64,000 bases of DNA from Halovenus carboxidivorans (lineage in GTDB: Archaea > Halobacteriota > Halobacteria > Halobacteriales > Haloarculaceae), in assembly GCF_009831575.1 (NCBI RefSeq), contig NZ_WUUT01000003.1:370748-434747 (forward strand). Reading direction: 5' to 3'. The notes under the pieces were generated by a model, which saw only the letters and a list, made by a program, of their open reading frames with translations, ran no database searches and was not told the DNA's origin. The translations under genes and the position numbers were made by a program. Shown piece by piece: positions 1-64,000 of the stretch (within the stretch, counting starts at the first letter, position 1; each line of letters begins with the position of its first letter).

Positions 1-19
1 CACCGACGAACAGGCGACC

Positions 20-1069
20 CTAGAGGTCAGCTCCAACGGCCGCCTCGACTGATTCGAACCCGTCGCGGTCGAGCAACTCGAGCAGACCGCGGTTGATCTT
101 GCGGGCGAGCGAGGGCCCCTCGTAGACTAACCCGGTGTACAACTGGACCACGCGTGCGCCCGCGCGGATCTTCTGGTATGCGTCCTCCGCGGAAGAAATA
201 CCACCGACTCCGACCACCGGCACGTCTACACGCTGTGCGACGTATCGAACCATCTCGGTCGACCGGGCTTTGATCGGTTCGCCGGAGAGTCCGCCGCCCT
301 CGACGCGGGCGGGCGAGCGCAGAGACGCCGGCCGGTCGGTCGTCGTGTTCGTCGCGACGACGCCGTCGAGGTCGAACTCCTCGACGATGCTCAAGGCGTC
401 GTCGACCGCCGGTTCGGGCAGGTCCGGCGAGAGTTTCACGAGCAGCGGGGCTGCACCCGCCGTCTGGAGTGTCTCGATGATCGCCGCCATCGAGTCGCGG
501 TTCTGCAGTTCCGCGAATCCCTGTGAGTTCGGACAGGAGATGTTGACCACGAAGAAATCCCCGCCGGAGGCGACCTGTTCGTAGGTCTCCCGGTAGTCCC
601 CTGGCGCGTCTTCGGGGTCTACGTCCTCGCTTTTGGCGATGTTGACACCGACCGGAAAGTCGGTATCGAGGCGGTCGAGACGCTCGCCGATCACCGCCGC
701 TCCGTCGTTGTTCAACCCCATCCGGTTGATGAGGCCGCGGTCCTCGGGGAGTCGGAACATCCGCGGCCGGGGATTACCTGTCTGTGGGCTGGCCGTCACG
801 CCACCGACCTCGACGAACCCGAATCCGAGCGAACCGAGCGCCGGAGCGATTTCCGCGTTCTTATCGAACCCGGCAGCGACCCCGACGGGGTTGGGGAACT
901 GCTGGCCGAACACCGTCGTCTGGAGTCGTTCGCTCTCCACCCTGTACCGGTCTCGGACGACCGATCGCAGAGGTGTCTGCTGGTACATCTCCAGAGACCG
1001 ATGGACCAGTCCGTGTGCCGTCTCGGGTGGGAGCCGAAAAAAGAGCGGTTTGGCGATGTCGTAGATCAT
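20..1069 (-). CDS. pyrD: dihydroorotate dehydrogenase (class 2-like)
   Basis: Oxidises dihydroorotate to orotate in pyrimidine synthesis. The 349-residue length and an N-terminal helical extension before the barrel match membrane-associated, quinone-linked class 2 enzymes. The FMN-barrel start (GVAAGFDKN, about residues 63-71), a MGLNN motif near 117-121 and a GVGGI phosphate-binding loop near 287-291 are visible. The active-site segment reads NISCPNSQG with Cys179 where class 2 enzymes usually carry Ser; Cys is the class 1 base. The start is the ATG only 4 nt downstream of the small gene at 1074, so the two are probably cotranscribed. The pathway enzyme dihydroorotase is also in this window (42453). 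Identity is firm; electron acceptor is inferred from architecture. Confidence 0.95.
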   Translation of the reverse strand: MIYDIAKPLFFRLPPETAHGLVHRSLEMYQQTPLRSVVRDRYRVESERLQTTVFGQQFPNPVGVAAGFDKNAEIAPALGSLGFGFVEVGGVTASPQTGNPRPRMFRLPEDRGLINRMGLNNDGAAVIGERLDRLDTDFPVGVNIAKSEDVDPEDAPGDYRETYEQVASGGDFFVVNISCPNSQGFAELQNRDSMAAIIETLQTAGAAPLLVKLSPDLPEPAVDDALSIVEEFDLDGVVATNTTTDRPASLRSPARVEGGGLSGEPIKARSTEMVRYVAQRVDVPVVGVGGISSAEDAYQKIRAGARVVQLYTGLVYEGPSLARKINRGLLELLDRDGFESVEAAVGADL

Positions 1070-1073
1070 CGAG

Positions 1074-1271
1074 TCAGAACTCGTGTTCGACGTCCTCGGG
1101 GTCGGCTTTCTGGATGATGATCTTGTTGTCTCGCACCCTGACGAACACCTCGTCCCCGATCTCCATCCCGGCTACGGCAAGTTCGTCTTCGTGGAGATTG
1201 ATGTGCACGTTGTGGTACTCACCGTCCTCGTCTTTCGCGCCACTTGGGCTGAGCTTCTTCTTTCGAACCAT
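1074..1271 (-). CDS. small conserved haloarchaeal protein, AbrB/SpoVT-like fold possible
   Basis: A 65-residue acidic protein with a basic start (MVRKKKLSP) and a middle section alternating short beta strands (VHINLHEDEL, EVFVRVRDNKIIIQKA). The pattern G-D-E-V-F-V-R-V-R-x-N-K-I-I-I-Q resembles the swapped-hairpin AbrB fold seen in antitoxin-type and transition-state regulators, but this is judged by eye. It lies directly upstream of pyrD in the same direction with a 4-nt gap, so it probably heads a two-gene operon. A CTTAAG-like box on the minus strand near 1309-1314 is a plausible promoter element. DNA binding is not shown. Confidence 0.8.
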   Translation of the reverse strand: MVRKKKLSPSGAKDEDGEYHNVHINLHEDELAVAGMEIGDEVFVRVRDNKIIIQKADPEDVEHEF

Positions 1272-1456
1272 CGCGGCTTTCTAGTCCGTGTTCACTGGAG
1301 CATCTACTTAAGTTTACCGCGCGCGCCTGTCTCACTCCTGCGCGCGAGTGCCAGGGCCGCCTGCACCCGTCCAGCGACCGGCCGAATCGTCGTCAACCGC
1401 TCCTCGTGGCCGCCCGTGTTTATAAAAGAATCCGTAGATGGCGGTTGATTAGGGGG

Positions 1457-1466
1457 TATATTTATT
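1457..1466 (+). promoter_or_regulatory. TATA box of the MC1 gene
   Basis: The AT-rich element tatatttatt stands out in GC-rich surroundings about 48 bp before the MC1 start codon. That puts the expected transcript start near 1485-1490. A purine-rich GGAG at about 1491-1494 could act as a ribosome binding site before the ATG at 1505. Confidence 0.6.
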
Positions 1467-1504
1467 ATCGACCGTGTGCTGGCTTCACATGGAGCGGTGA
1501 ACTC

Positions 1505-1816
1505 ATGGCACGTGACAACGACAAGCGCAACTTCGCGCTCAGAGAGGAGAACGGCGAAGAAGACAGCGTCTTTTCGGGGGGGACACCGAGACAGGCAGCC
1601 CTGAAAGCCGCCCGGCGTCTCGATCCGGCCCCGTCCGAGGAGGAGGCAGAGACCGAAGAGCTCCGGCTTCGGGAAAAAGGCACCCACAAAGTCCACATCT
1701 ACGAGGGGTGGGCGTGGGAGGAAGAAGCCCCGGACGACAAACCGGACTGGATGCCCGGCGAAATCACCAAGGGGAACGTCGAAAAGCAGGGCGTCGAACA
1801 CCTCGACGAGATCTGA
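1505..1816 (+). CDS. non-histone chromosomal protein MC1
   Basis: A 103-residue DNA-bending chromatin protein of the MC1 family. It shows the family pattern NFALREENGEE...VFSGGTPRQAALKAA, then LRLREKGTHKVHIYEGW, then WMPGEITKGNVEKQGVEHL, as in Methanosarcina MC1 (about 93 residues). The reading frame is open further upstream, but the ATG at 1505 gives the family N-terminus and sits behind a TATA box and a purine-rich leader. MC1 binds DNA as a monomer and bends it sharply. In haloarchaea it is a major chromosomal protein candidate. It is a single gene, located before the rRNA operon in the same orientation. Confidence 0.95.
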   Translation: MARDNDKRNFALREENGEEDSVFSGGTPRQAALKAARRLDPAPSEEEAETEELRLREKGTHKVHIYEGWAWEEEAPDDKPDWMPGEITKGNVEKQGVEHLDEI

Positions 1817-2094
1817 CCTCGACGGTAGCTCTTCCTCACCCGGGGTATCTGACAGTCGGTCAGTGCCACCTGTAGCCGCTGAACCCAAATAGCTCGGCCC
1901 CGAGAACAGGGATGCGCGGCTCTCATCCACCTCGACCACACGCACGTGCGCGGGATGAGAGGTCGGCCTCCGGCCGCGCAACAGTTTCTCTGCGCTCGCC
2001 GTCACAGCCATAACCTCCGTTTCATTTCGAGGTATGTCACCCCCAATCAGTCGTGAGTTGTTCCCGTGAGATCGCCTGCCGATGAGCGATTCCT
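1817..2094. other. non-coding stretch between MC1 and the rRNA promoters
   Basis: No supportable gene. A long open frame crosses this stretch on the minus strand but runs through the MC1 gene and the rRNA promoter region and resembles no known protein. No convincing terminator hairpin for MC1 was seen. Confidence 0.5.
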
Positions 2095-2095
2095 T

Positions 2096-2133
2096 CGACG
2101 GCCTTAAGTTGTCCCTGCCCATCGAAACGAATG
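2096..2133 (+). promoter_or_regulatory. rRNA operon promoter copy 1
   Basis: First of four related boxes: TTCGACGGCCTTAAG with the core CTTAAG at 2103-2108, then a GTCCCTGCCC segment and GAATGCAATCGC about 25 bp downstream, where transcription should begin. It is the most divergent copy. Tandem CTTAAG-type promoters ahead of 16S are characteristic of haloarchaeal rRNA operons. Confidence 0.7.
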
Positions 2134-2237
2134 CAATCGCGGCGCGGGACGACGCCCGCCGAACCGCGACGGCACTCGGTGTTCTCCACCTGGGTGTCGG
2201 AAGTACGTGCCACCCGAACCCGGCCCGACGCGGCCGG

Positions 2238-2280
2238 TTCGATGCCCTTAAGTATAAGTGGGCACTCGGATGGAATGCAA
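2238..2280 (+). promoter_or_regulatory. rRNA operon promoter copy 2
   Basis: TTCGATGCCCTTAAG with core CTTAAG at 2247-2252, followed by GGGCACTCGGATGGAATGCAA. It shares nearly the whole block with copies 3 and 4, so the conserved unit spans the TATA element, the spacer and the start region. Confidence 0.8.
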
Positions 2281-2323
2281 ACGCAAAACCACCCGATGTG
2301 GATCGGATCAGGCGAGATCCGAT

Positions 2324-2366
2324 CCGATGCCCTTAAGTGTAAACGGGCACTCGGTTGGAATGCACA
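2324..2366 (+). promoter_or_regulatory. rRNA operon promoter copy 3
   Basis: CCGATGCCCTTAAG with core CTTAAG at 2332-2337, followed by GGGCACTCGGTTGGAATGCA. It lies only 85 bp after copy 2, whereas the 1-2 and 3-4 intervals are 144 and 150 bp. Confidence 0.8.
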
Positions 2367-2473
2367 CGCGGTGCGGGAACGCTCCCGTCGAACCGCGGCG
2401 ACATCCGGATGCGATCCATCTGGATGTCGGCTGCACGCCCATCCGAGTCTGATTGGGTCGGACGAGACCTGAT

Positions 2474-2515
2474 CCGATGCCCTTAAGTGTAAACGGGCGT
2501 TCGGATGGTATGCAA
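2474..2515 (+). promoter_or_regulatory. rRNA operon promoter copy 4, proximal
   Basis: CCGATGCCCTTAAG with core CTTAAG at 2482-2487, followed by GGGCGTTCGGATGGTATGCAA. This is the promoter closest to 16S. Its transcript would carry a leader of about 270 nt that includes the 5' strand of the 16S processing stem. Confidence 0.8.
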
Positions 2516-2664
2516 GCGCGGTTCGGTCGGGGTCGAACTCCCGACCGCACCGGACCAGAAACTAAGGCCGACTCGAAGGGTTTATGACCCTACGTGGCAT
2601 ACGTTCTGGTCCGAAGGAAATGAGGATTCCACCCCTGCGGTCCGCCGCTAAGATGGGATCTGAT

Positions 2665-2716
2665 GTTAGCCCTGGTAGTTCGGTGACACCCGATCGATAG
2701 GATATGGGTGTGCCGA
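2665..2716 (+). other. 5' strand of the 16S bulge-helix-bulge processing stem
   Basis: The segment 2665-2685 (GTTAGCCCTGGTAGTTCGGTG) is complementary to 4345-4368 downstream of 16S, except for a three-base AAG bulge in the downstream strand. The segment 2706-2716 (GGGTGTGCCGA) pairs with 4319-4332. Paired helices separated by short bulges are the substrate of the archaeal splicing endonuclease, which excises pre-16S. Confidence 0.75.
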
Positions 2717-2781
2717 GCTTTTCGATAGCAACACACATCATTGTGTGTTTCCCGCCTTCCCGCCTCCCTTCCGGGAGGCAC

Positions 2782-4253
<1,472 letters not shown>

Positions 4254-4318
4254 ACTGACCGGGACCGAGGCGTAGTCCTCGGCCCACCACGTGGACCCTC
4301 TGTGGTCCAAGGAGGCAT

Positions 4319-4368
4319 TCGGCACACGCACCCGATCGATCGGGCACCGAAGAACTACCAGGGCTAAC
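4319..4368 (+). other. 3' strand of the 16S processing stem
   Basis: Complementary to 2665-2716: CACCG, then an unpaired AAG, then AACTACCAGGGCTAAC at 4345-4368, plus TCGGCACAC near 4319. Together the two strands would loop out the whole 16S sequence. Confidence 0.75.
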
Positions 4369-4379
4369 GAACGGCGGAC

Positions 4380-4451
4380 GGGCCCATAGCTCAGCGGCAG
4401 AGCGCCGCCTTTGCAAGGCGGAGGCCCTGGGTTCAAATCCCAGTGGGTCCA
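4380..4451 (+). tRNA. tRNA-Ala (TGC)
   Basis: A 72-nt cloverleaf in the 16S-23S spacer. The acceptor strands GGGCCCA and TGGGTCC pair with one G-T, and the discriminator is A. The anticodon loop TTTGCAA places TGC at 4412-4414, and the T-arm GTTCAAATC is canonical. No intron and no encoded CCA. tRNA-Ala in this spacer is the normal haloarchaeal arrangement. Confidence 0.97.
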
Positions 4452-4470
4452 TGTCCCGTACCCGAACGAA

Positions 4471-4515
4471 GTCGTGTCCCTTAAGTGGGACAGGGCACTC
4501 AATCCGGGTACGGAA
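4471..4515 (+). promoter_or_regulatory. internal promoter in the 16S-23S spacer
   Basis: GTGTCCCTTAAGTGGGACAGGGCACTCAATCC repeats the layout of the upstream rRNA promoters: CTTAAG core at 4480-4485, then GGGCACTC, about 20 bp after the tRNA-Ala 3' end. It could supply extra 23S-5S transcript. Spacer promoters have been reported in Halobacterium rRNA operons; activity here is inferred. Confidence 0.6.
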
Positions 4516-4596
4516 AACCGATGCACCATCCCGGGCAACCGCGGATGGGAAGGGTCGATGCACGCCCCCCGCACAGGGGTGTGTATATGACACCGT

Positions 4597-4640
4597 GTGT
4601 ACGTGCGATCCAGGCGTCCACTGGACTCGTTCATCGAGTC
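4597..4640 (+). other. 5' strand of the 23S bulge-helix-bulge processing stem
   Basis: TGTACGTGCGATCCAG followed by GCGTCCA and CTGGACTCGTTC is complementary, with short internal bulges, to 7573-7616 downstream of 23S. This is the expected splicing-endonuclease excision stem for pre-23S. Confidence 0.75.
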
Positions 4641-4644
4641 ACTA

Positions 4645-7566
<2,922 letters not shown>

Positions 7567-7572
7567 GCGCAT

Positions 7573-7616
7573 GACTCGTTGAACGAGTCCAGGCGCTATC
7601 TGGATCGCACGTACAG
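7573..7616 (+). other. 3' strand of the 23S processing stem
   Basis: GACTCGTTGAACGAGTCCAG and CTGGATCGCACGTACA pair with 4597-4640. The pairing is interrupted by unmatched bases around GCGCTAT, giving the bulges expected at the cut sites. Confidence 0.75.
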
Positions 7617-7683
7617 ACGGATTGCACGACCGCTCGGCCATACCGGCTACTGGAAAGGTGCGGTTCGACACCGCAAGTCGGCG

Positions 7684-7805
7684 TTAAGGCGGCCATAGCG
7701 GCGGGGTTACACCCGTACCCATCCCGAACACGGAAGTTAAGCCCGCCAGCGTTCCGGTGAGTACTGGAGTACGAGAGTCTCTGGGAAACTCGGTTCGCCG
7801 CCTCC
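7684..7805 (+). rRNA. 5S ribosomal RNA
   Basis: About 122 nt, starting TTAAGGCGGCCATAGCGGCG and containing ATCCCGAACACGGAAGTTAAG. It ends with the complementary CGCCGCC, so the terminal helix closes. It is the last gene of the rRNA operon. Unlike many haloarchaeal operons, no tRNA-Cys follows directly; that tRNA is about 4.6 kb downstream. Confidence 0.97.
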
Positions 7806-7845
7806 ACTCATACTTCGGTTCCACATTCTGGAACCACCTCACAAC

Positions 7846-7880
7846 CCTCGACCAGTAACAACGCTGGTCGGGGGTCTTTT
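7846..7880 (+). terminator. terminator-like hairpin after 5S
   Basis: CCTCGACCAG and CTGGTCGGGG form a 10-bp stem with one G-T pair around an 8-nt loop, followed by GTCTTTT. A second small hairpin (GGTTCC...GGAACC, about 7817-7835) precedes it. Archaeal termination mainly needs the T-tract, so the hairpin may instead stabilise the 3' end. Confidence 0.55.
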
Positions 7881-7940
7881 GCGTATGTACGGTAGCTTTT
7901 TAGTAGCACATACCCTCTGTACGCACAGTTGACTACGAGA

Positions 7941-10055
7941 ATGGCAGACGCCGGAGGGATCCTCGCGTTCGATACGCTGACCGATCGCCCGGGAATTGAG
8001 ATTATCGACCGGCTCGAACAGCTCCGGTACCAGTTACAGACACCGACAGAGGTCACCCCCGAGCCGGTGCCTTCCGACTCGTTTTTCTTCCCGGTCGGGA
8101 TGGGCGTCAGTATCGAGACCGATGCAGTTACGCTCCCGAATCCGGCGAGTGTTATCGTCCGCGATCCGGATGGGGATATGGTTGCAGAGATTGAGCACCT
8201 CGACAGCCAGCGGCTGCCCGAAGGGTCGTACATTCTCGATCTGAGCACCCAAATCAAGACCTACATGGAGGTGACGGGTCCGGTAGAGATCACTGCGGAG
8301 ATCATGTCGATTCAGTTCGAGTTCACCGAGCAGACGACCGTCAATATCGGGTTCCGATCCCGTCACACCCGGCCGGCAGCGACGATCGAAACGACCGGGA
8401 AGCCGCGTGACCTGATGCGAGCGGTCAGTGCGTTTGGGTCGGCACTCAAATCGACGAGTCCGGAACGATCCTTTCCGACACTCCGTGGGCATCCCCCGCG
8501 ACTCGAACTCGGGCACACGCTGGAGGTTCCTTCGCAACTCAACCCGCCGGAGACCGGGATCGAAATCGCAATTCCGCCTGAACGCCAGTATGTGTACCCG
8601 GTCGTCTCGCTGGCGTACTACTTGGGTGCGCGTGTAGTTCCGGCGGGACAGCCACAGATTCGGACTGACGAGGGGTTCGTCTGGCGTCTCGACCCTACAG
8701 CGTTCGAGTCGCAGGCCGAGCGGATACTGAAACAGGTCTTCCTGTTGGACTGTCTTGTCCGAACCGAAGGATTCTATAACGTCTCACTGCACGAGCGGCA
8801 ATCACTCGAGAGTGAACTAGATCTCGACTGGGAGGCGCTGTACCACCAGTCGATCGGGCGACGGTTAGAGTCGTATCTGGAGGTGCCGTTTGACCCGATC
8901 TCGGAGTTTGTTCCGACCTGGCCTCTCGTCGCCCACGCTGCACCGAGTCCCGAAACCGCGGAGCAGTTACCGTTCGTCGTCGACGACCTCGCCATCGTCC
9001 GGACGACAGACAACCCGACGACGGTGGAGCCGACAATCGGCACTGGTCAAACGACCGAGTCCGCACGCTCGAATGCTCTGCGGCGGTCGAGCGCGGTGCC
9101 GTCGACGTATCGATCACACGACACCGAAGACGCTCCGACCGACCAACCGTACATACAGTTCGAGCCGACCGACTCGCTCGAACAGGGGTGGATCGGGGAT
9201 GGGGTTCCAATCGGAGCCAACAAACTGCTAGTCGAGGCCTTCGAGAACCGACTGGATCGTGAAGCGGGGACCGGTGACATCTCGATCACGATCGTTCTGA
9301 ACGATACCCGGATGGACCAAGAGCGGGACCTCGTCGATGCTGCCTACGGCGACAGATCCGATCTGCCATTCGACGTATCCGTCCACCGGGACCTCTCTGT
9401 CGAGCAACTCCGGACGACTCTCCGGGAGGAGTGTGATTTCCTCCATTACATCGGTCATGCGGAGCAGGATGGGTTCGAGTGTCCCGACGGAAAACTCGAC
9501 GCGGGGACGCTCGACCGAACAGGCGTCGATGCGTTTCTTCTCAACGCCTGCAGCTCCTATCACCAGGGGATCAAACTGATCGAGGCGGGGGCAATCGGCG
9601 GGATCGTGACGCTGGCGGATATCATCAGCAACGAGGCCGTCTCCATCGGTGAACTGATCGCGAAGCTTCTGAACACCGGCTTCCCGCTGGGGGCGGCGCT
9701 TTCGATCGCCAGCGAAGAGAGCATTCTCGGAGGGCAGTACACCGTCGTCGGAGATGGTGGCTTAACGGTGACGCAGCCGTCGAGTCGGACACCGAATCTC
9801 GTCCAAATTCAGTCTGATAATCAGGCTTACGCTATCGATATTTCTCTCTTCCCTGCTGATTCCTCTGGCTTCGGCACAATATATGCACCGTTGATTGAGT
9901 CTCTCGATAGCCTGTATTTTCTTGCCTCTGGGAATACCGGAGAAATTCAGGTATCAAAACAGGAACTATGTGAATTCCTCGATCTGGAGGATGTTCCTGT
10001 TCGAATCGATGGTGAATTTACTTGGAGCTCAACGGTATCTGCCGAGGATTTATAA
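7941..10055 (+). CDS. CHAT-domain (caspase-like) protein
   Basis: A 704-residue protein starting at the ATG; a TTG four codons upstream is less likely. The C-terminal third has the CHAT caspase-like signature: strand-loop HYIGHAEQDG with His506 as the likely catalytic histidine, then AFLLNACSS with Cys537 as the nucleophile. It continues into AGAIGGIVTLADIIS and a helix resembling the end of the caspase fold (about residues 400-640). The N-terminal 400 residues are mixed beta/alpha with no recognised domain and no TPRs or membrane span; residues about 370-405 look like a flexible linker. CHAT proteins are cysteine proteases, some acting in bacterial defence or cell death. The gene is convergent with a 44-residue membrane peptide gene 20 bp away. 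The substrate is unknown. Codon use in the last 70 residues is more AT-rich than in the rest. Confidence 0.85.
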   Translation: MADAGGILAFDTLTDRPGIEIIDRLEQLRYQLQTPTEVTPEPVPSDSFFFPVGMGVSIETDAVTLPNPASVIVRDPDGDMVAEIEHLDSQRLPEGSYILDLSTQIKTYMEVTGPVEITAEIMSIQFEFTEQTTVNIGFRSRHTRPAATIETTGKPRDLMRAVSAFGSALKSTSPERSFPTLRGHPPRLELGHTLEVPSQLNPPETGIEIAIPPERQYVYPVVSLAYYLGARVVPAGQPQIRTDEGFVWRLDPTAFESQAERILKQVFLLDCLVRTEGFYNVSLHERQSLESELDLDWEALYHQSIGRRLESYLEVPFDPISEFVPTWPLVAHAAPSPETAEQLPFVVDDLAIVRTTDNPTTVEPTIGTGQTTESARSNALRRSSAVPSTYRSHDTEDAPTDQPYIQFEPTDSLEQGWIGDGVPIGANKLLVEAFENRLDREAGTGDISITIVLNDTRMDQERDLVDAAYGDRSDLPFDVSVHRDLSVEQLRTTLREECDFLHYIGHAEQDGFECPDGKLDAGTLDRTGVDAFLLNACSSYHQGIKLIEAGAIGGIVTLADIISNEAVSIGELIAKLLNTGFPLGAALSIASEESILGGQYTVVGDGGLTVTQPSSRTPNLVQIQSDNQAYAIDISLFPADSSGFGTIYAPLIESLDSLYFLASGNTGEIQVSKQELCEFLDLEDVPVRIDGEFTWSSTVSAEDL

Positions 10056-10075
10056 TGCGATATGAGGTCGTAAAA

Positions 10076-10210
10076 CTATATACCGCTAATTGATTTCCCG
10101 TTACCTGCAACAGCAGGCCCGACCTGGGCCATCAGCATGGTCATTCCGAACAGTGCAGCCAGCAGTCGTGGGTGTTCCTTGAGGAACTCCGCCGCGGTTG
10201 AGTCTGACAT
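10076..10210 (-). CDS. 44-residue single-span membrane peptide (DUF7503-like)
   Basis: The peptide has a charged N-terminus (MSDSTAAEFLKEHPR), a hydrophobic helix (about residues 16-35, LLAALFGMTMLMAQVGPAVA) and a short polar tail (GNGKSISGI). This layout matches the very short haloarchaeal proteins catalogued, as I recall, as DUF7503. It is convergent with the CHAT gene. An AT-rich upstream stretch (10211-10260) on the same strand supplies a TATA-like element. The helix could be a membrane anchor or a signal peptide with an Ala-x-Ala-like end at AVAG. Function unknown; its neighbour makes a protease-substrate or effector relationship worth testing. Confidence 0.75.
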   Translation of the reverse strand: MSDSTAAEFLKEHPRLLAALFGMTMLMAQVGPAVAGNGKSISGI

Positions 10211-10528
10211 GATACACTGCTGATTTTGCTCGATTGTGTATTAAATTTATCTTATAATTCGATATAGTTTTTAGTTTTATTGAAGCGGTATATTCGCGAT
10301 ATTTATACGTAATCATTCTGACTGCTCGAAGCCCTGACCGAAATTCCCGAAACAACGTCTGTACGGGCAGATTCTCGGCCCCTCCGGAGCCAGCGATTTT
10401 GTACAGGTCTCGTGGCGGGGGAATAATTATAATTTTGGGCCTATATTGTCCCAGTACGTCGCTATGAGCGGGAGTATACCACGTCGTCGCGTCGCGATCC
10501 GGTCTAGTTGTATCACAGGTGGTTACAG
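10211..10528. other. AT-rich intergenic region
   Basis: 318 bp between divergent genes, noticeably richer in A+T than its surroundings, for example around 10235-10310 and 10425-10445. It probably holds the promoter of the 44-residue peptide (minus strand, near 10235-10250). A TATA-like element for the response regulator (ataattataatttt near 10422-10436, plus strand) is also present. No gene is supported. Confidence 0.5.
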
Positions 10529-11449
10529 ATGAACCAGAAGAACGACTCAGCAGCATCGAGTACGCTGTCCCGGTCGACGCTGCGCGGGTGTCGTCGCGTG
10601 ACCCGCGAGCAACCACCACTGCTTCGCAACAGCACGTCAAACCCCTTCGAGGAGAAAAACTTCGACGTCCCGATTCCGGTCTCCGCAACGGAGGAACCGA
10701 CAGACGTACAAATTCTCCACGTTGACGACGACCCGCAGGTCCTCGAATTGACCCGCGAGTTTCTCGAACGAACCGACGACCAGTTCTCCGTGATCGGTGA
10801 GACGTCCGCTGTCGAGGGACTCAACAGACTCCAGGAAGAGGAGGTCGATTGTATCATCAGCGACTACGATATGCCCAACACGGACGGCCTCGAATTTCTC
10901 GCTATCGTCCGCGAGCAGTATCCGGATCTTCCCTTTATTCTCTACACGGCGAAAGGCAGCGAGGAAGTGGCCAGCGAGGCAATCTCCGCAGGCGTGACCG
11001 AGTACATGCAGAAGGAGGCGAGTACCGAGCAGTACGAAATCCTGGCCAACCGAGTTCGGAACGCCGTCGAGCGCTACCGATCCCAACAGCAGTTCTGGAA
11101 CGCGCTCTCGTGGTATCACCGACTCGTTGAGCAGGACATTGCCGGCGTATTCATCCTTCAGGACGGGGAGTTCGTCTACGTCAACGAGCAACTGGCGAAC
11201 ATCCTGGGGTACATGCGTTCGGAACTGCTCGGCGAACCCCCGCACAGTATCGCGAGCACGCCGTCGGACGAGGAGGTTCTCTCGGATCTGATGGATGCCG
11301 TCGACGACCGGAACTACACGTTCAACCGCACGTTCACCGGAGAGCGTGCCGACGGCACCGAAGTCCCGGTCGAGGTCCACGGCGGCTCGATCCACTACGG
11401 CGGAGAACCGGCCTGTGTCGGAATTCTCTGGCGGACGGCTGACTCCTGA
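10529..11449 (+). CDS. response regulator receiver plus PAS protein
   Basis: A 306-residue cytoplasmic protein. A receiver domain spans about residues 58-182, with the acidic pair in HVDDD, phospho-acceptor Asp112 in CIISDYDMP, Thr140 and Lys162. A PAS domain covers about 195-300 (VFILQDGEFVYVNEQLANILGY). There is no kinase, DNA-binding or enzymatic output domain, so it is probably an intermediate in a phosphorelay. Before the receiver is an unusual Arg- and Ser-rich tail of about 57 residues. A GTG at 10598 or a later start would shorten it, so the true N-terminus is uncertain. No partner histidine kinase is nearby. Confidence 0.85.
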   Translation: MNQKNDSAASSTLSRSTLRGCRRVTREQPPLLRNSTSNPFEEKNFDVPIPVSATEEPTDVQILHVDDDPQVLELTREFLERTDDQFSVIGETSAVEGLNRLQEEEVDCIISDYDMPNTDGLEFLAIVREQYPDLPFILYTAKGSEEVASEAISAGVTEYMQKEASTEQYEILANRVRNAVERYRSQQQFWNALSWYHRLVEQDIAGVFILQDGEFVYVNEQLANILGYMRSELLGEPPHSIASTPSDEEVLSDLMDAVDDRNYTFNRTFTGERADGTEVPVEVHGGSIHYGGEPACVGILWRTADS

Positions 11450-11484
11450 GACCGCCCGCGTCGAGACAGCGCCATCCCTCCAGG

Positions 11485-11808
11485 TCACTCGTCGATGGGG
11501 GCAACTCTCTCGACTCGCTCCGTCCCGGGTGCAGTGTCGAGTGCCGATTCGACCGTCTCGGCCGCCGACACAGCTCTCATCTCGACCGTTAGTTCGAGTC
11601 CGACCGCTGTCGCCGCAAGTGCCGGTTCGAGACCGCACACGCCGTCGATACTGACCGTGTTGATGCGGTCCACCGATTCGAGCCGTCTGGTCGCGTCGCT
11701 GGCGAGGTCTGCCCCGCCGTCGCGCGGGACACGAACCGTGACTCGGGCTGTCCATCGCCTCGCAGTCGTGCCCGACATCGCCGTGTCGGGGTGGTTCTGT
11801 GCTGTCAT
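11485..11808 (-). CDS. conserved-looking hypothetical protein
   Basis: About 107 residues from the ATG at 11808; an ATG at 11778 would give 97. It has no membrane span. The central part alternates strands and helices (ARVTVRVPRDGG, then TVGLELTVEMRAV) and the codons favour G/C in third position, as in real haloarchaeal genes. A longer overlapping frame on the plus strand has no recognisable character. Product not recognised. It converges with the response regulator, 35 bp away. Confidence 0.55.
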   Translation of the reverse strand: MTAQNHPDTAMSGTTARRWTARVTVRVPRDGGADLASDATRRLESVDRINTVSIDGVCGLEPALAATAVGLELTVEMRAVSAAETVESALDTAPGTERVERVAPIDE

Positions 11809-12344
11809 CCGCGAGACGCGAGGAGCGAGTCGAACGCTCAGTACTCGGTCCACACCGCTCGCGCCGTTATCGCCGATACTGCTCGGGAACTGCGCTGTCT
11901 CGCCTCTGGACTCGTTCAGTCGTCACCGTGCTCTGGAAGACTCTGTGCTGAGTTATTTCCATCATGAGGGCCAGCGCCGGAGACGAACCGGATGCACGCG
12001 TCGCTGGCCGGGATCCTCTCTGAAGGCACACGCAGTACTCCCGAGAAACTGCGCGATCCGATCAGAACACGCCCGCATTCACCACCCCGGACGGGGAGTC
12101 CGTCCGGGTGACGGTTATTCGGGCATCAGGCCGGCCGATAGCCGGCATCGAGACCGTTTGCCCCGATGACCAGACATCCCGGGAGAAGTGCGAACCCACC
12201 GGTACTCGCCTCGGCCGGTGAGTCTGGGGACAGGATGGTGGTCATCGGTTCTACCTCAGATCTAACTCGAACTGACGATGGGATTGATATTAAATGTACC
12301 CGGAGTGTGGGTGACATACCCACGGCTGGACGGTATCCGACGGG
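11809..12344. other. gene-poor stretch before tRNA-Cys
   Basis: About 535 bp without a supportable gene. It contains a strong hairpin at 12083-12110 (CACCCCGGACGG, GGAG, then TCCGTCCGGGTG) and a smaller one at 12131-12145. No tRNA fragment or integrase remnant was seen. It may be decayed sequence. Confidence 0.4.
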
Positions 12345-12350
12345 CTTAAG
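12345..12350 (+). promoter_or_regulatory. promoter box of tRNA-Cys
   Basis: GGGCTTAAGCG carries the same CTTAAG core as the rRNA promoters and sits 27 bp before the tRNA 5' end. This tRNA therefore has its own stable-RNA type promoter rather than relying on read-through from the rRNA operon. Confidence 0.65.
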
Positions 12351-12376
12351 CGAATTCAACGGTGATTTGTGAACGC

Positions 12377-12452
12377 GCCAGGGTGGCAGAGTCTGGCCGA
12401 ACGCGTCCGCCTGCAGAGCGGATCATCGCCGGTTCAAATCCGGCCCCTGGCT
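12377..12452 (+). tRNA. tRNA-Cys (GCA)
   Basis: A 76-nt cloverleaf. The acceptor GCCAGGG pairs with CCCTGGC, and the discriminator is T, the U73 typical of tRNA-Cys. The anticodon loop CTGCAGA gives GCA at 12413-12415. The T-arm GGTTCAAATCC is canonical. No intron. Confidence 0.96.
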
Positions 12453-12613
12453 TCTCCGCGCTCTACCGACAGTCGCGGAATAGATGCACGAATAACTGGA
12501 TAGGTTCCCATATCGGTATATAGGTTCGCTTTCCGTCCATTTGTTTCTCTACGTGAAACCAATAATAAAGAATAATATCATACTGCTCCATAGACAGGTA
12601 CGAATCAACGAAT

Positions 12614-13447
12614 ATGTCATTCCTATCAGTCTCGGTCCTCATCGGAGCCGTCGTAATCGTTGGACTCGTCGCGACCTGCGCGATTTGTCTGACAATGGAA
12701 CAGATCCAGCAGACAGCCACCGATCTCACCGACCGGTTGTCCGAACTCGCGCCGTATCTCCTTCTCGCGGGCGTGTTCTTTCTGATTCGGCGGTTCACAC
12801 AGGGGCCGAGCCAGCGGCTCTCCCGGGAGATCGGTATTCCGATCACCGACGAAATCTTCCAGATCGAGGGGCTGTTCGTCGCGCACCTACAGAATCTCGC
12901 ACCGGAGCTACTCATCCCGGTCTTTTCGGGGTTCTACATGTTCGGGTTCGCGTTCCTACTGGTCGCGCCGATTGCCCTCTATCTGCTCACGCCTGCGCTC
13001 CGGCCGCTGAAAGAACTTCTCGTCGCGTACATCCTCAACTACGCGGCCGGAGCGTTCCTCTATACGGTTTTCGTCGCTGTCGGTCCCCGCAATCACCTCG
13101 CGAAGGTCGACGGACTGATGTATCAGTTCTATCCTCAGACGTCCGACGTGACCAGCGTCGTCTCGGAGAACACGGACGTGTTCCCGTCACTTCACACCTC
13201 CCTGTCGGTCATCGTCTTGCTGTTTGCGTGGCAGACGCGTGATCTCCAGCCCCGGTGGCTGCGCATCGCGACGGTGATTACGACCGGTATCGTACTCGCG
13301 ACGATGATCCTCGGGATCCACTGGGCGACCGACGTCGTCGCAGGGATCGCACTGGCCGTCGGCTGCGTCTACTTCGCTCGATACATCGTCGGGATTGCGG
13401 AGAACCGCCTCGGCAGCTACCAGTCTCAGGACGCAGAGGTCGCCTAA
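12614..13447 (+). CDS. PAP2-superfamily membrane phosphatase
   Basis: A 277-residue protein with about six membrane spans. The PAP2 active-site blocks are near the C-terminus: FPSLHTSLS (the SGH-type motif with His) and GIHWATDVVAGI (His with Asp three residues later). The lysine-rich first motif may correspond to the GPRNHLAKVDG region. The pattern resembles the inositol-phosphorylceramide-synthase/Aur1-like branch. Likely acts on lipid phosphates or diphosphates in the membrane; the substrate cannot be read from sequence. An AT-rich promoter region precedes it. Its stop overlaps the stop of the convergent gene by 4 nt. Confidence 0.85.
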   Translation: MSFLSVSVLIGAVVIVGLVATCAICLTMEQIQQTATDLTDRLSELAPYLLLAGVFFLIRRFTQGPSQRLSREIGIPITDEIFQIEGLFVAHLQNLAPELLIPVFSGFYMFGFAFLLVAPIALYLLTPALRPLKELLVAYILNYAAGAFLYTVFVAVGPRNHLAKVDGLMYQFYPQTSDVTSVVSENTDVFPSLHTSLSVIVLLFAWQTRDLQPRWLRIATVITTGIVLATMILGIHWATDVVAGIALAVGCVYFARYIVGIAENRLGSYQSQDAEVA

Positions 13448-13764
13448 CAGGGATACAGCAGGAGCCGATAGAACTGGCTCGTCGCGAAGACGAACATCCT
13501 GTAACAGAGGTTCGCGACCAGCATCCCCGAGAGCACGACGCTGAGGACGGGGCTGGTCGCCATCACTGCCGGTGTCTCGACGACCATCTGTACCGGGTGT
13601 TCGATGAACTCTTCGACGAGCGGGTGGTCCTCGGGGTCGTTCGTCATGAGCCAGTACTCGAAATACTGGCCGGCAACGTACAGAGAGGTACTGAACCCGA
13701 TGGCTCCGAACCACGACAACGTACTGTAGGTCCGCAGCGCGGACGGAGCCCCAGACGTATCCAT
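13444..13764 (-). CDS. small integral membrane protein, unknown
   Basis: About 106 residues from the ATG at 13764. Longer forms would add a basic, low-complexity N-terminus that looks untranslated. Two or three hydrophobic segments are visible: STLSWFGAIGFSTSLYVAG near residues 14-32, then AVMATSPVLSVVLSGMLVA near 66-84. No family is recognised. It converges with the PAP2 phosphatase. Confidence 0.7.
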   Translation of the reverse strand: MDTSGAPSALRTYSTLSWFGAIGFSTSLYVAGQYFEYWLMTNDPEDHPLVEEFIEHPVQMVVETPAVMATSPVLSVVLSGMLVANLCYRMFVFATSQFYRLLLYPC

Positions 13765-13894
13765 GTGGCTGTGGTTGTACTTCACTGACCCGTCGTATGA
13801 GCTTTGTGTCTGGCGTTTTTGATCGCCGCCTCTCGGGGTGTCAACACGTGAGTTGGCCGAGCGGCGCGTGCCGCCTTGTGCTCGATTTCCCGCA

Positions 13895-14341
13895 CTACTC
13901 CGACGCTTTCCGGTCGACGATTCCGAGCCCGATCCAACTGATAACGGCTTCACCGTTCTGGTTGTAGGCAGTCAGTTTGGAGTCGACGTAACCGATCTGT
14001 GGGTTGTCCTCGTCGGGGTACTTGTCGACGATTTCCACCTCGGCGGTGAGCGTATCGCCCGGTCGAACCGGTTTGATCCACCGCAGTTCGTCCACGCCCC
14101 GGGCGCCCTGCGACGCCTCGTCGATCATGTGATCGACGTACATCCGCATGCAGACCGCGGCGGTGTGCCACCCGCTCGCAGCGAGTCCACCGAACATCGT
14201 ATCCTTGGCAGCCTCCTCGTCGGTGTGAAACGGCTGGGGGTCGTACTTCTCGGCGAACTCGATAATCTCCTCTTTCGTGATCGTTCGCTCGCCGAACTCC
14301 CACGTGTCGCCAACCTCGTACTCCTCGAAGTATCGTGGCAT
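13895..14341 (-). CDS. MaoC-family dehydratase
   Basis: A 148-residue single hot-dog domain protein. The hydratase-2 type motif is present near residues 39-55 (DPQPFHTDEEAAKDTMFGG), with the Asp and His that form the R-specific enoyl-CoA hydratase active site. GLAASGWHTAAV follows. Probably hydrates an enoyl-CoA in fatty acid or branched acyl-CoA breakdown. It is divergent from the acyl-CoA dehydrogenase at 14452, with a 110-bp shared promoter region, so the two may act on the same CoA esters. Confidence 0.9.
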   Translation of the reverse strand: MPRYFEEYEVGDTWEFGERTITKEEIIEFAEKYDPQPFHTDEEAAKDTMFGGLAASGWHTAAVCMRMYVDHMIDEASQGARGVDELRWIKPVRPGDTLTAEVEIVDKYPDEDNPQIGYVDSKLTAYNQNGEAVISWIGLGIVDRKASE

Positions 14342-14451
14342 GACTACTTCACCGCGCGCGCCGGATAATAAAACTGCGGACTCGTCGGTGAACGACGCCC
14401 GAACATCTGGACACTGTGATCTTTATATTGCTGGCGGCCCGCGAAGTATGT

Positions 14452-15651
14452 ATGACGGTGTCACAGGACACACCATCATTCGGGGGAGGGGAGACAGAGC
14501 GACTGATCCGGGAGACCGCCCGCGAGGTTGCCGACGGGTACGACGACGCCTACTGGCGGGCGGTGACGGGGCCGGATAAACGCGACCCGGCCGAGTTCTG
14601 GCAGGAGTGTGCCGACGCTGGCTTTCTCGGGACGACGATCCCACAGGAGTACGGGGGCGAAGGGCTGGGAATCACCGAACTCTCCGCAATCGTCGAGGAA
14701 CTCACCCGACACGGTTGTTTCGGCTCGGAGATGCTCTTCGTCGTCAACGTCGTCTTCGGCGCGGTCACGCTCGCGGAACACGGCTCCGAGGAGCAGAAAC
14801 GCGAGTACCTCCCGGCGCTGGCAGACGGCGACCTGAAGTTCTGTATGGCGCTGACCGAACCGAACGCCGGACACAACGCCCCGAACATGGACACCTACGC
14901 CGAGGAGACCGACGCCGGCTACGAGATTACGGGCAGCAAACAGTGGATCAGCGGAGCCGACCGGGCCGACCGGATGTTACTCGTCGCTCGAACGACGCCA
15001 CTCGCGGATGTCGAGAAACGCACCTCCGGGATCACGCTCTTTCTCGCTGACCCCGGAGACGACGCCATCGAACTCCGGGAACTCGATACCGGCATCCCGA
15101 CGCCGGAACGACAGTTCGAGCTATCACTCGACGGCTACGAGGCCGACGAAGAAGATATAATTGGGACGAAAGATATGGGTTTGTATCAGCTGTTCGATAC
15201 AGTCAACCCGGAGCGGATCGTCGGTGCCGCCGGAGCGGTCGGGACGGGGTATGCCGCCCTGGAACGCGCCGCCGACTACGCTCGTGAACGCGAGGTGTTC
15301 GGCCAGCCTATCGGGGCACATCAGGCCATCCAACACCCGATTGCCGACTCGTACTCGAAACTGGAAGCAGCGAACATGCTCGTTCGAAAGTCCGCCTGGA
15401 TGATGGACGCCGACGAGAACCGAAAGACGGTCGCGGAACTGTCGAATATGGCGAAGCTCCGGGCTTCTGAGGCCGCACACGAGGCGACGGACGTCGCACT
15501 CCAGGTCCACGGCGGGAACGGTTTCAGTAAGGAGTACGGCGTCATCGAGATGTGGAAGGGCACGCGCCTCAGTCGGGTCGCTCCCGGGTCGACCGAGATG
15601 ATGCGCAACCACATCGCCGAGCATACTCTCGACCTGCCGCGATCGTACTAA
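14452..15651 (+). CDS. acyl-CoA dehydrogenase
   Basis: A 399-residue flavoprotein that introduces the alpha-beta double bond in acyl-CoA esters. FAD and substrate motifs are visible (MALTEPNAGHNAP near 132-144, SKQWISGAD near 162-170, and QVHGGNGF in the C-terminal domain). The C-terminal catalytic-Glu site of medium-chain enzymes (YEGT) is replaced by APGST. A Glu in NPERIVGAAG (residue 254) matches the helix-G base position of isovaleryl- and long-chain-type enzymes. A TATA box (ctttatatt) lies about 30 bp before the ATG, suggesting a nearly leaderless transcript. Confidence 0.93.
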   Translation: MTVSQDTPSFGGGETERLIRETAREVADGYDDAYWRAVTGPDKRDPAEFWQECADAGFLGTTIPQEYGGEGLGITELSAIVEELTRHGCFGSEMLFVVNVVFGAVTLAEHGSEEQKREYLPALADGDLKFCMALTEPNAGHNAPNMDTYAEETDAGYEITGSKQWISGADRADRMLLVARTTPLADVEKRTSGITLFLADPGDDAIELRELDTGIPTPERQFELSLDGYEADEEDIIGTKDMGLYQLFDTVNPERIVGAAGAVGTGYAALERAADYAREREVFGQPIGAHQAIQHPIADSYSKLEAANMLVRKSAWMMDADENRKTVAELSNMAKLRASEAAHEATDVALQVHGGNGFSKEYGVIEMWKGTRLSRVAPGSTEMMRNHIAEHTLDLPRSY

Positions 15652-15830
15652 CTCCCGAACCTATATCTTTCTTGTTAATGATGGAATTTTTATAAACGCT
15701 GGCTTTATCGACGACTCCCGCGTCGGATTTCCGCCCGAGCCGGCACCGTCGTACTCTCTCGACTTGTTTTACAAACGTACGGCTGTAACGAACCGGGGCA
15801 CTTTTGAACACCTCGGCCCGACGTAATCGC

Positions 15831-16424
15831 ATGGACGAGAGCGGTTGCACCTGCAAGGTCGGCCGTGTCGCGGCCGATCGGAATCTCGCAGTCGACGGCG
15901 AACTCGTCGAGCGCTGGACCGGAGAGGACCGCCAGAGCACGCGCGACCTCGCGGAGTGGTTCAACAAGCGGGTGCTTCGAGCGGCGCTGACGGAGGCCGG
16001 CGTTCCGACGAAAGACGGGGATATCCGGGCGTACCACCGGCTGCTGACCGACGACGACGTGACGAGCGGCGACCGGATCGAGGCGCGCCGAGAGCTACAG
16101 CGCGAGGGAGTCGATACCGATACGCTCGACGAGCAGTTCGTCTCACACCAGACGGTCTACACGCATCTAACCGACTGTCTGGACGCCTCTCTGTCGACGC
16201 CGACGAACGAGGAACGGATCGACGACGCGACCACGACCGTCGGGAGACTCCAGAGCAGAACGGAGGCCGTGACTAGCGATACCATCGAGCGCCTTGCGGA
16301 ACACGGTGCCCTCGATATCGGCGCTGCGGAAGTGTTCGTCACGGTTCAGGTTGCCTGTCAGGAGTGCAACCGTCAGTACGCCGTCCGGGAGTTACTCGAC
16401 CGCGGGGGCTGTCACTGTCAGTGA
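15831..16424 (+). CDS. rdfA: rod-determining factor RdfA homologue
   Basis: A 197-residue protein with a Cys-rich start (MDESGCTCKVGR), a helical middle and a C-terminal zinc-like pair set (ACQECNRQ ... GGCHCQ). This fits the haloarchaeal RdfA family, needed for rod shape in Haloferax volcanii. CVGR-type N-terminal and C-terminal cysteines could bind one metal ion. The gene lies 50 bp upstream of the SMC-related gene in the same direction, an arrangement I recall from other haloarchaea. The start is the ATG giving MDESGC; the upstream open frame has no family likeness. Confidence 0.8.
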   Translation: MDESGCTCKVGRVAADRNLAVDGELVERWTGEDRQSTRDLAEWFNKRVLRAALTEAGVPTKDGDIRAYHRLLTDDDVTSGDRIEARRELQREGVDTDTLDEQFVSHQTVYTHLTDCLDASLSTPTNEERIDDATTTVGRLQSRTEAVTSDTIERLAEHGALDIGAAEVFVTVQVACQECNRQYAVRELLDRGGCHCQ

Positions 16425-16474
16425 TGGGTGAGCGAAAGGGCTATCAGGTCGGTAGCCAACCGTGAGGTAACGGG

Positions 16475-18397
16475 ATGTCTCCGAACGCCGACCAGAAACA
16501 GTCGCTGCTCCCCGAGCGTGTCGACCTCTCCGTCTCGAACATCGGCGGCATCGACGACACCACTGTGACACTCTCCGCGGGCGTGACAGTCCTGTCGGGC
16601 CGAAACGCGACCAACCGAACGTCGCTGCTCCAGGGGCTGATGGCCGCGCTCGGCAGCGAACAGGCGACGCTCAAAGCCGACGAGACCACCGGGCGGGCGA
16701 CACTCGAAGCGGACGAGACCTACACGGCCGCTCTCGAACGACGGCAGAACACGGTCCGGTACGGCGGCGAGCCGTTCCTCGATGACCCGGAACTTGCGGA
16801 CCTGTTCGCGTTTTTACTCGAATCGAACGAGGCCAGACGCGCGGTCGCCCGCGGTGCCGACCTCCGGGAGTTGATCATGCGCCCGGTCGATACCGCCGCG
16901 ATCAACGACGAGATCACCCGTCTCGAATCCGAGAAACGCGACCTCGACGACCGCCTCTCCGAACTCGAGACGCTCGAACGACGGCTCCCGGATCTCGAAC
17001 AGACCAGACACCGACTCGAAGAGGAGGCCGAGGAGCTTCGGACCGAGTTAGCGGAGCTTCGAGACCGACTCGATACGGCCGAATTCGACCCCGCCGAGGG
17101 TGAGGACCGCGAAGCCAGGCTGCGCGAGAAGCTCGATGCGGTCCAGGACGCTCGCTCGGAACTCGAACGGGTCCGCGACCGGATCGAAACGGAGCGAGAG
17201 AGTATCGAGGCACTCCGCGAGGAGCGGAAGTCGCTCCGGGAGCAACTCGACGAACTCACGGCCGATACCGAGACGGATCTCAGCCAACTGTCTGCCGAGA
17301 TCGACCGCCTCAGGTCACAGAAATCCGATCTCGACGACGAGATCGCGCAACTCCGCCAGACGATCCAGTTCAACCAGCGCCGTCTCGACGGGAGCGATCC
17401 GGTGTTCTCCGACGCCGGCGACCTGACACGGCAGCTGTTATCGGAGGGTGGGGAAGTGACCTGCTGGACCTGTGGGTCGACGGTCCACTCCGATCGGATC
17501 GAACAGACTGTCGATCAACTCCGGGAGCTCCGACAGGCCAAGGTGGCCGAACGGAGCGATATCGAAGCAGATCTCGAAGAGTTGCGGGCACGCAAGGAGC
17601 GCATCGAGTCGGACCGCCGCGAGCGCAGCGAACTCACGGACCGACTCGACGCCGTCGAAGCGGAGATCGACCGCCGCGAGGATCGGAAAGCCGATCTCGA
17701 AACGCGGCGCACAGAGCTGTCCGACCGGCTGGAGACGCTGGAAACCGCCGTGGACCGACTCGATCCCGCCGACCACGAATACCTCGCAGACGTGCAGAAA
17801 CGCGTGAGCGAACTCTCCGTCGAACTCGAAGAGACCGAACGGCAACTGGCCGACACCGAGACCGAGATCGACCGGATTCAGCGTCGGATCGACGACCGCG
17901 AGCGCCTCCGCGAGCGACGCGAAGAGGTTGCCGACCGGCTGACGGAGCTGCGAACCCGAATCGACCGCCTCGAAGCCGAGGCAGTCGAGCAGTTCAACAC
18001 GCATATGGCGACGCTCCTGGAGCTGCTCGGCTACGAGAACATCGAGCGGATCTGGATCAAACGCCTCGACCCGGAGGAACAGCCACGGCCGAGTTTCGAG
18101 CTTCGGATCGTCCGGACGACCGAGGACGGAACGGCGTACCAGGACTCGATCGACCACCTCAGCGAGAGCGAGCGCGAGGTGACCGGTCTGGTCTTCGCGC
18201 TCGCCGGCTATCTCGTCCACGACCTCCACGAGTCGGTGCCGGTCATGGTGCTCGATTCGCTGGAAGCGATCGACTCCGAGCGCATCGCGACGCTGGTCGA
18301 ATACTTCCGGGAGTTCGTCCAGTATCTCGTCGTCGCACTGCTCGAAGAAGATGCACAGGCGCTTGCCGACGACCACGATGTCGTCTCCGAGATCTGA
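16475..18397 (+). CDS. archaea-specific SMC-related protein
   Basis: A 640-residue SMC/Rad50-like protein: N-terminal ATPase half, long coiled coils (about residues 140-310 and 345-510), a zinc-hook CWTC at 330-333, and a C-terminal half with LSESEREVTGLVF (signature-like) and VMVLDSLEAID (Walker B). The P-loop is GRNATNRTS (42-50), lacking the usual GKS/T lysine. I recall this NRTS form as typical of the haloarchaeal family, so it is likely a family trait rather than damage. It is much shorter than true SMC. Probably cotranscribed with rdfA and may act in chromosome organisation or shape control. Confidence 0.88.
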   Translation: MSPNADQKQSLLPERVDLSVSNIGGIDDTTVTLSAGVTVLSGRNATNRTSLLQGLMAALGSEQATLKADETTGRATLEADETYTAALERRQNTVRYGGEPFLDDPELADLFAFLLESNEARRAVARGADLRELIMRPVDTAAINDEITRLESEKRDLDDRLSELETLERRLPDLEQTRHRLEEEAEELRTELAELRDRLDTAEFDPAEGEDREARLREKLDAVQDARSELERVRDRIETERESIEALREERKSLREQLDELTADTETDLSQLSAEIDRLRSQKSDLDDEIAQLRQTIQFNQRRLDGSDPVFSDAGDLTRQLLSEGGEVTCWTCGSTVHSDRIEQTVDQLRELRQAKVAERSDIEADLEELRARKERIESDRRERSELTDRLDAVEAEIDRREDRKADLETRRTELSDRLETLETAVDRLDPADHEYLADVQKRVSELSVELEETERQLADTETEIDRIQRRIDDRERLRERREEVADRLTELRTRIDRLEAEAVEQFNTHMATLLELLGYENIERIWIKRLDPEEQPRPSFELRIVRTTEDGTAYQDSIDHLSESEREVTGLVFALAGYLVHDLHESVPVMVLDSLEAIDSERIATLVEYFREFVQYLVVALLEEDAQALADDHDVVSEI

Positions 18398-18424
18398 TTT
18401 TACAGCAGTACCACCGTAAAATCA
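18395..18424 (+). terminator. perfect inverted repeat at the end of the SMC-related gene
   Basis: TGATTTTAC at 18395-18403 and GTAAAATCA at 18416-18424 form a perfect 9-bp stem around a 12-base loop. The left arm starts with the stop codon itself. It may be a terminator or 3'-end stabiliser, or a binding site. Confidence 0.45.
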
Positions 18425-18625
18425 GTCCGCTCCCGTGACCGCCGGCCCACGGTGTCGACGACAGCGACCGTTCCGCAGAGTGAAATACCACTCGTGAAAA
18501 CCGGACAATTCTCGTTCGATTCGGCTCGACGCTCCCAGCGGACGAATCGGATACGCCTGAGAATTACGTCACCGGTCGGCGATTCCCGGCCGACGGGTGC
18601 GGCCGCCGTCGTTTCACTATTCGGA

Positions 18626-19384
18626 CTACCCGTAGGCGAGTGTCACCTTGATCTCTCCGGCCTTGTCCCAGAGGCGGTCGATCAGATCGTCGTAGAGATA
18701 CTCGTCAGTAAATCGGCTGGTCGGTCCGAACAGTCCGAGCGAACCCAGCAGTTCGTCCTCCGGCGTGTACACCGGCACCGCGACGCCGAACAGTCCGTCC
18801 ATGTACTCCTCGTCGTTGAGCGCGTACCCCTGCTCGCGGACCTCGGCGAGTTCCTCCCGGAGAGCCCCCTGGCCCGTAATCGTGTTCTTTGCGTGCTGGC
18901 CCAGCTCTTTTCGCTCTACGAAACGCTCGAGGCGGTCGTCGTCGAACTCCGCGAGGATGACTTTCCCGGAAGCGAGCGCGTGCAGCGGCCGGCGTTCCCC
19001 GACCATCGTGTTCGAGGGGCTTCCGTACCGGTAGAGATAGACGCCCTCGAAGTTCTCTTCGACGAGAAACATCGCCCGCTCGTCGGTCTCCCGGCCGAGG
19101 TCGAACACCTTCCGCTGTGCGACCGTATACCCCGGTTCCCGGTTCCGCGTCTGCTCGGCAATTTCGAGCAGCCCCATCCCGATGTAGTACTCGCCGTCGC
19201 GTTCGATGACGTATCCCAACTCCTGGAGGGTCTTCAGGTGCCGGTAAACCGTACTCTTGGTCAACTCCGTCCGACGAGTAATCTCCGCAATCGAAAGCCC
19301 CTCCGACTCCCGGAGGGTTTCGAGAATCGCGAAGGTCTTCCTCGTCGTCGCGACCCCCACGTCCTCGCCGTTTTGCGGTCCCAT
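18626..19384 (-). CDS. IclR-family transcriptional regulator
   Basis: A 252-residue regulator. An N-terminal winged helix (about residues 10-75, AEITRRTELTKSTVYRHLKTL) precedes the IclR effector domain (about 80-250, with RRPLHALASGKVILAE and GVAVPVYTPEDELLGSLGLFGP). The start is the ATG at 19384; upstream codons give no family match. IclR proteins sense small organic acids and control catabolic genes. It sits beside an acyl-CoA dehydrogenase, TRAP importer and CoA ligase, so those are its probable targets. A palindrome lies about 80 bp upstream. Confidence 0.92.
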   Translation of the reverse strand: MGPQNGEDVGVATTRKTFAILETLRESEGLSIAEITRRTELTKSTVYRHLKTLQELGYVIERDGEYYIGMGLLEIAEQTRNREPGYTVAQRKVFDLGRETDERAMFLVEENFEGVYLYRYGSPSNTMVGERRPLHALASGKVILAEFDDDRLERFVERKELGQHAKNTITGQGALREELAEVREQGYALNDEEYMDGLFGVAVPVYTPEDELLGSLGLFGPTSRFTDEYLYDDLIDRLWDKAGEIKVTLAYG

Positions 19385-19693
19385 ACTCTTCCTCTCGCTA
19401 CGGGCCCGTAAGAATATTTCGGAGAATGAAACGCGCTCTGCGGGATACGGGACAGCGGTCTCCCTCAGTTGGCGAACTGTTTCCCCGTTCTGCGAAGAGT
19501 ATTCTGCTGTACGAAACAACTGTCCCGAAGATCACGCCGCGGCGAGGATCTCTCCACCCACTACAATCGTGTCCAGCACCGACGAGGTGATCGTCGCCGC
19601 GTTTCGCCGCCCGGAGCACGACTCGGCCGGTCCCTCTTTCGACTCAGGGGTTCGGGTCCGCGGTCAGTCCGTGCGGAGAAAAAGTGAGTCGGT
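19385..19693. other. IclR upstream region with a palindrome
   Basis: 309 bp without a gene. CAGTT-GGCG-AACTG at 19466-19479 is a perfect 5-bp inverted repeat. A minus-strand TATA-like run (aaatattctta, about 19410-19420) lies between it and the IclR start. The palindrome is a candidate operator. Confidence 0.4.
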
Positions 19694-20857
19694 TCAGACG
19701 TACGCCTGGAAGCCGGTCAGTTCCTCGCCGAGGATGAGCGTGTGGATGTCGTGGGTGCCCTCGTAGGTGTACACCGTTTCGAGGTTCTGCATGTGCCGCA
19801 TCGGCGAGTAGTCGGTCGTGATCCCGTTGCCCCCGAGCATCTCACGGGCGATCCGGGACTGGTTGCGGGCCATCCGGACGTTGTTCCGTTTGGCCATCGA
19901 GACGTGTGCCGGCGTCATCCGGCCGTCCTCCTTGAGTTCGGCCAGCCGGTAGGCCAGAAGTTGTGCCAGGCTGATCTGGGTGGCCATCTCCGCGAGTTTG
20001 TCCTGTTGCATCTGGAACTTCGCGATGGGCTGGTCGAACTGCTCGCGGTCGGTCGCGTACTCCCGTGCGACCTCGAAGCAGTCTCGCGCCGCGCCGACTG
20101 CGCCCCACGCGATTCCGTAGCGGGCCTGGGTGAGACAGGACAGCGGCCCTTTCATGCCGGAGACGCCGGGGAGGACGTTCTCCTCGGGCACCTCGACGTT
20201 GTTGAGGCTGATCTCGCCGGTGATCGACGCCCGCAGCGAGAGTTTGTCGTCGATCTTGTTGGTCGTCACGCCGTCGCGGTCGGTCTCGACGAGGAACCCG
20301 CGGACCGGGTTGTTCTCCGCGGAGGTATCCCGCGCCCAGACGACCGCAACGTCCGCAATCGGGGAGTTCGTGATCCAGGTCTTCGAGCCGTTGAGGACGT
20401 AGCCCTGCTCGGAGCGTTCCGCTCGGGTCTCCATCGCGGACGGGTTCGAGCCGTGTTCCGGCTCGGTCAGCCCGAAACAGCCGACGGCCTCGCCCTCACC
20501 GAGTTTCGGCAGCCACTCCTCTTTCTGTTCCTCGCTGCCGTAGGCGTGGATGGGGTACATCACCAGTGCACCCTGGACCGACGCCATCGAGCGCAGCCCC
20601 GAGTCACACGCCTCCAGTTCCTGCATCAGGATGCCGTAGGCCGTCTCCGAGACGTTCGGTGAGCCGTATCCTTCGAGATTCGGCGCGTAAAAACCCAGCT
20701 CACCCATCTTCGGGATGACTTCCTTCGGGAAGGTGCCCTCCTCGTAGTGTTGGCCGATGTCCGGTTTGACGTGCTCTTCGACGAACTCCCGGGCGGTGTC
20801 CCGGATCATTCGCTCCTCTTGGTCGAGATCCTCCTCGAGCTGAACGAAATCCAGCAT
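19694..20857 (-). CDS. glutaryl-CoA dehydrogenase-like acyl-CoA dehydrogenase
   Basis: A 387-residue flavoprotein. It has the acyl-CoA dehydrogenase pattern with GLTEPEHGSNPS (near 133-144), SKTWITNSP (near 158-166), and TYEGTHDIHTLILG at the C-terminus, placing the catalytic base at Glu366. GSNPS and YEGTHDIH resemble glutaryl-CoA dehydrogenase, which also decarboxylates glutaryl-CoA to crotonyl-CoA. A straight-chain acyl-CoA substrate cannot be excluded. It is downstream of IclR on the same strand and divergent from the TAXI-TRAP genes. Confidence 0.85.
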   Translation of the reverse strand: MLDFVQLEEDLDQEERMIRDTAREFVEEHVKPDIGQHYEEGTFPKEVIPKMGELGFYAPNLEGYGSPNVSETAYGILMQELEACDSGLRSMASVQGALVMYPIHAYGSEEQKEEWLPKLGEGEAVGCFGLTEPEHGSNPSAMETRAERSEQGYVLNGSKTWITNSPIADVAVVWARDTSAENNPVRGFLVETDRDGVTTNKIDDKLSLRASITGEISLNNVEVPEENVLPGVSGMKGPLSCLTQARYGIAWGAVGAARDCFEVAREYATDREQFDQPIAKFQMQQDKLAEMATQISLAQLLAYRLAELKEDGRMTPAHVSMAKRNNVRMARNQSRIAREMLGGNGITTDYSPMRHMQNLETVYTYEGTHDIHTLILGEELTGFQAYV

Positions 20858-21039
20858 AGTAGATCATTAGCGTGCAGATACAAATATGCTCGTCTTTTCC
20901 CGGGGCCGAGCGCCCCCAGTATTTGCCGTTGTTTACTCTCGCTGGGCAAACTGTACCACCGTAATCCGGACCGGGCTGTGTCGTTTACTCCGTTCACCGT
21001 ATCGATACAGTTATATACATCGCCTATCTTCTCTCGCGT

Positions 21040-22125
21040 ATGGCAGACAAGCCTAGTCACACGATTAGTCGACAGACTCGCCGGACTGTTCTGGCAGCAA
21101 TGGGGGGCGGTGCGACGGCTGCACTGGCCGGTTGTATCGGCGGCGACGACGGCGGCGTCGGACAGGAGACACTCGAATCGGTGCAGAACGTCGATACCAT
21201 CCGGATGAAAACGTCCCAGCGCGGGACGACGGCACACACGGCGCTTACCGCGCTCGCCTCGGTACTGAACGACGAACTGGAGGGTCTCAGCGTCGAGGCC
21301 CAGACCAGCGACGGCACCGAGGAGAACCTCGGTGACATCGCCAACGGCGACATCGAGATGGGCTTTCTCCAGAACTGGACGGCTCGACAGTTCCGCGAGG
21401 GGGTCGGGGACTTCGGAGAGTTCGAGATGCAGCTCTCCCAGCTGTTCCACTACTACGACCTCCCGTGGTTTTTCATCACGAGCAACTTCGATCTGGAGAC
21501 GCTGTCGGACATCGGCAGCGGCAATACGATTTCGCCGACGCCCTCGGGGTCGGGAACCGCTCCGGGGCTGGAATACGCTCTCCAGGAGCCGACCGGCGGG
21601 AACTACGAACGCATTAGCGTCGGATTCACCTCCCAGGGCGGTGCGATGAACGAGGGCCGACTCGACGTGGGTGTCGGGACGCTGCTCAACTCGGTCATCA
21701 CGCCCGGCTGGCTTCAGGAGGCGATCAACTCGGTCGATCAGTTCCGCGTCCTCGACGTGCAGGACTCGACCGCGAGCGCGTGGGAAGACGACGACAAGAT
21801 CCTGAGCCAGACCATCGACATGACCCAACTCGAAGGCTCGGACAAGGAGAACGTCGACGTGCCGAACGAGGTCGCGGCACCGACGTTCTCGTACAACTTC
21901 GTCTCGCGTGCGGAACTCGACCCCGACGCCGTGACGAACTTCCTGGAGACGATGTGGGAGGCCCGGGACGCGCTCGCCGAGGAGTTCGGCATCTTCAACT
22001 TCCACCGCAACGCCGAGTTCTGGGTCAAAAACCCCTACGAGGGCATCCCCTTCCACCCCTCGGCCGCCGAGTTCTACCGAGAGCGCGGCGTCTGGAACGA
22101 CGACTGGGAAGTCGCTGACGTCTAA
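21040..22125 (+). CDS. TAXI-family TRAP transporter solute-binding lipoprotein
   Basis: 361 residues. A Tat signal (SRQTRRTVLAAMG, about 10-22) and lipobox LAGC with Cys32 predict export folded and lipid anchoring outside the membrane. The mature part follows the TAXI pattern (TAHTALTALASVL, then NDELEGLSVEAQTSDGTEENL, and GTLLNSVITPGW) of binding proteins for C4-dicarboxylate-like or amino-acid substrates. It is followed after 2 nt by the fused permease, so they form an operon. A TATA-like tatatac lies about 25 bp before the start. Confidence 0.92.
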   Translation: MADKPSHTISRQTRRTVLAAMGGGATAALAGCIGGDDGGVGQETLESVQNVDTIRMKTSQRGTTAHTALTALASVLNDELEGLSVEAQTSDGTEENLGDIANGDIEMGFLQNWTARQFREGVGDFGEFEMQLSQLFHYYDLPWFFITSNFDLETLSDIGSGNTISPTPSGSGTAPGLEYALQEPTGGNYERISVGFTSQGGAMNEGRLDVGVGTLLNSVITPGWLQEAINSVDQFRVLDVQDSTASAWEDDDKILSQTIDMTQLEGSDKENVDVPNEVAAPTFSYNFVSRAELDPDAVTNFLETMWEARDALAEEFGIFNFHRNAEFWVKNPYEGIPFHPSAAEFYRERGVWNDDWEVADV

Positions 22126-22127
22126 CG

Positions 22128-24365
22128 ATGTCTATCCGCTCCCGCAGGTGGCCGGCGCGGCTCGTCTGGACGTTCGATAGGGCCACCGCCGTCCTGGCGG
22201 CAGTGTTCACGTTGTTCACCCTCTACTACGCGTTTTACAACCTCACGAACCTCTCGCTGTTCGGCATCAGTTTCGTGGGCGTCGTCCCGGACCCGCTGCA
22301 GTTCCCCGAGCGAGCGAAGTACGTCATCATCTTCGTCGGGGTCGGTCTCGCCGTCTACTACTTCGATTACGCGCGGACGCGACTGACCGAGCGATACGGA
22401 CTGCGTGATAGCGAGGAGACCGCGAGCGACGAGGAGTCCGACGACGACGAGGAGACGTCTCTGCTCGAGGACCTCGGGGTCGATCTCTCCGTCGACACGA
22501 GCGCGCTCGATCCGGTTCGCTCGGCGTACGCCCGGATTGATCCGTACCTCGCGATTGTCCTCGGCCTCGCTGCGGTGTTCGCGGCGTATCACGTCTTCAC
22601 TTCGTTCGGTCGTCTGACCACGTCCGCGAACCTCCTCGGGTACAGATCGATCGATCACACGATCGGGCTGCTGTTGATCATCCTCGTCACCGACGCGACC
22701 CGCCGGGCGTTCGGCTGGATCATCGCCTCGGTCGGCATTCTCGCGCTCGTGTACATGCACCAGGCGGTCGGTCCCGCGCTGCCGGGGCTGCTCGGCCACT
22801 CCGGTGACAACTGGCTCGGAATCATCGAGGAGGTCGCGCTCGGGGTCTACTCCGGGGTCTTCGACGCGACAATCGTCGGTATCGGGTCGACGTGGGTCGC
22901 AGTGTTCATCATGTTCGCCGGCATCGCCAAGGCCTTCGGCCTGCTCGAGTTCGTCCGTGAGGTCGGGACCGAACTCGGCGGGACGCTCCGGACCGGCGTC
23001 GTCCAGATCGCCGTGATTTCGAGCATGGTGATGGGATCGATCACCGGTAGCGCGGCCGCCAACGCCGCGACGACGGGGAGCTTCACCATCCCGATGATCA
23101 AAGACCAGGGGATCCGTGACGACTACGCCGCGGCCATCGAGGGCGTCGCCTCCGCCGGCGGACAGATGCTCCCGCCCGTGATGGGCGTCGCTGCTTTCCT
23201 GATGGCAGATATCGTCTCGGATACCACCTATCTCGGCGTCGTTCAGGCGGGGACGATTCCCGCCGCGCTGTTTTACCTGAGCGTCTTCGTCGGGATCCAC
23301 TTCACCATCCTCAAACACGGCTGGACGACCAGCGACCTCTCCTCGTTCGACTGGTCGGTGCTGAAGAAGGGGGCGTCGTTCGCCCCGCCGCTCGCGGTCC
23401 TGTTGTACACGCTGGTCTTCGCGGGCTACACGCCGATGACCGCGGGGCTGTACACCATCGTCGCGCTGTTCGTCACGATGATCGCCCGCAACCTCTTCCA
23501 GCGAGCGTACAACGCCTCCTCGACCGACGGGGAGAACCGCTACGAGGTCGGCTCGATCGCCAGACAGACCGCGAAGGGACTCGAACAGGGCGGCACGGAG
23601 ATGGCCCCGCTCGTTGGCGTCCTCTCGGCGATGGGGATGATTATCCAACTGCTGAACAAGAGCGGCCTGACCGGCCGGCTCGGCACCGAGATCATCGGCT
23701 TCGCCGACGTGACTCTCTTCGGCTTTACCGGCGGACTCGCGCTCGTGCTGGTGCTGGCGATGATCACGAGCATCATCTTCGGGCTCGGCATGCCGACGCC
23801 CGCCGCGTACATCCTGGTGGCCTTCCTGGTCGCCGACGCGGTTACCGAACTCGGCACGCCCGAACTCACGACGCATATGTTCGTGTTCTACTTCGCCATG
23901 CTCTCGGCGATCACGCCGCCGGTTGCGATCTCGGTGGCGGTCGGCTCACGGATCGCCGACTCGGACTTCCTGACCTCCTGCAAGCAGGCGCTCCGACTCG
24001 GCGCACCCGGCTTCGTCATCCCCTTCAGTTTCGTCGCGAACAACACGCTGATCCAGTGGTCGGCCGGCTCTCCGGGCGCGTACTTCCTCGACGGCACGCC
24101 CTTCGCGTTCGTGTTCGTCCTCGCCGGGACGGTCGGGCTGATCGTCGCGACGGTCGGCTTCGACGGAGCGACCAACCTCTCGGCTCCGGTCCGACTGCTG
24201 TACCTCGCGATCGGCGCGGTTGCGATGTTCGGGTCGCTGGCACCCGAGCCGTTCGGCTACCTGCTACAGATAGTCGCCGCGGTCACGGTCGCCGGCCTGC
24301 TCCTGCGGGCGCGGTACGTCGTCGGCTACGACATCGACACGGCCGAACCGACGGCCTCTGATTGA
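22128..24365 (+). CDS. TRAP transporter fused permease (DctQ-DctM type)
   Basis: A 745-residue membrane protein with about 15-17 spans. The N-terminal part corresponds to the small DctQ subunit and the rest to the large DctM subunit. Recognisable DctM segments include SGSAAANAATTGSFTIPMM-like SITGSAAANAATTGSFTIP and GLGMPTPAAYILVAFL. An acidic loop (about residues 95-120, rich in Glu/Asp) joins the first two spans. Fused permeases are normal for TAXI systems. Uses an ion gradient to import the substrate delivered by the upstream lipoprotein. Confidence 0.93.
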   Translation: MSIRSRRWPARLVWTFDRATAVLAAVFTLFTLYYAFYNLTNLSLFGISFVGVVPDPLQFPERAKYVIIFVGVGLAVYYFDYARTRLTERYGLRDSEETASDEESDDDEETSLLEDLGVDLSVDTSALDPVRSAYARIDPYLAIVLGLAAVFAAYHVFTSFGRLTTSANLLGYRSIDHTIGLLLIILVTDATRRAFGWIIASVGILALVYMHQAVGPALPGLLGHSGDNWLGIIEEVALGVYSGVFDATIVGIGSTWVAVFIMFAGIAKAFGLLEFVREVGTELGGTLRTGVVQIAVISSMVMGSITGSAAANAATTGSFTIPMIKDQGIRDDYAAAIEGVASAGGQMLPPVMGVAAFLMADIVSDTTYLGVVQAGTIPAALFYLSVFVGIHFTILKHGWTTSDLSSFDWSVLKKGASFAPPLAVLLYTLVFAGYTPMTAGLYTIVALFVTMIARNLFQRAYNASSTDGENRYEVGSIARQTAKGLEQGGTEMAPLVGVLSAMGMIIQLLNKSGLTGRLGTEIIGFADVTLFGFTGGLALVLVLAMITSIIFGLGMPTPAAYILVAFLVADAVTELGTPELTTHMFVFYFAMLSAITPPVAISVAVGSRIADSDFLTSCKQALRLGAPGFVIPFSFVANNTLIQWSAGSPGAYFLDGTPFAFVFVLAGTVGLIVATVGFDGATNLSAPVRLLYLAIGAVAMFGSLAPEPFGYLLQIVAAVTVAGLLLRARYVVGYDIDTAEPTASD

Positions 24366-24426
24366 ATTTCCGCTGGAAACTCCGAGACGCAATTCTTTTG
24401 CCGGCTTACGACGACCACACGACCGT

Positions 24427-25989
24427 ATGACGAATCTGGTAACAGACGTGGGCGAAACCGTCGAGTCCAACCCCGACTCGACGGCAATCGCCTACGACGG
24501 CGAGGAACTCACCTACGACCAGTTCTGGACACGCGCGGGCCAGTTCGCGAAGCAGCTACACGACAGCGGCATCGAGGAGGGCGACCGGGTCGGTATCTAC
24601 CTCCCGAACCTCCCGCAGTTCGTGACCGCGTTCTACGGGACGCTCCGGGCCGGCGGCGTCGTCGTCCCGATGAACCCACAGTACAAGGCTCGCGAGATCA
24701 GCCACCTGCTCGCAGACAGCGGCGCCGAAGCCGTCGTCTCGCTGGCTGACAACGTGCCGGAAGTCCTCGATGTCCTCGAGGAGACGGATGTCCACGAGGT
24801 CGTCAGCGTCGGTGCCGACGTCGAGGGCGCGACGGAGTTCGACGACTTCCTCGCCGAGGATACCATCGACATCGTCGACCGGGCGGACGACGACATCGCC
24901 GTCCAGCCGTACACCTCCGGGACGACGGGCACGCCGAAAGGCGTCCTCCTCACCCACCACAACCTCGGTTGGACGACCCGGACGAACTCCGGCGTCGTGC
25001 CCGGGGAGATCCAGCCCGACGACAAACTGCTCGGTGTGTTGCCGCTGTTCCACATCTACGGCATGAGCGTCGTGATGAACGGCGCGATGTACGCCGGCGC
25101 GACCTACTACCCGATCCCCGAGTGGGACGCGCCGATGGTCATGGACCTCATCGAGAGCGAACGGATCTCGATCATGTTCGGCGTCCCGGCGATGTTCAAC
25201 GACATGATCAACCAGCCCGACGCCGACGAGTACTCCTTCGACTCGCTGCGGTTCGTCAACTCCGGCGGCTCCAGCCTGCCCATCGAGGTGCTCGAACGGT
25301 TCGAGGACCTCTACGACGTCCAACTCAACGAGGGCTACGGCCTGACCGAGACCTCCCCGGTCACCCACGCCAACACGCCCGAGGCCCGCCGGAAGGGGTC
25401 GATCGGACAGCCACTCGACGGCGTCGACGCGAAGGTCGTCGGCCCGAACTTCGAGACGATGCCCCGCGTCGAGAAAGGCCCCGTCGACGAGGAGGAGACT
25501 GACCTCGACGAGATCACGGGCGAACTGGTCGTCTCCGGACCGAACGTGATGAAAGGCTACGCGGGCCTGCCCGAAGCCAACGAGAAGGCCTTCACCGAGG
25601 AGGACGGGAAGACGTGGTTCCACACAGGCGACGTCTGTTACTGGGACGAGGACGACTTCTTCTTCGTGGTCGACCGGGAGAAACACATGATCGTCACCGG
25701 CGGCTACAACGTCTACCCGCGAGAGGTCGAGGAACTCCTCTTCGAGCACCCGGACATCGCAGACGCCGCTGTCGTGGGCATCCCGGACGACCGACGCGGT
25801 GAGATCCCCGTCGCCTACGTCGTCCCGACGCCCGACGCCGAGGCGACGCCCGAGGAGATCAAACAGTACTGTCTCGACAACCTCGCGGAGTACAAACACC
25901 CCCGCGAAGTCGAGTTCGTCGAGGAACTGCCCCGCACGACGACGGGCAAGGTCCAGAAGTTCAAGATCCGCGAAGAGGACGAGAACTGA
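24427..25989 (+). CDS. acyl-CoA ligase (AMP-forming)
   Basis: A 520-residue ANL-superfamily enzyme. The P-loop-like motif YTSGTTGTPKGVLLTH is near residues 160-175, the A5 motif GYGLTE near 304-309, then WFHTGDVCYWDEDDFF and the C-terminal catalytic lysine context PRTTTGKVQKF (near 505-515). It activates a carboxylic acid to acyl-CoA with ATP. The gene lies 61 bp after the TRAP permease in the same direction, so the imported acid is its likely substrate. Chain length or aromatic preference cannot be read. Confidence 0.92.
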   Translation: MTNLVTDVGETVESNPDSTAIAYDGEELTYDQFWTRAGQFAKQLHDSGIEEGDRVGIYLPNLPQFVTAFYGTLRAGGVVVPMNPQYKAREISHLLADSGAEAVVSLADNVPEVLDVLEETDVHEVVSVGADVEGATEFDDFLAEDTIDIVDRADDDIAVQPYTSGTTGTPKGVLLTHHNLGWTTRTNSGVVPGEIQPDDKLLGVLPLFHIYGMSVVMNGAMYAGATYYPIPEWDAPMVMDLIESERISIMFGVPAMFNDMINQPDADEYSFDSLRFVNSGGSSLPIEVLERFEDLYDVQLNEGYGLTETSPVTHANTPEARRKGSIGQPLDGVDAKVVGPNFETMPRVEKGPVDEEETDLDEITGELVVSGPNVMKGYAGLPEANEKAFTEEDGKTWFHTGDVCYWDEDDFFFVVDREKHMIVTGGYNVYPREVEELLFEHPDIADAAVVGIPDDRRGEIPVAYVVPTPDAEATPEEIKQYCLDNLAEYKHPREVEFVEELPRTTTGKVQKFKIREEDEN

Positions 25990-26019
25990 GCAGCGGTCCG
26001 CTCTTTCGACAGCCCCGAT

Positions 26020-27876
26020 TTACCGTAACTCGTCGACGCTGTCGCTGAGATCCGACGCGACCTGGCGCTGATTCTCGGCGGCCCGGACGACATCGTCGGT
26101 CGTCTCGGCGACGTCGTCGGCCCGGTTCTGGACCTGTTCGACGGTCGCGGCGACCTCCTCGATCCGGGCGGCCTGATCGTCGTTGGCTTCAGCGACCTCC
26201 GTGATCCCCGTGACCGCGTCGTCGACCTCTCGGGCGATTGCCTGCAGGGAGTCGAGCACCTCGTTGATCTCGGTGGCGGCGGCGTCGACGTGTTCGTGGG
26301 ACTGCTCGGCCCCTTCGACCGTTCGTTCGGCGTAGGCTTCGATCTCCTCGACCCGGGCGGCGATGTCGTCGGCGTGCTGTTGGGTCTCCGTCGCCAGTGT
26401 CTTCACCTCGTCGGCGACGACCGCGAAGCCGTCGCCGCCCTTGTCCGCTCGGGCGGCCTCGATGTTCGCGTTGAGCGCGAGCATATTCGTCTGCTCGGCG
26501 ATGTCGCCGATGATCTCGACGACCTCGCTGATCTCGCCCATCTTCTCGCTGAGTTGCTCGACCGTCTCGACTAACTCGCCGGTCGCCTCCCGCACTTCGG
26601 TGGTCGCCGTCCTGGCGTCTTCGCTGGCGTCGACACCCTCCTCGGTCGTCTCCTTTGCTCGCTGTGCGGCCTCGGTCACCTCGCTCGCGTTCGCGGCCAC
26701 CTCTTCCATCGTCGCGGAGATGTTCTCGATCTCTCGTGCGATCTGATCGAGCGAACTGTTCTGCTCGTCGACCTTGTCGTCGATCTGGCCGGCCGCGTCC
26801 GTCAGTTGCCCGATCGACCGCCCCAGTTCGCTCGTCTCCGCGGTGACCTGCTGGATCAACTCCTCGAAGGAAGTCGCCATCGTGTTCACGTCGTCGACGA
26901 GGCCGACCAACTCCGAATCGATGTGGCCGTTGTCCTCGTACTCGACGCGCGCGCCGAGGTTGCCGTCACCGATAGCGTCGAGCGTCGCGCTCACTTCCTC
27001 GATCAGTTCGACCATCTCCCGTTCGCGTGCGACCTCCTCCGAGCGGTCCTCGATCAACTCGAAGACGGCTTTCAGTTCGCCGTCGTCGTCGAACATCGGG
27101 ACGGCGACGAACTCGATGTGCGTCTCGATGCCGTCTTTGTTCTTCGAGACACTCGTATCCCGGTAGACCGGGAAATCGACCAGCGGGTTCTCCTCGTCGG
27201 TCCGCTCGACGTCCCAGTGCTCGTGGGCGTCGCGGGGGTTCTCGGCGACCTTGTCCGCGAGCGTGTTCGCCCGCGACTTGTCGGAGTACGTCGCCACCGC
27301 AATCGTCTCCCGGCAGTCCTTCCCGAGGAACTCGGAGTGGTCGTCGTCTAGCCCCATCAGCCGCCCGGTGTAGGCGATGACGCTGTGATCGGCCCCGATC
27401 AGGATACACGACGACGGGAAGGCTTTGACCACCTCGTCGACCGAGACGGCCGTTCCGTCGAAGGAGTCCAGACCGCGCTGTAGCGTCGCCATCGTGTGTT
27501 CGATGTCCGATTTCGCCCGTTCGCGGGCCTCCGCGACCGAGGCGCCGGCTTCGAGCTCGTCGAAGGCGCGGTCGACCGCTGCCTCCACCGCGAGCTCGTA
27601 CGAGCGGGCGTACGTGCCGGCATCGACCCCGGCGGCGGCCTGCTCGCGAGCGGTCGCCGCGACTTCCTCCGGGCTCTCCTCGCCCCGCAGGGTGCGGGAT
27701 AGCTGGCTGCGATGGTCGGACAGCAGTTCCCCGTCGACACCGTCGTCGTATCGCTCCTCGAGAGCCGACCGTGGCACCCGCTCGACGACTGCCCCGCCGT
27801 CAGGCTCCGGCTTGAGATCCCCACTCGAAGACACCGAGTCGTCTCCACCGAGGAGTCGCTGCACTAGATCGAACAT
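26020..27876 (-). CDS. soluble methyl-accepting chemotaxis transducer with PAS domain
   Basis: A 618-residue protein without membrane spans. The N-terminal helical region (about 35-145) could be a degenerate sensor-globin-like module. A PAS domain follows (about 150-278, PSSCILIGADHSVIAYTGR). A HAMP-like segment is at about 280-345, then a full methyl-accepting domain to the C-terminus with the conserved hairpin tip (AEQTNMLALNANIEAARA). Senses an internal or diffusible signal and controls CheA. The start is the ATG giving MFDLVQRLLGG; the longer frame has no likeness. It converges with the acyl-CoA ligase. No che genes are in the window. Confidence 0.93.
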   Translation of the reverse strand: MFDLVQRLLGGDDSVSSSGDLKPEPDGGAVVERVPRSALEERYDDGVDGELLSDHRSQLSRTLRGEESPEEVAATAREQAAAGVDAGTYARSYELAVEAAVDRAFDELEAGASVAEARERAKSDIEHTMATLQRGLDSFDGTAVSVDEVVKAFPSSCILIGADHSVIAYTGRLMGLDDDHSEFLGKDCRETIAVATYSDKSRANTLADKVAENPRDAHEHWDVERTDEENPLVDFPVYRDTSVSKNKDGIETHIEFVAVPMFDDDGELKAVFELIEDRSEEVAREREMVELIEEVSATLDAIGDGNLGARVEYEDNGHIDSELVGLVDDVNTMATSFEELIQQVTAETSELGRSIGQLTDAAGQIDDKVDEQNSSLDQIAREIENISATMEEVAANASEVTEAAQRAKETTEEGVDASEDARTATTEVREATGELVETVEQLSEKMGEISEVVEIIGDIAEQTNMLALNANIEAARADKGGDGFAVVADEVKTLATETQQHADDIAARVEEIEAYAERTVEGAEQSHEHVDAAATEINEVLDSLQAIAREVDDAVTGITEVAEANDDQAARIEEVAATVEQVQNRADDVAETTDDVVRAAENQRQVASDLSDSVDELR

Positions 27877-27950
27877 TGTAATATCTGAGTGACTTTCCTC
27901 AACCAGTATTAATTCCACGACTCCGCTATCAGTAATGAGATTTGCGGCCG

Positions 27951-29084
27951 TTATTTGACGGCGAACTCGATGGCCGCGCCCTGGCCGTAGCCGACACACA
28001 TCGTCGACAGGCCGAGACCGCCGCCCCGGCGCTGAAGTTCGTGGATCAGCGTGACGGGCAGGCGCGCGCCGGAGGCACCCAGCGGGTGGCCGATTGCGAT
28101 TGCGCCGCCGTTGACGTTGAACACGTCGTCGTCGAAGCCGAGTTCGTCCTGGCAGTACAGCGTCTGGCTCGCGAAGGCCTCGTTCAGTTCCACCAGGTCG
28201 TACTCGTCGGCGTCGCGGCCGTTCTCCTCCCAGATGCCCCGCACCGCCGGCACCGGGCCGATCCCCATGATCGTCGGATCGACGCCCGCGACGTTGTGGC
28301 CCTCGACGGTCGCCATGATCTCCAGTCCCTCGCGCTCGGCGAACTCCCGGGAGGTGAGCAGCAGACCCGCGGCGCCGTCGGAGATCTGCGAGGCGTTCGC
28401 GGCGGTCACCGTCCCGTCCTCCTCGAAGGCGGGCGGGAGGTCGCTGATCCCCTCCGCGGTCGTCCCCGGACGCAAGCCTTCGTCCTCCTCGACGACGCCG
28501 TCGTCGGTCTCGATCGGGACGATTTCCTCGTCGAACTTGCCCTCCTCGGTCGCCGCGCAGGCGCGCTGCTGGCTCCGTGCGCCGTACTCGTCCTGGCGCT
28601 CTCTGGAGATGTCGAACTTCTGGGCGACCTTCTCGGCGGTCTGGCCCATCGCCAGTCCGTCCACGTCGTATCGCTCTGCGATGCCGTCGTACGATCCGAT
28701 CCCCTTTCGGCGCTCGTTGCGGGACATGTTCTCGACGCCGCCGGCGACGATCACGTCACGCGTGCCCGCACGGATCTGGTCGGCACCGCTGATGATCGCC
28801 TCGGCGGAGGAGGCACAGAGGCGGTCGATCGTCGTCCCCGGGACCGACTCTTCGAGGGCGAGCAGCGCGATCACGCGGGCGATGTTGTTGCTCTGCTCGT
28901 TGACCTGCTTCGCACAGCCCCACCGCACGTCGTCGACCGTCTCCGGGTCGATTCCCGTCTCCTGGATCAACTCCTCGACGACCGGCACCGATAGCTCCTC
29001 GCTGCCGGTCTCGGCGAAGACGCCGCCCTGCTTTCCCTGCGGTGTTCTGGCTGCGCTAACGACGACTGGCTGTCGCTCACTCAT
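27951..29084 (-). CDS. thiolase / acetyl-CoA C-acetyltransferase
   Basis: A 377-residue thiolase. The nucleophilic Cys90 is in DRLCASS, NEAFA is present, and GGAIAIGHPLGASGAR carries His333. A second Cys363 is in STMCVGYGQG. Performs the last step of beta-oxidation or the condensation of two acetyl-CoA. It fits the surrounding acyl-CoA genes, though it is separated from them by the transducer. Length and motifs are complete. Confidence 0.95.
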   Translation of the reverse strand: MSERQPVVVSAARTPQGKQGGVFAETGSEELSVPVVEELIQETGIDPETVDDVRWGCAKQVNEQSNNIARVIALLALEESVPGTTIDRLCASSAEAIISGADQIRAGTRDVIVAGGVENMSRNERRKGIGSYDGIAERYDVDGLAMGQTAEKVAQKFDISRERQDEYGARSQQRACAATEEGKFDEEIVPIETDDGVVEEDEGLRPGTTAEGISDLPPAFEEDGTVTAANASQISDGAAGLLLTSREFAEREGLEIMATVEGHNVAGVDPTIMGIGPVPAVRGIWEENGRDADEYDLVELNEAFASQTLYCQDELGFDDDVFNVNGGAIAIGHPLGASGARLPVTLIHELQRRGGGLGLSTMCVGYGQGAAIEFAVK

Positions 29085-29143
29085 ACCCGCCGATACATCC
29101 GCGCCCGGGTTAACCGTCCCGGTTTTTCATGCCTGGCCGCCAG

Positions 29144-30205
29144 TTAGGGGACTTCGCCCTCGACGCCCTCGACGTAGCTGTTCATCTCCTGGAAGAGGAA
29201 CTCGTCGCTCTCGCCCTCGAACTTCGAGCCTGCCCACACGTCGAGCGAGCCGTCGACAATCTCCTCTCTGGTCGACCCGACTTCGTCTCTGACTTCCTGC
29301 GGGACCTCCGGTCCCCAGTCGTCGATGTCACAGACGCCGGACTCGATGCCCTTCCAGTAGGCGTCGGCCTCCCACTCGCCGTTTCGCACGTCTTCCAGGG
29401 TCGGGCCGTAGAACGCCTCCCAGTGCCAGATCGGGGAGGTGAGGTAGTTGTCTCCGGCCTGCTCCTGCATGGGGGCGTCGTAGCCCGTCGCCCAGATGCC
29501 GGCGTCGGCCGCCTCCGTCAGCGCCGCCGCCGAGTCCTGGTGTTGGGCCATCACGTCGACGTTCTCGTCCAGCAGCGCGCTCGCGGCCTCGCTCTCGGCC
29601 GGCGGGTCGAACCAACTGTTGGTCCACCGGACCTTGGTCGTCACCGAGTCGTTGACCGAGGCGGCCCCGAGCGTGTAGGCGTTGATTCCCCGGATGACCT
29701 CCGGGATGGGGTACGCCGCGACGTATCCCAGTTGGTTCGTCTCCGTCAGCATCCCCGCCGCCTGGCCGGCCAGATACCGCGCCTGGTAGATCCGGCCCAT
29801 GTACCGACCCATGTTTTCGAGCGTCAGGTAGCCGGTGTTGTGCTCGAAGTACACCTCGGGGTACTCCTTTGCGACGGTCTCCATCGGGTCCTGATAGCCG
29901 AAGGTACAGCCGAAGATGATATCGGCACCGCTGTCGGCGTACTGCCGGAACACCTGCTGGGACTCCTCCGGCGCCACCGCTTCCGTGAACTCCGTGCTCA
30001 GCCAATCGTACTCCTCCTCGACGGCCTTTCGGCCCTCGTTGTGTGCCCACGACCAGCCCTGGTCGCCGACCTCGGAGTTGTAGACCCACGCCGCGCTGAC
30101 CTCGGCGTCGCTCGACCCGATGCTCTCGCTGCAGCCCGCTACGGCCAGCGGAGTTGCCGCCCCGATACCCTTGAGTACGCTCCGTCTGGAGATGTGTTCC
30201 GTCAT
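29144..30205 (-). CDS. BMP-family ABC substrate-binding lipoprotein
   Basis: 353 residues. A Tat signal (SRRSVLKGIG, residues 6-15) and lipobox AVAGC with Cys25 predict an external lipid-anchored protein. The body follows the basic-membrane-protein family (VYNSEVGDQGWSWAHNEGRK, then GADIIFGCTFGYQDP, EVYFEHNTGY), whose PnrA-like members bind purine nucleosides. It is divergent from an ABC ATPase and two permeases across a 250-bp gap. Start chosen at the ATG that begins the Tat signal. It is the binding protein of the system at 30459-34212. Confidence 0.93.
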   Translation of the reverse strand: MTEHISRRSVLKGIGAATPLAVAGCSESIGSSDAEVSAAWVYNSEVGDQGWSWAHNEGRKAVEEEYDWLSTEFTEAVAPEESQQVFRQYADSGADIIFGCTFGYQDPMETVAKEYPEVYFEHNTGYLTLENMGRYMGRIYQARYLAGQAAGMLTETNQLGYVAAYPIPEVIRGINAYTLGAASVNDSVTTKVRWTNSWFDPPAESEAASALLDENVDVMAQHQDSAAALTEAADAGIWATGYDAPMQEQAGDNYLTSPIWHWEAFYGPTLEDVRNGEWEADAYWKGIESGVCDIDDWGPEVPQEVRDEVGSTREEIVDGSLDVWAGSKFEGESDEFLFQEMNSYVEGVEGEVP

Positions 30206-30458
30206 GGTTTCCGAGTGTTCTGATACGTTCGGCAGTGTTTCACGAATCGTTGCCGATCTATTCGATACTTCTGCCAACTGCTTATAAATCTGCGCATACG
30301 CGGGAACATCGACGAACGTTCTTGCAGGAGACCCGTCTCGCCCGAGCGGCGCCACTGGGAGGGCGCGCGCTCTGTCGAACCGGAGCCAGAACCGCCGTCG
30401 ACAGCAGTGGAAAAGGTTTTACTCGGTGATTATTGATACTACGCTGTGAGAAGGCACA

Positions 30459-32126
30459 ATGGCTGAGCCTGTCTTTTTGGAGATGGCCGGTATCCGGAAA
30501 GAGTTCCCCGGCGTGGTCGCGAACGACCGCGTCGACCTCCGAGTCGAACGCGGCGAGATTCACGGCTTGCTCGGCGAGAACGGGGCGGGCAAGAGCACGC
30601 TGATGAAGATTCTCTACGGGTTGTACACCCCCGACGAGGGCGAGATCTATCTCGACGGCGACCGTCTCGATCTGGACTCCCCACAGGACGCGATCGACGC
30701 CGGCATCGGTATGGTCCACCAGCACTTTCAGTTGATTCCCCGGTTGACCGTGGCCGAAAACGTCGTCCTCGGTGAGCGAGAACCGGCGACGCCGTTCCGG
30801 CCCGACGCGGAGAGTCCGATCCCCGAGGCCGTTCGCTCGAACAGGGTCGTGCAATCTGTCGCCGAACGGTTTTCGCTCGGTCTCGACGCCCCGACACGAC
30901 GGATTCAGCGACTCGCGGACCGGTACGGCTTCGACCTCGACGCCGGCGCGAAGATCTCGGAGCTAGACGTGGGCCAGCGCCAGCGCGTCGAGATTCTCAA
31001 GGCGCTCTATCGCGATGTCGACCTCCTCATTCTCGACGAACCGACCGCCGTGCTGACCCCGACCGAGGCCGAACGGCTGTTCGACTCGCTGGACCGACTC
31101 ACCGACGAGGGACTCTCGATTATCTTCATCACGCACAAACTCGACGAGGTCGAGTCGATCGTCGACCGTGTGACGATTCTCCGAGAGGGGAAAAACGCCG
31201 GGACAGCCGTCGTCTCCGAGGTGACCCAGGCGGATCTCGCGGAGATGATGGTCGGGCGGGAGGTGCTGTTTCAGATCGAGAAGGAAGGCGTCGACCTCGG
31301 CGAACCGGTTCTTCAGCTCCAGAACGTCCACGCGGACGACGACCGGGGCATCGAGGCGTTGTCCGGCGTCGACCTCACCGTTCGGGCCGGCGAAGTGGTC
31401 GGCATCGCCGGCGTCAGCGGCAACGGCCAGAACGAACTCGCGGAGGTCGCGGCCGGCATCCGGCAGCCGACGACCGGGAGCGTCCGCGTCGACGGGACGG
31501 ATCTCACCGGGGCCGCCCCCCGCCAGTTCGTCGACAGCGGCGTCTCCTTCGTCCCCGAGGATCGCCTCGAGTACGGCTGTGCGGCGGACCTGTCGGTCAT
31601 GCACAACGCGACGCTGAAGGAGTTCAGAGACCAGCGGTTCGACGGTCCTCTCGGCCTCGATTACGACGAACTCGAAGCCTACGCGGAGACGCTCGTCGAG
31701 GAGTTCGACGTGCGCGGCGTCGAGGACGTGACGGAGACAAAGGCCGGTGATCTCTCCGGCGGGAACCTCCAGAAACTGATTCTCGCCCGCGAACTCGACC
31801 GGAACCCGGCTCTGCTCGTCGCAAACCAGCCGACCCGCGGTGTCGATGTCGGCGCGATCGAGTTCATCCGGGAAGCGCTGCTCGATCAGCGCATGAACGG
31901 CACGGGAATCGTTCTGTTCTCCGAGGATCTCGACGAGATCACGGATCTGAGCGACCGCATTCTCGTCATCTACGAAGGGGAGTTCGTCTACGAGACGACC
32001 CCCGAGGAGGCCGACCGCGACCGTATCGGACTCGAAATGACCGGCGGCGGTCGGGCCGGGGGCGACCAGCGGCCGTCGGACCGACACGCGGATGTCACGG
32101 CCGCCGCGTCGGAGGGTGAGCGGTGA
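30459..32126 (+). CDS. nucleoside-type ABC transporter ATPase (tandem)
   Basis: A 555-residue cytoplasmic protein with two ABC domains. The first has Walker A GENGAGKST (about 38-46), signature ELDVGQRQRVE and Walker B LLILDEPT. The second (about residues 285-510) has a degenerate P-loop (GVSGNGQNE) with a good signature (LSGGNLQK). One intact and one altered site is normal for the sugar/nucleoside import class (RbsA/YufO-like). A C-terminal polar tail follows. Its stop overlaps the next ATG (ATGA), so the three genes form an operon. Confidence 0.94.
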   Translation: MAEPVFLEMAGIRKEFPGVVANDRVDLRVERGEIHGLLGENGAGKSTLMKILYGLYTPDEGEIYLDGDRLDLDSPQDAIDAGIGMVHQHFQLIPRLTVAENVVLGEREPATPFRPDAESPIPEAVRSNRVVQSVAERFSLGLDAPTRRIQRLADRYGFDLDAGAKISELDVGQRQRVEILKALYRDVDLLILDEPTAVLTPTEAERLFDSLDRLTDEGLSIIFITHKLDEVESIVDRVTILREGKNAGTAVVSEVTQADLAEMMVGREVLFQIEKEGVDLGEPVLQLQNVHADDDRGIEALSGVDLTVRAGEVVGIAGVSGNGQNELAEVAAGIRQPTTGSVRVDGTDLTGAAPRQFVDSGVSFVPEDRLEYGCAADLSVMHNATLKEFRDQRFDGPLGLDYDELEAYAETLVEEFDVRGVEDVTETKAGDLSGGNLQKLILARELDRNPALLVANQPTRGVDVGAIEFIREALLDQRMNGTGIVLFSEDLDEITDLSDRILVIYEGEFVYETTPEEADRDRIGLEMTGGGRAGGDQRPSDRHADVTAAASEGER

Positions 32127-33220
32127 TGAACGTCGAAGTCGACCTGACTGCCCGCGAGAGCACGCCGCGCTGGCTCGCGTACGGCGCTCCGGTGTTCACG
32201 GTTCTCGCGGCGCTGGCGGTGAGTGCGCTCGTTTTGCTCGTCGTCGATGTCAGTCCCGTCGACGCGTACTCGATGATGTTCTACCAGACGATCACGACCC
32301 AGATCGGGGCGGCACAGACGCTGATCACGACTGTCCCGCTCGTCCTCGCCGGCCTCGCGGTCTACCTGCCGCTGAAGGCCGGCCTGTTCAACATCGGCGC
32401 CGAGGGCCAACTGGTCATCGGGGCGCTGGCCGGAACGTGGGTCGGGCTGAACGTCTCCCTGCCGGGCTACGCGCTCGTTCCGCTCATGTTCGTCGTTGCG
32501 GGGCTCGCAGGCGGTTTCCTGGCGGCGATTCCGGCCTGGCTCCGCGCGAGATACGACGTCAACGAGATCATCACGTCGCTACTGCTCTCGTTCGTGGCGC
32601 TCGAAATTCTCAGCTACGTCGTCCGGGGACCGATGCGGGGCAGTTCCGGAAACTTCCCACAGACGGCTCAACTCCCCGCGGCCGCGAGGATTCCGGAGCT
32701 GTTCATGCGCGTCCACGTGGGACTGTTCGTCGCGTTGCTCGTCGTCGCGGCGGTCTCGCTGTTGATGCGCCGATCCCGGCTCGGCTTCGAGATCACGTTC
32801 ATGGGATCGAACGACGCGGCCGCGGTCCAGGCCGGCATGAGCCGGATCAAGGTGTATCTGCTCGTGTTCGTCCTCGGCGGTGCCTTCGCCGGGATGGGCG
32901 GGATCAGCGAGATTGCCGGCGTCCAGGGGCGACTCCGGGCCGGCTTCGAGCCGGGCTACGGATTCACCGCGATTCCGATCGCGCTTCTGGGTCGTAACAG
33001 CGCGGTTCAGGTGTTGCTCGCGAGCCTGTTTTTCGCCCTGCTGTTCACCGGCGGGACGAACATGGAGATTTTCCTCGGCATCCCGGCGGCGCTGGTCGAG
33101 GTGATCCAGGCGCTGATTATCCTCTTTCTGATCACCGGAGAGTTCTTCAAACGCTACCGCATCGACGTCTCCGTCGAGCGGGGCTCAGTCACGCCCGACA
33201 CGGCGGGAGGTGACGCCTGA
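32126..33220 (+). CDS. ABC transporter permease (YufP-like)
   Basis: 364 residues with about nine membrane spans. The permease signature is GLFNIGAEGQLVIGALAG near residues 89-106. The start is the ATG overlapping the upstream stop by one base; a GTG one codon earlier is possible. Pairs with the following gene to form the channel for the BMP-type system. Confidence 0.93.
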   Translation: MNVEVDLTARESTPRWLAYGAPVFTVLAALAVSALVLLVVDVSPVDAYSMMFYQTITTQIGAAQTLITTVPLVLAGLAVYLPLKAGLFNIGAEGQLVIGALAGTWVGLNVSLPGYALVPLMFVVAGLAGGFLAAIPAWLRARYDVNEIITSLLLSFVALEILSYVVRGPMRGSSGNFPQTAQLPAAARIPELFMRVHVGLFVALLVVAAVSLLMRRSRLGFEITFMGSNDAAAVQAGMSRIKVYLLVFVLGGAFAGMGGISEIAGVQGRLRAGFEPGYGFTAIPIALLGRNSAVQVLLASLFFALLFTGGTNMEIFLGIPAALVEVIQALIILFLITGEFFKRYRIDVSVERGSVTPDTAGGDA

Positions 33221-34212
33221 TGGCCGGCTTTCTCGCCGGACTGCTCGATGCCACGGTGGCCGCTGCGACGGTGTTCATCCTCGCCGGTCTCGGCGAACTG
33301 ATCAGCGAGCGCGCCGGCGTCCTCAACCTCGGTGTCGAGGGGATGATGCTCGGCGGCGCGCTCGGCGGGTTCGCCGTCACCGTCGTGACCAACAGCCCAT
33401 GGATCGGCCTGGCCGCGGGGGTGCTCGTCGGGATGGCGCTCGCGCTGATTCACGCCTTCCTCTGCATCACGCTGAAGGCGAACCAGGTTATCAGCGGTGT
33501 CATGCTGACGCTTCTGGGCACCGGGCTCACGACCTTCTACGGCTCGGACTGGGTCGGAGAGCGGATCGACGGCTTCGCCGAGGTACCCGTTCCGCTCGTC
33601 GGGCAGTACCTCGTCGAGATCCCCGTCCTCGGCGAGGCACTGTTTCGGAACACCCCGACTGACTACCTGGCGCTGGCGCTCGTCCCCCTCACCTGGTATC
33701 TCCTCAACCGGACGAACCTCGGGCTGGAGCTGATCTCCGTCGGCGAGGATCCCGAGATGGCGGACACGATGGGCGTTTCGGTGTTCAAACTCCGGTATCT
33801 GGCCGTGGTCTTCGGCGGCGGGTTCGCGGGCGCTGCCGGCGCTCACCTCTCGCTCGCGCTCGTCGGCAACTGGTCGAACGGGATGACTGCCGGGCAGGGC
33901 TGGATTGCCGTCGCGTTAGTCATCTTCGCGCAGTGGAGAGCCACCCGAATCCTCCTCGGCGCGTACCTGTTCGGGATGCTCAGCGCCCTCGAACTCCGCT
34001 CGCAGGGGTTGTCGGTCTCACTCGGCCCGGACGCCCCGCTCGCCGGCGTGCTCAATCCGATCATCGAGTTTCTGCTGAACACCCAGATCATGTCGACGTA
34101 CCCGTATCTGGCGACGATCCTGGTGCTCTCGTACGCTGTGATCCGGAGCAACAGCGACCGGTTGGCCGTTCCCTCCGCACTGCTCGAACCCTACAGCCGG
34201 GAGACGGACTGA
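33220..34212 (+). CDS. ABC transporter permease (YufQ-like)
   Basis: 330 residues, multi-span. The shared motif ERAGVLNLGVEGMMLGGA is at about residues 28-45. It overlaps the upstream permease by one base (TGATGG). It is the second permease and completes the importer. It is followed by a convergent phosphoribosyltransferase, 6 bp away. Confidence 0.93.
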   Translation: MAGFLAGLLDATVAAATVFILAGLGELISERAGVLNLGVEGMMLGGALGGFAVTVVTNSPWIGLAAGVLVGMALALIHAFLCITLKANQVISGVMLTLLGTGLTTFYGSDWVGERIDGFAEVPVPLVGQYLVEIPVLGEALFRNTPTDYLALALVPLTWYLLNRTNLGLELISVGEDPEMADTMGVSVFKLRYLAVVFGGGFAGAAGAHLSLALVGNWSNGMTAGQGWIAVALVIFAQWRATRILLGAYLFGMLSALELRSQGLSVSLGPDAPLAGVLNPIIEFLLNTQIMSTYPYLATILVLSYAVIRSNSDRLAVPSALLEPYSRETD

Positions 34213-34218
34213 GCGCCG

Positions 34219-34791
34219 TTACTCCGACTCGTCCGCGACGGACCGATGGATCGTCACCTCGCCGTCGCTGACGCTGATGTCGACGAGACTGGTCGCCTCG
34301 TACTCGATGTCCTCGAAGGCTGACTCGCCGCCGACTTTCCGCATCACGACGACGATATCGACGATCTCGCAGCCGATTTCGTCGAGAGTTTCACAGATTG
34401 CCGCCAGCGTCCCGCCCGTCGAGAGGATGTCGTCGAGGATCACGATCCGGTCGTCCTCGTCCACGTCGTTGACGTACATCTCGGAGTCGGAGTAGCCCGT
34501 CTCCTTGAACAGTCGACGCTCGCCCTCGAGGCCGTAGGGTCGCTTGCGGATCACGACGAGGGGAACGTCAGTCTGCAGTGAGACGGCGGCCCCGAGGTGG
34601 ATCCCCATCGCTTCGGGGACGACAATCTTGTCGACGCCGGTATCGATCCGGCGGATCATCTCGACGACGACCTCGCGCAACAGCGCCGGATCGAGCATCG
34701 GCACGCCGTTGGTGATCGGGTGGACGAGATACTCGTAACCGTCCTTGTCGATAATCGGGGCCGTGTGCAACGAGTCGAGCAGTCGGTCCAT
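34219..34791 (-). CDS. hpt: hypoxanthine/guanine phosphoribosyltransferase-like
   Basis: 190 residues, starting at the ATG giving MDRLLDSLHTAP. The PRPP-binding motif is IVILDDILSTGGT (about residues 119-131). The KIVVPEAMGIHLGAAV block follows the archaeal HGPRTase pattern. It converts purine bases and PRPP to nucleotides. It is next to a nucleoside-type importer and a deaminase-like amidohydrolase, supporting a purine-salvage role. An adenine-type preference is possible. Confidence 0.87.
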   Translation of the reverse strand: MDRLLDSLHTAPIIDKDGYEYLVHPITNGVPMLDPALLREVVVEMIRRIDTGVDKIVVPEAMGIHLGAAVSLQTDVPLVVIRKRPYGLEGERRLFKETGYSDSEMYVNDVDEDDRIVILDDILSTGGTLAAICETLDEIGCEIVDIVVVMRKVGGESAFEDIEYEATSLVDISVSDGEVTIHRSVADESE

Positions 34792-34886
34792 ATCCCGCGT
34801 ACTCGCCAGCGGGGTGAAAATCGTTTCTGTTGGCAGACTCCCGTTATCAACAGATTTATTCGGCCCGTTCAAGAAATACGCTCGGA

Positions 34887-36221
34887 ATGAAACTCAGTGG
34901 AACCGTCATCGTAGACGCATCCACGGTCATCGAAGACGGGAGCGTGGTCGTCGACGACGACCGAATCGCGGCGGTCGGCGACCGGGCAGAGATCGCCGAC
35001 CGGTATCCGGACCACCGGGAGGTGACCGCCGACATCGTCGCTCCGGGGATGGTCGGCGGCCACATCCACTCCGTGCAGAGCCTCGGGCGGGGGATTTCGG
35101 ACGACCGGGAACTGCTCGATTGGCTGTTCGATTACATCCTGCCGATGGAGGCGACGCTCACCGCCGACGAGATGGCAGTCGCGGCCAAACTCGGCTATCT
35201 CGAACTGATCGAGAGCGGAACCACGACGGTCATCGATCACCTCTCGGTCGCTCACGCTGACCGCGCCTTCGAGGCCGCCGGCGAGATGGGGATTCGCGGT
35301 CTCCTCGGGAAGGTGTTGATGGATCGACGCTCGCCGGAGGGACTGCTCGAAGACACCGAGGAGGCCCTCGCGGAGTCGGAGCGACTGATCCGCGAGTACC
35401 ACGGCAGTTTCGACGACCGTATCCGCTACGCCGTGACCCCGCGGTTCGCCGTCTCCTGTACCGAGGACTGTCTCCGCGGCTGTCGAGATCTCGCGGACGA
35501 GTACGACGGCGTCCGGATCCACACGCACGCCAGCGAGAACCGAAGCGAGATCGAAACCGTCGAGGCGGATACCGGGATGCGAAATATCCGCTGGTTGGAC
35601 GAGGTCGGACTGACCGGCGAGGATGTCGTCCTCGCTCACTGCGTCTGGACCGACGAGGACGAACGGGAGCTCCTCGCGGAGACAGGGACACACGTCACCC
35701 ACTGCCCGTCCTCGAACATGAAACTCGCCAGCGGCGTCGCTCCGGTCGTCGACTACCTCGACCGGGGGATCAACGTCGCCCTGGGCAACGACGGACCGCC
35801 CTGTAACAACACGCTCGACCCGTTCACGGAGATGAAACAGGCGAGCACGCTCCAGAAAGTCGACCAACTCGATCCGACCGCGACCCCCGCGGAGGCCGTC
35901 TTCGAGATGGCGACGGTCAACGGCGCCCGCGCGGCCGGTTTCGACCGCCTCGGCAAACTCAAGGAGGGCTGGCGCGCCGATATCGTGGGCCTCTCGACGG
36001 AGACGACCCGGGCGACGCCGCTTTACGATCCGCTCTCCCATCTCGTCTTCGCGGCCCGCAGCGACGACGTGACGTTCACGATGGTCGACGGCAACGTGCT
36101 CGTCGAGGACGGCGAGGTCACCGTCGCAGACGCGGAGTCGATCCGGAGCCAGGCCAGAGAGATCGCCGCGTCGCTGGATCTCGACGAGGCCCGGAAGAAC
36201 GCACGGGAACTGAAGCCCTGA
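34887..36221 (+). CDS. amidohydrolase, nucleoside/nucleobase deaminase-like
   Basis: A 444-residue metal-dependent hydrolase of the SsnA/MtaD/guanine-deaminase superfamily. Metal ligands are expected at His59 and His61 (GGHIHS), in HTHASEN, in LAHCVWTDED and at Asp in LGNDGPPCNN. HCPSSNMKLASG is typical of the S-adenosylhomocysteine/deoxyadenosine deaminase group. It is divergent from hpt with a 95-bp promoter gap containing an AT-rich box (gatttattc near 34852). The neighbours make a purine deaminase the best guess; the substrate is not proven. Confidence 0.87.
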   Translation: MKLSGTVIVDASTVIEDGSVVVDDDRIAAVGDRAEIADRYPDHREVTADIVAPGMVGGHIHSVQSLGRGISDDRELLDWLFDYILPMEATLTADEMAVAAKLGYLELIESGTTTVIDHLSVAHADRAFEAAGEMGIRGLLGKVLMDRRSPEGLLEDTEEALAESERLIREYHGSFDDRIRYAVTPRFAVSCTEDCLRGCRDLADEYDGVRIHTHASENRSEIETVEADTGMRNIRWLDEVGLTGEDVVLAHCVWTDEDERELLAETGTHVTHCPSSNMKLASGVAPVVDYLDRGINVALGNDGPPCNNTLDPFTEMKQASTLQKVDQLDPTATPAEAVFEMATVNGARAAGFDRLGKLKEGWRADIVGLSTETTRATPLYDPLSHLVFAARSDDVTFTMVDGNVLVEDGEVTVADAESIRSQAREIAASLDLDEARKNARELKP

Positions 36222-36366
36222 GGACCAGTCCGTCGCTCCGCAGACGGCCGCCGCAGGTGCCTCCCCGCCGTTCGATCTTCCGACGATCTCTCCCTGTGGC
36301 CCCACGATTTCCTACCTCCCGATAATCCCCGCGGCGTTGATTAGTCGCCCTCCCCTCGTCTCAGGT

Positions 36367-36807
36367 ATGGCAACTGATACGTACACCGTGTTACTCCCGG
36401 TCGACAGAGAGATGAACCGGGCCGAACGCGCCGCCGAGGCCGTGGCCGACCTGCCGGGCGACCCCGCCGAGGTGACCGCCGTCGTCCTCCACGTGATCGA
36501 ACCGTTCGAGGGCACCGACGAGGGTGGGATGGTCAGGACTGAGGACCTCTACGAGAGCGGTGAGTTCCCCGACAGCGTCGTGGCCGCGACCGACGCCCTC
36601 GAAGACGCCGGTGTCACCGTCGAACGCCGGCAGATCGAGGGTGATCCCGCCGAAACGATCCTGTCGGTCGCCCGCGACCTCGACGCCGACAACATCGTCA
36701 TGAGCGGGCGGCCGCGTAGCCCGGCCGGGAAAGTGCTGTTCGGCAGTACGATCCAGTCTGTCCTTCTCAACGCCGAGCGACCGGTCACGACCGTGCTCGT
36801 CGAGTAG
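36367..36807 (+). CDS. universal stress protein (UspA family)
   Basis: A 146-residue single Usp domain. The C-terminal nucleotide-binding pattern GRPRSPAGKVLFGSTIQS matches G-2x-G-9x-G-S/T of ATP-binding members. The start is the ATG giving MATDTYTVLLPVD, the family N-terminus. It is monocistronic. The specific role is unknown. Confidence 0.92.
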   Translation: MATDTYTVLLPVDREMNRAERAAEAVADLPGDPAEVTAVVLHVIEPFEGTDEGGMVRTEDLYESGEFPDSVVAATDALEDAGVTVERRQIEGDPAETILSVARDLDADNIVMSGRPRSPAGKVLFGSTIQSVLLNAERPVTTVLVE

Positions 36808-36940
36808 CACATGCCCTCGACGCCCGGCCTCCGTGAGTCACGCCCTGTCCGCATTCTATATTGCGACATGTGGTTTATGGAGCGTGCGTCGAACGACCAC
36901 CCTTAGTCGGTCGGCGTCCCGAAAAGTAGCAGGAAACGGT

Positions 36941-37936
36941 TCAGTCGTCGTCCGCAGCGGCCGCCGTCGTCGTCTCGCCGTCGAGTTCGTCCAGCGACTT
37001 GGGGAACTCCCGCAGTTCCATGTGCAGCGAGATGCCGGCTTTCGCGCCCTTGCCCATCGCAATCGGGATCTGGTTGTTGCCGGGCGTGATGTCTCCGACC
37101 GCGTAGACGCCCTCGACGCTGGTCTTGCCGTCCTCGTCGACCGCGACCGTTCCGTCGTCGTTGAGTTCACAGCCCAACTCCTCGGCGAGACCGTTGTTGT
37201 AATCCGAGCCGTACATCGCGAATCCGCCCTTGTACTCCCGGACGGTTCCGTCCTCGAACTCGAAGCCGCCGAGCCAGCCGTCGTCCTCCTTGAACATGCT
37301 CTCGATTTCGGTCTCGATCACGTCGACCGGGTGGGCTTCGACTAAGGCGTCGGTCTCGTCGCTCCACTGCGGCTGTTCGCCGCGGAGCAGCAGGTCCACG
37401 TCGTCGGTGAAGTTCAGCATGATCATCGCGACGTGAGCGGCGCCCTCGTCGTGGCCCATCACGTACACCGACTCGTCGCGGAACATGTACGCATCACAGT
37501 GCAGACAGTAGTGCAGCCCTCGCCCCGTCCGCGGGAGCGGCGGGTCCGCACGCTCGTCGCTGAAGCCCGTCGAGAGGACGACCGCCTGGGTCCGGAACTG
37601 CTCACCGCCCGCCGTCTCGACGACGAACCGGGTGTTCGGGTCGTCGCTGGGCTGGATATCGGTGACGAAATCCTGGTAGAGGTCAGTTCCGTAGTACTCG
37701 AGTTGGTCTTTGGCGGTCTGGAGGAATTCGTTGCCCGAGGTCTCCTCCGGCACTCCGATCACGTTGTGCGTGTCGACCATCATCGCCGCGCGACCACCGC
37801 CGCGGTCGATTAGGGCGGTGTCGTGGTTCAGTCGTGTCGTGTACAGCGCCGTCGTCAGTCCGCCGGGGCCGCCCCCGACGACGACGACTTCGTACTCGGC
37901 CGGTGCGTCTTGCTCGTCTGCCGTCTCCGAACTCAT
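36941..37936 (-). CDS. thioredoxin-reductase-like flavoprotein
   Basis: 331 residues. An N-terminal FAD Rossmann motif VVVGGGPGGLTTA (about 18-30), a redox-type CLHCDA near residues 164-169 and a C-terminal GVYAVGDITPG FAD motif are present. The central NADPH motif is poor (YVMGHDEGAAHVAM in place of GxGxxA/G), so it may not use NADPH; several archaeal thioredoxin-reductase homologues accept other donors. It ends in an acidic/alanine tail. Monocistronic. Confidence 0.88.
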   Translation of the reverse strand: MSSETADEQDAPAEYEVVVVGGGPGGLTTALYTTRLNHDTALIDRGGGRAAMMVDTHNVIGVPEETSGNEFLQTAKDQLEYYGTDLYQDFVTDIQPSDDPNTRFVVETAGGEQFRTQAVVLSTGFSDERADPPLPRTGRGLHYCLHCDAYMFRDESVYVMGHDEGAAHVAMIMLNFTDDVDLLLRGEQPQWSDETDALVEAHPVDVIETEIESMFKEDDGWLGGFEFEDGTVREYKGGFAMYGSDYNNGLAEELGCELNDDGTVAVDEDGKTSVEGVYAVGDITPGNNQIPIAMGKGAKAGISLHMELREFPKSLDELDGETTTAAAADDD

Positions 37937-38088
37937 TGGCTACTACTGCATTAGGGCTCAGGCCTTATGACTCCTGCAACTGCTGTGCACGAGCAGTGCA
38001 CGTACGTCCCCCCTACCTGCCGGTTTGGTATCGTCGAATGCGGTTTATTCGGCGGGTCGTGAACACTCACTCGCGGGGTACTGTACCG

Positions 38089-38997
38089 CTAGTCTAAGAA
38101 CTCATCGATCCGTGCGAACTCGTCGCTGACGACTGCCTCGACGACACCGTCGATGTCCGCTTCGCCCACCTGAGTCGGGTATTTCCGCTGGAAGTAGCCG
38201 AGGGTGTTCTCGACGTCGCGCCGCAGTAGCTCCCGGGCGTTCTCGTGGTCGGTCGGGACGGCCTGGGGCCAGTCGAAGACCGTTACGCCGTCTTCGGCGA
38301 TGAAGATATTGTACTCGCTCATGTCGGCGTGGACGTAGCCCTCGCGGTAGGCGGCGGTCATCTCCTCGAAAATGAGGTCGATCACCGGCACCACCTGTTC
38401 GTCCTCCAACTTCGACCGGGCGAGTTCGACGCCGTCGATGCGCTCCATGATGATCGCGTGGCGGCTGTGATCGATGGGCTGTGGCACCGAGACGGTGGGG
38501 TACAGCGCCTCCAGGGTCTCGTACTCCCGCTCGGCGGCCTTCCGGGCGGTGTACATCCAGGAAACGTGCTCGTGGTCGGCCGTGTACTCCCGTTCCTTGT
38601 TGACCTCGCGGAACTCGGTGTATCCCTCGCGGTGGAACTTCAACGCCAGCGGCTTGTACGAGCGCACCTCGTACACGTCGCTCTCCTTGCCGACGCCGAG
38701 CGGTGCGCCGACGCCCTCGATCGTCTCGCGTTCGGCGAAGGTATGCAACGCGAGCGCGTCGTAGCCCTCGAAGGTGAGCCGAAAGCCCTCGTACTGGATC
38801 GTCTTTCGCTCGATCAGATCCCGGCGTTCACACCGATCTAGTCGGTAATCGACCTCCTCGTCGGTGAGGCGGGCGTACTCCGGAAGCTTGGGGCGGGCGA
38901 CCCACTCGGAGAAGCGCATCCCCTGTTCGAGACCCGAGAGCAGATAGAAATCCTCGTCTTCGAGGTCCGCCATCTCGCTTGCCACGTTTTCGACCAT
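38089..38997 (-). CDS. rio2: RIO2 serine/threonine kinase
   Basis: 302 residues. An N-terminal winged helix (about 1-90) is followed by the RIO kinase core with nucleotide loop GVGKESDVYEV, catalytic HADMSEYNIFI and metal-binding Asp in VFDWPQAV. RIO2 is an atypical kinase/ATPase involved in late maturation of the small ribosomal subunit in archaea and eukaryotes. Monocistronic. It has the usual domain order and length. Confidence 0.96.
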   Translation of the reverse strand: MVENVASEMADLEDEDFYLLSGLEQGMRFSEWVARPKLPEYARLTDEEVDYRLDRCERRDLIERKTIQYEGFRLTFEGYDALALHTFAERETIEGVGAPLGVGKESDVYEVRSYKPLALKFHREGYTEFREVNKEREYTADHEHVSWMYTARKAAEREYETLEALYPTVSVPQPIDHSRHAIIMERIDGVELARSKLEDEQVVPVIDLIFEEMTAAYREGYVHADMSEYNIFIAEDGVTVFDWPQAVPTDHENARELLRRDVENTLGYFQRKYPTQVGEADIDGVVEAVVSDEFARIDEFLD

Positions 38998-39162
38998 TAT
39001 CGGGCCGTAGTCGCCGGATTCCTAAAAGGCCAGCGCGTCCGAACGTCGAGGCCGGTAAATCCTATGTTGATATATCGAATACGTCTAGCTCTATCCTGTC
39101 GGCTACACGGACATAGCCGTGCAGGCGGGTCTTTATTGTCTGCCGCGGTCAGTAGCCGAGGT

Positions 39163-39330
39163 ATGGAACCGCAACGACTGGCCGGGCTGGCGCTGGTCGT
39201 CGCTGGCGTCTCCGGATACGTGGTCGGCGTCTACGTCAGCTATCCGGGCCGCTCGTTCTCGATTACCGCCGTCATGCTCGGTGTCGCGCTCGCTGCGACG
39301 GCCTCCTCACCGACGGAGGGGCCGACATGA
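39163..39330 (+). CDS. 55-residue membrane protein upstream of CorA
   Basis: A small protein with two hydrophobic stretches (RLAGLALVVAGVSGYVVGVYV and ITAVMLGVALAATAS), probably two membrane spans with a short loop. The start is the ATG giving MEPQRL. Its last four bases overlap the CorA start (ATGA), so they are translated together and may work together. Family not recognised. Confidence 0.75.
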   Translation: MEPQRLAGLALVVAGVSGYVVGVYVSYPGRSFSITAVMLGVALAATASSPTEGPT

Positions 39331-40313
39331 GCTTCAGCGCCGTCGTCTACACCGCCGAGGGGGCCGACCGCTACGACGACGTTCGGGCCGCAATCGACGC
39401 TCCGGGAGAGACCTGGATTCACGCCGAAGACGTCGACCCCAGCGACCTGGACCGGTTCGGTGAGCGCTTCGGTGTCCACCAGCTCGCGGTCGAGGACGTG
39501 TTCGACGGGCAGACCCGGCCGAAGTCCGAGCCCTACGAGACCCACACCTTCGTGTTGATGAAAACCGCGGAGCTAACCCAGCAGTCCGGCGTCGCGTTCA
39601 CCAAGGAGGTCCGTGCCAATCCCGTCGGGCTGTTCATCGGTGACGACTGGCTGCTCACGCTGTCGACGTCCGAACTCGACACCTTCGACCCGACCGCGGA
39701 GCAGTGGACCCGGCGATCCGACCGGATCGCCGAGCGCGGCACCGACTTCCTGGCGTACCAGCTCATCGACGCCATCGTCGACGACTACTTCGCCGTTCTC
39801 GACGAGATCGAGGACGACATCGAGGCGGTCGAGGATCGGGTGCTCGCCGATCCGGACCCGACAATCCTCGAATCGCTGAACGAGATTCGTCGGGACCTGC
39901 TGGCCTTCCGGAAGATCGCCTGGCCGGCCCGCGATGCGGTCTCTGCGCTCTCGCGCGGCGACATTCCGCACGTCGCCGATCAAAACGAGAAGTACTTCCG
40001 GGACGTGTACGATCACCTCGTCCAGGTCGTCGACCTGATCGAAACGTACCGCGACCTCTCCAGTGGCTCCCGCGATATCTATCTCGACGCGGTCTCACAG
40101 TCGACGAACGAGGTGATGAAGACGCTGACTGTCGTCGCGACGATCTTCATTCCGTTGACCTTCGTCGCCGGAGTCTACGGGATGAACTTCGACGGGACGC
40201 CGTTTTCGATGCCCGAACTCACCTGGACGTTCGGCTACCCGGCGGTCATGATCGGAATGGGACTGCTCGCGGGCACGATGCTCGTCCACTTCCGCCGACA
40301 GGGATGGCTCTGA
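39327..40313 (+). CDS. corA: CorA-family magnesium/cobalt channel
   Basis: 328 residues. A large acidic cytoplasmic domain (about 1-260) is followed by two C-terminal spans. The signature YGMNFDG lies after the first span. Homopentameric Mg2+ channel of the inner membrane. Coupled by a 4-nt overlap to the small membrane protein upstream. Confidence 0.95.
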   Translation: MSFSAVVYTAEGADRYDDVRAAIDAPGETWIHAEDVDPSDLDRFGERFGVHQLAVEDVFDGQTRPKSEPYETHTFVLMKTAELTQQSGVAFTKEVRANPVGLFIGDDWLLTLSTSELDTFDPTAEQWTRRSDRIAERGTDFLAYQLIDAIVDDYFAVLDEIEDDIEAVEDRVLADPDPTILESLNEIRRDLLAFRKIAWPARDAVSALSRGDIPHVADQNEKYFRDVYDHLVQVVDLIETYRDLSSGSRDIYLDAVSQSTNEVMKTLTVVATIFIPLTFVAGVYGMNFDGTPFSMPELTWTFGYPAVMIGMGLLAGTMLVHFRRQGWL

Positions 40314-40395
40314 ACGGCACGCAGTGAGCGTCCGCCGACCGGCGGACACGGAGCGCGGTCGCCGCTGCTCGGAGAACAGTCGGTGTCGGCTACGG

Positions 40396-41616
40396 CTACG
40401 CGAACGCGATCGGGGTTCCGGCCGTGTCGTCGTCTTCCTCGACCTTTTCGAGTGCGTTCTCGAAGTCTTCGCGGCGGATCTCCGTCCGTTCGTCCCGGAT
40501 CGCGAACATCCCGGCCTCGGTCGCCAGCGACGCGAGCTCCGCACCGGAGAAGCCTTCGGTTTCGGAGGCCAGTTCCGCGAGATCCACGTCGTCCGCGAGG
40601 TTCATCCCCTCGGTGTGGATCTCGAGAATCCGCTCGCGGCCGTCCCAGTTCGGCTTGGGCACCTCGATGAGGCGGTCGAACCGGCCGGGGCGGAGAATCG
40701 CGCGGTCGAGCATGTCGAAGCGGTTGGTCGCCGCGATGATACGGATCTCGCCGCGGTCGTCGAAGCCGTCCATCTCCGAGAGCAGTTGCATCATCGTTCG
40801 CTGGACCTCGGCGTCACCGGAGGTCTTCGACTCGGTTCGTTTCGAGGCGATGGCGTCGATCTCGTCGATGAAGATGACCGCGGGTTCGTTCTCGCTGGCC
40901 AACTCGAACAGATCCCGCACGAGTCGGGCACCCTCACCGATGAACTTCTGGACCAGTTCCGAGCCGGCCATCTTGATGAAGGTGGCGTCGGTCTCGTTGG
41001 CGACGGCCTTGGCGAGCATCGTCTTCCCGGTGCCCGGCGGGCCGTGCAACAGCACGCCCGACGGCGGTTCGATACCGACCGTCCGGAACTGTTCGGCGTT
41101 GATCAGCGGCTGTTCGACGGCTTCGCGGACCTCCTGAATCTGCTCGTCGAGCCCACCGATGTCGTCGTAGGTCACGTCGGGACTCCCGTCGACCTGCATC
41201 GCCTGCGCACGGGCGTCGGTCTCGGGTTCGAGCACCGACTGCACGGCGAAGGAGTCGTTGATCGCCACTCGGTCGCCCGCTTCGAGTTCCTCTCGGATCC
41301 CCGGAGAGACCTCTGTCAACACCTCTTGGTTGTTGCCGTGCTGTTTGACGACGACGCCGTCGTCGAGCAACTCCTCGGCGGTCGCGATGTACAGTGAGGA
41401 GGACTTCAGCGTGTCGTTCTCCCGTTCGAGTCGGTCGACTTTCTCCGTCAGATTCTCCCGACGTGTCTTCGCCCGTTCGAGTTGGGTGTCGAGCTGTTCG
41501 TGTACTTCCAGTACGTCTTCGAGGTGGCTCCGGAGCGCTTCGAGCCGTTCGTCCGGCGACATATCCGGGTCGAGATCCAGGCGCGGGCGCTCAGGAAGTG
41601 ACGGACTGCGAGACAT
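40396..41616 (-). CDS. pan: proteasome-activating nucleotidase
   Basis: 406 residues. An N-terminal coiled coil (about 20-75) leads to an OB domain (about 75-150) and AAA+ ATPase with Walker A GPPGTGKT (about 191-198), Walker B VIFIDEIDAIA, and arginine-finger/second-region RPGRFDR. It unfolds substrates for the 20S proteasome. The C-terminus ends Ile-Ala-Phe-Ala, so the HbYX docking motif has Phe instead of Tyr. It converges with CorA. Confidence 0.95.
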   Translation of the reverse strand: MSRSPSLPERPRLDLDPDMSPDERLEALRSHLEDVLEVHEQLDTQLERAKTRRENLTEKVDRLERENDTLKSSSLYIATAEELLDDGVVVKQHGNNQEVLTEVSPGIREELEAGDRVAINDSFAVQSVLEPETDARAQAMQVDGSPDVTYDDIGGLDEQIQEVREAVEQPLINAEQFRTVGIEPPSGVLLHGPPGTGKTMLAKAVANETDATFIKMAGSELVQKFIGEGARLVRDLFELASENEPAVIFIDEIDAIASKRTESKTSGDAEVQRTMMQLLSEMDGFDDRGEIRIIAATNRFDMLDRAILRPGRFDRLIEVPKPNWDGRERILEIHTEGMNLADDVDLAELASETEGFSGAELASLATEAGMFAIRDERTEIRREDFENALEKVEEDDDTAGTPIAFA

Positions 41617-41723
41617 TTGGATACCTGACCTTAGAAGCCGGTAAATATAGGTTCTTCGGCACCGGGAAGATCGGCCACCCGCGCCCCACCGGGATTTTTG
41701 TCACTCGTCGACAATATGAGGGT

Positions 41724-42395
41724 ATGCACGTCCTTCGCGGTCGGGCAGACACGCCCGAGCGCGACCGCGCGCGCTCGCGAGAACTGCTCGATCTGGCGAC
41801 GGAGCGAGACAGCCCACACCTCCGGGTCTGGCAGCCACCCCGACACGTCGCCTTCGGCCGCCGGGATCGCTCACGGCCCGGCTACGACCGTGCCCGAAAC
41901 CGGCTCCGAGACCGGAACATCCCGGTGATCGAGCGTAGCACCGGCGGTCACGCCGTCCTGTTCACCGGAAACACGGTTTCGGTCGTGCTTGCGACGCCCA
42001 TCGAGGAGGCACGCTCGGGTATCACCGACCGTTACGAGCGAGCCACCGACCGACTTCGAGAGGCGTTGTGCGATCTCGGAGTCGACGCGGAACCGGGCGA
42101 ACCCGACGGGGCATTCTGTCCGGGGACGCACTCGCTGTCGGCCGAGGGCAAGATCGTCGGACTCGCACAACGGATCCGCCAAGACGTGGCCGTCGTCGCC
42201 GGCATCGTCGTCCTCGAGGATCACGAGGAAATCGCGGAGGTTCTCGGCCCGGTCTACGACGACCTGGAGATACCGTTTGCCGCCGACGCGACGGGCAGTA
42301 TCGCCCGCGCTGGCGGCGTGACCGATGCCGAGGCGGTTACGACGGCGATAGAAACGGCGTTCACCGACGGCGACGCGACAGTCGAGCGGGTCTGA
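41724..42395 (+). CDS. lipoate-protein ligase A / BPL-LPL family protein
   Basis: 223 residues. The BPL/LPL catalytic-fold motifs are RVWQPPRHVAFGRRD (about 34-48), RSTGGHAV (about 74-81) and a Lys in AEGKIVGLAQR (about 138-148). Attaches or transfers lipoyl or octanoyl groups; it might be an octanoyltransferase-like or scaffold protein, since the C-terminal accessory domain is absent. The start is the ATG giving MHVLRGRAD. It is divergent from PAN with about 107 bp between. Confidence 0.88.
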   Translation: MHVLRGRADTPERDRARSRELLDLATERDSPHLRVWQPPRHVAFGRRDRSRPGYDRARNRLRDRNIPVIERSTGGHAVLFTGNTVSVVLATPIEEARSGITDRYERATDRLREALCDLGVDAEPGEPDGAFCPGTHSLSAEGKIVGLAQRIRQDVAVVAGIVVLEDHEEIAEVLGPVYDDLEIPFAADATGSIARAGGVTDAEAVTTAIETAFTDGDATVERV

Positions 42396-42452
42396 CGGCG
42401 GTCGCTTCGACAGTCCGGGAGACTTAGGAGGTCGCGCGCGTACACGACTGGT

Positions 42453-43739
42453 ATGCTCATCGAAGACGCGACCCTCGCCGATGGCCGGCGGCGCGATGTC
42501 CGGGTCAGCGGCGAGCGAATCGATACCGTTGCGGCGGCGGGGAGCCTCGATGCGGGGGCGGACGAACGGGTGCTCGGTGCCACGGGGAAGCGACTACTGC
42601 CCGGAATGATCGACACACACGTCCACTTCCGACAGCCGGGTTTTGGACACAAGGAGACGTGGACGACCGGGAGCAAAAGCGCCGCTGCCGGCGGCGTCAC
42701 GACCGTCGTCGATCAGCCGAACACCAATCCGCCGACGGTGACCGGGGCGGCGTACGACGAAAAGGTCGACTACGCCGCGGAATCGCTGGTCGATTACGGG
42801 ATCAACGGCGGCGTCACCCCCGACTGGAATCCGGCGGAACTGTTCGAGCGGCCCCTGTTCGCGCTCGGCGAGGTGTTTCTCGCTGACTCGACCGGTGACA
42901 TGGGTATCGACGGCCAACTGTTCGCGGAGGCCCTCGACCGCGCGACTGAGTCCGACACGACCGTGACGGTCCACGCCGAGGACGCGACGCTGTTCAACGA
43001 GAGCGCACGGGACCGGACGGACGCCGACGCCTGGAGTGCCTACCGGACTGCACGGGCGGAGGAGGAGGCCGTTCGACGGGCCTGCTCGCTCGCTACCGAC
43101 CGAGACGCTCGCATCCACATCGCACACACCAGCACCCCGGAGGGCATCGATATCGCCGCGGAGGCGGGAATGACCTGCGAGGTCACTCCACATCATCTCT
43201 TTCTCTCACGCAACGATCTGGACGAACTCGGAACCCACGGCCGCATGAATCCGCCGTTGCGCCGCGAACGCCGCCGCCAGCGCGTCTACGAGCGTGTTGC
43301 AGACGGGACAGTCGATATGATCGCGACCGATCACGCGCCGCACACGGCCGCCGAGAAGGACACCGATATCTGGTCGGCACCCAGCGGCGTCCCGGGCGTC
43401 GAGACGGTGCTCCCGCTGCTTCTGGTCGAGGCTGCCGAGGGCCGTCTTAGCTTCGGGCGGGTGCGGGATCTGACGGCGGCTACCCCGGCGGACGTGTTCG
43501 ACCTGCCGGATCGCGGGGCCGTCGAAGAGGGGAATTACGCCGATCTGGTGCTGGTCGATCCCGACGAGACCGAGCAGATCCGCGCCGGGGACCTCCACAC
43601 CAACTGCGACTGGACGCCGTTCGAGGGGTGGGACGCTATCTTCCCCGAATGGACGATGCTCCGCGGCCAGATGGCCTACGAGCGAGCGTCTGACTCGTTC
43701 GGCCCCGCTCGCGGCGAGAACGTCCGCTCTCTGGCCTGA
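42453..43739 (+). CDS. pyrC: dihydroorotase
   Basis: A 428-residue amidohydrolase-fold enzyme cyclising carbamoyl-aspartate to dihydroorotate. Metal ligands His56 and His58 are in IDTHVHFRQPG. TTVVDQPNTNPPTV, CEVTPHHLFL, GRMNPPLR and DMIATDHAPH (Asp ligand) follow the dihydroorotase pattern. Cytoplasmic. Feeds PyrD (20-1069). It is downstream of the lipoate-ligase-like gene by 57 bp and probably has its own promoter (an AT-poor ACTTAG box near 42421). Confidence 0.95.
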   Translation: MLIEDATLADGRRRDVRVSGERIDTVAAAGSLDAGADERVLGATGKRLLPGMIDTHVHFRQPGFGHKETWTTGSKSAAAGGVTTVVDQPNTNPPTVTGAAYDEKVDYAAESLVDYGINGGVTPDWNPAELFERPLFALGEVFLADSTGDMGIDGQLFAEALDRATESDTTVTVHAEDATLFNESARDRTDADAWSAYRTARAEEEAVRRACSLATDRDARIHIAHTSTPEGIDIAAEAGMTCEVTPHHLFLSRNDLDELGTHGRMNPPLRRERRRQRVYERVADGTVDMIATDHAPHTAAEKDTDIWSAPSGVPGVETVLPLLLVEAAEGRLSFGRVRDLTAATPADVFDLPDRGAVEEGNYADLVLVDPDETEQIRAGDLHTNCDWTPFEGWDAIFPEWTMLRGQMAYERASDSFGPARGENVRSLA

Positions 43740-43741
43740 GT

Positions 43742-44170
43742 TCACGCACTCTCGGCGGCTTCGAGAAACTCCGCCAGCGTCTCCGACAACTCGGTCGGTT
43801 GGTCGTACTCTGTCACCTCGATATCGTCGCAGCCGCGGATCATCGCCGAGAGGTCGTGTTCGGCCTCGGGTCGGTAGAGGCAGTGGATCGGCGTCCCGAG
43901 TTCGACCGCCCGACCGAGTTCGTAGCCGACGCCGAGGCTCGGGGTCGATACCTCCGCGACGACCGCATCCGCCTGTCGGAGCCACGCCAAGTCCTGCTCG
44001 TGGATGTCGTGGTCGGTCATCCCGGCCTGTGTCTCTTCCTCCTGTACGGTCTCCGTGCCGACATGTTCGGTCAGCACGGTCCCGTACTCGTTCAGCAGTT
44101 CGATCAACTCGGCATATAGCTCCACGTCGGACTGTCCCCCGCGGATGGATCCGGCGAAGTAGATGTCCAT
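43742..44170 (-). CDS. nucleoside 2-deoxyribosyltransferase-like protein
   Basis: 142 residues. The family blocks are YFAGSIRGG (residues 4-12), EQDLAWLRQADAVVAEVSTPSLGVGYELGRA and PIHCLYR. The Glu in VAEVSTPS-GVGYELG is the typical catalytic region. It hydrolyses or transfers the glycosidic bond of (deoxy)nucleosides or nucleotides (Rcl/DNPH1-like). The start is the ATG giving MDIYFAGS. It is convergent with pyrC, with a 2-bp gap. Confidence 0.88.
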   Translation of the reverse strand: MDIYFAGSIRGGQSDVELYAELIELLNEYGTVLTEHVGTETVQEEETQAGMTDHDIHEQDLAWLRQADAVVAEVSTPSLGVGYELGRAVELGTPIHCLYRPEAEHDLSAMIRGCDDIEVTEYDQPTELSETLAEFLEAAESA

Positions 44171-44260
44171 GCCGGAACCTGTGGCGGACGCAGAAAAACG
44201 GTTCTGAAAGCCGGACGCTCCGGCGGCGGAGTTATACCGCTCCGGGGCTACGTACTGGTG

Positions 44261-44995
44261 ATGACTCACCCTTCGCTGGATCAGATCGTGCGGGACCTCC
44301 GCAGCCGCGGGTTCACTGTCGACGGTGACGAACGGTCGATCGTCGCCCGCGACGGCCCGACTACGCTTGCCGGTGTCGACGCTCCGCTCGAAGCCGTTCG
44401 CCTGTCCAGAAACGATCCGCTGGCCGTTATTTCAGCGGTTGCGACGACCGCCCACGAGGGTCGCGTCCCAGTTCTGGTCGTCGACGAACACGACCGTGAT
44501 GGCGTTCGTGAACTGCTGTCCTCGCCGTTTGCCATCGCCGGCCGCACCGACGGTCTGCGGCAGTTCTACACCGTCGAGGATCGGATTCAACTGACCGACG
44601 ATACCTTCGCCTGCGTCGACACCGATGGAGCGTTCTCGTGGGCGGAGGTGGCCGACAGTGCGAGTCCCGAGTCACCACAACTTCACCTCCGTGTCGGGGG
44701 GCAGACGGTTGCGGTCCTCGATTCCGTCGAGGGATTAGCCTGTCCCGGCCCGTCGCCCGCCGCGTTCCGGCACCGCTACGCCCGCGGAGAGGACGGACGA
44801 TTCCGCGTCTACGAGGGTGAGAGCGCAGTCGGTAGCTACTCCGGGGTCACGGATATGCGCACCCACGGTGTCCGGCCCGTCCCGCTTCCGCTCGTTCCGG
44901 AACACCACGTTCGCACCAACGGCCACCTCGCCCGTGCTGTCCTGCTCGCAGTCCCAGACGCCGACGGCGTCCGGTACGAACCCGCGCGGACGTAG
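44261..44995 (+). CDS. conserved-looking hypothetical protein
   Basis: A 244-residue acidic, soluble protein with no membrane span or known motif. The N-terminal half alternates strands and helices (ARDGPTTLAGVDAPL, then RVPVLVVDEHDRDGVRELL), and the C-terminal half contains a repeated G-V-x-P-V-P-L-P-L stretch. The start may be the ATG used here or the preceding GTG. It is divergent from the deoxyribosyltransferase-like gene by 90 bp. Function unknown. Confidence 0.75.
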   Translation: MTHPSLDQIVRDLRSRGFTVDGDERSIVARDGPTTLAGVDAPLEAVRLSRNDPLAVISAVATTAHEGRVPVLVVDEHDRDGVRELLSSPFAIAGRTDGLRQFYTVEDRIQLTDDTFACVDTDGAFSWAEVADSASPESPQLHLRVGGQTVAVLDSVEGLACPGPSPAAFRHRYARGEDGRFRVYEGESAVGSYSGVTDMRTHGVRPVPLPLVPEHHVRTNGHLARAVLLAVPDADGVRYEPART

Positions 44996-45257
44996 CCGAA
45001 TCGGTCCCGCCTGATCCGCGGAGATCAGTCTTCCTCACCGGACGATACCGTCACAGCGGCACTGTCTCGTCGCGTCCTGATGCGTAGCGTAGCCACGGCC
45101 AGCGACCGGAGGAAAGACACTCCCGGCCTGGTCTCCATACACACATTCAGCACGCGCCAGTCGTGTATATAATATTATTATTTCATATCAGGGTACAATC
45201 AAAATAATACAAAAATACTAATACACCTCCTCAGAATAATCCCATCGGGTGACTCAT

Positions 45258-45881
45258 ATGTCACAGAATGATGACAACACGCGGACAGGAAGACAGGGTC
45301 AGAACGCGAACCAGCGAAGTCGACAGGGACCGCGACAGCAGCAACAGCAGGGGCAGCGACAGCGGCGACAGTCCCAGCCCCCGACCGCGGACGCACAGCC
45401 CCAGCAGCCACAGTCCGCTTCGGTGCCGCTGCTCGACGGCGAGTCAATCCTGATCGACGCTCGCCCGGCGTGGTCGGCGTACGCGTACTACTTCGTGCTC
45501 GCCGCGGTCCTGTTTCTCGGCGGCCTCGCTGCCGGCAACCAGGCGACAGTCCTCGGCATCATCGCGGCGCTGGCCATCGTCGGGTACGTCTGGTACAAGC
45601 GGCGGGGAATTAGATACGTCGTGACCGACCGGCGGATGATGGTCGTCACGGGCCACTCCTCGAAGATGACCAACGAGGCGTGGATGGTCGACATCAAGAA
45701 CCTCAAAACCGGGGCGTCGTTCCTCGAACGGGTGCTCGGCCACGGTCACATCAGCGTCGATTCGGACATCACCTCCGCCGGGTTCGGGCGGTTCAGTGGG
45801 ATGACCTTCGGCGGCATCGACAACCACGAGCAGATCGCTCAGATCATCCGCGAACGACAGAACAGCGCGAAGATGGACTGA
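45258..45881 (+). CDS. PH-domain (bPH2-like) membrane protein
   Basis: 207 residues. The N-terminal 50 residues are a Gln/Arg-rich, disordered tract (GPRQQQQQGQRQRRQ). Two membrane spans follow (YAYYFVLAAVLFLGGLAAG and ATVLGIIAALAIVGYVWY). The C-terminal bPH2 domain starts at IRYVVTDRRMMVVTG. The group usually sits at the membrane; its function is unclear. An AT-rich region (45160-45240) precedes it, probably the promoter. The polar tract is unusual compared with its neighbours. Confidence 0.85.
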   Translation: MSQNDDNTRTGRQGQNANQRSRQGPRQQQQQGQRQRRQSQPPTADAQPQQPQSASVPLLDGESILIDARPAWSAYAYYFVLAAVLFLGGLAAGNQATVLGIIAALAIVGYVWYKRRGIRYVVTDRRMMVVTGHSSKMTNEAWMVDIKNLKTGASFLERVLGHGHISVDSDITSAGFGRFSGMTFGGIDNHEQIAQIIRERQNSAKMD

Positions 45882-46293
45882 CGACGGGGCCGACAGCACC
45901 ACTGGCGGTTCGTAGCTTCTCGTCGAACGAGGTGGCCACCCCGCCGACGTAGCCTCGTCTACCGACCACTTTCGTTTCTGACGATCCACTCTCGACCAGT
46001 TACCGCGGCCCACCTGCTATCTGTTGTGTCGCTGCAACGTGGGGTCGTCCACCCGAGATCTCGTCGAGCCCCGGCGCGATATTATCGAATTTGATTCTGC
46101 AACGATCGCGCCGAGCCTCGGATCTCGTTCCTGTTTGTATTTCTGAATACTTCCGAAAAACGCAATACAGCGGGGCTATTTTCTGAGCGTGAAATCACTG
46201 TTTCGGGTGTGAAAGGCGTTCCCGCCCGATAATCAAATTTCAAAATTGTTAATCGAACATGGGGGTTTATACTCACCTCTCTCATGGGATCGG
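45882..46293. other. non-coding stretch upstream of the pilin gene
   Basis: 412 bp with no supportable gene. The second half is more AT-rich, for example 46120-46260, and includes gggtttatact at 46264-46274. That TATA-like box lies about 25-30 bp before the pilin start. Nothing else was recognised. Confidence 0.45.
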
Positions 46294-46794
46294 ATGGAAA
46301 TGCAGCGCATCAAAGACATGCTACAGAACGACGACAGCGCAGTGAGCCCAGTGATCGGTGTGATCCTGATGGTCGCGATTACGGTGATTCTCGCGGCCGT
46401 GATCGCATCGTTCGTACTCGGGCTCGGGGACCAGGGGGAACCGGCACCGCAACCGACGATTGACTCAAGCGTGGACACTGGAAATATCACGTTAGACGTA
46501 ACGGGGGGTGATGCGTTCAGTGCATCTGATTCTACCATCGAGGGAGAGATTGACGGGAATCCATTCAGCGTTGATCTGGACTCGGCCCCAGTTGACGAAC
46601 TCTCTGCCGGAGATACTATTGTCGTTAACTCGACTGCACCGACGGCGTCCGCCACTCAGGCAGTCTATGTGAACGGCCAGCAGGTGGATACCATCTCTGT
46701 CGGGGCGGACCCAGCAACGACCGAGTGGGAAGTCCAGATTATCTGGAACCCGTCCGATCAGGACTCCCAGATTATCTACGAAGACTCCTCGTAA
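46294..46794 (+). CDS. archaeal type IV pilin (PilA-like)
   Basis: 166 residues. It has the haloarchaeal pilin head: NDDSAVSPVIGVILMVAITV (residues 12-31) with prepilin-peptidase cleavage expected near Ala16-Val17, then a hydrophobic helix to about residue 46. The polar, low-charge C-terminal domain is rich in Thr, Ser and Asp. The usual Arg or Lys before the cleavage site is Ser here. No other pilus genes are adjacent. The start is the first of two in-frame ATGs (46294, 46300). Confidence 0.9.
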   Translation: MEMQRIKDMLQNDDSAVSPVIGVILMVAITVILAAVIASFVLGLGDQGEPAPQPTIDSSVDTGNITLDVTGGDAFSASDSTIEGEIDGNPFSVDLDSAPVDELSAGDTIVVNSTAPTASATQAVYVNGQQVDTISVGADPATTEWEVQIIWNPSDQDSQIIYEDSS

Positions 46795-46931
46795 CCGGGG
46801 ATTCCACTTTTCCGATTTTATTAGCGCGGTCAGTGGCAACGCTCCGGTGACACCGCCTGACGACTGAGCGACACCGCGAGTTCAGTTCCCGTTACAGACC
46901 TGTCGCTCTGGAGTGCTGATGGTGGGAAAAG

Positions 46932-47004
46932 TGGGCCGGCCCAGATTCGAACTGAGGTTACGGCCACCCGAAGGCCGAAGGATACCAAGCTACCCCACCG
47001 GCCC
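46932..47004 (-). tRNA. tRNA-Pro (CGG)
   Basis: A 73-nt cloverleaf on the minus strand. The acceptor GGGCCGG pairs with CCGGCCC and the discriminator is A. The anticodon loop TTCGGGT gives CGG (plus-strand 46968-46970). The T-arm CTCAGTTCGAATCTGGG is canonical. No intron. Located just downstream of trmY, in the same direction. Confidence 0.95.
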
Positions 47005-47058
47005 GCATGTGTGACGTGTCGGTCGGACAGTTTAACGGTTGCGAAACGACTGAACCGC

Positions 47059-47640
47059 TCACCCGTCGGTGTCGAGCCAGTTGTGCGTGACGGCGATGGC
47101 GTGGTCGGCGTGAATCGCCTTCGGTCCGAGACAGATCTCCCCTGCCGCGTACTCCGCGATGGTCTCAGCGTCGTCGTCGTGGAACTCCTGGTGATTCGAG
47201 AGGACGAAGGCCGGCGACTCCGGTGGGGATCGCTCGGATTTCGGCGTGCCGTCGGGATGAAGCCGATATATTTCGCTCTGTTCGCTCACCGTTGCGAGCG
47301 TCGCGTCGAGGTCCATCCGAACGAGGGAGACTCCCGAGGAGACCTCGACCGGGATCTGGCCGATCGCTTCCTCCCGTTCGGCCAGCGCCGAGCGGATCAG
47401 CGCGGCCGTCGAGCGTTCGTCCGGGTGCAGGCCGCGCAGGTTCTCCCCCTCGAACCGGACCGTGAACTCGTCGCCGAGGACGAGGTGCGTCTGGACGCTC
47501 TCGCGGAGTCCGTGCGAGAGCAGCAACGAAGCAGTCACACAGCGGGCGAGCAGGTCCATCCGTCCCGCCGCGGGCAGGTCGTCGAGCGCGAACTCGTCCG
47601 TAGTGGGCGCGTTCCGTCCCACGACGATGAACTGGCGCAT
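47059..47640 (-). CDS. trmY: tRNA (pseudouridine-54 N1)-methyltransferase TrmY
   Basis: 193 residues of the SPOUT-type DUF358 family, which methylates pseudouridine 54 in archaeal tRNA T-loops. It begins RQFIVVGRNAPTTDEF. VLSNHQEF and CLGPKAIHADHAI near the C-terminus are the SAM-binding trefoil-knot segments. It lies next to tRNA-Pro in the same direction, with 55 bp between. Confidence 0.93.
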   Translation of the reverse strand: MRQFIVVGRNAPTTDEFALDDLPAAGRMDLLARCVTASLLLSHGLRESVQTHLVLGDEFTVRFEGENLRGLHPDERSTAALIRSALAEREEAIGQIPVEVSSGVSLVRMDLDATLATVSEQSEIYRLHPDGTPKSERSPPESPAFVLSNHQEFHDDDAETIAEYAAGEICLGPKAIHADHAIAVTHNWLDTDG

Positions 47641-47677
47641 ACCGAAGACTCGCCGTCGGCACGCTTAGACACGTCGG

Positions 47678-48712
47678 TTAGTCGCCGTCCGAGTCGCGCA
47701 GACACTCCGCGAGTGGCTCGACAATCTCGTCGGAGACGCTGTAGGGGTCGGTCTCGCGGTCGAGCACCCGCTGGACGAACTGATCGAGCCCACCCCGGGA
47801 CTCCAACTCCTCGGTGAGTAACTCGTTTACGTCTTCGCGGATCAGCGTCCGGATCTCCTCGGCGTAGCGCTGACGGCTCTGGACCTCCCGCTCGCCGGAC
47901 TCGTCGAGGTACGCGCGGTGGTCCGCGAGCGTATCGAGCAACTCGTCGACTCCCTCGCCGCGTTCTGCGACGGTCTCGACAATCTCCGGCTCCCAGCCTG
48001 CTCGGTCGATCTCCCCCTCGACGGAGACGTCCATCTCGGTCGCGCCGTGGTGACCGACGGTCCCGGGCACGCGGCCGTCCCGGTAATCGAGCATCTCCCG
48101 AAGCTCCTGAACGGTCCGGTCCGACCCCTCCAGATCGGCCTTGTTGACGACGAAGATGTCCCCGATTTCGAGAATCCCCGCCTTGAGCATCTGTACGTCG
48201 TCGCCGCTGCCCGGCGGGACGAGCACGAGCACCGTCTCGGCGGTTTTGACGATGTCGATCTCGTTCTGCCCGGCCCCGACGGTCTCGATGAGGATCTTGT
48301 CCTTGCCGAAGGCATCGAGCGCCTTGACCGCATCCGTCGTCGCCGTCGACAGGCCGCCGAGCGTGCCGCGGGCGGACATCGACCGGAAGAACACGTCCAT
48401 GTCGCCGATGTTCGAGGCCATCCGAATCCGGTCGCCCAGCACGGCGCCGCCGGTAAACGGCGAGGACGGATCGATCGCGATGACACCGACGGTCAACCCC
48501 TGGTCGCGGTAGGTCGCTGCCAGTTTGTCGACCAGCGTCGACTTGCCCGATCCGGGCGAGCCGGTGAGACCGATCACGTCGGCGTTGCCCGTGTGTTCGT
48601 GAAGTTGTTTGACGAGATCACGGTACCCCGGCTCTCTGTTCTCGATTTTCGTGATCACGCGTGCGAGTGCGCGATGCTCTCCGTCGAGTAGCGCCTGAAT
48701 CAACTCGCTCAT
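47678..48712 (-). CDS. meaB: methylmalonyl-CoA mutase chaperone GTPase MeaB
   Basis: 344 residues. G1 motif GSPGSGKST (about residues 49-57), G3-type DTVG/ETVGAGQNEID and G4 NKAD define the G3E GTPase. The C-terminal helical dimerisation arm is complete. MeaB protects and reloads the B12 cofactor of methylmalonyl-CoA mutase. The ATG at 48712 gives the family N-terminus; a GTG at 48730 would overlap the upstream mcmA2 gene. Confidence 0.94.
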   Translation of the reverse strand: MSELIQALLDGEHRALARVITKIENREPGYRDLVKQLHEHTGNADVIGLTGSPGSGKSTLVDKLAATYRDQGLTVGVIAIDPSSPFTGGAVLGDRIRMASNIGDMDVFFRSMSARGTLGGLSTATTDAVKALDAFGKDKILIETVGAGQNEIDIVKTAETVLVLVPPGSGDDVQMLKAGILEIGDIFVVNKADLEGSDRTVQELREMLDYRDGRVPGTVGHHGATEMDVSVEGEIDRAGWEPEIVETVAERGEGVDELLDTLADHRAYLDESGEREVQSRQRYAEEIRTLIREDVNELLTEELESRGGLDQFVQRVLDRETDPYSVSDEIVEPLAECLRDSDGD

Positions 48713-48722
48713 ACCCACCCGA

Positions 48723-49142
48723 TCACTCACGTTCCGGTGCGTTCTCCCGGACGTACTCGATCATCTCGTCCATCGACGCGCCGGGACCGAACACCCGGGC
48801 GACGCCGAGTTCGAGTAGCTCCGTCTCGTCTTCGTCCGGAATGATCCCCCCGACGAGCACGAGCGTATCCTCGAAGGCGCCGTACTCCTCCAGCCCCTCG
48901 ATAATCTCCGGTACGAGCGTGTCGTGGGCGCCCGAGAGAATCGAAATGCCGAGCACGTCGACATCCTCTTGGACCGTTGCCTGTACAATCTCCTCCGGTG
49001 CACGGTGGAGCCCCGAGTAGATCACCTCGAATCCGGCGTCGCGGAACGCCCGCGAGATGACGTGTGCGCCGCGGTCGTGGCCGTCGAGTCCGACCTTGGC
49101 GACGAGACACCGGATCTGCCGCTGTTCCTGATCGACACCCAT
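48723..49142 (-). CDS. mcmA2: methylmalonyl-CoA mutase B12-binding subunit
   Basis: 139 residues, a stand-alone cobalamin-binding domain. The B12 lower-ligand motif DGHDRGAHV (D-x-H-x-x-G) is at about residues 22-30, followed by SILSGAH and GGIIPDEDE. It supplies the cofactor-binding half of a split mutase; the catalytic subunit is not in the window. It is cotranscribed with meaB and lies 44 bp after glpB. Confidence 0.93.
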   Translation of the reverse strand: MGVDQEQRQIRCLVAKVGLDGHDRGAHVISRAFRDAGFEVIYSGLHRAPEEIVQATVQEDVDVLGISILSGAHDTLVPEIIEGLEEYGAFEDTLVLVGGIIPDEDETELLELGVARVFGPGASMDEMIEYVRENAPERE

Positions 49143-49186
49143 GCTCTAGCATACCCGCGGTTTCTGTTTCACTGTTTCGGTAATAC

Positions 49187-50422
49187 TCACGACCGCTCGC
49201 TGGCTCGCCGGCCGGCCTCGTAGCCGGTCGCGAGTCCGACCCCACCTGCGGCGTGATCGGCGACCACGTTCGGCCCGGCGAGAACACGTCCGGCCGCGTA
49301 GAGGTTCTCCGCGACCGCTGACTCGTCGGACGTGACCGGTCGCAGCCGATCATCCGTCGGCACGCCGGCCCGCACGGCCGGGTGGTCACCGAGGAACCGT
49401 TCGTCGACCAGTCCCCGGTCAGGCAGCGTTACGGGACAGTCGAAGACCGGCTCCCGGAGGTCCTCCGGTCCGCCGACGAGACCGCCCGACTCCGCACCGC
49501 CCGTCGCGAGCACGTAACTGTCCGCCTCGTAGCTCTCTCGTCCGGTCGACACTCGTTCGATCCGCCCCTCGGTCCGTTCGACCTCTGTGATCCGGCCCGC
49601 TGAATCGAGTTCGCCACCCCGGGATTCGAGAGTTTCGGCAAGCAGCGACTCCAGCCGACGGCCCGGGAGGCTCGGCGGACCGAGCGACACCTCGAACACG
49701 GAGACGCGTAGTTTCTCGGCAATCGTCTCCGTAATCGCGGCCGTCTCGGACTCGCCGAGTGCTGCCGGGAGTCCGATTCGTGGTTCGACATCGACCACCG
49801 GTTCGAGCGCGTCGACGAGTCGCTCGCGGGCGGGTTGTCCGTCGCTAATCTCGTTTTCGTCGAGCAGTCGTGCCATCTCCGCCGGTGAGTCTGCCGACAA
49901 GGGTGTATCGATCATCTGTCCGGTGACATCGAGCGGCGTCCGTTCGTCGAGGCGTTCAGCCGCCAGTTCGGCGTCGAAGTCCGGGAACCCCTCGAAGCCG
50001 ACCAGCCGCATCGACGGCGGCCCGCTCACCACGCCGTTGCTCACGCTCCGCGGATACCGCAGCGCCGGTGCCACCTCGCCGACTGCGGTCGGAAACAGCG
50101 CGTTCGTCTCCGTCCCGGAGCCGACGTATCGCTCGCCGGCCACGTCGTCGAACAGCGCGAGCGCATCTCGAACCGTGTCGAGGCCCAGCCGGCTGTACGG
50201 ATGTGACTCCGGGAGCCGGTCGACCGCGGAGAGCGGATTCGCAACCGGCTCCGTCCCCCCTGGCTCGAACCCGAGCACGTCGAGCAGTCCCGTCTCCGTC
50301 GCGAACCGATCAGCCGGGAGTCGGAGGAGCCGAACCGACGCGCCGGGGTCGGCATCGAGGGCACTCAGCGCCGCGCTGTACCCCTCGATGCCGCCGCCGA
50401 CGACGAGTACGTCCTCGCTCAT
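49187..50422 (-). CDS. glpB: anaerobic glycerol-3-phosphate dehydrogenase subunit B
   Basis: 411 residues. A Rossmann motif (VLVVGGGIEGYSAAL) opens the protein and SYVLATGG-type FAD contacts (here SYVLATGGAESGG) are in the C-terminal half. It matches the GlpB subunit of the GlpABC complex, the membrane-linked oxidation of glycerol-3-phosphate. It overlaps the end of glpA by 4 nt (ATGA). The iron-sulfur subunit GlpC, which normally follows, is absent: the next gene is mcmA2. Confidence 0.9.
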   Translation of the reverse strand: MSEDVLVVGGGIEGYSAALSALDADPGASVRLLRLPADRFATETGLLDVLGFEPGGTEPVANPLSAVDRLPESHPYSRLGLDTVRDALALFDDVAGERYVGSGTETNALFPTAVGEVAPALRYPRSVSNGVVSGPPSMRLVGFEGFPDFDAELAAERLDERTPLDVTGQMIDTPLSADSPAEMARLLDENEISDGQPARERLVDALEPVVDVEPRIGLPAALGESETAAITETIAEKLRVSVFEVSLGPPSLPGRRLESLLAETLESRGGELDSAGRITEVERTEGRIERVSTGRESYEADSYVLATGGAESGGLVGGPEDLREPVFDCPVTLPDRGLVDERFLGDHPAVRAGVPTDDRLRPVTSDESAVAENLYAAGRVLAGPNVVADHAAGGVGLATGYEAGRRASERS

Positions 50423-52212
50423 TGGCCCACCGCCTCCGAACACTTCGCCCGCCCGTCTGTGCCCCGCGGCACGCCGTCGATGACCGGCAGGACCGAGTCC
50501 TCGCCGCGGTATCGCTGGTCGGCGCGGCTTCGCTCGGGTATCGTGAACCCGCTTTCGTCGAAGGAGTCGGTGTCGACCTCTTCCTGTCGCTCGTCGTCGC
50601 GGCCGAGCAGACGCGCGTGAAACTCGTAATCGTCGAGCGCCGCGGCGAGTTGGTCGTCAGCCAGCGTCTCGCGCCGCCCCCGCCAGCGCCGCTGCAGCAG
50701 CGTTTCGAGCGACTCGTCGACGGTCTCGTGGTCGTGATCGGGGTATAGCTCGGCCGCGATCCGGTGTCCGCAGCGACCGCCCTGACACTCGCCCATCGTC
50801 GCGCCGGTCTGCGTCCGGACGTTCGCGAGTTCGGGCTCGGGCTCGCTCGCGTCGATGGCCGACCGGACCGCTTCGCGGCCTACCGACCGCGCCTCACAGA
50901 GGACCGGACCGGAGTCGCCCGACCGAATCGAAGTGTCGGGCAGGCTCAGATCGGCGGTGAGGCAGGACCGACCGATCCCGAACTCCCGGCAGACCCGGTT
51001 GACTGCCTGTTCTGCGACGAAACGGTGTGTCGTGACGCTCCCGCCGATGACGCTCAACAGCCCCCACCGGTCGTCGTATTTCTCGTGGTCGACCAGCGTC
51101 GCGTCGTGGCCGTACGGGGAGGCGCTCGAACTGGCGTGTTGGGTCCAGACGCCCGTATACGACCGCAACACTGCCGCCTCGCTGGCCGCCGGCAGGACCG
51201 CCTCCACCGCGGCGAGTGCCTCCTCCAGTTCGGTTGGCTCCGGAATCGGTCCGACGACCGTGTTCCCCTGATACGGGGCGGCCGTGATCGGATAGCCGTC
51301 GTCGCTCCGCCGAGTGACCGCCGAGTCGGTCAGTTCGCCGCTCAACACGACCATCCGACCGCGGCTCCGGGACAGCGGGAGTTTGATCCCCGCGAGACCG
51401 GCGATCTGGTCGGCCCACGCACCGGCCGCGTTGACGACGTAGTCGGCTTCGATCTCCTCGCGCTCGCCCGTATCCGGCGTGTCGTCCTCGGTCGCGCCGG
51501 GAAACGACCGCTGGACCGTTCCCGGCATCCCCGGCGTATCCTCCTCATCGTCGTCCTCGGCGTCGATTGGCTCCTCCTCTTCCTCGTCGACTTCTGGCTC
51601 CCGTGTCTCCTCTGGTACGTCCTCGCTGGGCGATGTCGGTGCCCGCACTCCACCGGGACTCTGGTCGAACTCCACCTCCGCGCCGACGATGTCGGTGCCG
51701 TCGGTGAGCAACTCGACGACCGACGCCCCGGTCTTGATCTCGGCGCCGTAGTTCTCCGCGCTCGTCGCGTTCGCACGCGTCAGCGCGAAGGGATCGACGA
51801 CCCCGTCGGGGACGCGAACGCCCCGGTCGATCCCGTCGGCGACGCCGATTTCGTCGAGGTCGCTACGGCCGAGCGCCGAGGCGGGGATCGAACGCTGTTC
51901 GCAGGCGTCGACGAACGCGTCGAACTCTCCCTTTTCTGCCGGGAGCACGACCCCCTCGGTGTCTTCGATACAGTGGCCGGCAATCTCCCGGAGAGTCCTG
52001 TTCTCCGTGAGACAGCGCATCGCGGCGGTCGGGTTCTCCTCGACGAACCGAGCGCCGCTGTAGAGTAGCCCGTGGATGCTCCCGGTCGTCCCCGCCGCGA
52101 GCGTTCCCTGTTCGACCAGCGTTACCTCCAGTCCGCGGAGCGCACAGTCACGGGCGATGGCCGTTCCGAGTACTCCGCCGCCGATGACTAGTACGTGTGG
52201 CGTGTACGCCAT
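50419..52212 (-). CDS. glpA: anaerobic glycerol-3-phosphate dehydrogenase subunit A
   Basis: 597 residues, the catalytic FAD subunit. A Rossmann motif (VLVIGGGVLGTAIARDCALRG) and DAO fold are followed by the C-terminal BFD-type [2Fe-2S] domain (CEARSVG ... GATMGECQGGRCGHRI). Oxidises sn-glycerol-3-phosphate to dihydroxyacetone phosphate. An Asp/Glu-rich insert of roughly 70 residues (about 186-256) interrupts the FAD domain and is not part of the family core. No glycerol kinase is seen here. Confidence 0.93.
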   Translation of the reverse strand: MAYTPHVLVIGGGVLGTAIARDCALRGLEVTLVEQGTLAAGTTGSIHGLLYSGARFVEENPTAAMRCLTENRTLREIAGHCIEDTEGVVLPAEKGEFDAFVDACEQRSIPASALGRSDLDEIGVADGIDRGVRVPDGVVDPFALTRANATSAENYGAEIKTGASVVELLTDGTDIVGAEVEFDQSPGGVRAPTSPSEDVPEETREPEVDEEEEEPIDAEDDDEEDTPGMPGTVQRSFPGATEDDTPDTGEREEIEADYVVNAAGAWADQIAGLAGIKLPLSRSRGRMVVLSGELTDSAVTRRSDDGYPITAAPYQGNTVVGPIPEPTELEEALAAVEAVLPAASEAAVLRSYTGVWTQHASSSASPYGHDATLVDHEKYDDRWGLLSVIGGSVTTHRFVAEQAVNRVCREFGIGRSCLTADLSLPDTSIRSGDSGPVLCEARSVGREAVRSAIDASEPEPELANVRTQTGATMGECQGGRCGHRIAAELYPDHDHETVDESLETLLQRRWRGRRETLADDQLAAALDDYEFHARLLGRDDERQEEVDTDSFDESGFTIPERSRADQRYRGEDSVLPVIDGVPRGTDGRAKCSEAVGQ

Positions 52213-52261
52213 TCAGTTGCACGCACCTGCGGGGGCCGCGTACTTATACTACCTGATCCGT

Positions 52262-54007
52262 CTAACCGTCCGTCTCCAGCGGGTCCGCGTAGACGACTCC
52301 GCGCTCGCCGTCGAGTGTCACTTCCCGACCTTCCCGCACGTCGTCGGGCACGCGTGCGTGGCTGATCATCGGAACCCCGAGTTCGCGCGCCACGACCGCC
52401 GCGTAGCCGGTCATCCCCTCGTGGGCGTCGATGATCCCCGCGATTTTCGAGAGGTCGCCCCGGAACTCCTGGTCGAACTCCTCGGGGACGGCGATGATCG
52501 CACCGTCTGGAACTTCGGCCAGGTCACCGTCGTCGACTCGGGACAGCGGTCCCGTCGCGAAGCCCGCGATGACGGACCGACCCGAGAGCAGTCGCTCGGA
52601 CGCGACGTGCACCTTGAGCATATCCGCGGTGTCGTAGCCGCCGTGGTCGGTCATCATTCCCGAGAGCACGACCACGGTGTCGCCGCTCTCGGCGCTACCG
52701 GCGTCGAGCGCCGTCTGCACGGCGTTGCGGATCACCGCGTCGGAACTGTCCTCCTCGTAGGTGGCGTGTCGGGGGATGATCCCCCAGGTGAGCGTGAGTT
52801 GTCGACGAACGCGGTCGTCCGGCGTCGAGGCGACGATTGGGATGTTCGGCCGGTACTTCGCCGCCTTCCGTGCCGTGTAGCCGGATTCGCTGGCCGCGAC
52901 GACCGCGCTCGCACCCACGTCCCGGGCGAGAAACCGGGCCGACCGAGCCAGCGCGTCGGTTCGGGTGTCCCCCGCCGGCGGCACCCGCTGTTCGAGCGTC
53001 TCGGCGTACTCTTCACTTTCCTCGACGTCACCGATGATTCGGGCCATCGTCTCGACCACCTCGGCCGGGTGATCCCCGATAGCCGTCTCCCCCGAGAGCA
53101 TCACGGCGTCGGTCCCGTCCAGCACGGCGTTTGCTACGTCGGAGGCCTCTGCTCGCGTCGGACGGTGTTCGCTGATCATCGAGTCGAGCATCTCCGTCGC
53201 CGTGATGACCGGCACGCCGGCGCCCCGGCACTTTCTGATGATGCGCTTCTGGATGATCGGCACGTCCTCCAGCGGGCACTCGACACCCAGGTCGCCGCGG
53301 GCGACCATGATCCCGTCCGCCGCGTCGATGATCTCGTCGATGTTCTCGACGGCGTCGGCGCGTTCGATCTTGGCGACGATGGGGATGTCGGCGTCGCGCT
53401 CGTCGAGTTCGGAACCGATCTCGTAGACATCTGCGGCGGACCGGACGAAGCTCCCGGCGACGAAGTCGACGTTCGTCTCCGCCGCGATATCGAGTTCCCG
53501 GCGGTCCTGTTCGGTGACCGCCGGCAGGCCGAGATCCACCCCCGGAACGTTGACTCCGGTTCGGGAGCCGAGTTCCCCACCGGATTCCAGTCGCGCGCGT
53601 ACGCCCGAACCGCCCTCGGTCACCGTGGCCGTGATCCGGCCGTCGTCCAGCAGGATCTTGTCCCCGGCTTCGACGGCGTCGACACCCGCAGAGAGCCCGA
53701 TCTGCTCTGTCGTCGTCTCGGCACCCTCGACGAACCGCACGACAGCCCCCGCAGAGAGCGTTATCGGTTCGTTCATCTCCGCAGTCCGGATCTCCGGCCC
53801 CGGCAGATCGAGCAACGTCCCGATCGGTGTCGCCGTCGTCTCGTCCACCGATCTGACCCGCCGGATCAACTCCCGCCTGTCCGCCGGGGTGCCGTGGCTG
53901 GCGTTGAACCGCGCGACCGACATCCCGGCCTCGACCAGTGACGTGATGGACTCCCGATCGTCTGACGCCGGCCCGAGCGTACAGACGATCTTGGCCCGGC
54001 GAGTCAT
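52262..54007 (-). CDS. pyk: pyruvate kinase with C-terminal PEP-utilizer domain
   Basis: 581 residues. The TIM-barrel core carries RAKIVCTLGPASDDRES, RFNASHGTP, MVARGDLGVE (Mg/K site) and VITATEMLDSM-like GVPVITATEMLDSM. An additional C-terminal domain of about 100 residues (from about 485, SVIAGFATGP ... HEGMTGYAAVVARELGVP) matches the PEP-utilising mobile domain found in some bacterial and haloarchaeal enzymes. Final step of glycolysis. Next to glpAB, upstream and in the same direction, 49 bp before glpA. Confidence 0.95.
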   Translation of the reverse strand: MTRRAKIVCTLGPASDDRESITSLVEAGMSVARFNASHGTPADRRELIRRVRSVDETTATPIGTLLDLPGPEIRTAEMNEPITLSAGAVVRFVEGAETTTEQIGLSAGVDAVEAGDKILLDDGRITATVTEGGSGVRARLESGGELGSRTGVNVPGVDLGLPAVTEQDRRELDIAAETNVDFVAGSFVRSAADVYEIGSELDERDADIPIVAKIERADAVENIDEIIDAADGIMVARGDLGVECPLEDVPIIQKRIIRKCRGAGVPVITATEMLDSMISEHRPTRAEASDVANAVLDGTDAVMLSGETAIGDHPAEVVETMARIIGDVEESEEYAETLEQRVPPAGDTRTDALARSARFLARDVGASAVVAASESGYTARKAAKYRPNIPIVASTPDDRVRRQLTLTWGIIPRHATYEEDSSDAVIRNAVQTALDAGSAESGDTVVVLSGMMTDHGGYDTADMLKVHVASERLLSGRSVIAGFATGPLSRVDDGDLAEVPDGAIIAVPEEFDQEFRGDLSKIAGIIDAHEGMTGYAAVVARELGVPMISHARVPDDVREGREVTLDGERGVVYADPLETDG

Positions 54008-54236
54008 GGGTTCCCCCGCGTGTGCGGTGTCGTTCTCATACTCCTACACTCACGGGTCGAGGTAATCAAAGTTGTCTGCGTGAAAAAATGATGACCGTTT
54101 CTCCCAGCCCACGACCACACCCCGGAGTTCCGGCCGCAAGTTCCCGGCTGTCGGCGGGATAGTGATCAATAATTAATGTATAGTTGCCGAGCAGTTTGGT
54201 GTGGATTTATACTGTGTGCTGGAATATGGGGGTGTA

Positions 54237-56093
54237 ATGTCGGAAGAACAGGAGGATAGCGGAATCGGGCACCGGTTGCGCAGCAGGTATATGTACAAGA
54301 TCGCTGCTGCGGTGATCGTCGTCGCGCTCGTCCTTACGGGGTTAGGGTGGTGGACGTTTACCGGCGTGCAGGCGAGTGTCTCCGACGACGCGGAATCGTC
54401 GATGCTGAGGGCGTCGGAGCGTGAGGCCGCTGGTATTCAACAGTTCGCCGGCGAGCGAAGCAACATCACACAGCGGATCGCAAACGAGGAAGGGATCGGC
54501 AGTATGTCCGATCAACAGATCAACGCCACGCTCGCGGACGAACTCCGCCGGGCACCGAGCGACGTGGTCGCACTCCACTACTACAACATCGAACAGCAGA
54601 CCGTCGAGATCAGCACCAACCCCCTCGCGGAGGGGGTCGAAGTGAGCGCCGAGCAGTTCCCGTGGGTCGAGGCCGCTCGCCAGGCCACCGCTGGCGAGGT
54701 GCGTTCGCTCGAACCTAACAGCGGGACGGTCGCGTTCAAGGACGGCAACGAGAAACAACTCGGCTTCGTCGCTCCGGTCGAGAACCGTGAATCCCACGCC
54801 ATCGTCCTCGTCGTCGACCTCGAGGCCCGGAGTTCGCTTCTCACCTCGCCGGTCGAGGGCGGCAAGATCCACGTCGTCTCCTACGCCGCGGACGGTCAGA
54901 TCGTCCTCGCGGAGGACCTCACGACCATCCTCGATCAGCATCCGCTCGTCGGGGAACTGGACTATCTCACGACCGGCGACGTGCAGGCCCAGACCGACCA
55001 GGTGACCGCACAGACCGATCTCTTCGAGGACGAGAACCTGGTGGTCGCGTCGGCTGAGGTGCCGGGCGACAAGCGGTGGCTCGTGACGACGACCGCCGAA
55101 CGCTCGACGGTTTTCGACACGGTCAGCGAGGTGTCTCGGAGCCTGCTTATCCTCATCGTCGTCTCGCTTCTGGGGCTGGTCGTCCTCGGGGCGGCGATCA
55201 TCCGCGACATCAACCGGTCGCTGAACCAGATCACCGTCTACGCCGAAGAGATCGAAGACGGCAATCTCGGCGTCGACATCGAACAGTCCCGCGTCGACGA
55301 GTTCGGCCAACTCTCGGTGCTGTTCTCCCGGATTCGGGACAGTCTCGAAGGGCAGATCAGAGAGGCTGAACAGGCCCAAAAAGAGGCGGAAGTCGCCCGA
55401 GCAGAGGCCGAGGAACTGGCCCGACACCTCCAGGAGAAAGCCGAGGAGTACTCCGAGGTGATGCAGCAGGTCGCGGCCGGCGATATGACCCAGCGGATGC
55501 AGCAGGACGGCGAGGAGGAGTCGATGGATCAGATCGCCGCGCAGTTCAACGAGATGATCGAGGAACTGGAGAAGACGACCGGCCAACTCAAAAGCTACGT
55601 CGACGAGGTCGAAGCGGCCGGTGCCGAGGTCGAACAGAGTTCCCGGACGGTCCGGGAGGCGAGCGAGCAGGTCGCGGAGTCGATCCAGAAGATCTCCGAC
55701 GACGCTTACGACCAGAAGGACCGCCTCGACGAACTCCGCCGGTCGATGGAGGAGACCGTCGAGCGGATCGAGGACATCGCCGCGGAACACGACAACGTCT
55801 CCGTCGACGACGCGCTCGCGCAGATCCGCGAGGTGGCCGAGGAACTCGACGAGATCGCCGAACTCAGCCAGGAGACGATGGCCGAGTCACAGGAGGTCGC
55901 CGGCGCGGCCGAGGAGCAGGCGGCCGAACTGAACACGGTCTCCGATCGGGCGAACGACTTACAGCGGTACGCCCAACCGCTCCGTGACATCCTCGAACGG
56001 TTCGAGACCGAGGAAGAACACGAGTTCGTCTTCTCCGTGGGTCCGACTGGCGGCGCCGCCAGCCCGGAAGAAGGTCCCGGCGACGACGCCTGA
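54237..56093 (+). CDS. transducer-like membrane protein lacking the signalling hairpin
   Basis: 618 residues. Span 1 (about 20-43) and span 2 (about 302-324) enclose an external sensor domain, cache-like by length. Two HAMP-like units (about 325-375 and 410-455) and coiled coil follow. The cytoplasmic helices look like chemotaxis transducers (SSRTVREASEQVAESIQKI ... SQEVAGAAEEQAAELNTVS), but the conserved tip (normally QTNLLALNA-type) that binds CheA/CheW is missing. It ends with an acidic tail after LRDILERFE. It therefore probably does not signal through CheA. The transcript begins close to the ATG (TATA at 54204-54213). Confidence 0.85.
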   Translation: MSEEQEDSGIGHRLRSRYMYKIAAAVIVVALVLTGLGWWTFTGVQASVSDDAESSMLRASEREAAGIQQFAGERSNITQRIANEEGIGSMSDQQINATLADELRRAPSDVVALHYYNIEQQTVEISTNPLAEGVEVSAEQFPWVEAARQATAGEVRSLEPNSGTVAFKDGNEKQLGFVAPVENRESHAIVLVVDLEARSSLLTSPVEGGKIHVVSYAADGQIVLAEDLTTILDQHPLVGELDYLTTGDVQAQTDQVTAQTDLFEDENLVVASAEVPGDKRWLVTTTAERSTVFDTVSEVSRSLLILIVVSLLGLVVLGAAIIRDINRSLNQITVYAEEIEDGNLGVDIEQSRVDEFGQLSVLFSRIRDSLEGQIREAEQAQKEAEVARAEAEELARHLQEKAEEYSEVMQQVAAGDMTQRMQQDGEEESMDQIAAQFNEMIEELEKTTGQLKSYVDEVEAAGAEVEQSSRTVREASEQVAESIQKISDDAYDQKDRLDELRRSMEETVERIEDIAAEHDNVSVDDALAQIREVAEELDEIAELSQETMAESQEVAGAAEEQAAELNTVSDRANDLQRYAQPLRDILERFETEEEHEFVFSVGPTGGAASPEEGPGDDA

Positions 56094-56192
56094 TCCTCGG
56101 GGGATCTTCCGGTACGACCGGCACCCCGGTACTTAAATTACCCCCGATATCAGTGGTAGGAACTGGTTGGGATGTACCTAATATGTACAGAT

Positions 56193-56594
56193 ATGAACCA
56201 CCCATCGATGACTGGTCCGCACGGCGGTCCGGGCGGCGAACGGTCGCAACTGACCGAGGAAGCCGAGATCGAGTCCCTGCTCGGCACGCTCGAAGATTCC
56301 GACTGCCGTGCGATCATCGAGGCGACGACGAGCGAGGCGCTGTCGGCCAGCGAACTCTCCGACCGCTGTGATCTCCCGCTGTCGACGACCTACCGGAAAC
56401 TCGACCAACTCACCGAAGTCGGCGTCCTCGACGAACGGGTTCGGCTCTCCCGTTCCGGCCAGCACACGAGCGAGTACACGCTCCAGATCGAGTCGATACA
56501 GCTCTCCGTCGACCCCGAATCGGGCGTCGTCCTGCAGATCTCCGACGACCAGCCCCTCCAGTCCGACGGTTCGCTGGTGGCCGGCGCCGACTGA
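56193..56594 (+). CDS. winged-helix DNA-binding protein
   Basis: About 133 residues from the ATG at 56193; ATGs at 56172 and 56208 are alternatives. A winged helix (about residues 25-75) reads LLGTLEDSDCRAIIEATTSEALSA-type entry, with recognition helix LPLSTTYRKLDQLTEVGVL. It is ArsR/HTH_20-like. The C-terminal end is a short beta segment without a recognised ligand domain. It lies between the transducer-like gene and the Brp-type gene in the same direction, so it may regulate carotenoid/retinal genes; this is inference. Confidence 0.8.
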   Translation: MNHPSMTGPHGGPGGERSQLTEEAEIESLLGTLEDSDCRAIIEATTSEALSASELSDRCDLPLSTTYRKLDQLTEVGVLDERVRLSRSGQHTSEYTLQIESIQLSVDPESGVVLQISDDQPLQSDGSLVAGAD

Positions 56595-56715
56595 ACGACC
56601 TCCGTTTTCCCGCCGACCCTCCCGTCCGTAACGCTTCGCTTTCGCCTCTCGTTTCACTTCAATCCCCTCCGTGTTGTGGGTGCTTCCTTAGGACCGTTCC
56701 AGCCAACATACAGGT

Positions 56716-57747
56716 ATGAGTACGACCGTCTCCGTCTCCCGCGAGCGGATGCGCTGGCAGCCGGAAACCCTCGCAATCACCGCCGCCCGGCTCTCACTGC
56801 TGGTTCTCACGGTCGGGTTCGCCGCCGCGGCGGTCCTCGGCTTCTCGGTTCCGATGCGAACGCAGATGATCGTCTATCTCGTGGGAATGGTCGCGCTCAA
56901 CCTCCCCCACGGGGGCTACGAGCACTTCACCAACCTCCGCCACCGGGGACTCCCGTTCGGCGCGCGGTACGTAGGTATCTACCTCCTCGCCGTCGCTGGC
57001 TTCGTCGCACTGTTTTTTCTCGCGCCCGTCTCGGCTCTCGGGATCGCGTTTGCGACGGCCGTCGCGAAGGGCGGTCACGGCGACCTCCACGTCATGGACG
57101 CTGTCGTCGGCAGCGACCACCTCAAGTACCGTCCCCAGCGCGCGCTCGCGGCGCTCGTCAGGGGCGGAGCGGTGATGATCCTCCCGCTGTTCCTGTGGCG
57201 AGATGTCTACATCGGGTTCTCGCAGTTGATGGTCAGCATGTTCGATCCCGGCGCGATGGGAGCGGTCGCGACCCGCATCGAGACCGGCGCACCCGTCCTG
57301 CTCGGCGGGTACGCCGTCGCGCTGGTCGCCCATCTGCTCGGGGGCTTCCTGACCGGGGGGTTCTCCCGCGACTGGCTCCGGGATGTCGGTGAGACGGGTC
57401 TGCTCGTCGCCTACTTCACCGTCGTCCCGGTCGTCATCTCGATCGGGCTGTACTTCCCGCTGTGGTACTCGATGCGCCAGTCCGGGCGGTCGGCGGTCGC
57501 ACACCGCGCCGAACCCGACGACGGCCTCTCGACGGGCGCGATCTGGGCCGTCTTCGTCGCCGGCGCGTTCATGACCGGGACGGTGGCGGCCGCGCTGTAT
57601 CTCGTCGCCCCGAACCCGCTCGGGGTCGGCAACCTCCTCGGCGGACTGGTCGCGTTCTACACGATTTTCATCTGCGTGGTCGCGATGCCTCACGTCGTCG
57701 TCGGACAGTGGCTGGACCGGGACCGCGGGATCTGGTACGTCCCCTGA
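56716..57747 (+). CDS. Brp/Blh-family carotenoid 15,15'-dioxygenase-like membrane protein
   Basis: 343 residues with about eight to nine membrane spans. The family blocks are NLPHGGYEHF (about 56-65; known members have PHG-x-x-D/H), AKGGHGDLHVMD, YFPLWYSMRQSGR and AMPHVVVGQWLD. The His residues bind the catalytic iron in related enzymes, which cleave beta-carotene to retinal. The first block differs from the usual (tyrosine-glutamate before His). Homology is good enough to call the family, but retinal production is inferred. Its CrtI-type neighbour fits a carotenoid route. Confidence 0.87.
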   Translation: MSTTVSVSRERMRWQPETLAITAARLSLLVLTVGFAAAAVLGFSVPMRTQMIVYLVGMVALNLPHGGYEHFTNLRHRGLPFGARYVGIYLLAVAGFVALFFLAPVSALGIAFATAVAKGGHGDLHVMDAVVGSDHLKYRPQRALAALVRGGAVMILPLFLWRDVYIGFSQLMVSMFDPGAMGAVATRIETGAPVLLGGYAVALVAHLLGGFLTGGFSRDWLRDVGETGLLVAYFTVVPVVISIGLYFPLWYSMRQSGRSAVAHRAEPDDGLSTGAIWAVFVAGAFMTGTVAAALYLVAPNPLGVGNLLGGLVAFYTIFICVVAMPHVVVGQWLDRDRGIWYVP

Positions 57748-57872
57748 ACGGCTCGGATCGACATTTTCCTCCGTCTACGGCCGACAACTGATCCGGAGCA
57801 CCGGGTTCGGCCCTTCAATCCCCCCGCTATCCGGGTCTGCGGTTCTCACCCATACAGTCCTACAGCTAGACG

Positions 57873-59405
57873 ATGAGCGACCCAGCACTCTCCGGAGAAT
57901 CGGTCGGTATCGTCGGGGCGGGAATCGGCGGACTGGCGGCCGCGGCGCACCTCGCCGACGCGGGTGCAGACGTGACGATCTACGAAAAACAGCCACAGGT
58001 CGGCGGCGTCGCCGGGGTCATCGAGGAAGACGGCTTCCGGTTCGACACCGGACCGTCGTGGTATCTGATGCCCGGGCTGTTCGAGCGCTTTTTCGAGCAG
58101 TTCGGATACCAGCCCGAGGAGCTCTACGACCTCGTTCGGCTCGACCCCCATTACCGGATCTTCTGGACCGACGGCGACAGCGTCGATATCCCGGCCAACA
58201 CCGACCGAGCCGTCGAACTGTTCGAGTCCTACGAGGACGGCGCCGGCGAGGCCTTCGAGGCGTATCTCGAGGAATCTGCCGAGACCTACGAGATCGGGAT
58301 GGAGCGGTTCGTGGTCCCGAACCGGAGTCGATTCCGCGACTATCTCTCGGCAGATGTCGCCAAATCCGCCCGGGGACTCTCCCTGCTCGGGACGATGGAC
58401 GACCACGTCGCGGAGTACTTCGACAATCCGAAACTCCGCCAGATCGTCCAGTACACGCTGGTCTTCCTCGGCGGCGCTCCGCACAATACCCCCGCGCTGT
58501 ACAACCTGATGAGCCACGTCGATTTCGAACTCGGCGTCTACTACCCACAGGGCGGGATGTACGCCGTCGTCGAGGCGATGGAGTCCGTCTGTGAGGAACT
58601 GGGCGTCGAGATCAACACGTCGACGCGAGTGATGGGGCTCGAACCCGTCGAGAGCGGGGTCGCAGTCGCCCACGACGGGGACACCCGGGCTCACGACCGC
58701 GTGGTCTGTAACGCACCGATCGCCCACGCCGAGCGCAAACTCCTGCCGGATCACGCCGTCGACCGCGACCCGGAGTACTGGGAGCACAGAACGTACGCGC
58801 CGTCGGCGTACATGTGTTATCTCGGCGTCGACGGCCCGCTGGAGAGCCTCGAACACCACACGCTCGTCCTCCCGACCGACTGGGACGACCACTTCCACTC
58901 GATCTTCGAGGCCCCCGGCTGGCCGGACGACCCCGCCTACTACGTCAACGTCCCCTCTCGTACGGATCCGACGGCCGCCCCCGAGGGCAAGGAGACGGTG
59001 GTCGTACTCGTCCCGATTGCGCCCGACCTCGACGACGACGAGGCCGCCCGCGAACGCATGCGGGCGGACGTACTGGACTCACTCGCCGAGCACGCCGGCG
59101 TGGACCTCCGCGGGCGCATCGAGTTCGAGCGCGAGATGTGCGTCTCCGACTACCGCGAGCAGTTCAACAAACCCCAGGGGACCGCGCTGGGGCTGGCTCA
59201 CACGCTGTTTCAGACGGGACCGATGCGACCCTCCCACCGAGCGCCCGGCGTCGACCGCCTCTACTACGTCGGCGGCGACGCGAACCCCGGAATCGGCGTC
59301 CCGATGTGCTTGCTCAGCGGCGAGCACGTGACGGAGACGATCATCGAAGATGCGACCGGATCGGGGTTCGTCGACTCCGTTCTGCCCGAACAGCTCCGAC
59401 CCTGA
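57873..59405 (+). CDS. CrtI-type phytoene/carotenoid desaturase
   Basis: 510 residues. An N-terminal FAD motif IVGAGIGGLAAAAHLADAGA (about residues 13-32), then EKQPQVGGVAG and a C-terminal VDRLYYVGGDANPGIGVPM block are diagnostic of the CrtI/CrtD desaturase group. Acts at the membrane to introduce double bonds in C40 carotenoids. It could be phytoene desaturase or a 3,4-desaturase paralogue of the bacterioruberin route. It follows the Brp-type gene after 125 bp. Its stop is adjacent to the stop of the convergent 65-residue gene. Confidence 0.92.
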   Translation: MSDPALSGESVGIVGAGIGGLAAAAHLADAGADVTIYEKQPQVGGVAGVIEEDGFRFDTGPSWYLMPGLFERFFEQFGYQPEELYDLVRLDPHYRIFWTDGDSVDIPANTDRAVELFESYEDGAGEAFEAYLEESAETYEIGMERFVVPNRSRFRDYLSADVAKSARGLSLLGTMDDHVAEYFDNPKLRQIVQYTLVFLGGAPHNTPALYNLMSHVDFELGVYYPQGGMYAVVEAMESVCEELGVEINTSTRVMGLEPVESGVAVAHDGDTRAHDRVVCNAPIAHAERKLLPDHAVDRDPEYWEHRTYAPSAYMCYLGVDGPLESLEHHTLVLPTDWDDHFHSIFEAPGWPDDPAYYVNVPSRTDPTAAPEGKETVVVLVPIAPDLDDDEAARERMRADVLDSLAEHAGVDLRGRIEFEREMCVSDYREQFNKPQGTALGLAHTLFQTGPMRPSHRAPGVDRLYYVGGDANPGIGVPMCLLSGEHVTETIIEDATGSGFVDSVLPEQLRP

Positions 59406-59603
59406 TCACCGTTTCTCTCTGCGGGCGGCAACCCAGACGACCGCGGGTGCGACGACCAGCCAGAACGCGCCGACGAGCAGAAACAGCGGGTTCTCCGTCG
59501 CCGCTGCCGTCCCGACGGCTCCGATACCGACCACGAGCCCACCGGCGACGAGGAGTTGATAGAAGCCGTCTAACCCGGCAAACCAGCGGATGTATCGCTC
59601 CAT
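59406..59603 (-). CDS. 65-residue membrane protein
   Basis: Two hydrophobic helices (YQLLVAGGLVVGIGAVGTA and LFLLVGAFWLVVAPAVVWV) and a basic C-terminus (AARREKR). It starts at ATG (MERYIRW), one base after the stop of the SRPBCC gene upstream on the same strand (59605), so the two are cotranscribed. Family not recognised. Confidence 0.8.
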   Translation of the reverse strand: MERYIRWFAGLDGFYQLLVAGGLVVGIGAVGTAAATENPLFLLVGAFWLVVAPAVVWVAARREKR

Positions 59604-59604
59604 C

Positions 59605-60042
59605 TCAGTCCTCGGATTCGAGTTCCCGCTTGAGGTTGTCGAGTGTCTTTCGCAACTGGCGTCTGTTGTATCGCTTGACGACGGGTTCGGCCGCCGCCGA
59701 GAGCACGCGGCCGGGGATGTCGTACTCCGCGCTGTAGGTCACTCTCGTCCTGCCGTCGAGGTCCTCGAACCGGAGGTCGATCTCCCCGGTGAGTCGGCCC
59801 CGCATCTCGAAGCGCATCCGCTCGTTTTCCTCGTGGATCTGTTCGACCAGTTCCCCGTCGATGCCGACACCGGCCATCTCGTAGGTGTGTTCGAGTCGCT
59901 TGCCGCCGTTGTCGAGCGGTTCGACGTTCCGGATATCGGTGATCCCGGGCGTGATCGTGGCGTGATTGTGCGGGTCGTCGAGATACGCGAAGACCTCGCT
60001 CACGGGCCGGTCGATCTCGATGGACTCGCTGACTGCTGTCAT
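59605..60042 (-). CDS. SRPBCC-fold (polyketide cyclase/START-like) protein
   Basis: 145 residues from the ATG giving MTAVSESIEIDRPVSEVFAYL, the typical first strand and helix of this fold. It has beta-rich middle TGEIDLRFEDLDGRTRVTYSAE and a long C-terminal helix. These proteins bind hydrophobic ligands; the ligand is unknown. The family is common near carotenoid and lipid genes. It is transcribed with the 65-residue membrane protein. Confidence 0.88.
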   Translation of the reverse strand: MTAVSESIEIDRPVSEVFAYLDDPHNHATITPGITDIRNVEPLDNGGKRLEHTYEMAGVGIDGELVEQIHEENERMRFEMRGRLTGEIDLRFEDLDGRTRVTYSAEYDIPGRVLSAAAEPVVKRYNRRQLRKTLDNLKRELESED

Positions 60043-60076
60043 CACCCCCGTTTCGGGGCGGACGGACAAAAAGCGG

Positions 60077-61831
60077 TCACTCCATCCACTTCGCGTCGAC
60101 GAGTGTCCGCTGGACGGCCTGCTCACCGACCGACTCGGCGAGTGTCTCGTAGCCGGCCCGCTCCCCGCGGTCGCTGGCGTCGGCCACCAGCCGTGAGACG
60201 ATGAACTCAGGTGTCGACCGCCCGACGGTCTCGAACCGCGGCTGGTAGTCGACCTCGAGGTCGAGGTCCGGAGTCAGACCTTCCGCGAAGATTCCGTCCG
60301 TCCGGGCCTCCGCGGGAAGCGGTTCGAGGTCGTCGGCCAGGTGGGTGACGAACACGCCGAGTGCTTCCTTCTCGACGGTCAGCGTGACGAGTCCGTGCAG
60401 CAGGTCGGCGGCGCTTCCCGGTTCGGTGATCGCCTCGAACTCGTCGACCAGCATGAGCGTCCGCCCCGAGTCGGTCAACGGCGGGACCACCGAGCGAAGC
60501 GTCGACTCCAGTACACCGGCGTTGAAACTCGCGTGGCGACGGTGGAAGACGATCCGCTCGACGACGTGGATCTCCGCGCTGTCGGCGGGTACGGGCAACC
60601 CCATCTGCGCCAACAACTGCACCTGACAGAGCGTCTCCAGCAGCGTCGTCTTCCCGCCGCTGTTCGCACCCGTCAGGACCGTCACCCGGTCTCCGCTCGG
60701 CGGGGCGGTCGCACCGGGAACTGACAGCGAGTGTTCACCGACGGCGTAGGTGATCGGTTGGACTGTCTCGCCGGCGTCTTCGAGGAAGATGTTCCGGGCG
60801 TCGACGACGCCCGCCACCGGGCCGTCCCGGAACGTCGGCTCGGTTAGCTCGAACTCGGCCGCGAACCGCGCCAACGAGACCGACAGCGCGATCTCCTCGA
60901 CGGCAGATACGGCCCGGTCGATATCGTCCCGGGCCCGTTCGAGCATCCCGTTCAGCTCCCTTCGAACCTCCTGTTCGCGCTCGTCGGCACCTCCCCTGAG
61001 GTCGTCCGCGAGGCTTCTGAGCGTCTCGCCGACGAACGCCCGCGCGTCGGCGGCCTCCTGGGGCATCGCCTCCCGGACCTTCGTCACGTCGAGCCCGCTC
61101 TCCTGTGCGATTTCCCGCGCGAGCGACTCCTGCAACTGGTCGGTTCCGCGGGCTCCCGACTGTACCTCTTCGAGCACCGTCTCCGGAGCCGCGCGCAGGT
61201 CCTCGACCGCACCGAGTTGGGTTCGCAGGCGGTCGAGCCGCTCGTCGGCGCCCTCGGTCACGCCGCCGTCGCCGTCCAGTCCGGTAAGTGCCGTGACCGC
61301 ATCCTCCAGCGCGTCCGCCGAGAGGTCCCCCAGCGGCTCGAACACGCCGGAGTCGAGGCCCGCGTCCCGCAGCGACTGTGCGGCTTCGACGGCGCCGCGC
61401 TCGCTGTTTTCGGCGCCGTCGTACCGCTCGAAGGCCCCGACGACGGTGGATCGCTCGTCTTCGGAGAGTGACTGCCAGCTCTCCCGTGCCTGCTGTACGT
61501 CGTCAAGCCGGTCGGCCATCGCCGCCCGTTCGGACAGCGGGGTCAGGATCCGGATCCGATCGGCCGCGCCTTCGGTGACGGCGTACTCGCTCATGATGTC
61601 GAGTAGCTGCTTGTAGACCTGCCGGGCGTCGCGGGTCGCCAGCACGTCGAGCGCCGCGCCGCCGTGGGCGTGGCGGAGAATGCGCGTCGCCCGACCGCGA
61701 GGTAACCCGGCGTCGGTCAGCGCGCGCACGTCGCCGGCTTCGATCGCCTCAACTGCCGCTTCGGCCCCCAGACTCTCGACGAGCAGGTCACGGGTCTTCG
61801 GCCCGATTCCCCAGTACTCCTCCAGTCGCAT
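60077..61831 (-). CDS. MutS-family ATPase (MutS-like, no mismatch-binding domain)
   Basis: 584 residues. A helix-hairpin-helix-type start (YWGIGPKTRDLLVESLGAEA) is followed by a long helical core and a C-terminal MutS ATPase with Walker A GANSGGKTT (about 386-394), Walker B TLMLVDEFEAI and His in THLADDL. Mismatch-recognition domain I and the MutS2 Smr nuclease domain are both absent, so it is not canonical mismatch repair. Haloarchaea carry several such MutS-like proteins; a role in recombination or repair is likely but not specified. Upstream of the SRPBCC gene. Confidence 0.9.
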   Translation of the reverse strand: MRLEEYWGIGPKTRDLLVESLGAEAAVEAIEAGDVRALTDAGLPRGRATRILRHAHGGAALDVLATRDARQVYKQLLDIMSEYAVTEGAADRIRILTPLSERAAMADRLDDVQQARESWQSLSEDERSTVVGAFERYDGAENSERGAVEAAQSLRDAGLDSGVFEPLGDLSADALEDAVTALTGLDGDGGVTEGADERLDRLRTQLGAVEDLRAAPETVLEEVQSGARGTDQLQESLAREIAQESGLDVTKVREAMPQEAADARAFVGETLRSLADDLRGGADEREQEVRRELNGMLERARDDIDRAVSAVEEIALSVSLARFAAEFELTEPTFRDGPVAGVVDARNIFLEDAGETVQPITYAVGEHSLSVPGATAPPSGDRVTVLTGANSGGKTTLLETLCQVQLLAQMGLPVPADSAEIHVVERIVFHRRHASFNAGVLESTLRSVVPPLTDSGRTLMLVDEFEAITEPGSAADLLHGLVTLTVEKEALGVFVTHLADDLEPLPAEARTDGIFAEGLTPDLDLEVDYQPRFETVGRSTPEFIVSRLVADASDRGERAGYETLAESVGEQAVQRTLVDAKWME

Positions 61832-61870
61832 CGACTGAGCAAGGCAGTGCCAGCGTCTTTTTCCTGTCGG

Positions 61871-62389
61871 TCACGTCCCGACGAGGACGACCTGCTCGCC
61901 CGCGATCTGAACCGACCGGATCAGCACCCGCCCGTTCGTTTCCTGCCACTCGACTCCCCGGCGGTCGGCGTCGGTCCTGAGGTCGTCGAACGCGGCTCTC
62001 AGGTCCCGCTCCGTCTCGAACGCCGCGCGGCGCTCGATAACCTCCTCCGGATGCGCCCCCGCGAGCAGTGCCTCGCCGGCATCGCGGACCGGGCCGTCGG
62101 CCGCATCGACCGGCGTCATCGTCCCGAAGGCGATGCTCGCCTGGGTTGTTCCGCCGTCGTTTCGGAACGCGAGCTGTTTCGTCCCGATCCGGGCCTGGTC
62201 GGCGTCGACCTCGTGGCTGACGCTGGTCCCGCGCTCGCTCGCCGCAACACGGTCGACCGTGTTGGCAGCGCCGCTCGCGTCCGGTGGCGGTTCAGCCGGG
62301 AGGCCGGCCACGACTCCGGCGACGGCGACGCTCACCAGTACGACACCGACCCAGGTGTACCACGAGTCCGCCGGGGCTTCGACGGTCAT
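61871..62389 (-). CDS. membrane-anchored surface-associated protein (DUF7283-like)
   Basis: 172 residues. An N-terminal span (about 11-30, WVGVVLVSVAVAGVVAGLP) precedes a hydrophilic domain with no recognised catalytic motif. Wording such as AANTVDRVAASERGTSV is characteristic, as I recall, of the haloarchaeal DUF7283 family that sits in pilus/secretion-like clusters. It overlaps the end of the next gene upstream by 4 nt, so the two belong to one operon. Function unknown. Confidence 0.75.
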   Translation of the reverse strand: MTVEAPADSWYTWVGVVLVSVAVAGVVAGLPAEPPPDASGAANTVDRVAASERGTSVSHEVDADQARIGTKQLAFRNDGGTTQASIAFGTMTPVDAADGPVRDAGEALLAGAHPEEVIERRAAFETERDLRAAFDDLRTDADRRGVEWQETNGRVLIRSVQIAGEQVVLVGT

Positions 62390-64000
62390 CGTCCCCTCCT
62401 AGAGCCGGTGGTGGCCGTCCCGCTATCACTGAACTCCCCGTCACAGTGGATCGCCTCCTCAGAAACGTCCCCGACGACGGGCCAGGTCGGGGAACACTCC
62501 GGGTCTCTGTCGTCCCGGTCACCGACACCGATCCCGCCCGGCGGGACGACGACGATCAACACCGATTTACCGGAAACCGAGATCGGTTCCACCGAACCGA
62601 GCCGTCGGTTCTTCCCGGCAACCTCCCGCTTGACGGTCCGATCCTCCCTGACGTACGTCGTCCCCGTCGCCGTCGCTGGCGTTCCCACGTTTGCCGACAC
62701 CTCGAATCGCGCGTACTCCGCTTCGACATCGATATTCCACGCGTTGACGGTCGCGAACCAGTGGCCCGGGACCGGGAGTACCGGCATCCCGGCGGGAACA
62801 CGAACTGGCGTCCTCGTCCCCGCGACCCAGTTGTCGTAGTTCCCGATGTCGAAGGAGTTGTTGTTCACGGCGGCGTCGAATCGCTTCGCGACGATCTCTT
62901 TCGAGACCGACTCCAGGGTCTGTCTGATCTCCGTGTCGAGTTTCTCGACCGTCTTCGTGTCCGACAGCGTCACGGCGTGTTCTGCGGCGGCGTCTCGGAC
63001 GACCTGCTGTGCGGAGGAGTTTACGATTGCCCGCCACTGCTGGTAGTCCAACCCCGTCGCGGCGTTTGGCCGGGAGTCCTCTCCGACCGCTGCTGCGACC
63101 CGCCGGACGATTGCCGGCTTGATCTCACCGCTCGCGATGGCGTCGGCGGTCTCTACAGTTCCGCCGTACCCGTCCACTGCTGCGGTGACCGCCGTCTGAA
63201 TCTCCTCACTGGCCCTGTCTCCCTCCGTGTCTGCCTCCATCTCACACGTCTCTCGGGTGCAGTCTCTCGGCACGACGACACAGGAGTCGCTCTCGCAGTC
63301 GTCCGCTGATCGCACGAGTTCGGTATCGCTGTCCGCGGCCGTAACGTCCTCCGGGTACAGGTGGAAGGTCATCTGTGCCCCGACAGCCTCGCTGTACTCC
63401 TGTATGGAGGACCGGACCGCTGACGACAGCTCCCCGTTGAGCCGCGACAGTTTCTTCGGGTTCCCGTGGTCGGGATCGGCGTTCGCCGCGTCTGTCGCTT
63501 TGTCGCCGGCGACGAGGGCTTCGCTCGCCGTCTGGAACGTCAGTTCCGCGTCTGGGTTGCTCACCCCGAGAACGTTTCCGATCTTCCCCAGCAGGCCGTT
63601 CACGACGGAATCGTACGGCAGTTTGAGATAGTTCTTGTTTCTCGCCGCCATCGGTGCGAACTGCTCGCCGCTGTCGACGGCCGGAACCGTCTCGCTTGTG
63701 ACGTTCTCGGTGACGAGATACGTCGGTGATCCGGATACCTCGTAGGTGACGTTCTCGGTCAGCGACGACGATTCGAGTGGAACCGGCTCGGGCGGCGTCG
63801 CCGTGACGCCCTCCTGGAGATACCGGATCGCGTTGGCGATTCCCATGTCTGGGAGTTGGTTGTCGATTTCGTCCATCGCCGACCCGTGTGCGGACTCGAT
63901 CCGTCCGAGATAGCGTTCGAGAGCGGCGAAGTAGGCGTACCGCGCCTCGTAGACCGCTTTCTGTCCGATGCTCTCGAACGGCTCTGTTCGGTGGAGATAC
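62386..64000 (-). CDS. large surface-type protein, 5' end beyond the window (DUF7286-like)
   Basis: Partial: the frame stays open past 63876 to the window edge, so at least 538 residues. No motif for an enzyme is seen. The body is helical, and a stretch near 63225-63320 has four cysteines in a short span (DDCESDSC and DCTRETC), likely two disulfides, which is unusual for a halophile and points to an external location. The C-terminus has a hydrophobic segment (VLIVVVPPGGIGV). Together with the downstream gene it resembles haloarchaeal DUF7283-7289 clusters linked to Tad/type IV-like secretion genes; this is from memory. Confidence 0.7.
   Translation of the reverse strand, partial: YLHRTEPFESIGQKAVYEARYAYFAALERYLGRIESAHGSAMDEIDNQLPDMGIANAIRYLQEGVTATPPEPVPLESSSLTENVTYEVSGSPTYLVTENVTSETVPAVDSGEQFAPMAARNKNYLKLPYDSVVNGLLGKIGNVLGVSNPDAELTFQTASEALVAGDKATDAANADPDHGNPKKLSRLNGELSSAVRSSIQEYSEAVGAQMTFHLYPEDVTAADSDTELVRSADDCESDSCVVVPRDCTRETCEMEADTEGDRASEEIQTAVTAAVDGYGGTVETADAIASGEIKPAIVRRVAAAVGEDSRPNAATGLDYQQWRAIVNSSAQQVVRDAAAEHAVTLSDTKTVEKLDTEIRQTLESVSKEIVAKRFDAAVNNNSFDIGNYDNWVAGTRTPVRVPAGMPVLPVPGHWFATVNAWNIDVEAEYARFEVSANVGTPATATGTTYVREDRTVKREVAGKNRRLGSVEPISVSGKSVLIVVVPPGGIGVGDRDDRDPECSPTWPVVGDVSEEAIHCDGEFSDSGTATTGSRRGR

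Follow-up and report, generated by a model that had tools for sequence, protein, structure and literature searches.

A chemoreceptor-derived protein family of the Haloarculaceae that lacks the signaling tip and often lies near sugar genes

The window, a 64,000-nucleotide stretch of contig NZ_WUUT01000003.1 from Halovenus carboxidivorans, contains a forward-strand gene for a 618-residue, transducer-like protein (G000:C3:424984-426837 in genome coordinates). The gene is divergent from a pyruvate kinase gene, beyond which lie genes for two subunits of glycerol-3-phosphate dehydrogenase. In the following, "tipped" transducers are those with the conserved hairpin tip that contacts CheA/CheW, and "tipless" ones are those in which it is absent. 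Features are listed in window positions, with residues of the 618-residue protein.

49187..50443, minus strand: glycerol-3-phosphate dehydrogenase subunit GlpB (NCBIfam, above cut-off)
50419..52212, minus strand: GlpA-like glycerol-3-phosphate dehydrogenase subunit (NCBIfam, best model below its own cut-off)
52262..54007, minus strand: pyruvate kinase, divergent from the tipless gene and the commonest neighbor cluster of tipless genes (Pfam; tipless loci)
54237..56093, plus strand: tipless transducer-like gene, 618 amino acids, start ATG 54237 (open reading frame; HAMP without MCPsignal; family alignment)
54363..55133, plus strand: extracytoplasmic dCache-like sensor, residues ~43 to 299, flanked by two membrane helices (weak AlphaFold2 model; fold matches)
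55197..55349, plus strand: HAMP 1, residues 321 to 371 (Pfam)
55452..55607, plus strand: HAMP 2, residues ~406 to 457 (second Pfam HAMP stretch, limits placed from alignments)
55608..55787, plus strand: descending methylation helix, residues ~458 to 517, with ISDDA at 486 to 490 (alignment, motif positions, helix in the weak model)
55788..55805, plus strand: short turn, residues ~518 to 523, replacing the outer hairpin and tip (alignment with tipped Htrs; weak model)
55806..56006, plus strand: ascending methylation helix, residues ~524 to 590, with AAEEQ at 557 to 561 (positions 55905 to 55919; AAEEQ conservation, helix in the weak model)
56019..56033, plus strand: C-terminal tail motif HEFVF, residues 595 to 599 (tail counts across 66 tipless proteins)

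A TATA-like TTTATA, read by eye, lies at about positions 54206 to 54211, 25 bases ahead of ATG 54237, which fits a leaderless transcript and favors this start over GTG 54201. As the preliminary description had proposed, the membrane, sensor, HAMP, and helical parts resemble those of a transducer. The Pfam HAMP match scored 44.8 bits over two stretches (cut-off, 25), and long hydrophobic helices flank the sensor on both sides. There was no Pfam match to a Cache domain in the protein; residues ~43 to 299 of the structural model matched the dCache domains of chemoreceptors and kinases, with Z scores of 14 to 16 and rmsd values mostly of 3 to 5 (the two top rows of the fold searches, integrative whole-receptor models with an rmsd near 100, were left out). 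The full-length AlphaFold2 model was weak (mean pLDDT, 57; nine sequences) and was used solely for helix order and the dCache match. Because amino-acid dCaches were included among the matches of the sensor model, a sugar ligand remains putative.

Chemoreceptors are considered to be most conserved at the hairpin tip, and the known route from a chemoreceptor to CheA requires this tip. MCPsignal had no Pfam match in the 618-residue protein at an E value of ≤1, and in the alignment with tipped transducers a short loop joins both helices where those proteins have the outer hairpin and tip, which bears out the earlier suggestion that the tip is absent and the helices are joined directly. The preliminary description had also raised the alternative of a tip in a longer or alternative reading frame. 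Searching all six frames of the genome with PF00015 gave 18 matches that passed the cut-off and 4 that fell short of it, none of them at the tipless gene. Thus, no tip is concealed there in another frame or longer reading, and that alternative was ruled out.

The spacing of two motif marks indicates how much of the hairpin is missing. Among the tipped Htr rows listed (11 of 40), the distances to the hairpin turn are 119 and 122 residues where both marks were found and 122 to 127 residues where only the second-arm mark was found, whereas the two marks are 71 to 78 residues apart in all 47 tipless proteins measured. By these spacings, about 12 heptads are gone from each arm. The tipless hairpin is about a third of the tipped one; the outer two-thirds, including the tip that contacts the kinase, are absent. 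The tip is truly absent from the window protein, so that direct output to CheA/CheW via the known contact appears very unlikely. Without this tip it falls outside the chemoreceptors as strictly defined, yet its descent from chemoreceptors is plain.

A profile of the output module, designated A1, comprised 17 sequences (the window sequence among them) and 216 positions, with a mean column identity of 72% and 63 invariant positions. The window protein, itself a row of the profile, scored 353 bits over positions 1 to 213. The preliminary description had proposed alignment with haloarchaeal Htr proteins and a search for tipless relatives, and such relatives exist: among the matches listed for 392 genomes of the order, full-length tipless matches (best E value below 1e-60, at least 219 bits) were present in 53 genomes, and all of them were within the Haloarculaceae, the taxonomic family of the window genome. 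The best match listed from outside the Haloarculaceae scored 143 bits, compared to at least 219 bits for the tipless matches, and most of the weaker matches listed span little beyond the first half of the profile. The same score gap was seen in a phylum-wide sample of 392 genomes that overlaps the first. In both samples the best 3 to 7 candidates per genome were scored, so that copy numbers are minimum values. Within the Haloarculaceae, 69 of 146 genomes, belonging to 10 of 22 genera, had the tipless module.

Residues 396 to 618 of the window protein were 69 to 74% identical (blastp) to four Halovenus tipless proteins. The first set of relatives had 37 non-tipped rows, of which 34 were full-length (these include the window protein, and one place is represented twice). 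All 34 of them have the C-terminal motif H[ED]F[VY]F, which none of the 12 tipped rows shows; the other three non-tipped rows are fragments at locus ends, without the motif. Tipless modules of only 272 residues occur in two genomes (L149:8748-9566, minus strand; L150:9480-10298, plus strand); they have no sensor, membrane helix, or HAMP 1, and the AAEEQ and tail motifs are both lost. A search of plasmid records returned 21 records, none spanning 80% of the output module; the 15 plasmid matches listed span 55 to 67% of it, and 14 of these carry chemotaxis-protein annotations. Open-license papers yielded no report of a family of tipless transducers, and the available parts of PMC9680633, PMC3579733, PMC12802281, and PMC11519228 contain nothing on tipless proteins.

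Across 66 tipless proteins, an aromatic C-terminal tail (e.g., EHEFVF) was found in 58, as H[EQ]F[VY][FY] in 56 and [RK][KE]FYF in 2. The eight members with neither form all adjoin sugar ABC genes, and since the tail is absent from these ABC-linked members it cannot be the sole docking site. Across 57 genomes the DNA pattern for EHEFVF had 24 hits, of which 22 fall at tipless genes and 2 elsewhere (in genomes G280 and G137), which suggests that the tail is nearly private to the tipless family. AAEEQ is retained in 62 of the 66 proteins; its last position does not fit the methylation consensus.

Gene neighborhoods were examined with a simple gene caller in 60 genome stretches, 7 named loci, and the window, and representatives of neighbor clusters were identified with NCBIfam and Pfam. 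Five loci (L113, L129, L138, L149, and L150) contributed no tipless gene because the gene caller or the clustering missed it; L110, L112, and L142 contributed two each; and L024 was excluded as the same place as L096. For the tipped controls, 43 loci were taken, and L165, L170, L185, and L198 were excluded because they had no called gene with the tip motif; L176 to L180 were also excluded from the controls. Of the resulting 39 controls, 23 came from seven other tipless-bearing genomes and 16 from the window genome, whereas the 66 tipless genes came from more genomes.

Recurrent neighbors of tipless genes encode pyruvate kinase, a ROK-family sugar kinase, 2-keto-3-deoxygluconate (KDG) kinase, KDPG aldolase, xylose isomerase, parts of sugar ABC transporters, solute-binding proteins, and glycerol kinase (the last cluster also holds other FGGY kinases). 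At least one of ten sugar or glycerol reference groups lay within five genes of 49 of the 66 tipless genes versus 1 of the 39 tipped genes, a ratio that overstates independence because the groups were picked after the tipless neighborhoods had been seen and many loci are related. Such a neighbor was absent for 17 of the 66. The settings nevertheless differ in kind, and at least five can be distinguished: pyruvate kinase with KDG kinase and ROK kinase; xylose isomerase with an FGGY kinase; a CUT1-type sugar ABC transporter; KDPG aldolase; and a solute-binding-protein gene alone. A binding-protein gene on the same strand lay within two genes of 26 of the 66 tipless and 5 of the 39 tipped genes. 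At eight loci (L132, L136, L139 to L141, and L143 to L145), CUT1-type sugar ABC genes closely follow the tipless gene on its own strand. At seven of these eight loci an IclR-type regulator cluster is found no more than five genes away (its domains were checked in L132 only), and an RdfA-like gene is also near the tipless gene of L132. Among the eight Halovenus genomes with a tipless hit, pyruvate kinase adjoins it only in the window genome; the one other case in Halovenus is a contig end of G736. There the pyruvate kinase is 85% identical, and the gene in the same place and direction opens with a tipless-type sensor before the contig ends.

On its other side, the tipless gene is followed by a block (56172-59405 and 59605-61831) comprising an HTH gene, genes for Brp and a CrtI-type desaturase, and, as named from sequence, SRPBCC and MutS-like genes. 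The preliminary description had noted these retinal and carotenoid neighbors and suggested a search for tipless relatives beside Brp or rhodopsin genes. The adjacency stands in the window but does not generalize: retinal and carotenoid genes were found beside a tipless gene in this genome only. None of the seven other Halovenus genomes with a tipless hit, mostly fragmented drafts, had a Brp match within 10 kb of it, and the recurring neighbors elsewhere are sugar genes instead. In genome G265 (L203) the genes of this block likewise stand together, with no tipless gene beside them. The window genome has five opsin matches, none on the contig of the tipless gene. Two opsin genes directly adjoin tipped transducer genes (G000:C4:136768-138143 and 157654-158993), and these tipped transducers are likely to be the true phototransducers of the genome. 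The retinal and carotenoid neighborhood thus looks accidental, and a link to Brp, carotenoid genes, or opsins is not supported by the Halovenus relatives, the G265 block, or the opsin positions.

The two ends of the window protein have different affinities. Residues 9 to 376 share 45% identity with a tipped transducer encoded in the same genome, compared to ∼28 to 29% identity between the window protein and tipless proteins over the first 390 residues, and sliding identity places the switch from tipped-type to tipless-type sequence at residues ∼350 to 390. The sensor tree places the window protein among six tipped transducers (SH-aLRT, 98) and has more mixed pairs of tipped and tipless proteins elsewhere. 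Holding all tipless proteins together was rejected for the sensor tree (p-AU, 2.5e-55) and was compatible with the output-module tree (p-AU, 0.696), where the held tree was 9 log units better than the free one. The starred branches of the free output-module tree force two changes for the tipped label, not one; this tree has long branches and only 151 columns. A single origin of the tipless output module is therefore not rejected rather than shown. By sequence comparison, the window protein is a tipped-type sensor on a tipless output module, and on this evidence one output module appears to have kept its shape while sensors were swapped between tipped and tipless proteins. Taken with G736, the glpA-pyruvate kinase locus suggests that the sensor was replaced in the lineage of the window genome. 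At L102, tipless and tipped genes with closely related sensors stand in tandem (8033-9862 and 10013-12334, plus strand; genes 7 and 8).

The preliminary description had raised two possibilities, signaling to a different partner and regulation of other transducers. We rank first, as a reading whose chances we consider evenly balanced, a nutrient sensor that derives from chemoreceptors, has lost its direct input to CheA, and signals to a putative other partner. A metabolic output is placed first because of the gene neighborhoods and the private tail; the sugar and glycerol genes near tipless rather than tipped genes, and the conservation of the module while sensors change, both support the nutrient sensor. 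A ligand or a ligand-loaded binding protein would change the HAMPs and the short bundle, and the chemotaxis adaptation enzymes may tune that bundle at the kept methylation helix. A putative cytoplasmic partner would receive the output by recognizing the short bundle, together with the EHEF[VY]F tail in most members, and carbon uptake or catabolism could thereby be matched to supply. Counting against this reading are the 17 tipless genes that have no sugar or glycerol neighbor, the loss of the tail beside sugar ABC genes, the confinement of the pyruvate kinase neighbor within Halovenus to the window genome and G736, and the two changes forced in the free output-module tree. Against simple transcriptional control of xylose genes, the transcripts for xylose isomerase and xylulokinase in Halorhabdus utahensis were present in both glucose- and pentose-grown cells and were called constitutive in the available part of that study (PMC8551123).

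The window genome has CheA and CheR, and CheA was matched in 66 of the 69 genomes with a tipless module, the other three being drafts 71 to 89% complete. This co-occurrence could arise from a need for the adaptation enzymes or from an action of the protein on chemotaxis itself, or it may simply reflect shared descent of the genomes. It counts against the nutrient sensor in that it is also predicted if the protein modulates chemotaxis, by pairing with tipped transducers of like sensor or by competing for CheR, CheB, and CheD, and thereby dampens or skews the response to those nutrients whose genes lie nearby. The retained methylation helices with AAEEQ, the exchange of sensors with tipped transducers, and the tandem pair at L102 would also fit such a modulator. 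However, 32 of the 98 CheA-positive genomes of the Haloarculaceae have no tipless hit, co-occurrence with CheA at the level of genera is weak (chance, 0.068), the recurring neighbors identified are metabolic, and the private tail and stand-alone sensorless modules suggest an output of its own. We regard modulation of chemotaxis as possible, if somewhat doubtful. It seems unlikely that the protein serves to connect a binding protein or an ABC transporter with a regulator at the membrane and acts on transport activity rather than on expression or motility. Its position upstream of the CUT1-type sugar ABC genes at eight loci and the frequent same-strand binding-protein genes would accord with such a role, but 40 of the 66 tipless genes, that of the window included, have no binding-protein gene so close, and tipped controls pair with such genes too, as ordinary receptors do.

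Two further explanations are already contradicted, and we give each very little credence. The missing tip might be that of a decaying transducer on its way out, but the frame is open, the output module is highly conserved with many invariant positions, nearly half of the genera of the Haloarculaceae carry it, and the new tail is conserved; a truncated or decaying gene was rejected because of this conservation. A phototransducer, or a regulator of the adjoining retinal and carotenoid genes, would account for the neighborhood in the window, but that adjacency was seen in this genome only, the block is found apart from tipless genes, the sensor is dCache-like, and the opsin genes lie elsewhere, two of them beside tipped transducers.

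The tipless proteins resemble haloarchaeal Htr/MCP proteins (PF00015) in membrane topology, dCache-like sensor, double HAMP, and methylation helices with AAEEQ, and differ from them in lacking the signaling tip and outer hairpin, in the private tail, and in the sugar-gene neighborhoods. Unlike genes for transducers of sensory rhodopsins (HtrI/HtrII type), the tipless gene of the window has no opsin gene beside it. Huta_2444 and Huta_2445 of Halorhabdus utahensis were described as "putative methyl-accepting chemotaxis proteins" encoded between xylose isomerase and xylulokinase, with no mention of a missing tip in the available part of the account (PMC8551123). This gene order is that of the tipless pairs of L110 and L112 (xylose isomerase, two tipless genes, FGGY kinase), from which Huta_2444 and Huta_2445 are probably members of the tipless family. 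The nearest functional parallel found is Tls of Escherichia coli B2 strains, a cut-down chemoreceptor that, according to the available part of its description, takes no part in chemotactic signaling and sequesters the transcription activator FlhDC (PMC12623472). Tls keeps part of the cytoplasmic signaling domain without the sensor part, whereas the tipless family is the reverse, and archaeal.

More broadly, and only tentatively, the Haloarculaceae may possess modular, adapting metabolic sensors built on one shared tipless module, with adaptation by CheR and CheB borrowed from chemotaxis and a new docking tail that leads to a putative effector of carbon uptake or catabolism. Tipless proteins that have been named chemotaxis receptors are probably misread. 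A conserved tipless family near sugar genes would show that signaling through HAMP domains and methylation helices can serve an output other than CheA, and the family offers a natural test of the methylation bundle alone.
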